Positions 1 through 32,081 of a stretch of 32,081 bases of DNA are shown piece by piece. The translations under genes and the position numbers were made by a program. Source of the stretch: a virus. The notes under the pieces are model-generated. The model was not told the DNA's origin. It worked only from the letters and a program-made list of their open reading frames with translations, and did no database searches. The stretch is from IMG/VR virus record IMGVR_UViG_3300017917_004794, positions 1 to 32,081 of that record; one strand, written 5' to 3'. The first letter of the stretch is position 1, and every line of letters begins with the position of its first letter.

Positions 1-1
1 A

Positions 2-145
2 TACGTTCCATTAATCATGACTCCACTTGTGTACGATCCAGATACATTTACTCCACGTAAAGGTCTCTTGACTCGTTACGCTAAGAAAATGATCCGTCCT
101 GAATTCTTTGGCCGTATCTACATTTCTAACTTGAATCTTCTTTAA
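2..145 (+). CDS. 23: Major capsid protein, C-terminal 47 residues (gp23-like, partial)
   Basis: This is the tail end of a gene that begins before the window; frame 2 is open from base 2 to the TAA at 143-145. The last residues include TRYAKKMIRPEFFGRIYI and, before that, DPDTFTPRKG. Both follow the conserved C-terminal signature of T4-type gp23 (a TPRxGxxTRYAKKxxRPEFxGxxY pattern), the protein that forms the hexameric head lattice. A strong terminator hairpin follows at 168-201, as expected after a highly expressed gene. Only the C-terminus is visible, so the prohead cleavage site and fold cannot be checked. The family call rests on this motif and on the neck and tail genes that follow. Confidence 0.88.
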   Translation, partial: YVPLIMTPLVYDPDTFTPRKGLLTRYAKKMIRPEFFGRIYISNLNLL

Positions 146-167
146 GATTTAAGTAAGTGAGAATATG

Positions 168-201
168 AAGAGCCTGGCGAAAGCCAGGCTTTTCTATTTT
201 T
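168..201 (+). terminator. Rho-independent terminator after the capsid gene
   Basis: AGCCTGGC (171-178), a GAAA tetraloop (179-182) and GCCAGGCT (183-190) form a perfect 8-bp GC-rich stem. The stem extends to 11 bp through 168-170 and 191-193 with one G-U pair. A T-rich tract (191-201) follows. The hairpin lies between the capsid stop and the phoH promoter-like motif, so it separates two transcription units. Confidence 0.9.
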
Positions 202-205
202 CTCC

Positions 206-217
206 AATATTTATTAG
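206..217 (+). promoter_or_regulatory. Late-promoter-like motif AATATTTATTAG upstream of phoH
   Basis: A variant of the window-wide ATATTTATAA motif, located just after the capsid terminator and 13 bases before the chosen phoH ATG at 231. The same variant (ATATTTATTAG) precedes the 47-residue gene at 4017. Confidence 0.55.
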
Positions 218-230
218 CAAATATAGTTAT

Positions 231-929
231 ATGACAGATTTTAATAGAACTCCTGAAGCGCAGGAGGTGTTTAAAGCAAAACGCAAACCAAAAGGTCCTA
301 TCAAGTTCAATATTTCATTGAATGAAGAACAAAAAACTGCAAAATCAAAAATTTTATCAAATACAGTAACCATATTACGTGGTAAAGCGGGTTCTGGTAA
401 ATCTTTATTAGCTGCTAATGTTGCCCTTGATTTATTATTCAGTCGTGAAATTGAAAAAATCATTATTACTCGACCAACTGTAGTAGCAGGACAAGACATT
501 GGATTCCTCCCAGGTGATGTAAATGAAAAACTAGCCCCATTTACAGCCCCAGTGTATGAAAACATGCACCGTTTATACAACAAAGATAAAATTGAAAAAT
601 GTATAGCAGACGGTGAAATTGAAATCGTACCTGTATCATTTATGCGAGGTAGAAACTTTACAGATTGTTTAGTTGTAGTAGACGAAGCACAAAACTTAAC
701 CGACAACCAAACAGAACTTTTATTAACCCGTATATGCTCAGGTAGTAAAATGATCTTTTGTGGTGATGCTGCTCAAGTTGACTTAAGAGACAAGAAAACA
801 TCTGGTTTTGATGTTGTATGTAAACATATGAAAGAAGTACCTGGATTTGAGGTAGTTACATTAGAAAAAAATCACAGACACCCAATAGTAGACGACATTT
901 TAGAGGTATACAAATCATTTAGAGGGTAG
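231..929 (+). CDS. phoH: PhoH-like P-loop ATPase
   Basis: A 232-residue PhoH-family protein (a cytoplasmic P-loop NTPase related to the helicase core; its role in phages is unsettled). Visible motifs are Walker A GKAGSGKS (residues 51-58), Walker B LVVVDE (147-152), FCGDAAQVD (177-184 region, a sensor-like segment) and a C-terminal NHRHP with a candidate arginine finger. The frame stays open back to an ATG at 165, but that start would translate the terminator stem. The ATG at 231 follows the hairpin and the AATATTTATTAG motif, and is preceded by AGTTAT, a start context shared with other genes here. PhoH genes are frequent in T4-like phages of marine and freshwater hosts. Placement between capsid and neck genes suggests late expression. 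The family call is firm; the cellular role is not known. Confidence 0.93.
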   Translation: MTDFNRTPEAQEVFKAKRKPKGPIKFNISLNEEQKTAKSKILSNTVTILRGKAGSGKSLLAANVALDLLFSREIEKIIITRPTVVAGQDIGFLPGDVNEKLAPFTAPVYENMHRLYNKDKIEKCIADGEIEIVPVSFMRGRNFTDCLVVVDEAQNLTDNQTELLLTRICSGSKMIFCGDAAQVDLRDKKTSGFDVVCKHMKEVPGFEVVTLEKNHRHPIVDDILEVYKSFRG

Positions 930-930
930 C

Positions 931-947
931 CATATTTATAACAAAAT
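931..947 (+). promoter_or_regulatory. Late-promoter-like motif CATATTTATAACAAAAT
   Basis: A strict copy of the ATATTTATAA(T/C)AAAAT motif, between the phoH stop (929) and the neck gene ATG (954). It is one of seven strict copies in the window, all in intergenic gaps just before structural genes. Confidence 0.65.
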
Positions 948-953
948 ATTGCT

Positions 954-2099
954 ATGAACATTCCTATTTGGCCTGGCTCAAGTTCATTTCAACCCGGAGA
1001 TACTCCTTTTGGATTTTATGACAGTGACCCACAATTCCAAGCTGATGCAGATAAATTTGCTAAATTTGCTGCTCAACGTATGGGGTATCCTTTAGTTGAA
1101 ATCGAATTACAAGATCTTAACTTTTATACTGCTCTTGAAGATGCTGTAACTACTTATGGAAATGAACTATATGCTTATCAAGTAGCAGATAATCTTCTAA
1201 CTTTTCAAGGAAACCCATTAACTATTGAAGCACCTAATAATAAAATGGTGCAAGAAACATTAGCTAATGTTGTTGTTCTTTCTAACCAATATGGAACTGA
1301 AGCAGGAGTTGGAGGTAAAGTAACCTATTACAGTGGTTCTATTAAACTAGTTGCAGGTAAACAAGAATACGACATGAATGAATGGGCCCTTTCCCAAAAC
1401 ATTTCAGGTGGTATTGAAATTAAACGCATCTATTATGAAGCACCACCTGCAATTATGAGATATTTTGACCCATATGCTGGTACAGGTACAGGTATGATGA
1501 GTATGCTTGATTCATTTGGTTGGGGTTCATATTCTCCCGCAATCAACTTTATGTTGATGCCTATTAACTATGACTTACAAAAAATTCAAGCAATTGAATT
1601 TAATGACCAAATCCGTAAATCACAATATACATTTGAATTAGTCAACAACCAGCTAAAAATATTTCCTATTCCTAGAGTTTACTATCAAGATTTATGGTTT
1701 CAATATGTTAAACTAGAAGAAACTAGACATCCTTATGCTGATATTAGTGGTAGTGTGATTACTACTGCTATGGATGTACCATATGAAAACCCAACCTATT
1801 CTAATATTAACTCAATCGGTCGTTCATGGATTTTTGAATATGCTCTAGCTCTATCAAAAGAAATGTTAGGATATGTTCGTGGAAAATATCAAACAGTTCC
1901 AATCCCTGGATCTGAAATCACTTTAAATCAGGGGGATTTAATTACTGCTGCTACGAGTGAAAAAACATCATTATTAGAACGTTTAAGAACATATTTAGAT
2001 TCTACTTCTCGTAAATCTTTACTTGAAAAGAAAGCAGCAGAAGCAGAAAATCAGAAAAATATCTTAAATGATGTACCAATGACAATTTTTATAGGCTAA
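954..2099 (+). CDS. Neck protein, gp13-like (head completion)
   Basis: A 381-residue protein beginning MNIPIWPGSSSF, followed by a region (about residues 28-75: ADKFAKFAAQRMGYPLVEIE, then a LEDAVTTYGNELY segment) typical of T4-like neck proteins that seal the portal after packaging. It is somewhat longer than T4 gp13 (about 309 residues). The C-terminus is a charged helix (SRKSLLEKKAAEAENQKN). Support comes from position: it lies directly before a clear gp14-like protein (the ATG at 2101 follows the stop by one base) and then a gp15-like one, so the three follow the T4 order 13-14-15. No catalytic motif is visible, as expected for a structural protein. The family call is moderate; a virion or neck role is likely. 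Confidence 0.65.
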   Translation: MNIPIWPGSSSFQPGDTPFGFYDSDPQFQADADKFAKFAAQRMGYPLVEIELQDLNFYTALEDAVTTYGNELYAYQVADNLLTFQGNPLTIEAPNNKMVQETLANVVVLSNQYGTEAGVGGKVTYYSGSIKLVAGKQEYDMNEWALSQNISGGIEIKRIYYEAPPAIMRYFDPYAGTGTGMMSMLDSFGWGSYSPAINFMLMPINYDLQKIQAIEFNDQIRKSQYTFELVNNQLKIFPIPRVYYQDLWFQYVKLEETRHPYADISGSVITTAMDVPYENPTYSNINSIGRSWIFEYALALSKEMLGYVRGKYQTVPIPGSEITLNQGDLITAATSEKTSLLERLRTYLDSTSRKSLLEKKAAEAENQKNILNDVPMTIFIG

Positions 2100-2100
2100 T

Positions 2101-2727
2101 ATGGCATTATTTGGAACCCAACGTGATGTATCCCTATTTAGACACCTCAGCCGTGAGTTGATGTGGGATATTATTTCCCAACAATGTGCTTATTATCAAT
2201 TAATTGCTGATCAAACTAAAGTAAATATTTATGGTGAAGCGGCTGGCTCAAAATATTATAATGGTCCTGTTTTACTTAACACATTAATTGAAAGAGGTGA
2301 TAATCAATCACCAACAGATGATTTTGGTGTAAGTTTTGATCGTCCTATGACGTTTAGATTTTTACGTGATGATTTACAAGGTAAAAACCCCATTTTATCT
2401 GGTGGTGCTTTTTCTAGTGCCTTTTCTAATGCATTTTCAAATTCTTCTAATCCAACATATACTTCTGATACCGGAAATTACCCTGGAACTTCTTATGGAG
2501 CTGATATTGTTCCTGAAGTAGGTGATATAATTATGTGGAATGAATCATATTGGGAAATAGACAATGTAAATGATAACCAATTATTTGTAGGAAAAGACCC
2601 ATCATACCCATACAATACTAACCCATTCAACCCAGGTCTAGAGAATTATGGTTCAAATATTTCAATTATTTGCACAGCTCATTACGTCCCTGCAGATAAA
2701 GTTCAAATTACTCGAGAAAGACTTTAA
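2101..2727 (+). CDS. 14: Neck protein, gp14-like (head closure)
   Basis: A 208-residue protein beginning MALFGTQRDVSLFRHLSREL. Signature segments include VNIYGEAAGSKYYNGPV, the DDFGVSFDRPMTFRFLRDDL block (residues about 75-94), then VPEVGDIIMWNESYWEIDNV and FVGKDPSYPYNT. This order (YGEA, FxFLRDDL, PEVGDIIxxNxxYxExD, VGKDPxY) matches the T4-type gp14 neck family, which forms the collar between the portal and the tail. An FSSAFSNAFSNSS insert sits between the halves. It starts one base after the upstream stop and four bases before the next gene, so it is co-transcribed with both. T4 gp14 is somewhat longer (about 256 residues). Confidence 0.8.
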   Translation: MALFGTQRDVSLFRHLSRELMWDIISQQCAYYQLIADQTKVNIYGEAAGSKYYNGPVLLNTLIERGDNQSPTDDFGVSFDRPMTFRFLRDDLQGKNPILSGGAFSSAFSNAFSNSSNPTYTSDTGNYPGTSYGADIVPEVGDIIMWNESYWEIDNVNDNQLFVGKDPSYPYNTNPFNPGLENYGSNISIICTAHYVPADKVQITRERL

Positions 2728-2730
2728 AAT

Positions 2731-3996
2731 ATGCCATCAATAAGAAAACCCAACCCAAAGTCGCAACAGCAACTTTCTAATGATCAGGTAGATCCATATG
2801 TGTTCCCTGAAAGGGATGAATCTTATGGCAATCCTAACATACCTTCTGACTTTCAACAATTTACAGCTACAAGACAAAGTGGTGTAGAATTTAACCGCTC
2901 AGAACAGATGTCATTTAAAGGTGACACTGTTAAACCATTTGTTGTAGGACTACAAGATATTGATGAAGCTATAATGTATTACTTTCAAAATGTAATACGA
3001 CCATTTGTTTACCAAAATGGTGTACGAATTGAAGTCCCTGTAATATATGGTTCACCTGAAAAATGGAAATCTGTACAAAAAGATGGGTATTATAAAGATA
3101 AGAATGGTGCTATAATGGCTCCACTAATTATGTTTAAACGAGATACGATGGATAAAAATCGATCTTTAACAAACAAATTAGATGCTAACCACCCTCACCT
3201 ATATACTTCATGGGCAAAAGGATATAATCCTAAAAATGCATATTCGAATTTTAACGTATTAACAAATCGAATTCCTGTAGAGCAATTCGTTGTCAATGTA
3301 GTACCTGACTACATTAATTTAACGTATACATGTGCTATTCAAACGTACTATGTTGAACAAATGAATAAAATAATTGAAGCAATTAACTACGCTTCTGATT
3401 CATATTGGGGAGATCCGGAACGCTTTAAATTTAAAGCATCAATTGATTCATATAGTACTGCAGTTGAAATATCTGATACTACAACTCGCATTATAAAAGG
3501 TAATTTTACCATTAAATTATTTGGATATATAGTCCCAGATACTGTACAAAAAGATGTAACAGCTATCAAAAAATATAATAGTAAAGCTCAAATAATTATT
3601 GGTTTAGAAACAGTAAATGGTCAATCCGAATTTATATCCCCAACCAAGAAAAAATCCCCTGTTATTATCCCATCTACCCCTTCAGGTGGTGGAGGTGGGG
3701 GTGTTAGTACTGCTGCTTTACTTTATTTGAATACTAATTTACAAAAAACAGGCACATACGTAAATTCAACTACTGTAACATTTGCAAGTGGATGGCTCCC
3801 ATCCCCTACTGGATTCCCAGCAACATCAGTAGTTAATTTTACAATATTCTGCAATGGAAATCTAATTGAAAATACAGCAATTAGTTCATTTATTGAATCT
3901 AGTGGAGTAACAACATTAGTAATAAATCCTAGTGCATTAGGTTATAATTTTGACCCAAGCGATGAAATAATCGCAATTGGAAAATTTAATAGTTAA
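2731..3996 (+). CDS. 15: Tail terminator / tail completion protein, gp15-like, with C-terminal extension
   Basis: A 421-residue protein. The core (about residues 60-295) carries IEVPVIYGSPEKWKSV, APLIMFKRDTMDKNRSL, then NRIPVEQFVVNVVPDYINLTY and a final ISDTTTRIIKGNFTIKLFGYI. This resembles the gp15 family that caps the tail and joins it to the neck; gene order after gp13- and gp14-like genes supports this. T4 gp15 is only about 272 residues. The excess is a C-terminal part: a serine and six consecutive glycines (S318, G319-G324) followed by about 97 residues rich in beta-forming and Thr/Ser residues. The linker and the change of composition suggest a separately folded, surface-exposed beta domain. 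Its function is unknown; a decoration or adhesion role is an inference. Confidence 0.72.
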   Translation: MPSIRKPNPKSQQQLSNDQVDPYVFPERDESYGNPNIPSDFQQFTATRQSGVEFNRSEQMSFKGDTVKPFVVGLQDIDEAIMYYFQNVIRPFVYQNGVRIEVPVIYGSPEKWKSVQKDGYYKDKNGAIMAPLIMFKRDTMDKNRSLTNKLDANHPHLYTSWAKGYNPKNAYSNFNVLTNRIPVEQFVVNVVPDYINLTYTCAIQTYYVEQMNKIIEAINYASDSYWGDPERFKFKASIDSYSTAVEISDTTTRIIKGNFTIKLFGYIVPDTVQKDVTAIKKYNSKAQIIIGLETVNGQSEFISPTKKKSPVIIPSTPSGGGGGGVSTAALLYLNTNLQKTGTYVNSTTVTFASGWLPSPTGFPATSVVNFTIFCNGNLIENTAISSFIESSGVTTLVINPSALGYNFDPSDEIIAIGKFNS

Positions 3997-4000
3997 CGTT

Positions 4001-4013
4001 TAATATTTATTAG
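4001..4013 (+). promoter_or_regulatory. Late-promoter-like motif TAATATTTATTAG
   Basis: The same ATATTTATTAG variant as before phoH. It ends three bases before the ATG at 4017, so a transcript starting from it would have almost no leader. Confidence 0.5.
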
Positions 4014-4016
4014 AAA

Positions 4017-4160
4017 ATGGCAAAAGCAAAAGCACAAACAGCAATTTCTTTCATGAAAAAACCACGTAAGAAAAGACCAGGAATTCATGCAAAATCCAAA
4101 ACAAGCAAATTAAAGTCAAGTAAAAATTATACAAAAGCATACTCAGCACAAGGTAAATAA
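4017..4160 (+). CDS. Small basic conserved protein (47 aa)
   Basis: A short gene encoding 47 residues, with about 15 Lys/Arg. It includes KKPRKKRPGIHAKSKTSK and ends NYTKAYSAQGK. I recall a similar K(K)RPGxHAKxKxSKxKxSKNYxKxYxGQG pattern in small uncharacterised proteins of Bacteroidetes and marine phages, but its function is not known. Evidence that it is real: a promoter-like motif directly upstream, an ATG start, and a TAATG junction in which its stop shares one base with the fibre gene start at 4160 (translational coupling). The composition suggests nucleic-acid binding or a head-internal role; this is inference only. Confidence 0.75.
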   Translation: MAKAKAQTAISFMKKPRKKRPGIHAKSKTSKLKSSKNYTKAYSAQGK

Positions 4161-6598
4161 TGGCAATAATTAAACCAGGACAGTTAGCATCTGGATCATA
4201 TACTATTTCAGGATCGTTTAGTGGCTCATTTCAAGGGGCCATAACGGGTATTGTTACAAATGCCATAAGTGCTTCATATGCTTTAACAGCTTCATATGCT
4301 GCTAATGTCCCGGTAACTTCATCATATGCCCTTAGTGCACTTTCAAGTTCATATTCTGTTACTTCATCTTATGCTCTAACAGCTTCCTATGCAGAAAATG
4401 CTCAAACCGCTAGTTATGTTTTACAAGCAGTAAGTGCTTCATTTGCTCTAACAGCTTCCTATGCAGAAAATGCTCAAACCGCTAGTTATGTAATTTTAGC
4501 CCAAACTGCTAGTTATGTTCAAGTAGCACAAACAGCTTCCTATGCTTTAACCTCATCATATGCTAGTGGATCCATTGTTTCTCCGGGTTTAGATACCCAA
4601 GTTATTTTCAATAACAGCGGATTATTAGATGCAAATAATGGATTTGTATATAGTGGATCAAATGTTGGAATTGGAACCTTTTCCCCAGCATATAAATTAA
4701 GTGTTATTGGAAAAATAGCACTTAATGATGGCGGTGATAGTGTATTTATCGGAACTAATGCAGGGTTATCTGATAATGCTATTTCAAATATCAATGTAGG
4801 TATTGGTCAAAATGCTTTACAAAATAATATATATGGTGTTCAAAACGTTGCTATAGGTAATAATTCACTGGTAGCAAACATCACTTCAAATAACACAGCA
4901 GTAGGCTCAAATACATTACAATTTGCTACAACAGCAGTAAATAATACTGCTTTTGGATCATATGCTTTAAATGCAGCTACTATTGGTTCTGGAAGTACGG
5001 GTATAGGAACATCTGCATTGCTACTTAATACAGTAGGTAACCAAAATACAGCTATAGGCAATAGTGCCCTCCGCTTAAATACCTCAGGCTCAAATAACGT
5101 AGGTGTTGGTGGATCCGTAATGTTTAACAATGAAAACGGAAATGATAACGTTGCTTTAGGATGGAATGCAGCAAGGTATTTTGGGACAGGAACATCTGCA
5201 CTCATAAGTACAAGTGGTTCAATTTTCTTAGGAACATTAGCTCGTGCTAATGCTTCTGGGGAAATAAACCAAATTGTTATTGGTATGAATGCTTTGGGTT
5301 TAGGCTCAAATACAGTTGTATTAGGTAACGATAATGTTATTACAACAGCTCTTAAAGGAAACATTGGAATTGGAAAAACAAATCCAACTTCAAAATTAGA
5401 CGTTCTTGGAAATACTACCATAACAGGATCACTTATAGTAAATGGAGATATAACAGGTTCGTTATTTGGAACATCTTCATGGGCTTATAATTCTTTAACA
5501 TCATCATATTTAAATACACTTAACCAAGATCTTACAATAGATGGTAATTTAACTGTATTAGGAACAGCTTCATTTACCTATGTAACATCATCTATTGTAC
5601 AGGTAGGAGCCTCTACTATTACTCTTAGTACAGATAATCCTGTAGTTCGATTTGGGGGTATAAATGTTATAGATTCTGGTTCATTTGGTAATTCATCTAC
5701 AGGATCTTTATTATGGGATTCACAAAATAATCGTTGGATATATGCCAATCCATCAGGATCAACATATGATGGGGGTATGTTAATTTCTGGTCCTAGAAAT
5801 ACAATGGGTCTAGGAAATGAAGTAGGTACAACATTAAATGCTTTAATGAAAGGTCAAGGTGGAGACCATATTACTTCATCAGCTATGTTTGAAGTCAGTG
5901 GAAGTGTAGGTATCGGAAACCCTTCTCCCCTATTTACTTTAGATGTAAATGGTTCAGGTAACTATACAAATAATTTAACTGTATCCGGATCATTAAACAT
6001 AACTAGTAGCCTTAGCATAAGAGGATCCATTACAACCCCAGTAAGTAATTCATTAAAATGGAATCCAAACTCTAATTCTTTTTATGCTGGAGGGGATGCA
6101 GAAAATGAAATTACTTCTCAAACCAACCAAGGTGTTACTTCTGTATCTAACTTAAATGTTATGCAAACAACATGGCCTAGTAATTCATATTATAACGGTC
6201 AAGTTTTGCACAAAGTTACAGCTGGAGAAAGTGTTCAACAAGGGCAATTATTATACCTTGCTAGTAATGGAAAATGGTCTAAAGCTGATGCTCTCAATAC
6301 TACAAAATCTATTCAATTACTTGGAATAGCTTTAACTGGAGGTGTTTTAGACAGCACTATATCAGTCTTACTTAATGGTATTATAATTACTACATCTCAT
6401 ACTCAACTCAATACAGCAACCCCAGGAGTTTCTTTATACGTTGCTGCATCTAATGTTAATTCTGCAGGTTACATAACTCAAACTGCACCTTCAACTGCTG
6501 GATCTGTAGTTCGTTTAATTGGACATAATATTTATGATAATGGTAGTGGTGGTGTTATCATTCGATTCCAACCTGATAATACTTGGCTAGAATTGTAA
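4160..6598 (+). CDS. Tail fibre / adhesin with SYA repeats and YadA-like head
   Basis: An 812-residue probable trimeric fibre. Residues about 35-135 are tandem short repeats built on (T/S)(A/S)SYA and AENAQTASY units, low in charge and likely a beta-rich stalk. Residues about 190-390 hold repeats such as NVAIGNNSL, NTAVGSNTL, NTAFGSYAL, NTAIGNSAL and NVALGWNAA, the NxAxGxxAL pattern of the left-handed beta-roll head of YadA/Hia trimeric adhesins. Further KLDVLGNTTITGSL-type units follow (about 405-480 and again near 590), common in phage fibres. The C-terminus (about 680-812) is a different module ending IIRFQPDNTWLEL. No intramolecular chaperone peptidase motif is evident. The 1-base overlap with the upstream basic gene implies coupling. 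Likely role: receptor recognition or a long fibre. Confidence 0.82.
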   Translation: MAIIKPGQLASGSYTISGSFSGSFQGAITGIVTNAISASYALTASYAANVPVTSSYALSALSSSYSVTSSYALTASYAENAQTASYVLQAVSASFALTASYAENAQTASYVILAQTASYVQVAQTASYALTSSYASGSIVSPGLDTQVIFNNSGLLDANNGFVYSGSNVGIGTFSPAYKLSVIGKIALNDGGDSVFIGTNAGLSDNAISNINVGIGQNALQNNIYGVQNVAIGNNSLVANITSNNTAVGSNTLQFATTAVNNTAFGSYALNAATIGSGSTGIGTSALLLNTVGNQNTAIGNSALRLNTSGSNNVGVGGSVMFNNENGNDNVALGWNAARYFGTGTSALISTSGSIFLGTLARANASGEINQIVIGMNALGLGSNTVVLGNDNVITTALKGNIGIGKTNPTSKLDVLGNTTITGSLIVNGDITGSLFGTSSWAYNSLTSSYLNTLNQDLTIDGNLTVLGTASFTYVTSSIVQVGASTITLSTDNPVVRFGGINVIDSGSFGNSSTGSLLWDSQNNRWIYANPSGSTYDGGMLISGPRNTMGLGNEVGTTLNALMKGQGGDHITSSAMFEVSGSVGIGNPSPLFTLDVNGSGNYTNNLTVSGSLNITSSLSIRGSITTPVSNSLKWNPNSNSFYAGGDAENEITSQTNQGVTSVSNLNVMQTTWPSNSYYNGQVLHKVTAGESVQQGQLLYLASNGKWSKADALNTTKSIQLLGIALTGGVLDSTISVLLNGIIITTSHTQLNTATPGVSLYVAASNVNSAGYITQTAPSTAGSVVRLIGHNIYDNGSGGVIIRFQPDNTWLEL
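4372..4491 (+). repeat. 48-bp perfect direct repeat pair inside the fibre gene
   Basis: Bases 4372-4419 and 4444-4491 are identical 48-mers (starting TGCTCTAACAGC, ending GCTAGTTATGT), offset by 72 bases, exactly 24 codons. Each encodes ALTASYAENAQTASYV. Because the offset is a multiple of three, recombination between copies would lengthen or shorten the stalk without breaking the frame. Confidence 0.95.
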
Positions 6599-6607
6599 AA
6601 ATATGTT

Positions 6608-9600
6608 ATGGCTATATCTAATATAAATTCTACTTTATTTAATACTATTCAATATATAAATGGAGTTCCTATTTTATCTATAAATTATATAAATGGAATA
6701 CAAACTCCATTGACCCCCCCATCTCAATATTTGTTAATTGGAGGAGCATTTACTACATATAATGCACCCGCATTTGCATTAGGAGGATTTGCTAAATTAG
6801 ACTCTACAGGAAGTTTAGATCCTTCATTCAATATGGGAACGGGAACAACAGGTACTCCATATTTTTTTATCCAACAACCTGATGGAAAATATTTAACAGG
6901 AGGACTTAATATGACTACATATAGTGGATCCGCCGGTAATAGAATATTTAGGCTTAATCAAAATGGTACTGTTGATCCTACATTTATTTTTGGAGCAGGT
7001 TTTAACAATACCCCCAATGATGCTGCACCATTTCCTGACAATTCAAATCTAATAGTAGGTCTATTTTCTACATACAGTGGTTCTACTGTAAATGGTATAG
7101 TAAAAACTGCTCCTTCAGGTAATATAGACACATCATTTAATGCGGGTTTTGGATTTTCTCAAGCATTCGGAAATTGCATATCACTTCAATCCGATGGAAA
7201 AGCTATAATAGGAGTTCAATCTGCACAATATAGTAGTTCTAATAATTCTATAACTCGAACAGACCTTTCTGGTTCTTATAATGCTGGTCCTGGATCAACC
7301 TTTAATTATGGGGACGGAACGGCAAATTCTGGTCAGGTATATACTGCTGTTACCCAATCTGATGGTAAGATCATTTTAGGGGGAAACTTTCTTGCATATA
7401 GTGGTAGTGGTGCTGCTTATTTTCGAATAGTTAGAATTAATCCTGATGGAACCCAAGATCCTTCATTTGTAACTGGAGGTGGATTTAACAATCAAGTAAA
7501 TGCTCTTCAAATTCAATCTGATGGAAAAATTATAGCCATAGGAAATTTCACCAGTTATAATGCTTTTTCCATTAATCGTATAGTTCGACTAAATACAAAT
7601 GGTACTAGAGATGCTACATTTAATGCTGGTACCGGATTTCCTGCGGCAATGAATAACCTTATTATTCAACCGGATGGAAAAATTTTAGTAGCAGGAACAA
7701 GTACAACCTATAGTGGTTCTACAGTTAATTACTTAACTAGATTAAATACAGATGGTACTATAGATAATACATTTAATACAGGAACAGGACTTAATGGTAA
7801 TGTAAACGGACTAACATTACAATCAGATGGTAAAATAGTTATTGGAGGTTCTTTCACTACATATAGTGGTTCGGGTAATCTCCGAATAGTTAGAATTAAT
7901 TCTGATGGTACTAAAGATACTACCTTTAACATGGGTACAGGATTTAATAATATCTCATATGGAGTTGCCTTAGAACCAATTACTAATAAGATAATAGTAG
8001 CTGGTATCTTTACTACATATAGTGGCTCTTCAACTAATACAACCGGGATTATTCGCTTAAACCCAAATGGAACCCAAGATCCTTCTTTTATAACAGGAGC
8101 AGGTCTTTCAGGATTCTCTTCAATTCCCTCCCATCTTTCAGTTGAATCAGATGGAAAAATATATGTTGGTAATGTATTTGCTACATATAGTGGTTCTACT
8201 GTTAATAACTTTGTTCGTATTAATCCGAGCGGCACTTTAGATACTACATTTTCAGGGCAGATGCCTTCTCCAACTAATAGGGTAGGCTTTCGTGATATTG
8301 TACGTTCACTATTTATATCTTCATCAAATATATACTTTTTTGGGGATTTTTCTGGTTACAAACCAAATGCTCAAGGCCTTATAAGATTGAATACAGATGG
8401 TACTCAAGACATGACATTTGCTACAGGAAATAATCTTTCTAACGGTACTACTCCATTTGCTTTATTAACCCAAAATGATGGGAAAATCATAGTAATGGGA
8501 CAAAATATTGGGAACTATTCAGGATCCATTGCTAATAATAATATTTTTAGATTAAATCCTAATGGTACTTTAGATACTACATTTAATATAGGTGCAGGTC
8601 CTAATGGTCCTATAATATCCGCAGCTACTGAATCGAGTGGTAAAATTGTACTTGTTGGTGCATTTACAACATATGCTGGTGTTTCCTCTAATTGTATTGT
8701 AAGAATTACCAATTCAGGATCACGTGATGCATCTTTTAATGTAGGAACAGGATTTAATTTATTTGGATCAACCGCAAACTCAGGAAAAGTAATAGTAGCC
8801 CCAGACAACAGTGTTTACGTCACCAGTACATTTACATCATACAGTGGATCTATTAATGCCAGTAGAATTGTAAAAATCCAACCAAGTGGTGCTATTGATA
8901 CAACATTTGTTACTACTGCTTCATCATTTAATAATACTGCACTTGGATTCAATTCTGCCAGTAATGCTATAGTTCAAAGTGGTTCTAGTGTTATAGTTGC
9001 TGGAGCTTTTACTACTTATGAAGCTCCTATAATAAATAGAGGAGCTATGATTGATTTAACAGGGGCTATATCTTCTTCATTTAATATAGGAACCGCAGGA
9101 TTTGGAGGAAGTGTCCTTACATGGGCTACTCAGTCAGATGGAAAAATTTTAGTAGGAGGAGGTTTTACATCATATAGTGGATCATCGGCTAATAGGATAC
9201 TTCGTTTAAATCGTGATGGTACTCGAGATACTACATTTAATATAGGTACAGGAGCAAACGGTAATATTGTCACAATCGCGGTTCAATCAGATGGAAAAAT
9301 TATAATTGGAGGTGTTTTGAATACATATAGTGGCTCCGCAGTAGCTAGTAATATGACTAGACTAAACCCTAATGGTACTCGAGATACTACATACAACTTA
9401 GGATTCGGTTTTTCTCTTTCCCAAAATGTTTTCCACTCAGCACTTCAATCTGATGGAAAACTTATAGTAGTAGGACCGTTCACACAATTTAGTGGTTCAA
9501 CATCCAATCGCATAGTAAGAATAAACCCTGATGGCACTCGAGATACTACATTTAATATAGGCTCAGGATTTAACACTGATGCCCTGGCTGTAATAATCCA

Positions 9601-10111
9601 ACCAGATGGAAAAATAGTTACAACAGGAAACTTTACTTCTTATAGTGGCTCAGCTATTAACCGTATAGTAAGACTAAACCCTAATGGTACTCGAGATACT
9701 ACATTTAATGTAGGTACAGGATTTACAGCTTCTTCAGGAATATCATTAGCTCTTCAATCAGATGGTAAAATAATATGTGCTAATTTAAATCAACAATATA
9801 GTGGCTCTACTAATAGATATATAATTCGAATTAATACTGATGGTACTTTAGATAACACATTTAATGCAAATGCAAACGTTTCATTAACTGCTATTTCAGG
9901 TACCCCAAATAGTTTGGCGATTGATGCTAGTGGTTCAATATATTGGGGAAATTCATTTGCTACTTTTAGTGGATCTTTTACACCAAACCGTATAGTAAAA
10001 CTAAATACTAATGGAACAGTAGATGAAACATTTAATCAAGCATTCCCTAATTTTATTAACAATACAGGAAAAGGAGCAGATAGTACAGTAAACGCAGTAT
10101 TATTACTATAA
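6608..10111 (+). CDS. Giant delta-60-repeat (beta-propeller-like) structural/adhesion protein
   Basis: A 1167-residue protein made almost entirely of about 21 repeats of 50-56 residues. The core is QSDGKIIVGGNF, then TTYSGSxxNRIVRLN, then PDGTRDTTFNxGTGFN. This is the delta-60 repeat (DUF5122 type), predicted to form beta-propeller blades and usually found in secreted proteins of Bacteroidetes and Deltaproteobacteria. A short N-terminal segment (residues 1-45, with INGVPILSINYINGIQTP) precedes the repeats and could anchor it to the virion. There is no signal peptide and no sorting domain, so it is probably carried on the particle rather than secreted. It lies 9 bases after the fibre gene stop, without its own promoter motif. 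A host-surface binding role is inferred from repeats and position. Confidence 0.85.
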   Translation: MAISNINSTLFNTIQYINGVPILSINYINGIQTPLTPPSQYLLIGGAFTTYNAPAFALGGFAKLDSTGSLDPSFNMGTGTTGTPYFFIQQPDGKYLTGGLNMTTYSGSAGNRIFRLNQNGTVDPTFIFGAGFNNTPNDAAPFPDNSNLIVGLFSTYSGSTVNGIVKTAPSGNIDTSFNAGFGFSQAFGNCISLQSDGKAIIGVQSAQYSSSNNSITRTDLSGSYNAGPGSTFNYGDGTANSGQVYTAVTQSDGKIILGGNFLAYSGSGAAYFRIVRINPDGTQDPSFVTGGGFNNQVNALQIQSDGKIIAIGNFTSYNAFSINRIVRLNTNGTRDATFNAGTGFPAAMNNLIIQPDGKILVAGTSTTYSGSTVNYLTRLNTDGTIDNTFNTGTGLNGNVNGLTLQSDGKIVIGGSFTTYSGSGNLRIVRINSDGTKDTTFNMGTGFNNISYGVALEPITNKIIVAGIFTTYSGSSTNTTGIIRLNPNGTQDPSFITGAGLSGFSSIPSHLSVESDGKIYVGNVFATYSGSTVNNFVRINPSGTLDTTFSGQMPSPTNRVGFRDIVRSLFISSSNIYFFGDFSGYKPNAQGLIRLNTDGTQDMTFATGNNLSNGTTPFALLTQNDGKIIVMGQNIGNYSGSIANNNIFRLNPNGTLDTTFNIGAGPNGPIISAATESSGKIVLVGAFTTYAGVSSNCIVRITNSGSRDASFNVGTGFNLFGSTANSGKVIVAPDNSVYVTSTFTSYSGSINASRIVKIQPSGAIDTTFVTTASSFNNTALGFNSASNAIVQSGSSVIVAGAFTTYEAPIINRGAMIDLTGAISSSFNIGTAGFGGSVLTWATQSDGKILVGGGFTSYSGSSANRILRLNRDGTRDTTFNIGTGANGNIVTIAVQSDGKIIIGGVLNTYSGSAVASNMTRLNPNGTRDTTYNLGFGFSLSQNVFHSALQSDGKLIVVGPFTQFSGSTSNRIVRINPDGTRDTTFNIGSGFNTDALAVIIQPDGKIVTTGNFTSYSGSAINRIVRLNPNGTRDTTFNVGTGFTASSGISLALQSDGKIICANLNQQYSGSTNRYIIRINTDGTLDNTFNANANVSLTAISGTPNSLAIDASGSIYWGNSFATFSGSFTPNRIVKLNTNGTVDETFNQAFPNFINNTGKGADSTVNAVLLL
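6700..10050 (+). repeat. Tandem delta-60 repeat array (about 21 units, 150-170 bp each)
   Basis: Nucleotide-level similarity is strong in places. AATGGTACTCGAGATACTAC recurs at about 9368 and 9682, with close versions near 9212 and 9535. TCAGATGGAAAAAT and ACATATAGTGG(T/A/C)TC recur through the whole array. Adjacent 3' units are more alike than 5' ones, suggesting more recent duplication near the 3' end. Unit count was made by eye from the YSGS-type motif. Confidence 0.85.
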
Positions 10112-10130
10112 ACTTTAATATTTAATCTAC

Positions 10131-10146
10131 ATATTTATCATAAATT
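10131..10146 (+). promoter_or_regulatory. Late-promoter-like motif ATATTTATCATAAATT
   Basis: A near-consensus copy (C replaces A after ATATTTAT) in the 56-base gap after the delta-60 gene, 21 bases before the ATG at 10168. A partial copy (TTTAATATTTAATCTAC) lies just upstream. Confidence 0.5.
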
Positions 10147-10167
10147 AACCCCCTTAATCAAATTTTT

Positions 10168-10431
10168 ATGTCAATCGTTTCAGAAAAAAAGTTTTTAACA
10201 GAAGAAGAAAAAAACACATTAAAAGAAATTCAAAACAACACCCGTGCACTAATTGCTGAATTAGGTGAAATTGAATTAATTAAAATTCAATTGGAAGAAC
10301 GCCATTTAAATGCTAAAAACTTTTTAGCAGATCTAGGTGCCCAAGAAAAAACCTTTACCCAATCTATATTTGATACCTACGGTAAGGTCAATATCAACCC
10401 AGAAACAGGCGAAATTACTTCGTTAGATTAA
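10168..10431 (+). CDS. Small coiled-coil protein (87 aa), unknown function
   Basis: An 87-residue protein, strongly charged and helical: KKFLTEEEKNTLKEIQNN, then ELGEIELIKIQLEERHLNAK give a predicted coiled coil over residues about 8-60. The C-terminus reads YGKVNINPETGEI, resembling the short beta tail of prefoldin-like or scaffold-type small phage proteins. No family is recognised. It has its own promoter-like motif and sits directly before the first sheath gene. A chaperone or assembly role is possible but unproved. The 3' end of the gene is part of an inverted repeat (10394-10441). Confidence 0.75.
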   Translation: MSIVSEKKFLTEEEKNTLKEIQNNTRALIAELGEIELIKIQLEERHLNAKNFLADLGAQEKTFTQSIFDTYGKVNINPETGEITSLD

Positions 10432-10441
10432 TCTGGGTTGA
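10394..10441 (+). terminator. Inverted repeat across the end of the 87-aa gene (possible terminator or structured RNA)
   Basis: TCAACCCAGA (10394-10403) pairs perfectly with TCTGGGTTGA (10432-10441), a 10-bp stem. The 28-base loop contains an inner CGAA-N5-TTCG pairing and the stop codon (10429-10431). There is no T tract afterwards, so classic intrinsic termination is doubtful. It immediately precedes the promoter motif of the first sheath gene. Confidence 0.5.
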
Positions 10442-10448
10442 AGTACAC

Positions 10449-10465
10449 CATATTTATAATAAAAT
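10449..10465 (+). promoter_or_regulatory. Late-promoter-like motif CATATTTATAATAAAAT before sheath 1
   Basis: A strict copy of the motif, 12 bases before the ATG at 10478. No TTG or TTGACA-like element is found at a suitable distance upstream. Confidence 0.7.
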
Positions 10466-10477
10466 AATTTATTTGCA

Positions 10478-12220
10478 ATGGCAGAAACAATTGTATCCCC
10501 TGGTGTATTAGCAATAGAAAATGATCAATCATTTGTAACCCAACAACCCGTACAAGCAGGTGCTGCTATTATAGGCCCAACAGTAAAAGGCAAAGTAGGT
10601 ATTCCTACTATCGTAACTTCATATAGTGATTATTTAAATAAGTTTGGTGCTACTTTCCTTAGTGGAAGTAATACCTATACTTATTTTACATCAATTGCTG
10701 CCTACAATTATTTTAATAATGGTGGAGTTTCACTTTTAGTTACTCGTGTTGTAACCGGTTCATTTACATCTGCTACTTCTTCATTTATTTCCTCTTCTGC
10801 ACACAGTGCTGGTGCCCCTTACAATACTAATCCTTTTGAATTAGCCACTATTTCTCAAGGTGAAATTATGAATAGTACGGGCCCATCTGGACTCATAGGA
10901 ACCCTCCTTTCAGGATCAGCGGATAATTTTAGATGGCAAATTACAAATGCTAATACTAGTTCGGGTACATTTACTCTTTTAATTCGTCAAGGAAACGATA
11001 GTACAGTATCCCCATCAGTTGTAGAAACTTGGGGCCCATTGTCATTAGATCCATATTCACCAAATTATATTGAAAAAATAATTGGTAATCAAGTTGAAAA
11101 TGTAGTTTCTGATAATGGTGAATTTTACATTCAAACTTCTGGAAGTTATGTTAATAATTCTTCATGTGTTTATGTAAAATCTGTAAATCAACTAACACCA
11201 AATTATTTAGATAACGTTGGAAACCCAAAACCACAATATACAGGTTCAATTCCAATTAACTCAAGTGGTTCTTTTGGTGCCGCTACTGGTAAATTATTTC
11301 ATGGTGGAAATAACACCTACTACGAATCAATCACCTCAGCTACCAATATTCAAGGTATTCCTGCTAATGCATATACAGAATCTATTTCTTTATTAGCTAA
11401 TAAAGATGCATTTAACTATAATTTATTAGTTACCCCTGGATTATTAACCGATATGGGAAATCCAGCTGCTTCTGCTATTACTTCCATGATTAATATCGCC
11501 CAAAATAGGGGTGATATGATGGTAGTGTTTGATTCCTCTAAATATAACACCCAAATTAGCTCAGTATTAACTAACACTGCAGGATATGACACATCATATG
11601 CTGCAACATATTGGCCTTGGGTTAAAACAATTGATCCAAATACAGCAAATCAAGTTTGGGTACCGGCTTCAACAATGATTCCTGGTGTATATGCATTCAA
11701 CGATAATGTTGCAGCTCCTTGGTTTGCTCCTGCGGGTGTTAATAGAGGATTAATTCCTGTTGCTACACAAACAGAACGTGTATTAACTCAAGGTAATCGT
11801 GATACATTATATCAAGCAAATGTTAATCCAATTGCTACTTTTCCTAATACAGGTATAGTAGTATTTGGACAAAAAACATTACAGAAAAAACCAAGTTCAT
11901 TAGATCGTATTAATGTACGTCGTTTATTAATTGAACTTAAAAATTATATTTCTCAAGTTGCTGATACGTTTGTGTTTGAACAAAATAATGCTATTACAAG
12001 AAACAATTTCTTAGCGATTATTAACCCTTATTTGGCATCTGTTCAACAACAACAAGGTTTAACAGCATTTAAGGTTGTAATGGATGAATCAAATAATCCA
12101 CCTCAAGTAGTTGATAATAATCAAATGGTAGGCCAAATTTACCTACAGCCTACTAGAACAGCTGAATTTATTGTACTTGATTTCAATATATTACCTACTG
12201 GTGCAACGTTTCCTGCTTAA
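10478..12220 (+). CDS. 18: Tail sheath protein 1 (gp18-like)
   Basis: A 580-residue contractile sheath subunit. The N-terminus (VSPGVLAIENDQSF, then VQAGAAIIGPTVKG) is the typical sheath start, SPGVxxxExD plus GxAAIIGPTxKGP. The C-terminal domain (about 430-580) holds LTQGNRDTLYQANVNPIATF, VVFGQKTLQ, LDRINVRRLLIELKNYI and VGQIYLQPTRTAEFI, matching the conserved inner sheath domain that docks on the tube and carries the handshake strands. It is shorter than T4 gp18 (659), mainly in the variable outer domains. A close paralogue follows at 12267 and the tube protein at 14038. The outer middle region differs from the paralogue, while the C-terminal third is very similar. Confidence 0.96.
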   Translation: MAETIVSPGVLAIENDQSFVTQQPVQAGAAIIGPTVKGKVGIPTIVTSYSDYLNKFGATFLSGSNTYTYFTSIAAYNYFNNGGVSLLVTRVVTGSFTSATSSFISSSAHSAGAPYNTNPFELATISQGEIMNSTGPSGLIGTLLSGSADNFRWQITNANTSSGTFTLLIRQGNDSTVSPSVVETWGPLSLDPYSPNYIEKIIGNQVENVVSDNGEFYIQTSGSYVNNSSCVYVKSVNQLTPNYLDNVGNPKPQYTGSIPINSSGSFGAATGKLFHGGNNTYYESITSATNIQGIPANAYTESISLLANKDAFNYNLLVTPGLLTDMGNPAASAITSMINIAQNRGDMMVVFDSSKYNTQISSVLTNTAGYDTSYAATYWPWVKTIDPNTANQVWVPASTMIPGVYAFNDNVAAPWFAPAGVNRGLIPVATQTERVLTQGNRDTLYQANVNPIATFPNTGIVVFGQKTLQKKPSSLDRINVRRLLIELKNYISQVADTFVFEQNNAITRNNFLAIINPYLASVQQQQGLTAFKVVMDESNNPPQVVDNNQMVGQIYLQPTRTAEFIVLDFNILPTGATFPA

Positions 12221-12242
12221 CAACATATTTTAAGGAAACTTT

Positions 12243-12260
12243 AGATATTTATAATAAAAA
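12243..12260 (+). promoter_or_regulatory. Late-promoter-like motif AGATATTTATAATAAAAA before sheath 2
   Basis: A strict copy, in the 46-base gap between the two sheath genes and 6 bases before the ATG at 12267. It means the second sheath can be expressed independently of the first. Confidence 0.7.
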
Positions 12261-12266
12261 AATACG

Positions 12267-13991
12267 ATGGCAAATTTTACAACTTCTCCTGGAGTAGCAA
12301 TTAGCGAAATAGATAATACGTTCTTAACTGGTCAACCGGTTCAAGCAGGTGCTGCTATTATAGGCCCAACTGTTAAAGGTCCTGTAGAAAAACCAACCCT
12401 AGTAACAACATATTCAGATTTCGTAACTTTATTTGGAGATACATTTATTAGTGGTGGTCAATCATATTCTTATTTAACTTCAATTGCTGCTGCTAATTAC
12501 TTTAATTATGGAGGAACTTCATTACTAGTTGCTCGCGTTGTAACTGAATCTGCTAACTGGACCCCAGCACAAAGTACTACAATTCCTTCTTACTTAAATG
12601 CGACATCTGCATCATTTGTTCTAGAAACACTTTCTGAAGGAGTTCTTATGAACAATTCAGGTTCAAACATGCTTGGAGCTTCGGGATCATTAATTTCAGG
12701 TTCAATATCTAACATTCGTTGGGAAATTACCAACTCTAATACTGGATCAGGCACATTTAATGTATTAATTCGTCGTGGTAATGATAATACAAATAGTAAA
12801 ATTGTATTAGAATCTTGGAACAATTTAACTTTAGATCCAAATTCAACACGTTATATTTCTAGAATAATTGGTGATCAAGTATTAGATTATAATTCTGTAA
12901 ATAATCAAATGGAATTGTCTGGTGAATATCCAAATAATTCAAAATATGTTCGTGTAAAATCTGTTAATTTACCTACTCCAAATTATTTTGATGCTAATGG
13001 AGTTGCAGTAAGTGCTTACACTGCTTCAATTCCACAAAATGGAAGTGGCTCAGCTGGTGGTTCATTCTATAACGCCGGAGGAAATGTAAATAGCAATATT
13101 ACTGTATATAATAATATTTCAACTAACACACAAGGGTTAGTAGGAGCTAGTTACAATAACATGATTGCACTTTTAGGTAATCCTGAAGCATATCAATTTA
13201 ATGTACTATTTACTCCTGGTTTGTTAAATGATACCCATGTTGCACAAGTTACTAACATTATCAATAACACAATTACTAGAGGTGATAGTTTATATGTAAT
13301 GGATTTAGGAGTATATGGTAGTTCACTTGGAGAAGCAGTAACACAAGCCCAAACTCGCGATACTTCATATGCTGCAACATATTGGCCATGGGTTCGAATC
13401 ATCGACCCAGCAACAGGAAAACATGTTTGGGTACCAGCTTCAACAGTAATCCCAGGTGTATATGCGTTCAATGATAAAGTATCAGCCCCATGGTTTGCTC
13501 CAGCAGGTATTAACCGCGGTGGGTTAAACACAGTTTTACAAGCTGAACTAAAATTGACACAAGGTAATCGTGACACATTATACAGCAATAATATCAACCC
13601 AATTGCAACATTACCTCAACAAGGTGTTGTAGTATATGGTCAGAAAACATTACAAAAAGCTCAATCTGCTTTAGATCGTGTAAATGTACGTCGTTTGATG
13701 ATTGAATTAAAATCATATATTCGTCAAATTGCAGATACAGTAGTATTCGAACAAAATACAATTGCAACTAGAAATTCATTTGTTGCCCGTGTTACTCCAT
13801 TCTTAGAAGGAATCCAACAAAAACAAGGATTATATGCTTACAAAGTAGTAATGGATGATTCAAATAATGGCCCAGCAGTAATTGATCAAAACCAATTAGT
13901 AGGTCAAATTTATATTCAACCAACACGTACAGCTGAATTTATCTCGTTAGATTTCATTTTAATGCCTACAGGAGCTGAATTCCCAGGGTAA
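12267..13991 (+). CDS. 18: Tail sheath protein 2 (gp18-like paralogue)
   Basis: A 574-residue second sheath subunit with the same architecture as the first: TSPGVAISEIDNTF and VQAGAAIIGPTVKG at the N-terminus, then LTQGNRDTLYSNNINPIATL, VVYGQKTLQ, LDRVNVRRLMIELKSYI and VGQIYIQPTRTAEFI at the C-terminus. Both copies keep the whole set of conserved positions, so neither looks like a pseudogene. Codon use differs slightly: this copy uses more C-ending codons near its 3' end, as the tube gene does, hinting at higher expression. Whether the two copolymerise, occupy different tail regions, or are used alternatively cannot be told from sequence. Each has its own promoter-like motif. Confidence 0.95.
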   Translation: MANFTTSPGVAISEIDNTFLTGQPVQAGAAIIGPTVKGPVEKPTLVTTYSDFVTLFGDTFISGGQSYSYLTSIAAANYFNYGGTSLLVARVVTESANWTPAQSTTIPSYLNATSASFVLETLSEGVLMNNSGSNMLGASGSLISGSISNIRWEITNSNTGSGTFNVLIRRGNDNTNSKIVLESWNNLTLDPNSTRYISRIIGDQVLDYNSVNNQMELSGEYPNNSKYVRVKSVNLPTPNYFDANGVAVSAYTASIPQNGSGSAGGSFYNAGGNVNSNITVYNNISTNTQGLVGASYNNMIALLGNPEAYQFNVLFTPGLLNDTHVAQVTNIINNTITRGDSLYVMDLGVYGSSLGEAVTQAQTRDTSYAATYWPWVRIIDPATGKHVWVPASTVIPGVYAFNDKVSAPWFAPAGINRGGLNTVLQAELKLTQGNRDTLYSNNINPIATLPQQGVVVYGQKTLQKAQSALDRVNVRRLMIELKSYIRQIADTVVFEQNTIATRNSFVARVTPFLEGIQQKQGLYAYKVVMDDSNNGPAVIDQNQLVGQIYIQPTRTAEFISLDFILMPTGAEFPG

Positions 13992-14004
13992 AAATTGAAA
14001 AATT

Positions 14005-14022
14005 AGATATTTATAATAAAAT
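14005..14022 (+). promoter_or_regulatory. Late-promoter-like motif AGATATTTATAATAAAAT before the tube gene
   Basis: A strict copy, nearly identical to the one before sheath 2, with 15 A-rich bases between it and the ATG at 14038. Confidence 0.7.
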
Positions 14023-14037
14023 TAAAATAGAAAACAA

Positions 14038-14526
14038 ATGGCAATTTTAAATCCAAACGAAATATTTTTCACAGCGTTTGAACCTAAACAATCCAACCGT
14101 TTTATCCTTTATATGGATGGTGTTCCATCATATTTGGTAAAAGGAGTAGGAGCTGTATCTTTAACACAAACTGCAGTTGCTCTCAACCACATCAACGTTC
14201 AACGTTATGTAAAAGGAAAAACTATTTGGAATACAATCCAATTCACAATGTATGAGTCAATCACACCAAGTGGTGCTCAAGCAGTAATGGAATGGGTACG
14301 TTTAGGCCACGAATCAGTAACAGGCCGTGATGGTTACTCAGATTTCTATAAGAAAGACATTACATTTAATGTAATTGGCCCTGTGGGTGATATCGTTTCA
14401 GAATGGATCATTAAAGGAGCTGTTATTACAGAAGTTAACTTTGGTGATTACAACTGGGATGATGACGGAACACCAGTAAACATCCAAGTAACTGTACAAC
14501 CTGACTACTGTATCTTGAACTACTAA
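14038..14526 (+). CDS. 19: Tail tube protein (gp19-like)
   Basis: A 162-residue protein, close to the 163 of T4 gp19. The N-terminal FFTAFEPKQSNRFILYMDG, the middle VKGKTIWNTIQFTMYESITP, SGAQAVMEWVRLGHESVTGR and the C-terminal WIIKGAVITEVNFGDYNWDD followed by NIQVTVQPDYCIL match the T4-type tube family, which stacks in hexameric rings inside the sheath. It follows the sheath genes directly, in the T4 order 18-19. A terminator hairpin begins 22 bases after its stop, closing the sheath/tube unit. Codon use is biased toward C-ending codons (ATC, AAC, TAC), consistent with a very highly expressed structural protein. Confidence 0.95.
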   Translation: MAILNPNEIFFTAFEPKQSNRFILYMDGVPSYLVKGVGAVSLTQTAVALNHINVQRYVKGKTIWNTIQFTMYESITPSGAQAVMEWVRLGHESVTGRDGYSDFYKKDITFNVIGPVGDIVSEWIIKGAVITEVNFGDYNWDDDGTPVNIQVTVQPDYCILNY

Positions 14527-14548
14527 GAACAAAACAACAGATATAATG

Positions 14549-14585
14549 AAAGCTCCAAAGAAATTTGGGGCTTTTATTTTCTTTC
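14549..14585 (+). terminator. Rho-independent terminator after the tube gene
   Basis: AAAGCTCCAAA (14549-14559), a GAAA tetraloop (14560-14563) and TTTGGGGCTTT (14564-14574) form an 11-bp stem with one G-U pair. A T-rich tract (14575-14585) follows. Like the terminator after the capsid gene it has a GAAA loop and follows an abundant virion protein. Confidence 0.9.
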
Positions 14586-14596
14586 AATATATTAGG
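14586..14596 (+). promoter_or_regulatory. Weak late-promoter-like motif AATATATTAGG
   Basis: A degenerate copy directly after the terminator and 3 bases before the ATG at 14600. The arrangement (GAAA hairpin, T tract, AATAT..TTAG, start) parallels that upstream of phoH at 168-231. The match to consensus is poorer than for the other sites. Confidence 0.35.
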
Positions 14597-14599
14597 ATT

Positions 14600-16567
14600 A
14601 TGAAAAACTTACTAATATTTCTTTTATTGACCAGTATTGGATACAGTCAATATTGTCCTGCTTTAGGACCTGATCAAATATTACCTTGTGGTGTAGGATC
14701 AACTACTTTAACCGCAAATCTAAGTCAATGTAGTGCAGGCACTAACCCCAATCAAACAACAAATTACACTGTAGGGAATATACCCTACGTTCCTCAATTA
14801 AATACTGGAACTCAACTGTTTATGACAGATGATTCTCAACAAGGACCATTCAATATTGGATTTACCTTTTGTTTTTTTGGACAAACATACACACAATTTT
14901 ATGTAGGTTCGAATGGATGGATTTCATTTAGTGCAGGCCAACCTACAACATTTACAACACAAACAATTCCAACAGGTAACTTTTTAGTACCTAAAAATTG
15001 TATAATGGGTCCTTGGCAGGATTGGCATCCTGGAATTGGAGGTCAAATCAGATATCAAACTACAGGAGTTGCTCCTTGTCGAAAATTAACTGTATCTTGG
15101 ACAAATGTACCAATGTTTAGTTGTACTGCTAATCAAGGAACTTTTCATATTGTAATTTATGAATCGTCTAATTATATTGAAAACTATATTCAAAACAAAC
15201 CCGCTTGCTTACAATGGCAAGGTGGAACAGCCACACAAGGTATTCATAATAACATAGGTACAACAGCAATAGCAGTACCCGGACGAAATTCCTCAGTTTG
15301 GACAGCAACAAATGATGCTTGGCGTTGGACTCCTAGTGGACCAGTAGTTAATCCTATTTTAGTATGGTATCAAGTAGGTAATCCTGCCCCAATTGGAACA
15401 GGAAATTCAATTACAGTTACACCAAACGGACCTACTCAATATACTTGTCATTTAAGTTATCCAACTTGTAATGCTGGTTGGAATGTTTGTAATGGAAATG
15501 GTACAGCTATTGGACCTGACACAATACTTGTTGTACCTGGTCCTCCAATCCCATCAACAGGACCTATTAATGGATTAGATACAATATGTTATTTAAGTCC
15601 AAATGAAATATATGATGTTCCTTTAAATCTTACTTATAATTATTTATGGAGTACAGTTGGACCTTTAACCTCAGGACAAGGAACAAATCAGATTACAGTA
15701 GATTTTAGTTCATTTCCTGCAGGATTTATTCCAGGCGCTGTTCAAGTAACACCTGAAGCAAATGGATGTGTTGGTCCAACAGTATCATTTGATGTAACAA
15801 TATTTAATGTAGTTCCTGTAATTGATCCTATAGGACCGTTTTGTTCATACGACGAATTTGTTACTTTAAACGCAATTCCTGTTGGAGGAGTATTTAGTGG
15901 AAACGGTGTTATAGGTAATAATTTTTATCCTGGAAACGCAATAGGAACAGATACTATAATTTACATTTATAATCAAAGTGGATGTATATTTGATGATACA
16001 ATCACAACAATTGTATATCCTCAACCAATACTTGATTCAATTACCCCGTACAATCCATTTTATGAAATATGTGAAGGTGATTCTGTGGTAACATTATTTA
16101 CCACTGTTTCTAATTTACCTGGTTATAATGAATGGTCTTTTATGGGATCAACTTATCAGCAAGATGATATTTCAATAACTTTTACTACTCCAGGAATGTT
16201 TCCTTTATCAGTAGTTCATTATTCAAATGGATGTGTCTCACCAATTCAACAAACAGTAATTACAGTTGTTACATGTCCTGAATTATTATTTTATATTCCA
16301 AACTCATTCACACCTGATGGAAATGAACATAATCAAAAATGGTTACCTGTATTTACCAATGGATTTGATTTATACAATTATCATTTACAAGTATATAACC
16401 GTTGGGGAGAAATAATATTTGAATCAAATGACGCCACAGAAGGATGGGATGGAACATATGGAGTACAAAATTGCCAAGATGGAACATATACATACGCAGT
16501 ACAATTTGTTGAATTCGATTCAGCTAGAGAACATGTATTAAAAGGTCATTTTACTCTTATTAGATAG
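14600..16567 (+). CDS. Secreted protein with type IX secretion (gliding-motility type B) C-terminal sorting domain
   Basis: A 655-residue protein. The start at 14600 gives a clean signal peptide (MKNLLIFLLLTSIGYS, lysine then hydrophobic core, likely cut before QYCPAL); the frame also opens at 14546 but that would translate a terminator. The mature part is Cys-rich and beta-rich. Residues about 60-255 form one domain (NIGFTFCFFGQTYTQFYVGS, NGWISF, IMGPWQDWHPG, FHIVIYESSNYIENYI), like lectin- or nidogen-type domains of Bacteroidetes surface proteins. PKD/Ig-like segments follow (about 280-560). The last 90 residues (IPNSFTPDGNEHNQKW, YNRWGEIIFES, GWDGTY, DGTYTYAVQF) are the gliding-motility-associated CHU_C domain, a type B sorting signal for the type IX secretion system. 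It is a host-type cargo lying inside a phage tail operon, after a terminator. Function is unknown; surface decoy, superinfection exclusion or adhesion are possibilities. Confidence 0.9.
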   Translation: MKNLLIFLLLTSIGYSQYCPALGPDQILPCGVGSTTLTANLSQCSAGTNPNQTTNYTVGNIPYVPQLNTGTQLFMTDDSQQGPFNIGFTFCFFGQTYTQFYVGSNGWISFSAGQPTTFTTQTIPTGNFLVPKNCIMGPWQDWHPGIGGQIRYQTTGVAPCRKLTVSWTNVPMFSCTANQGTFHIVIYESSNYIENYIQNKPACLQWQGGTATQGIHNNIGTTAIAVPGRNSSVWTATNDAWRWTPSGPVVNPILVWYQVGNPAPIGTGNSITVTPNGPTQYTCHLSYPTCNAGWNVCNGNGTAIGPDTILVVPGPPIPSTGPINGLDTICYLSPNEIYDVPLNLTYNYLWSTVGPLTSGQGTNQITVDFSSFPAGFIPGAVQVTPEANGCVGPTVSFDVTIFNVVPVIDPIGPFCSYDEFVTLNAIPVGGVFSGNGVIGNNFYPGNAIGTDTIIYIYNQSGCIFDDTITTIVYPQPILDSITPYNPFYEICEGDSVVTLFTTVSNLPGYNEWSFMGSTYQQDDISITFTTPGMFPLSVVHYSNGCVSPIQQTVITVVTCPELLFYIPNSFTPDGNEHNQKWLPVFTNGFDLYNYHLQVYNRWGEIIFESNDATEGWDGTYGVQNCQDGTYTYAVQFVEFDSAREHVLKGHFTLIR

Positions 16568-16570
16568 GTC

Positions 16571-16585
16571 AATATTTATAATCAT
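16571..16585 (+). promoter_or_regulatory. Late-promoter-like motif AATATTTATAATCAT
   Basis: A strict core copy between the secreted-protein stop and the ATG at 16586, which it abuts directly. The resulting message would be leaderless or nearly so, or translation would start from a longer upstream transcript. Confidence 0.6.
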
Positions 16586-16957
16586 ATGAAACTAGATAGT
16601 TTACGTACGTTAGTAAAAGAGGAGCTTAATAAGCGACTAAATGAAGAATACCAAGATAAATTTAAAATGGTAGGTATGCTTATTACCAACATTAAAAAAC
16701 GCCCTCAAAAAGAAATCTTTTCAGATATCCGCTCAATTCCTGGCATTACAGTAGCATCTGTAAAAGAACCTATGGAGTATAGTGAACAAAACACAGAAAA
16801 ATTTCAATCAATCATGACCGTTAAAGTTGACGGTCATCCTTGGATTGCTTCTGGTGGTTTTGATCGTTCAAAAATGGAAGACATACGTAAAGCAATATTG
16901 AAAGTAGAAGGAGTATTATCATATACTGTAAATCCTGATAATATTTCTGCTCTTTAA
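16586..16957 (+). CDS. Conserved phage protein, possible ferredoxin-like (ACT-type) fold, unknown function
   Basis: A 123-residue protein. After a charged N-terminal helix (LRTLVKEELNKRLNEEY) it reads KMVGMLITNIKKRPQKEIFS, DIRSIPGITVASVKEP, a central MTVKVDGHPW strand, then MEDIRKAILKVEGVLSYTV. The strand-helix-strand pattern with IPGI and VEGV turns is typical of ACT/ferredoxin-like folds, but no ligand-binding signature is clear. No known virion family is recognised. It has its own promoter motif and precedes the gp26-like gene by 40 bases. A tail assembly role is suggested only by position. Confidence 0.7.
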   Translation: MKLDSLRTLVKEELNKRLNEEYQDKFKMVGMLITNIKKRPQKEIFSDIRSIPGITVASVKEPMEYSEQNTEKFQSIMTVKVDGHPWIASGGFDRSKMEDIRKAILKVEGVLSYTVNPDNISAL

Positions 16958-16972
16958 TATATTTATATAAGA
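16958..16972 (+). promoter_or_regulatory. Late-promoter-like motif TATATTTATATAAGA
   Basis: A near-consensus copy 25 bases before the ATG at 16998. The AAGTTATTTTAAATAAAAATT spacer is A/T-rich, without a Shine-Dalgarno sequence. Confidence 0.45.
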
Positions 16973-16997
16973 CAATAAGTTATTTTAAATAAAAATT

Positions 16998-17726
16998 ATG
17001 AGTGAATTTAAGTTACCAACTGAAACTATTGAATTACCTTCTAAAGGTTTACTTTATCCTGAAGGATCCGAATTAGCAAAAGGCACTATTGAAATGAAAT
17101 ATATGACTGCTAAGGAAGAAGATATCCTTACTAATCAAACATATATTAAAAATGGTACTGTACTTGATAAATTAATGAAATCATTAATTGTATCTAAAAT
17201 CAATTTTGATGAATTACTCATTGGTGATAAAAATGCAATTATGATTGCATCCCGCATTTTAGGATACGGTTCAGAATATTCATTTGAGTATAATGGTGAA
17301 ATTCAAAATGTAGATCTATCTACTTTAGAAAATAAACCATTAAAAGAAGAATTATTTGCTTCTCGCACAAATGAATTCATATTCACTCTCCCTAAATCAG
17401 GTAATACAGTTACATTTAAACTTTTAGCTCATAAAGACGAACAAGATATCAATCGTGAGTTAGAAGGTTTAAAGAAAATCAATAAAGATTCATCCCCAGA
17501 ACTCACAACCCGTCTAAAATATATGATTACTTCAGTTGAAGGTAATCGTGAAAAAAAAGACATCCGTAATTTTGTAGACAATTATCTTTTAGCCCAAGAC
17601 TCTAGAGCATTACGTGAATACATCAGAGAAATTCAACCAGATGTAGATCTAACCTTTTTTCCCAGCAACGGGAGCAATAGAGTCAATATCCCAATTGGGG
17701 TTAGCTTTTTTTGGCCTGACCTCTGA
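16998..17726 (+). CDS. Baseplate/tail assembly protein, gp26-like
   Basis: A 242-residue protein beginning MSEFKLPTETIELPSKGLLYP, then GTIEMKYMTAKEEDILTNQ and KLMKSLIVSKINFDELLIGD. These are typical of the T4 gp26-type baseplate family (ELPSxGxxYP...T.kEEd.Lt....). The C-terminus NRVNIPIGVSFFWPDL also fits; family members usually end near xIPxxxxFFWP and often have a CxxC pair just before, which is replaced here by SNGSN. T4 gp26 has about 208 residues. The last 32 bases overlap the next frame, which has no ATG start. The stop context CTC_TGA, with a T7 run just upstream (17706-17712), could support +1 frameshifting into that frame, giving a 337-residue fusion. Confidence 0.75.
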   Translation: MSEFKLPTETIELPSKGLLYPEGSELAKGTIEMKYMTAKEEDILTNQTYIKNGTVLDKLMKSLIVSKINFDELLIGDKNAIMIASRILGYGSEYSFEYNGEIQNVDLSTLENKPLKEELFASRTNEFIFTLPKSGNTVTFKLLAHKDEQDINRELEGLKKINKDSSPELTTRLKYMITSVEGNREKKDIRNFVDNYLLAQDSRALREYIREIQPDVDLTFFPSNGSNRVNIPIGVSFFWPDL

Positions 17727-18012
17727 TAACGCTCCCCAAGCTAGAGCATCCTTATTTAACCAAATCCACCAAATAGTTTTCTACGGTAAAGGTGGATATG
17801 ATTGGAATACGGTATATAACATGCCTATATGGCTTCGTCGTTGGACATTTAATGAAATTAAAAAACACTACGAAGAAGAAACAGCAGTTGCTGAAGGAAA
17901 AAAATCTTCTAATGGAGGAAAACAAACAGTTATTAATTCAGATGGCACTATAAAATCCCCTGAACTTCTTCAAAAAGCTTATAATGCTAAAAAACCAGTT
18001 AAATATGGTTAA
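17695..18012 (+). CDS. Tail assembly chaperone-like downstream frame (TTG start or +1 frameshift product)
   Basis: An open frame, +1 relative to the gp26-like gene, running from after a TAA at 17650-17652 to the stop at 18012. It contains FNQIHQIVFYGKGGYDWNTV, YNMPIWLRRWTFNEIKKHYE, a pattern (aromatic-Gly-Gly, then MPixxRxxxxxxI) seen in short proteins encoded after gp26-like genes. There is no ATG or GTG before 17821, where the ATG lies inside the conserved MPIWLRRW. The only common alternative start is TTG at 17695, giving 105 residues. All other intact genes here start with ATG. A +1 slip at CTC_TGA (17721-17726) would join residue 242 of the upstream protein to DNAPQARASL, adding 95 residues. 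The coding nature is well supported; the start is not. Confidence 0.7.
   Translation: MGLAFFGLTSDNAPQARASLFNQIHQIVFYGKGGYDWNTVYNMPIWLRRWTFNEIKKHYEEETAVAEGKKSSNGGKQTVINSDGTIKSPELLQKAYNAKKPVKYG
17700..17728 (+). other. Candidate +1 programmed ribosomal frameshift site
   Basis: Zero-frame codons are GTT AGC TTT TTT TGG CCT GAC CTC TGA. The downstream frame is entered by skipping one base, either T17724 at the CTC_TGA stop (similar in form to the prfB CTT_TGA site) or a T in the T7 run. Tail assembly chaperones of many tailed phages use frameshifting. CTC-to-TCT re-pairing is weaker than the prfB case, so the mechanism is uncertain. Confidence 0.45.
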
Positions 18013-18026
18013 AAATATTGACTTTT

Positions 18027-18043
18027 AATATTTATAACAAAAT
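18027..18043 (+). promoter_or_regulatory. Late-promoter-like motif AATATTTATAACAAAAT before the tape measure gene
   Basis: A strict copy, 6 bases before the ATG at 18050 and identical over 16 bases to the copy before the gp13-like gene. Confidence 0.7.
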
Positions 18044-18049
18044 ATTTAG

Positions 18050-20242
18050 ATGGCCTCATCACCAAATAACCAACAAGATACTCAATCTTTTAAAGAACAA
18101 AGAGACATTCTTAAAGAGATAAATGCCGAATTAGGTAAACGTTTATCTATTACTAAAGAAGCATCTAATGAATATTCTAAATTAGAAAGTATAGCTCGTC
18201 AATTACAAAATGACGAAGAGGGAATTGTTCAATTAAACGAAAAACAACTCAAAAAACTCAAAGAAAAAACAGAAGCCTCTCTTAGAGATCTAGCTTCAGC
18301 TGCAGACCGTTTAAAAATTACTAAGAAATCCACAGCAGAAGAACAAGCCCTATATGCTGCTAAAAAGGATCAATTTAAAATTGAAAAGGAACTTTTAGAA
18401 AATGTTAAAAAACGTTTAGAAAAAGAACAACAAATTCAAAAGACTTTAGGTGTTACTGGTAGTTTATTAAAAGGTATATCTAAAATTCCAATATTAGGAG
18501 ATTTAGTTAATACTGAAGATGCTTTGGAAAAAGCACGAGAAGCAGCCGAAAATGGAGCTAGTAAATTTGGGGCTATGGGTGCCGCTTTTAAAAGTCTTGG
18601 GGGTAGCCTTGTAGGTTCCCTTTCAGATCCATTAGTTTCTATGGGTTTGCTGATTAAGGGGTTCAAAATGTTTTTAGATTTAGGATTTAAAGCTGATACT
18701 GAAGTAACTAATTTATCTAAATCAATGGCTTCTTCCAAAGAAGAAGCAACAGCTACTCGAGACAGATTCGTTGAAATCCAAAATTCAGGTAAAAGTTTAC
18801 TTGAAACTACTCAAAATTTAGTAAATTCCCAACTTGAATTAGCGGATGCTTTTGGTGTTACTAGGGGATTTAGTGAACAACAAGTAAGAGATCAAGTACT
18901 TTTAACTAAACAAATGGGTTTCCAAGTAGAAGAAGCTGCTGGATTACAACAATTAGGAATGGCTAATGGTATGACTGCCCGAGAAGTAACAGGTTCTGTT
19001 ATTAAACAAACGGCAGCATTAGCTAAACAAACCGGAGTACAGTTAGATAATAAAAAAGTAATTAGTGATGTTGCTAAAGTGTCAGGTCAATTAAGATTAC
19101 AATATGCTAATAATCCAAAATTAATAGCGTCTGCAGTAATTCAAACTAAAAAATTAGGTCTTACATTAGAACAAGCCGCCAAAGCCGCTAATAGTTTACT
19201 CGATTTTGAATCTTCTATTGAAAATGAACTCTCAGCTGAATTACTAACTGGAAAAAGTCTTAATCTTGAACGTGCACGAGCATTAGCTCTTAATGGACAA
19301 TCTGCAGAAGCTGCTGCTGAAATGGCAAAACAAATAGGGACTGCTGCTGATTTTTCTCAAATGAATGTTATTCAACAAGAGGCATTAGCTAAATCCGTTG
19401 GTATGAGTGCCGATGAATTAGCAAATTCATTAGTAACCCAAGAAAATTTAGCTAAATTAGGTAGTGAAACTAAAAAACAATTAGAAGAAAAAGCAGAAGC
19501 TTTAAGAGCAGAGGGGAAAATAGACGAGGCTAATAGATTACTTGCTTCTGCAGGAGATGAAGCCCAAGCCCAAGCAGCATTAGAACGAATTTCAGCCCAA
19601 GATAAATTTAATGCTTCTATGGAAAAATTAAAATCAATGATTGCATCTATAGTTGAAGGGCCTGCTGCATCTTTTGTAGATACTTTAGGAGCTGTTCTAG
19701 GGGATGCTAATGCTCTTAAAACAATATTTTATAGTATATCTACTATTTTAGGAGCCATGAGTTTAACCAAACTAATCACCGGACTTCTTTCAGCTCTAGC
19801 TACATCAGAGGCGTTAGCAGCAACAACTGCTGCAACCGCATCTGCAATTACTTTAGGAGTAGGAGCAGTAGCAGTAATAGCTGGTATAGCTTCAATCATG
19901 GGAGCTATTAATTCTGCAAAATCAAATGCAGAAAAAACCAATATAGATGATGGTATTATTTCCCCCACAGGAGGAATGATAGTATCAGGTCCTGAAGGTT
20001 CAATTCAATTAAATAAAAAAGATAGCATTATTGCTGGAACTAATTTAGGTGGTGGAAATGGTGGAAATAGTGGAAATAATAATTCAAATGAATTACGTGA
20101 ATTGAAAAACATGGTTGCTGCTATAGCAAATCGCCCAATTAATATATCAATTGACGGTAAAAAAGTAATTGAAGCCACAACAGGTGCACAACCAAATACT
20201 GTAGGAGATGAAAGTAGAAAAAATAGCTACCGAATCTCTTAA
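18050..20242 (+). CDS. Tape measure protein (tail length ruler)
   Basis: A 730-residue protein. Residues about 10-150 are charged coiled coil (KEQRDILKEINAELGKRLS, RQLQNDEEGIVQLNEKQLKK, and a further KIEKELLENVKKRLEKEQQ). The middle is Ala-rich helical. Residues about 565-630 are strongly hydrophobic (LITGLLSALATSEALAAT, ITLGVGAVAVIAGIASIMGA), consistent with a membrane-interacting segment. The C-terminus has DGIISPTGGMIVSGPEGSIQ, LNKKDSIIAGTNL, then a Gly/Asn linker and RPINISIDGKKVIEATTG, a tail end often seen in tape measure proteins of T4-like and other myophages. The location after the gp26/chaperone locus is the standard one. At about 1.5 Angstrom per residue its length would imply a tail near 110 nm, a rough inference. 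T4's ruler, gp29, is 590 residues. Confidence 0.88.
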   Translation: MASSPNNQQDTQSFKEQRDILKEINAELGKRLSITKEASNEYSKLESIARQLQNDEEGIVQLNEKQLKKLKEKTEASLRDLASAADRLKITKKSTAEEQALYAAKKDQFKIEKELLENVKKRLEKEQQIQKTLGVTGSLLKGISKIPILGDLVNTEDALEKAREAAENGASKFGAMGAAFKSLGGSLVGSLSDPLVSMGLLIKGFKMFLDLGFKADTEVTNLSKSMASSKEEATATRDRFVEIQNSGKSLLETTQNLVNSQLELADAFGVTRGFSEQQVRDQVLLTKQMGFQVEEAAGLQQLGMANGMTAREVTGSVIKQTAALAKQTGVQLDNKKVISDVAKVSGQLRLQYANNPKLIASAVIQTKKLGLTLEQAAKAANSLLDFESSIENELSAELLTGKSLNLERARALALNGQSAEAAAEMAKQIGTAADFSQMNVIQQEALAKSVGMSADELANSLVTQENLAKLGSETKKQLEEKAEALRAEGKIDEANRLLASAGDEAQAQAALERISAQDKFNASMEKLKSMIASIVEGPAASFVDTLGAVLGDANALKTIFYSISTILGAMSLTKLITGLLSALATSEALAATTAATASAITLGVGAVAVIAGIASIMGAINSAKSNAEKTNIDDGIISPTGGMIVSGPEGSIQLNKKDSIIAGTNLGGGNGGNSGNNNSNELRELKNMVAAIANRPINISIDGKKVIEATTGAQPNTVGDESRKNSYRIS

Positions 20243-20247
20243 TATTT

Positions 20248-20266
20248 AATATTTATAATAAAAAAA
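20248..20266 (+). promoter_or_regulatory. Late-promoter-like motif AATATTTATAATAAAAAAA
   Basis: A strict copy, 4 bases before the ATG at 20271. It is the last strict copy in the window; the baseplate genes that follow up to 27193 have no further copies and are closely spaced, so they probably form one long transcript. Confidence 0.7.
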
Positions 20267-20270
20267 TATT

Positions 20271-20543
20271 ATGGGACTTTTAGACAAACTAACAATTGAA
20301 GGATCAGCCTTAAGTGCTTATGATGGGACACAACCCCCAGTAAACCCACTTGCAACACAGCAATCTAAATTACATGCTGATGGTGGTACACCTGGATATT
20401 CATTAAATGGTGCTAATGCTAACTTAGTAACTACTCAATATAATGGGTATGAAGATGGAACTCCAAACCAAATTCCACTTCCATCACAATTAGATTTAAA
20501 TGGTAATACACCTGCTCAATATTTAGATAACTTACCACAGTAA
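20271..20543 (+). CDS. Small baseplate-region protein (90 aa), paralogue of next gene
   Basis: A 90-residue protein beginning MGLLDKLTIEGSALSAYDG. It contains QQSKLHADGGTPGYSLNG and NGYEDGTPNQIPLPSQLDLN. The motif series (S.LH.D...PGYS..G, then Y.DG....PLPS.LDLN) recurs in the next gene, so the two are paralogues. No family or catalytic motif is recognised. The low charge, high Pro/Gly/Asn content and the position between tape measure and baseplate genes suggest a small structural or plug protein. It is the first gene of the baseplate transcript, with a strict promoter motif directly upstream. Confidence 0.75.
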   Translation: MGLLDKLTIEGSALSAYDGTQPPVNPLATQQSKLHADGGTPGYSLNGANANLVTTQYNGYEDGTPNQIPLPSQLDLNGNTPAQYLDNLPQ

Positions 20544-20554
20544 TTAGATAAACT

Positions 20555-20944
20555 ATGCCTATATTATCTGCTCCACAAGCTGGTCCATCTACTAATCTAC
20601 CCCCATCGAAAAACCAAAGTATTAGGGCTAGATTAGAAGAAAATGGGTCTGCTTTTAGTTACAGTAATGGGGCTGATATAAATTCTAATATTTTATCTAC
20701 TAAACAGTCCCCTTTGCATTATGATGCATCTGCAGACCAACCAGGATATTCAGTTACTGGAAAACAATTTAGTCAGGTTAATGAAGCTATGAATGCTTAT
20801 CAAGATGGAGAAATATCTCCTGTTCCATTACCTTCCGAATTAGATCTAAATGACCCAGTAACAGCTGACCCTACTTACAAACCAAAATATACCTCCCTTC
20901 CAGGTAAAGGATATGCAAATCAAATATCATTTTTAGTCCAATAA
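20555..20944 (+). CDS. Small baseplate-region protein (129 aa), paralogue of previous gene
   Basis: A 129-residue protein. The central block QSPLHYDASADQPGYSVTG, then NAYQDGEISPVPLPSELDLN repeats the motif order of the upstream 90-residue protein, with longer ends: an N-terminal SIRARLEENGSAFSYSNG (partly like EGSALSAYDG upstream) and a C-terminal YTSLPGKGYANQISFLVQ. The duplication is old; DNA identity is low while motif spacing is kept. It starts 11 bases after the upstream stop and ends 4 bases before the next gene, so it is co-transcribed. Function unknown; probably a baseplate component or assembly factor. Confidence 0.75.
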   Translation: MPILSAPQAGPSTNLPPSKNQSIRARLEENGSAFSYSNGADINSNILSTKQSPLHYDASADQPGYSVTGKQFSQVNEAMNAYQDGEISPVPLPSELDLNDPVTADPTYKPKYTSLPGKGYANQISFLVQ

Positions 20945-20948
20945 TACT

Positions 20949-22883
20949 ATGGGTTCTTTTCTTGTTAAATTATTAACCAATCCTGGGGATTTTAAATTTT
21001 ACTCAGGAAACTCTCAAGGACAAGTAGGAAGTGTTTCTACTGTTGATTCTTTTGGGCAGAAAAGTATTTCATTTGGTAATGATAGACCTGGCGGAGGATC
21101 AAGCAAACAGCCATATATTAAAAAGGGTTTAATTAACGATACATTAAATCCATCTTTATATAATGATTTTGTTCTTAGGGGGGGAATTCAAGCACCATTA
21201 AGTACATTAGAAGATGTAGCCCGTTTAACCAAATATTTTACAGATATAAACAACCCAAGCGGTATTTTATTCGTTGCAAAACAAAATCTTTTATCACGTA
21301 CTGGCACAAAAACTGAAGCATCTAAAGGTATTGGTTATGCTAATGGTACTTTAAATGAAGGTGCTTATACACCATTATCTACATTAGCTGAAGCTGGGGT
21401 AGTATTTACTGGAACCCATTTAAATAAACAAGGTATTGACCCTACAGGTTTAATACCTGGATTAGGAATTATAACATATCAAGATGCTATAAATCAAAAT
21501 CAATTTAATCGCACTCCTACTCTACAGCTAGAAAACAATAGACTTATTAGCTTAACTACTGCTATATTAGATAATAAAGGTGTAGGACTTAGTTATGTTA
21601 GAGGTTATAGTTTAAATGCCCCTGGAAATGATGTATTGTTGTCATATGAAGGTGGAGCAGGTTCAAATTTAGGATTCGGTACAACTAATATAAAGTTTGC
21701 TACAAGTAATAATGGTAATGTTTTAAAATCTATATTAAACCCATCTTCAAATGTTAATTTATCTAATATAGATAAAACCCAAACATCTTTATTTAGTACT
21801 TGGAATTCTTCTCAATTTGCTGAAGAGTCATTAAATTTAGATTCTTTAACCAAAGAAGATTTCCGTCTTAAACTTAACCCCGAAGCTCAAGGCCCACAAA
21901 ATACATTTTTAACAGCTGATATCGGTTATACTAATGATTTTGAAAAAAGATTTAATCTTTCTGGAGAAAAAGGATATTCTCCTGGAAGTAAACTTAGAAA
22001 TAGATCAAATCCAAATTTAGGAAGTTTAGTTCCTGATTCCCCGGTTTCATCCCCATTGGATTCAATTAATGCTTATCCAATTTATAAATCTGAAGTTACA
22101 AATGGTAAAAATGGTGGTTCGGTTTATAAAACTGATCCTACTTTAAATGATATAATTGAATTCTCAATCGCTATATTAAATAATGATGATCAAAATCCAT
22201 CTAAAAGAGATGAGCAAGGCAATGTTATAGGAGTAACCTCAGCTTTATCATATAAAAAATATATGCACTTTAGAGCATTTATTGATAATATTTCAGATTC
22301 ATATGATGCTGATTGGAATGCTATAAGCTATATGGGTAGAGGTGAAAAATTCTACAAATATGGTGGATTCGAAAGAAAAATGTCACTTGGATTTACAGTT
22401 GTAGCTCAATCAAAAGATGAGTTAAGAATAATGTACGATAAATTAAATTTCCTTGCTTCCTCACTTGCCCCTGAATATCTTGATAGTTTAACATCAGGAT
22501 ATATGTGTGGGAATATAGCTTACATCACTTTAGGAGATTACATTAATGACCAGCCAGGTATTATTACATCATTAACATATGATATTTCTGAAGATTCCCC
22601 TTGGGAAATTTCTAGAGAAAACGGTATGGGACAATTACCTCACATGATTAAAGTAAGTCTTAATTTTACTCCAATTCATAAATTTAGACCTACTAAACAA
22701 ACTTGGACAAATGATTTTGATAAAGAAGGTAAAGGAATCGCAACTAGTGCTGTTCTAGCCAACCCAGGAAATCAACGTTATATTGACCCATCAAATCCAT
22801 TCTCTGCTTCTCCATTGCCACCAAAACCAACATCTAATATTCCAATTAGTACTAATCAACAACAAAATCTAGTTCAACAATAA
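20949..22883 (+). CDS. Probable baseplate tube-initiator / structural protein (gp48- or gp54-like role)
   Basis: A 644-residue protein. The N-terminal half is Asn/Gly/Ser-rich with segments such as SGILFVAKQNLLSRTG (about residues 109-124), seen in large phage baseplate proteins. The C-terminal domain (about 395-610) reads LSYKKYMHFRAFIDNISDSY, DADWNAISYMGRGEKFYKYG, FERKMSLGFTVVAQSKDELR, then IAYITLGDYINDQPGIITSL. This tube-like fold pattern (GRxExxxxYxGxxRxxSxxFxxxA, then TxGDYxxxxPGxIxSL) is shared by tail-tube-related baseplate proteins that nucleate the tube. The tail reads PHMIKVSLNFTPIHKFRP. The next gene is LysM/gp53-like. The structural role is fairly sure; the exact equivalence to gp48 or gp54 is not. 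Confidence 0.6.
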   Translation: MGSFLVKLLTNPGDFKFYSGNSQGQVGSVSTVDSFGQKSISFGNDRPGGGSSKQPYIKKGLINDTLNPSLYNDFVLRGGIQAPLSTLEDVARLTKYFTDINNPSGILFVAKQNLLSRTGTKTEASKGIGYANGTLNEGAYTPLSTLAEAGVVFTGTHLNKQGIDPTGLIPGLGIITYQDAINQNQFNRTPTLQLENNRLISLTTAILDNKGVGLSYVRGYSLNAPGNDVLLSYEGGAGSNLGFGTTNIKFATSNNGNVLKSILNPSSNVNLSNIDKTQTSLFSTWNSSQFAEESLNLDSLTKEDFRLKLNPEAQGPQNTFLTADIGYTNDFEKRFNLSGEKGYSPGSKLRNRSNPNLGSLVPDSPVSSPLDSINAYPIYKSEVTNGKNGGSVYKTDPTLNDIIEFSIAILNNDDQNPSKRDEQGNVIGVTSALSYKKYMHFRAFIDNISDSYDADWNAISYMGRGEKFYKYGGFERKMSLGFTVVAQSKDELRIMYDKLNFLASSLAPEYLDSLTSGYMCGNIAYITLGDYINDQPGIITSLTYDISEDSPWEISRENGMGQLPHMIKVSLNFTPIHKFRPTKQTWTNDFDKEGKGIATSAVLANPGNQRYIDPSNPFSASPLPPKPTSNIPISTNQQQNLVQQ

Positions 22884-22889
22884 ATAACA

Positions 22890-23219
22890 ATGTCAAGGTA
22901 TAATCAAATTCCTATAGTAAAACCTACAACTGTAATTTCACAACAGGATCAAAAAAGAAGATACATAAATGTTAAGTATCCTACAATTACTCTTGATCCT
23001 CAAGATATTTATGTGTATACTACTCAAGGTGATAGGTATGATGTTTTGGCTTTAACATTTTATAAAGACCCTGATCTGTGGTGGATTATTAATCGAGCAA
23101 ATCCAAATCAAGATTCTGCATCTTTATATCCTGCTGTTGGATCTCAAATTAGAATACCTTCACCATTTAGATTATCATCTATATTATCCCAATATGATAT
23201 TTTAAATCAAACAATATAA
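22890..23219 (+). CDS. 53: Baseplate wedge-like protein with LysM-type domain (gp53-like)
   Basis: A 109-residue protein. Residues about 45-95 read DRYDVLALTFYKDPDLWWII, NRANPNQDSASLYPAVGSQI, RIP. This is the baseplate LysM-like pattern (a D.L...fY.d..LWW.I..aN, then L..G..l.iP) found in gp53 of T4 and tail protein X of P2-type phages. Here the LysM fold binds baseplate partners or the tube rather than free peptidoglycan. T4 gp53 has 196 residues, so this is a short version containing essentially only the domain. It lies 6 bases after the tube-initiator-like gene and 9 before a hub-like gene, in a baseplate operon. Confidence 0.75.
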   Translation: MSRYNQIPIVKPTTVISQQDQKRRYINVKYPTITLDPQDIYVYTTQGDRYDVLALTFYKDPDLWWIINRANPNQDSASLYPAVGSQIRIPSPFRLSSILSQYDILNQTI

Positions 23220-23228
23220 AATTAAGTT

Positions 23229-24452
23229 ATGGCTATAATAGGAGAAGAATTACCAGAATATGTAATTAACCAGATTAATCTTCGCCAAGAACTTCATGGA
23301 AGTGGAGTTAATACTGAACTTAGGACAGCTAACCAATTAAATGTATTAAATTCAAATACATCTTGGATAAAATTAGCATCTGGAGTTTCTATTACTAATG
23401 CCTCACGATTAGTTGATATTGGTTTTAGCCAAATTGATGTTGAAAATAATATAGGATTAGGCTTAGCTAAAAATAATATTTTATTTGGGGGTACTGCTAA
23501 ATTATCTTCTACTACTGTTTTTAATGAAGAAACAGAAAAATATAAAACATATAATAAACTCCAACAACGTAGTGGTTTTTTACCCCGTAATGCTGATAGT
23601 TCATATACTTATGGTTCATACGGTTTTTCTCCTATGCCTGGTATTGAAAACGCAGAAATCAAAACATTAAATAGGGGTTCAATTAAAAAGGCAACAGTGA
23701 AACTCAAAGCAAATAATAGAGAACAATTTGCTATTCTTGATTTATTATATATGCGTTTAGGGTATACTGTATTACTTGAATGGGGAAATAGTTTATACAT
23801 AAATAATAAACGTAAAGCTAAAACTGTTCTTCGTAATACATTAATTGAAGAATTTTTCTTTGAAACTGAATCAAATGGTAACTACTTTGATATTTTAGAC
23901 AAAATAGAAGACAAAAGAGACGAGTATTCGGCAAATTATGATGGAATAGTAGGAAAAGTATCTAATTTTAATTGGTCATTTAATGTTGATGGTTCATATG
24001 ATATTGAATTAACTATTATTAGTTTAGGAGATGTGATTGAATCCCTTAAAGTAAATTTATCTGTTGATAAAGGTACTTTAGAATTCCTCCAAGAGAAAGG
24101 CCAACTCAAAACCCCAGTATCTGATGAATCTCCATCTGAACCCGATGTATTAGAAGAAAATAAATCAGCAAATACTATTTCTTCTATGCTCTATATTTGG
24201 AAATATCTTAATAATAAACCAGAACCTAGAGGAAATAAAATTTATATTTATCCTGCAGATGGTAAAGAATTTGGTTTAGCTAGTTTCCTTATTCCTACTC
24301 AAGAAGGAACAACTTCTTCTTCTGAAATTTCAGAAGATATAATTAAATTTGAATTTGTGGCTACATATAATTCTCAACAAGAAATTAAAGAAGCAAAAGA
24401 AGAAAATGAAGAAATAGATAAAAGGTCTTATAAAGCTAAAATAACAAAATAA
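23229..24452 (+). CDS. Probable baseplate hub-like structural protein
   Basis: A 407-residue protein. The core (about residues 130-280) includes YGFSPMPGIENAEIKTLNRG, SIKKATVKLKANNREQFAIL, DLLYMRLGYTVLLEWGNSLY and later VSNFNWSFNVDGSYDIELTI. A PMPGI-x-NRGSI-xx-A-xVKxKAxxxxQF pattern followed by LGYTVLLEWG resembles proteins encoded beside hub genes in T4-like phages of Bacteroidetes and marine bacteria. I cannot name a T4 equivalent with certainty; gp27 is the nearest in position. The C-terminus is highly charged (about 390-407). Its neighbours (gp53-like, hub-hydrolase) put it in the central baseplate. A shadow frame in another register from 23485 is not believed. Confidence 0.55.
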   Translation: MAIIGEELPEYVINQINLRQELHGSGVNTELRTANQLNVLNSNTSWIKLASGVSITNASRLVDIGFSQIDVENNIGLGLAKNNILFGGTAKLSSTTVFNEETEKYKTYNKLQQRSGFLPRNADSSYTYGSYGFSPMPGIENAEIKTLNRGSIKKATVKLKANNREQFAILDLLYMRLGYTVLLEWGNSLYINNKRKAKTVLRNTLIEEFFFETESNGNYFDILDKIEDKRDEYSANYDGIVGKVSNFNWSFNVDGSYDIELTIISLGDVIESLKVNLSVDKGTLEFLQEKGQLKTPVSDESPSEPDVLEENKSANTISSMLYIWKYLNNKPEPRGNKIYIYPADGKEFGLASFLIPTQEGTTSSSEISEDIIKFEFVATYNSQQEIKEAKEENEEIDKRSYKAKITK

Positions 24453-24462
24453 TATTTAAGTT

Positions 24463-26577
24463 ATGGCAAAAAAAATATCTTCCCCAATAACCGTTACTGC
24501 AGATCAATTTGCTGATGAGAATTACATGCAGGATTTAGAAGATAAATTTAGAGAAAGTATAAAAACTGAAGGGGGTAAAAATATTAGGATTACTACTAAA
24601 ATATTAGGTAAAACAACAATTGATATAAAAAACCCGATAGAATCAGCTGGAAGAAAAGATGCGTTTCGTTTATCATCAACCCCAAAACAATATTATCTTA
24701 GATTTGGGTATTTACTTGAATATATTAATGAAAATGTTACTCCTAGAGTAAAAGTTGGAGATGATCATAACAGTAATCCTCAAATGTTTAAAATTAATTT
24801 TGATCAATGGAAGAATTATATGTATTCACTTCCTAATCAAATATCATTAGATCCAAGAGTTTGTATTGTTAGAAATAGCAACTTTTATACAGGAAACCCT
24901 AAAAAAAACACCCAAATATTTCAGGAATTACTTATTTTTAGACAAGTGGATAATGGAAAAGCTAAACAAAATTCAAATTTAGCTTATTCAATGAATATCT
25001 ACTTAAACTTTGATTTTATCCTAGAATGTTTGAAACCAGATGATAGAGGAAATGTTAGTATATTTGAATTTTTATCTTCTATATGTACAGGTTTAAACAA
25101 AGCTTTAGGAGGAATTAATAACCTAGAACCAGTGATTGATGAAGACACAAATATTCTTTCTATTCTAGATACTACTCCAATCCCTGGTGTAACTTCTAGA
25201 AATAATAGTAATTATGTTCTTCAAATATACGGATATGACAAAATAGGAAATAATTACATTTCTAATTTTGTAAGAAACGTTGATTTAAAAACAGCCATTA
25301 CACCTGAATTTGCAACTATGATTACTGTTGGGGCAACCGCTGGTGGTTATGTTAAAGGAACTGAAGCAACCGCATTTTCTAAATGGAATAATGGGTTAAG
25401 AGATAGATTTAAAGAAGATCTTACCCCTGGAAATATTAATTCATTACAAAGTGCTGGTAGTGATAATGAAGCTGAAGTTAATTATGCTGAGGAATTTGCT
25501 AGTTCTAATGCTTACATTACCCGTTATGGGTTAACCGGACTTTCAAATACTTTTAAACTTAATCTTGATGCAATAGAACGTAATTTATCTGTTGTAACGG
25601 AATATTACAAATATATTTTAAATAAAGAATCTAAAGACCAACCAACAGCAGGGGGTACTATAGGATTCATTCCATTTAAATTAAGCCTAACATTAGACGG
25701 CATATCAGGTATTAAAATATATAATAAACTTAGTATTAATACTGAATTTTTACCAAAAGTATATGGTAGAACAGCTGATTTAATTGTAACTGGAGTATCC
25801 CATACATTATCAAATAATGATTGGACAACTCAAATTGAGACTACATTAATCCCTAAAACAGGTAAACAATCTACAGCAGTTATTCTCCCACAAGTTATCG
25901 AGAAATCAATAACTAATGCTTCTAAGTCCCCAAAACCTGACAGATGGCCTTATTATTCTGATTCAGATGCAGTCCCATTAGATATTGAAGCACCATCAAA
26001 AGGAACTCCTCCAAACTATAATGCTTCTGTTTCTTTTTCATCCGAAATCAAAACAGAATACTACCCTATATTAAAAACGTTAACTGGAAAAACTAAAGGA
26101 CTTAAATTATTAGCATTAGTTATGTCCCAAAAAGAAGGTTTCTATAAAGGTTCCCGTAGCTACCGTGCTAACAATCCAGGAAATATAGGCAATACTGATT
26201 CTGGAGGAAATGTAAAATTCGATAACCTTAAAACTGGTATTTTAAAACAATTAAATTATCTTTCTGGGGTTGCTAAAGGAACTAATGGAAACTATCCTTT
26301 AAACTCTTTTAAAGACATTAAACCATACTACTCCCCAGAAATTGATGCTAATAAATCTACATACAACCTTACCCCATACCTCCCAGGATATAAATTTAAA
26401 TATACAGGAACACTAGAACAATTTGTTAAAATTTATTCTACTGGAGCCCGAGGAGGGAATTCCTATTTATCTATAATAATTTCCTTTTTTAGAAAAAATG
26501 GATTTAATAATGTAACAGAAAAAACCAAACTTTCAGACCTAATCAAATTAAATAATTCAGATCCTATTATCTTATAA
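24463..26577 (+). CDS. Baseplate hub protein fused to a peptidoglycan-hydrolase-like domain
   Basis: A 704-residue protein. The N-terminal part (about 1-490) is a structural hub-like region, ending TADLIVTGVSHTLSNNDWTT, QIETTLIPK, the kind of segment with which many baseplate hub proteins end their second beta domain. A linker (about 490-530) follows. The C-terminal domain (about 535-695) has ALVMSQKEGFYKGSRSYRAN, then NPGNIGNTDSGG and an NLKTGILKQLNYL helix. A Glu (E558) shortly before a RSYRxNNPGNI motif (NNPGN at 570-574) is the pattern of virion-associated lysozyme/transglycosylase-like domains. The layout is functionally like T4 gp5 plus gp27: a local cell-wall hole is cut as the tube penetrates. 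The catalytic assignment of E558 is by analogy. Confidence 0.72.
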   Translation: MAKKISSPITVTADQFADENYMQDLEDKFRESIKTEGGKNIRITTKILGKTTIDIKNPIESAGRKDAFRLSSTPKQYYLRFGYLLEYINENVTPRVKVGDDHNSNPQMFKINFDQWKNYMYSLPNQISLDPRVCIVRNSNFYTGNPKKNTQIFQELLIFRQVDNGKAKQNSNLAYSMNIYLNFDFILECLKPDDRGNVSIFEFLSSICTGLNKALGGINNLEPVIDEDTNILSILDTTPIPGVTSRNNSNYVLQIYGYDKIGNNYISNFVRNVDLKTAITPEFATMITVGATAGGYVKGTEATAFSKWNNGLRDRFKEDLTPGNINSLQSAGSDNEAEVNYAEEFASSNAYITRYGLTGLSNTFKLNLDAIERNLSVVTEYYKYILNKESKDQPTAGGTIGFIPFKLSLTLDGISGIKIYNKLSINTEFLPKVYGRTADLIVTGVSHTLSNNDWTTQIETTLIPKTGKQSTAVILPQVIEKSITNASKSPKPDRWPYYSDSDAVPLDIEAPSKGTPPNYNASVSFSSEIKTEYYPILKTLTGKTKGLKLLALVMSQKEGFYKGSRSYRANNPGNIGNTDSGGNVKFDNLKTGILKQLNYLSGVAKGTNGNYPLNSFKDIKPYYSPEIDANKSTYNLTPYLPGYKFKYTGTLEQFVKIYSTGARGGNSYLSIIISFFRKNGFNNVTEKTKLSDLIKLNNSDPIIL

Positions 26578-26578
26578 A

Positions 26579-27193
26579 ATGTATTATCCAAAATCCCAAA
26601 TAAAAACAAATTTATTCACTAATGGAAAAGAATATAATGTTGCTTCTACAGAAGAAAATTATAAGGGATACTATTATGAAACTTCTAATGGGGATAAATA
26701 TACGGGAAAAACCCCTCAAGACGGACCAAATCTCCTACTTTCTCCAGTATTAGTTCCTTTTAATCCTTCAGAACCTCCTCACCAATCAGATATAGCTTTT
26801 GAAGATGGTCCTATTTTATTATCAACCCTTGACCCCCAATATATACCTGCACCCCAATTTACAGTTAGATCAATACCAGTTTTTAATTTAACATTACCAA
26901 CAGACCAAGACAAAGTAAACGGACAATTCAACAGATATTTTTGTAAAAGAAATAATGAAATAAAATATCTTGAGATAGATAAAAATACATATCAACAACT
27001 CCAAAATAAAGATCCAAAAATAGCATGGGATTTATACACACCTGTTATTATACTTTGGGTTATTCAAGGAAATCAAACCCAAGTTTTTAATTCAAATAAA
27101 TCAACAGTACAAGCTATTGAACAAAATGCTAAATGGCATGGATTTACTCAATACTTTCAAGACAAATTCTTAAAATATTACTTGGGATCCTAA
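26579..27193 (+). CDS. Conserved phage protein of the baseplate operon, unknown function
   Basis: A 204-residue protein starting MYYPKSQIKTNLFTNGKEYN, then ENYKGYYYETSNGDKYTGKT. I recall similar YPKSQI...NLYTNG...Y.GYYY...G..YTGK starts among uncharacterised proteins of environmental T4-like phages, without an assigned function. The centre is proline-rich (PFNPSEPPHQ, PQYIPAPQF) and the C-terminal third (about 115-204) seems globular, with YFCKRNNEIKYLEIDKNTYQ and a WVIQGNQTQVFNSNK segment. It starts one base after the hub-hydrolase stop, so it is translationally linked, and is the last gene before the replication block. Confidence 0.7.
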   Translation: MYYPKSQIKTNLFTNGKEYNVASTEENYKGYYYETSNGDKYTGKTPQDGPNLLLSPVLVPFNPSEPPHQSDIAFEDGPILLSTLDPQYIPAPQFTVRSIPVFNLTLPTDQDKVNGQFNRYFCKRNNEIKYLEIDKNTYQQLQNKDPKIAWDLYTPVIILWVIQGNQTQVFNSNKSTVQAIEQNAKWHGFTQYFQDKFLKYYLGS

Positions 27194-27212
27194 AAGATAA
27201 TTAGTATCTTTA
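27182..27212 (+). promoter_or_regulatory. Bacteroidetes-type promoter before the polymerase gene (TTG-N20-TATCTTTA)
   Basis: TTG at 27182-27184, a 20-base spacer and TATCTTTA at 27205-27212 fit the Bacteroidetes housekeeping promoter (-33 TTG, -7 TAnnTTTG) except for the last base. A 7-bp palindrome (AAAGATA 27193-27199, TATCTTT 27205-27211) overlaps the -7 element and could be an operator. The start codon at 27217 would be near the +1 position. Confidence 0.5.
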
Positions 27213-27216
27213 TAGC

Positions 27217-28464
27217 ATGTATTGGCTGATAGAAGATCCTAAACATATTGAATTACTTTCAAGTTTAAAACACGAAATGGTTTATGTTGAAGTAATCCCC
27301 ACTTCCCACAACTTACACCCAGTTGAAAACGATGTATGTGCTGTTTACCTTAGACCAAAAAGGGATACAAAAGGATACATTATTCCAATTAATCATAGTG
27401 AAACAATAAACTCTACAATAGAGCAAGTACAAGAGGTATTAAACAGTATAGAAAGAATTTATGTAAGGGATAGAAAAGATTTTTTACATTATTTTCCTAT
27501 TAAGCACTGTTACCAACCCTCACCCTCCCCACATACGTATATACCGCAATTAACAACAGCCCACACACAATTATACAGTAGGTACCCACAAGTACCTAAC
27601 TTAAACACTATTGTACCGATTGTTAAACATTATGAGGTATGTGAGCAAAACTTTGCAAATTTTAAAGATAATCCAAATCCGTTTTATAACAAAGCAGCAC
27701 TTGTGTTTAATCAACTAGAACGAGCGGGTATAAAAGTGGATCCATTGTTATTCGAGGAGTACTTTGACCAACAAGTAGACGAGTTTGTATACACGCAATA
27801 TAATTTAAACACATTAACAACAAGGCCATCAAATACCTTTAATAATATTAATTTTTCGGCACTAAATAAAGAAAATGGAGAAAGGAAATGTTTTATACCG
27901 CGCAATGATAAGTTTATCGAGATGGATATTTCTGCTTATCACCCTACCCTTCTTGCTATGTTACTTGACTACACTTTTGATAGTAGTGACATTCATGGTA
28001 GTTTTGCTAAGATGTATAATGTTGATTACGCCAAAGCAAAAGAGATCACGTTTAAGCAAATCTATGGCGGAGTTTGGAAAGAGTATAAAGAGTTGGAGTT
28101 TTTCAAACGAGTAATAGCATATACAGATAAGTTGTGGGATGAATTCCAATATAGTGGAAAAGTAATTTGCCCACTTTCAGGACATGAATTTGTAAGAGCA
28201 GAACTGGAAAATATGAATCCACAAAAGCTTTTAAATTACGTGTTACAAAATTTGGAAACCGCAAATAACGTTAATATATTATATGAAATATTTAAGATAT
28301 TACGCGGGAAAAATACTAAATTAGTATTATATGTGTATGATTCATTTTTATTTGACTATGATAAGGATGAACCTGACGTGATACTTGAAATATTAGGAAT
28401 ATTTAACAAATATAAGTTACAAGTTAAAACAAAAGATGGTAAAAATTACCATGAAATTAAATAA
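27217..28464 (+). CDS. Compact family A DNA polymerase
   Basis: A 415-residue replicative-type polymerase. Residues 197-230 match the T-x-GRLSSxxPNLQNIP region (LNTLTTRPSNTFNNINFSAL). Motif A is FIEMDISAYHPTLLAML (D237). Motif B is KAKEITFKQIYGG, where K275, F279 and Y283 align by spacing with K758, F762 and Y766 of E. coli Pol I. LNYVLQNLETANNV (339-352) matches the Q849 helix. Motif C is LVLYVYDSFLFD (D375). The usual HDE is YDS, so the glutamate after the catalytic Asp is absent. The N-terminal 100 residues resemble a proofreading exonuclease outline (VYVEV..., GYIIPINHSE), but the DxE metal ligands are missing, so proofreading is probably lost. T4 uses a family B enzyme (gp43) instead. 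It heads the replication block with its own host-type promoter. Confidence 0.85.
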   Translation: MYWLIEDPKHIELLSSLKHEMVYVEVIPTSHNLHPVENDVCAVYLRPKRDTKGYIIPINHSETINSTIEQVQEVLNSIERIYVRDRKDFLHYFPIKHCYQPSPSPHTYIPQLTTAHTQLYSRYPQVPNLNTIVPIVKHYEVCEQNFANFKDNPNPFYNKAALVFNQLERAGIKVDPLLFEEYFDQQVDEFVYTQYNLNTLTTRPSNTFNNINFSALNKENGERKCFIPRNDKFIEMDISAYHPTLLAMLLDYTFDSSDIHGSFAKMYNVDYAKAKEITFKQIYGGVWKEYKELEFFKRVIAYTDKLWDEFQYSGKVICPLSGHEFVRAELENMNPQKLLNYVLQNLETANNVNILYEIFKILRGKNTKLVLYVYDSFLFDYDKDEPDVILEILGIFNKYKLQVKTKDGKNYHEIK

Positions 28465-28469
28465 AAGTT

Positions 28470-28931
28470 ATGTATAGTACTTTGGACCACCCTCGTCGTA
28501 TGTATAATCAATTCGATTATGATTTTACATTTGATAATTTATTGATGAACAATAGACTGTTTTGTACTTTTACCGCGATTGGTGACCTAGAGGCGTTGAT
28601 TAATGAATTGTCAAGCCGTTATGTTATAATGTATGATAAAATGTTTGTGTTGCATGTTAAAAGTAACAATGAATATGTTGTAACATATAACGTTGACCAA
28701 GGTAATATTAACGACATCCCCGAAAACACAATTCTAGTACATAGAAAAAAAGAATCAAACACACTTTATACCATTAATGCTCTAAACGAGTTGATTAAAA
28801 AATTAAATGGTGGAGTAGTTGATACTAATTTTTCAGTAAACTGGCAACACTATAGAAATTGTATATTGTTAACTCAACACAATGAGATTAAACAATTGAA
28901 TACAAAGATTTTCAAGATAGTTGAACTATAG
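28470..28931 (+). CDS. Conserved protein of the replication block, unknown function
   Basis: A 153-residue protein with no recognised family. It contains LFCTFTAIGDLEALINELSS, RYVIMYDKMFVLHVKSNNEY and, after a short acidic stretch, ENTILVHRKKESNTLYTINA, LNELIKKLNGG, then a basic/hydrophobic C-terminus. The alpha/beta pattern and modest size would suit a small regulatory or RNA/DNA-binding factor. In T4 the translational repressor RegA (122 residues) follows the polymerase gene, but I see no convincing RegA signature here. The start has the AAGTTATG context and lies 5 bases after the polymerase stop, so the two are co-transcribed. Confidence 0.7.
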   Translation: MYSTLDHPRRMYNQFDYDFTFDNLLMNNRLFCTFTAIGDLEALINELSSRYVIMYDKMFVLHVKSNNEYVVTYNVDQGNINDIPENTILVHRKKESNTLYTINALNELIKKLNGGVVDTNFSVNWQHYRNCILLTQHNEIKQLNTKIFKIVEL

Positions 28932-28963
28932 TTTGGCTTGTCCAATAAAGGTTATTATATTTA
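28932..28963 (+). promoter_or_regulatory. Bacteroidetes-type promoter before the ssDNA-binding gene (TTTG-N20-TATATTTA)
   Basis: TTTG at 28932-28935, a 20-base spacer and TATATTTA at 28956-28963 match the host consensus -33 TTTG / -7 TAnnTTTG at all but the last base. The ATG at 28992 is 28 bases downstream. The sequence GTTATTATATTTAA recurs before the helicase gene at 31948-31960. Confidence 0.6.
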
Positions 28964-28991
28964 AGTTGTAAACAATAAAATAGTTATATTT

Positions 28992-29816
28992 ATGAATCTA
29001 GATGCAATCAAGAAGAAACTTGAGTCAATGCAAAAACAACCCTCATCAGGTGGTGGCTCAAACAACCAAACAAAGCGCTTTAAGCCCCAAGTTGGTAAAC
29101 AAACGGTTCGTGTTGTTCCTTTCAAATACAACAAAGAGTTTCCATTTACGGAAATGAAATTCTACTATGGTATTGGTAGTAAAAAAGTAATCGCTTCTCC
29201 ATTAAACTGGGGGGAGAAAGACCCAATTGCAGAATTTGCAAAACAACTTCGTGGTACAAACGACAAAGAAAACTGGCGTTTGGCTAAAAAATTAGATCCG
29301 AAAGTTCGTATCTTTGCTCCTGTAATCGTTCGTGGACAAGAATCTGAAGGTGTTCATTTATGGGAATTTGGTAAAGAAATTTACGAGGCGTTCTTGCAAA
29401 TGGCTGCTGATGAAGAAGTAGGAGATTTCACAGACATCATGACTGGTCGTGATATCAAATTGGTTACTGTAGGTCCTGAATCAACAGGTACTGTCTATAA
29501 CAAGACAACAATTCAACCTTCAATGAAAATGTCTCCATTGTCTGAAGACGATAAAGAATTAGAATTGTGGTTAGATGATCAAGTAAATCCAAAAGATATC
29601 TACAAACAACTCCCGTTTGATGAAATTAAAGCTGCACTCCAAGAATGGTTAAACCCTGAAGAACCAGCAGAGGAAGAATTCCCATCAGATGGTCTATTAA
29701 CAGTAGAAGAAAAACCACAATCAAATTATAGCCTTTCAACTAAACCGGCAGCTAAGAAATCTAAAGCAGATCAATTTGATGATTTGTTTGAAGAGGACGA
29801 TGATATGCCATTTTAA
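28992..29816 (+). CDS. 32: Single-stranded DNA-binding protein (gp32-like)
   Basis: A 274-residue protein laid out like T4 gp32. It has a basic N-terminus (LDAIKKKLESMQKQ, TKRFKPQVGKQTVRVVPFKY) for cooperative binding, then a core with FPFTEMKFYYGIG, DPIAEFAKQLRGTNDKENWR, KLDPKVRIFAPVIVRGQESE, GVHLWEFGKEIYE and DFTDIMTGRDIKLV. This order (dP..eF...l......w....kl.pk.r...pv.vRg.E..Gv..w.fgk...) is the gp32 core of T4-like phages. The last 15 residues (FDDLFEEDDDMPF) are the acidic tail that contacts replication partners. There is no cysteine in the protein, so the zinc site of T4 gp32 (301 residues) is absent. It precedes uvsX and has its own host-type promoter. Confidence 0.92.
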   Translation: MNLDAIKKKLESMQKQPSSGGGSNNQTKRFKPQVGKQTVRVVPFKYNKEFPFTEMKFYYGIGSKKVIASPLNWGEKDPIAEFAKQLRGTNDKENWRLAKKLDPKVRIFAPVIVRGQESEGVHLWEFGKEIYEAFLQMAADEEVGDFTDIMTGRDIKLVTVGPESTGTVYNKTTIQPSMKMSPLSEDDKELELWLDDQVNPKDIYKQLPFDEIKAALQEWLNPEEPAEEEFPSDGLLTVEEKPQSNYSLSTKPAAKKSKADQFDDLFEEDDDMPF

Positions 29817-29830
29817 TTTAAATTAAGGTT

Positions 29831-30913
29831 ATGGCTAAAAGAAAATCGCTAACAGAGGCGGCTGACAAGGAATTGAAAACCGCCTTTAGCTTAGATAAAT
29901 TTAAGGCAAATAAGGGTTTAGCATCAAATGTTAAGTTCAAGGAGCAAAGATGGATTCCGTTTTCTCCTGCTTTGCAAGAAGCACTATCCATTCCTGGTAT
30001 TCCTATGGGCCATAATTCAATGGTTCGAGGAAAATCAAACACTGGAAAATCTACTATGACCATTGAAGTAGCAGTTAATGCTCAGAAAATGGGAGTTTTA
30101 CCTGTATTGATTATCACCGAAATGAAACACGATTGGAACCACTGGAAAACAATGGGTTTCGAAATGGAAGATGTAGTTGATGAAGAAACAGGTGAAATTT
30201 TAGATCAAACAGGATTTTTTATCTATCGAGATAGAAGTTCATTGAACTCAATTGAAGATATTGCTGCATTCATTATTGACTTACTTACAGAACAAAAGAA
30301 AGGTAATTTACCATACGATCTATTATTTATTTGGGATTCAGTTGGTTCAATTCCATGTCAAATGTCAATTGAGCAAGGTAAAAATAACCCAATGTGGAAT
30401 GCAGGAGCCATTGCAACTCAATTCGGAAACTTTATCAATCAACAGATTGTAATGTCTCGTAAAGAGAGCTCAAAATACACGAATACATTGTTTATTGTAA
30501 ACAAAGTAGGTGTTGCTCCGGCTCTAACTCCTATGTCACAACCTAGAATGACAAACAAAGGTGGAGATACGTTTTACTACGATGTTTCATTATGTTTGAC
30601 ATTTGGAAATGTTACAAACGCTGGTACTTCTAAACTTAATGCTGTTAAGGACAAGAAGAAAGTTGAATTTGCATTACGTACAAAAATTGCTTGTGATAAA
30701 AACCACATTAATGGAATCACTACAATGGGTACTATTGTTTCTACAGTACATGGATTTATCAAAGATGATCCAAATGCTATCAAGAAATATAAAGATGCAC
30801 ACTCACATGAATGGGCCGATATTTTAGGCCAAGGTACTTATACAGTACAAGAAGATAACAGCGAGTGGGATGAAAAAGCACCTACACCAGATTTATTTGA
30901 AAACGAAGATTAA
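29831..30913 (+). CDS. uvsX: UvsX/RecA-like recombinase
   Basis: A 360-residue recombinase that would pair homologous strands on gp32-coated ssDNA for recombination-dependent replication. Visible motifs are Walker A GKSNTGKST (67-75), catalytic Glu in LIITEMKHDWNHW (E97), Walker B DLLFIWDSVGSIP (D169), and a Q-rich loop-1/loop-2 region with WNAGAIATQFGNFINQQIV and FIVNKVGVAPALTP. The C-terminus is acidic (DLFENED), as in T4 UvsX (391 residues). The start has an AAGGTTATG context, 14 bases after the ssDNA-binding gene stop, so both are on one message; together they form the T4 gene 32-uvsX functional pair. The exonuclease gene begins two bases after the stop codon. Confidence 0.95.
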   Translation: MAKRKSLTEAADKELKTAFSLDKFKANKGLASNVKFKEQRWIPFSPALQEALSIPGIPMGHNSMVRGKSNTGKSTMTIEVAVNAQKMGVLPVLIITEMKHDWNHWKTMGFEMEDVVDEETGEILDQTGFFIYRDRSSLNSIEDIAAFIIDLLTEQKKGNLPYDLLFIWDSVGSIPCQMSIEQGKNNPMWNAGAIATQFGNFINQQIVMSRKESSKYTNTLFIVNKVGVAPALTPMSQPRMTNKGGDTFYYDVSLCLTFGNVTNAGTSKLNAVKDKKKVEFALRTKIACDKNHINGITTMGTIVSTVHGFIKDDPNAIKKYKDAHSHEWADILGQGTYTVQEDNSEWDEKAPTPDLFENED

Positions 30914-30914
30914 T

Positions 30915-31946
30915 ATGAAGAAAGACCTCTTAGACCTCTTAAACAACATACAAGAAAACGGTGACGAAACCCCTCAATCAGAGCGATTCCTGCTCATAGA
31001 TGGACTCAATCTCTTCTTTCGAAATTTTAGTGCAATTAATGCAGTCAACTCAAACGGAGTCCATATTGGAGGTTTAGGAGGATTCTTTCGATCTTTGGGA
31101 GCTTTAATCCGCACTATTCAACCTACACAAGTTTATGTAGTGTTTGATGGTGTGGGTTCTTCCAATAACAGAAAAAACATTATTCCTGAATATAAATCAA
31201 ATCGAAACATTACTCGAGTTACTAAACATGAGTTGTTTGATAATTTAGAGGAAGAAGATGATTCAAAGGTAGATCAAATTGTTCGAATCATTCAATATTT
31301 GAAAACACTACCTGTTAAAACTGTATCTTTACCTGGAGTAGAAGCAGATGATATTATCGCTTATTTAAGTGGTACCTTGCTTACAAAACCCGAAGATAGA
31401 GTATTCATAGTATCTAGTGATAAAGACTATTTACAATTGGTAACCGAACAAGTAATCGTTTATCGTCCGATTGAAAAAGAATATTACACAACAGATACTG
31501 TAAAAGAAAAATTCAATGTGCCACCACATAATTTCCTATTATATAAGTTATTAATGGGAGATAGTTCTGATGGAATTACAGGTATTAAGGGGTTAGGGCC
31601 AAAAGGTTTATTTAAAAAATTCCCTGAACTAGCAACAGAAAACTTAACATTAGATGATGTTGTTGATCTTGCTGAAGCTAGATTAAAAGAACACGTTGTG
31701 TATGCAAGAGTAATACATGATGTAGATCTATTAGAGGATAAGTATAGAGTTATGGATTTATCTAATCCTATGATGAGCGATAAAGACAAAATGTTTATAG
31801 ACAAATTTGTTGAGCACACTCACCTAAACTTTTTCCCTCACACATTCGTTGAAATGTGTAATGAAGATCAACTTGGAAATTTAATTCGAAATACTGAATT
31901 TTGGGTTCAAGATATCTTTAAAGATTTGTTGGTTGAGCAACAATAA
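30915..31946 (+). CDS. 5'-3' exonuclease / flap endonuclease (T4 RNase H-like)
   Basis: A 343-residue FEN/PIN-family nuclease that removes RNA primers and 5' flaps. Metal-binding acidic residues sit in RFLLIDGLNLFFRNF (D29), VYVVFDGVG (D78), LPGVEADDIIAYL (E143, D145, D146) and VFIVSSDKDYLQLV (D169, D171). A helix-3-turn-helix DNA-binding segment follows: LLMGDSSDGITGIKGLGPKG (212-231). T4 RNase H has 305 residues. The frame extends back to an ATG at 30870, but the ATG at 30915 directly follows the recombinase stop (TAAT-ATG) and begins MKKDLLDLLN, so it is preferred. The 45 bases upstream of it would overlap the recombinase tail. There is no separate promoter before it. Confidence 0.93.
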   Translation: MKKDLLDLLNNIQENGDETPQSERFLLIDGLNLFFRNFSAINAVNSNGVHIGGLGGFFRSLGALIRTIQPTQVYVVFDGVGSSNNRKNIIPEYKSNRNITRVTKHELFDNLEEEDDSKVDQIVRIIQYLKTLPVKTVSLPGVEADDIIAYLSGTLLTKPEDRVFIVSSDKDYLQLVTEQVIVYRPIEKEYYTTDTVKEKFNVPPHNFLLYKLLMGDSSDGITGIKGLGPKGLFKKFPELATENLTLDDVVDLAEARLKEHVVYARVIHDVDLLEDKYRVMDLSNPMMSDKDKMFIDKFVEHTHLNFFPHTFVEMCNEDQLGNLIRNTEFWVQDIFKDLLVEQQ

Positions 31947-31959
31947 GTTATTATATTTA
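31929..31959 (+). promoter_or_regulatory. Bacteroidetes-type promoter before the helicase gene (TTG-N20-TATATTTA)
   Basis: TTG at 31929-31931, a 20-base spacer and TATATTTA at 31952-31959, 17 bases before the ATG at 31977. Spacer length and -7 sequence equal those of the 28932-28963 site, though the TTG lies inside the exonuclease gene end. Confidence 0.45.
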
Positions 31960-31976
31960 AATAAAAGTTATAGCAA

Positions 31977-32081
31977 ATGACATTACAATCAATTGATGAA
32001 TACGGACCATCGTTCCAGATGAAAGTGATATCTTCTTTATTAACACATAAAGAATTTTTACAAAACATAAACGACGTACTA
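31977..32081 (+). CDS. Probable replicative helicase (gp41/DnaB-like), N-terminal 35 residues only
   Basis: A gene that starts at ATG 31977 and runs off the window. The 35 visible residues read MTLQSIDEYGPSFQMKVISS, then LLTHKEFLQNINDVL. A YGxxFQxKxxxxLLxxxxFLxxxxDxL pattern matches the N-terminal domain start of phage DnaB-type helicases such as T4 gp41. Position after uvsX and the flap nuclease in a replication cluster supports it. No Walker motif is in view, so the call rests on this short pattern and on context. Confidence 0.5.
   Translation, partial: MTLQSIDEYGPSFQMKVISSLLTHKEFLQNINDVL

Follow-up and report, generated by a model that had tools for sequence, protein, structure and literature searches.

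Type B substrates of the type IX secretion system (T9SS) require a cognate PorP/SprF shuttle and stay bound to it at the cell surface (PMC12618676, PMC9143113, PMC12635249), and their secretion depends on five conserved motifs, A to E, in the C-terminal sorting domain (CTD). The type B substrates of F. johnsoniae include SprB, Fjoh_3952 and the orphans Fjoh_1123, Fjoh_1720 and Fjoh_4934, and three of the 12 have no neighbouring shuttle gene (PMC12618676). In F. columnare, mutations in gld and spr genes lead to phage resistance (PMC9233685), and in Cellulophaga, gliding proteins have been linked to adsorption (PMC13288928). Phage genes with T9SS sorting domains have been published as well. For example, Cryophage has strain-variable cargo genes with type A CTDs (endoglucanase, GH39 and PA14 proteins), located in variable islands of this one phage, for which hijacking of the host system was proposed (PMC7468147). 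In crAss-like phages, T9SS-domain proteins beside BACON ORFs were noted in passing (PMC6949934), and a marine megaphage paper that compares LR745206 and LR756502 makes, in the part read, no mention of T9SS cargo (PMC9723777).

The locus described here lies in a virus record of 32,081 bases and 33% GC (IMGVR_UViG_3300017917_004794), analysed over its whole length and hereafter called the window. An open reading frame on its plus strand (14600-16567; the cargo gene) encodes 655 residues and resembles the F. johnsoniae substrates in its signal peptide and TIGR04131 CTD, in the PKD/SprB-type repeats that many members of its family contain and, as regards the three orphans, in having no adjacent shuttle gene. 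Unlike those substrates, it is phage-encoded and small, and the shuttle is absent throughout the searched phage records. The SprB-type gliding adhesin is very large, with SprB repeats and a linked sprF, whereas the cargo protein has neither. Like the Cryophage genes, this is a phage gene with a T9SS sorting domain, but the cargo family is type B, its members from several phage lineages fall in a single clade, and it has a preferred tail slot and empty sites. The crAss-like proteins also lie near structural genes, although these are head genes.

Lambda-type morons such as lom and bor are accessory surface-protein genes that sit among tail and late genes with a separate transcription signal. The cargo gene is likewise an accessory surface-protein gene inserted among such genes, whereas lom and bor act in lysogens of enteric bacteria without a T9SS. 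The closest PDB fold matches for the whole model are GhpA of Aureispira (PDB 9flp and related entries), but GhpA is a bacterial protein of 5898 aa, and the likeness is limited to Ig/PKD/SprB-like repeats. The first-pass annotation, which knew of no described system of this kind in a phage tail operon, was thus only partly right: Cryophage and the crAss-like phages provide published precedents, while what appears, in the open-access literature, to be new is one type B family that is both widespread and mobile, prefers one slot, leaves that slot empty in some relatives, swaps its CTDs and has a split form. As a whole, we consider it probable that this is an accessory phage gene whose product is exported by the T9SS and mimics a host adhesin, perhaps for superinfection exclusion.

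The cargo gene and its slot in the tail operon

Two sheath genes and then the tube gene lie 5' of the cargo gene, and a putative tail terminator gene and a baseplate hub gene (phrog_150, 3.2e-8) lie 3' of it (Table 1). The PHROG matches and the hairpin thus bear out the placement first described, between the tube gene and tail genes and after a terminator; the cargo protein itself matched no PHROG family. The longest reading of the frame begins at an in-frame ATG at 14546, and because this codon falls inside the terminator hairpin, translation probably starts at 14600. This hairpin (AAGCTCC...GGAGCTTTT, or the same with one base changed) also occurs in L085 and L101, both of which lack the cargo gene. 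The terminator is therefore taken to belong to the phage backbone, with the cargo gene inserted 3' of it.

Table 1. Coordinates in the window of the cargo gene's features and of the elements that border it
Feature	Position	Strand	Basis or remark
Tail tube gene, left border of slot	14038..14526	+	phrog_4542, 1.4e-21
Intrinsic terminator 3' of tube gene	14545..14578	+	15-pair stem and T run
Conserved A/T-rich element CAATATATTAGGATTATG	14584..14602	+	immediately 5' of, and including, the start codon
Sec signal peptide MKNLLIFLLLTSIGYS	14600..14647	+	by inspection; cleavage inferred before QYC
N-terminal all-beta ectodomain (N-domain), residues 17-316	14648..15547	+	strongly conserved
PKD_6-like domain, residues 319-391	15554..15772	+	PF19408, 23 bits (cut-off 25), E 9e-5
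T9SS type B sorting domain (CTD)	16295..16564	+	TIGR04131 positions 3-85
TATTTATAA element before putative tail terminator gene	16573..16581	+	candidate phage promoter motif
Putative tail terminator gene, right border of slot	16586..16957	+	weak: phrog_3907, E 0.0056; PF23818, E 0.0057

The motif TATTTATAA occurs seven times in the window (at 933, 10451, 12246, 14008, 16573, 18029 and 20250, all on the plus strand), against a mean of 3.06 matches in shuffled sequence. All seven copies lie 13-30 nt 5' of a start codon, mostly those of tail genes, and the relative L230 repeats the pattern, so that we regard the motif as a candidate phage promoter. No copy precedes the cargo gene. In most tail-slot relatives, TATATT is conserved about 11 nt before the cargo ATG, and the A/T-rich element may be the gene's own promoter; no clear terminator was seen 3' of the gene. 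Because TATTTATAA is lacking and another conserved element is present, we do not assume that the cargo gene is co-expressed with the tail genes. For the same reasons, and because the gene follows a terminator, the earlier proposal that the protein acts late in infection is less well supported.

The two sheath genes (10478-12220 and 12267-13991) are tandem and divergent; many relatives also have two, and Flavobacterium phage immuto and Microcystis phage Mel-JY01 each have one annotated sheath gene. Just 5' of the pair, 6608-10111 encodes a 1167-aa protein that has 18 DUF5122/delta-60 repeats (E 1.5e-191) but lacks a signal peptide and may be a fibre or adhesin; it has no match at this place in the fetched relatives. 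Other genes are found in the cargo slot too: in L109 a RecA/KaiC-like ATPase ORF (281 aa, identified by eye) lies between the tube and hub genes, and L108 has a different ORF. The region 3' of the tube gene seems to take up insertions in general.

Domains of the cargo protein and its route to the surface

The last 90 residues match TIGR04131 at 2.1e-16 and 54.9 bits (curated cut-off 35) and PF13585 CHU_C at E 2.8e-12 and 47 bits (cut-off 27), which supports well the reading that this is a phage gene for type B T9SS cargo; the coordinates first given are correct. The motifs IPNSFTPDGN, YNRWGEIIFES and GWDGTY are in place, the alignment places IPNSFTPDG, NRWG, WDG and a terminal G in the window CTD, and CHU_C is present in 46 of the 47 members of alignment A1. 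The signal peptide noted in the first pass is likewise visible on inspection: the leader looks typical of Sec by eye, residues 2-15 are helical in the AlphaFold2 model, and a counterpart is kept in relatives, in essentially all complete copies. No similar N-terminal leader was seen by eye on any other product of the window. The protein is also Cys- and beta-rich, as first described, with 19 Cys and a whole AlphaFold2 model that is all-beta (pLDDT 87).

Modelled alone, the N-domain has a confident fold (AF2 pLDDT 92, pTM 0.88). Its identity to 63 homologues is 33-93%, and it has no Pfam match, no PDB fold match at E<=0.001 and no PDB sequence match. Fold matches of the whole model in the PDB are Ig/PKD arrays at a TM of about 0.3, which tell little about function. 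PKD_6 is found in 32 of 47 family members and the SprB repeat in 21 of 47, and in many relatives extra SprB/PKD repeats sit just 5' of the PKD_6-like domain (alignment A1).

These repeats bear on the main rival to exclusion by mimicry, namely that the protein serves the ecology of the infected cell, making cells stick to one another or to particles and debris, or retaining released virions. Homologues of the family include Bacteroidota surface proteins that carry PKD/SprB repeats, the family profile matches repeats of GhpA, an adhesive grappling hook, and a secreted cohesin-domain protein of T9SS type A occurs both in a related phage contig and in immuto. However, the GhpA likeness is confined to generic repeats, and the window protein alone has no significant PDB sequence match. 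We regard adhesion of this kind as somewhat unlikely.

How the protein would leave the cell can be stated with more confidence. PorP/SprF (TIGR03519) was absent from all 26 phage records searched, including the genomes of 634 and 642 kb, and each homologue-bearing bacterial genome has 5-25 such genes. Since the searched phage records encode no shuttle, export must borrow one from the host. In L166 and L167, the two bacterial neighbourhoods in which the gene 3' of the homologue was scanned, that homologue also has no shuttle gene beside it, as with the F. johnsoniae orphans. Judging from its sequence, the phage protein is very likely exported to the cell surface by the host type IX system. From known type B biology, Sec export would come first, the CTD would then be recognised in the periplasm, and a host PorP/SprF-type shuttle would collect the cargo from the SprA translocon and hold it on the surface of the infected cell. 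Against this stands the fact that type B CTDs are rather shuttle-specific and no shuttle is supplied by the phage, so that an unmatched CTD would not be exported; among 16 genomes of one order, bacterial CTDs reach at most 48% identity to the phage CTD.

Dependence on a host shuttle also allows a different role, in which a short cargo poisons the T9SS or gliding machinery by filling the PorP/SprF shuttle and blocking SprB-type adhesins. Gliding or the renewal of phage receptors would stop, and the ectodomain would matter little. Consistent with this, type B cargo stays shuttle-bound (PMC12635249, PMC9143113), the phage brings no shuttle, and phage copies, mostly about 650-820 aa, are shorter than most bacterial homologues. 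Yet pure saturation would have no need of the N-terminal ectodomain, where conservation is highest, and we think such poisoning unlikely.

Occupied and empty slots

A scan of IMG/VR with the window protein found relatives of the cargo gene in at least 138 contigs, and the best 80 of these, which are fragments, were fetched for comparison of their loci. The syntenic copies that the first-pass annotation proposed to seek are common: in 57 of the 80 loci the cargo gene occupies the tail slot, with the tube and/or the tail-terminator/hub genes adjoining. The other 23 have other surroundings and lie in other phages, and LR745206 encodes the cargo gene as well. Many carriers are uncultured viruses of aquatic Bacteroidota-type bacteria. 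TIGR04131 was matched in all 28 records tested, above the cut-off in 27, with four matches in LR745206 (634 kb) and three in LR756502 (642 kb). A terminase is encoded by both megaphages and by several of the contigs in which the gene lies away from the tail slot, so these carriers are phages. Among 50,697 records no homologue was found in a cultured phage, the sole matches being three uncultured records.

Some phages have, besides the cargo family, larger proteins with type B CTDs (open frames of 833 to 1675 aa), at 574-4617 in L042, 15124-15387 and 578820-579077 in LR745206 and 519127-519381 in LR756502. In five carriers with the gene outside the tail slot (L042, L065, L070, L071 and L083), many unrelated small proteins start with an MKIIITE(E/S/N)Q-like or similar sequence, perhaps a shared processing or targeting leader.

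A search with cargo itself selects occupied slots; relatives with an empty slot came from a search with the tube protein. In L085, whose tube and tail terminator proteins are 99% and 95% identical to those of the window, the two genes are separated by a gap of 81 bp. The slot is likewise empty in L101, L094, L096, L099, L112, L138 and L151, among the tube matches listed, and in the cultured relative immuto. The cargo gene thus separates, as a moron would, two genes that are neighbours in relatives, and because close relatives have an empty slot we consider it an accessory, moron-like insert. Chimerism or contamination was considered and rejected, since dozens of contigs show the same junctions. 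The sequence-based observations that the first pass had named as refuting are therefore not what was found: the CTD matches its family, copies are present in many phages, and the assembly is not chimeric.

The empty slots also bear on whether the protein is part of the virion. A tail-attached adhesin, exported or released on lysis, could decorate the tail and aid adsorption or attachment to surfaces; the frequent position in the tail operon would suit this, as would the all-beta, Ig/PKD-like domains, which resemble many tail and capsid decoration proteins. However, a structural tail protein would not be expected to be missing beside a near-identical tube and tail terminator, and members of the family are also found away from the tail operon, in phages whose sheath genes differ or were not detected. 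The promoter-like element that precedes the neighbouring tail genes is missing from the cargo gene. In addition, a signal peptide and a T9SS CTD would route a protein out of the cytoplasm, where tails are assembled. The virion-attached alternative raised in the first pass is weakened accordingly, and we find it quite improbable.

Separately, a four-gene set is common to a relative of the window phage (L229 1165-5614; G010:C1:93664-98113) and to the cultured phage immuto (L228 2192-5369; NC_055915). It encodes a cohesin-domain protein with a T9SS type A CTD, a small protein, a 240-aa secreted protein and a Ser/Gly-rich secreted protein. The 240-aa protein is 71% identical between the two and looks CsgG-like by eye, with no Pfam or PDB match. 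In immuto, the cohesin gene lies at 12691-13422 of NC_055915.

A split form of the cargo

Six contigs (L202-L207) have, in place of the single cargo gene, a row of three short genes whose products, of 205, 187 and 191 aa, all begin with a signal peptide of their own (3811-5576 in L202). The breaks between the genes coincide with domain borders of the unsplit protein. A type B CTD closes the third product alone; the C-termini of the first and second read PINHN and PIQHN, and this PIxHN motif was not found on secreted ORFs outside the split trio. Public viral proteins of similar size (A0A6J5NML0, A0A6J5NJX2 and A0A6J5L8Z9) are annotated as PKD-like or as having a gliding motility-associated C-terminal domain. 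As far as we found, split-type forms have thus been deposited but not discussed.

Phylogeny and exchange of sorting domains

The N-domain tree comprised 65 sequences, 42 from phages and 23 from bacteria, the latter obtained by a pattern scan. The 42 phage sequences all group in a single clade (100/97) next to Bacteroidota homologues. The bacterial sequences are nearly all from Bacteroidota MAGs, with one contig binned as Competibacteraceae, probably misbinned, and the N-domain was found in 45 of 395 genomes drawn from the same phylum. Copies from the tail slot and from other slots are intermixed in the tree, with at least 4-5 forced changes, and dN/dS between phage copies is 0.10-0.29. The sequences thus indicate that the cargo gene moves between phage lineages and between genome sites and that purifying selection maintains it.

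These results leave little room for a functionless passenger recently taken from a host, or for an assembly artefact. Patchy presence is what a passenger would show, and phages often pick up host genes, but the same junctions recur in dozens of independent assemblies, the phage copies form a clade apart from bacteria, and the low dN/dS holds over long divergence. We consider this reading highly improbable.

The CTD diverges faster than the N-domain and almost independently of it, the identities of the two correlating at only r = 0.45. For example, the N-domains of the window protein and its L005 counterpart share 94% identity and their CTDs 59%, and the CTD nearest to that of the window comes from L031, a phage whose cargo gene lies elsewhere. 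CTD alleles thus seem to be exchanged between copies. Because the shuttle reads the CTD (PMC12618676), swapping would be naturally explained by the matching of different hosts, and CTD alleles would then track the shuttles of those hosts. It could well be, though we would not call it probable, that a dedicated, horizontally moving family of adhesin mimics hijacks the T9SS in this way, exchanging its CTD for each host shuttle, with some members split in three.

A possible role in superinfection exclusion

In the explanation that we prefer, the conserved N-domain, which is shared with larger Bacteroidota surface proteins, would mimic a host adhesin or act as its decoy. The exported cargo would occupy shuttles and/or cover the surface, so that related phages could not adsorb through T9SS or gliding components. 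We prefer mimicry for exclusion to adhesion because of the phage resistance of gld and spr mutants of F. columnare and the link between gliding proteins and adsorption in Cellulophaga. Masking or a block to superinfection, both among the first-pass suggestions, is what we infer; superinfection exclusion as the main role of the protein is put forward tentatively.

In flavobacteria, phage resistance maps repeatedly to gliding and T9SS components, and few phage genes that act there have been described. A widespread clade of phage type B cargo is thus a concrete candidate that can be tested for a part in superinfection exclusion or in the remodelling of Bacteroidota surfaces, and would show phages exploiting the specific pairing of cargo and shuttle in the T9SS. 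For uncultured phage contigs, the gene also offers a clue to the host, namely T9SS-bearing Bacteroidota. Our results suggest that the viruses that carry this gene remodel the surface of the infected cell.
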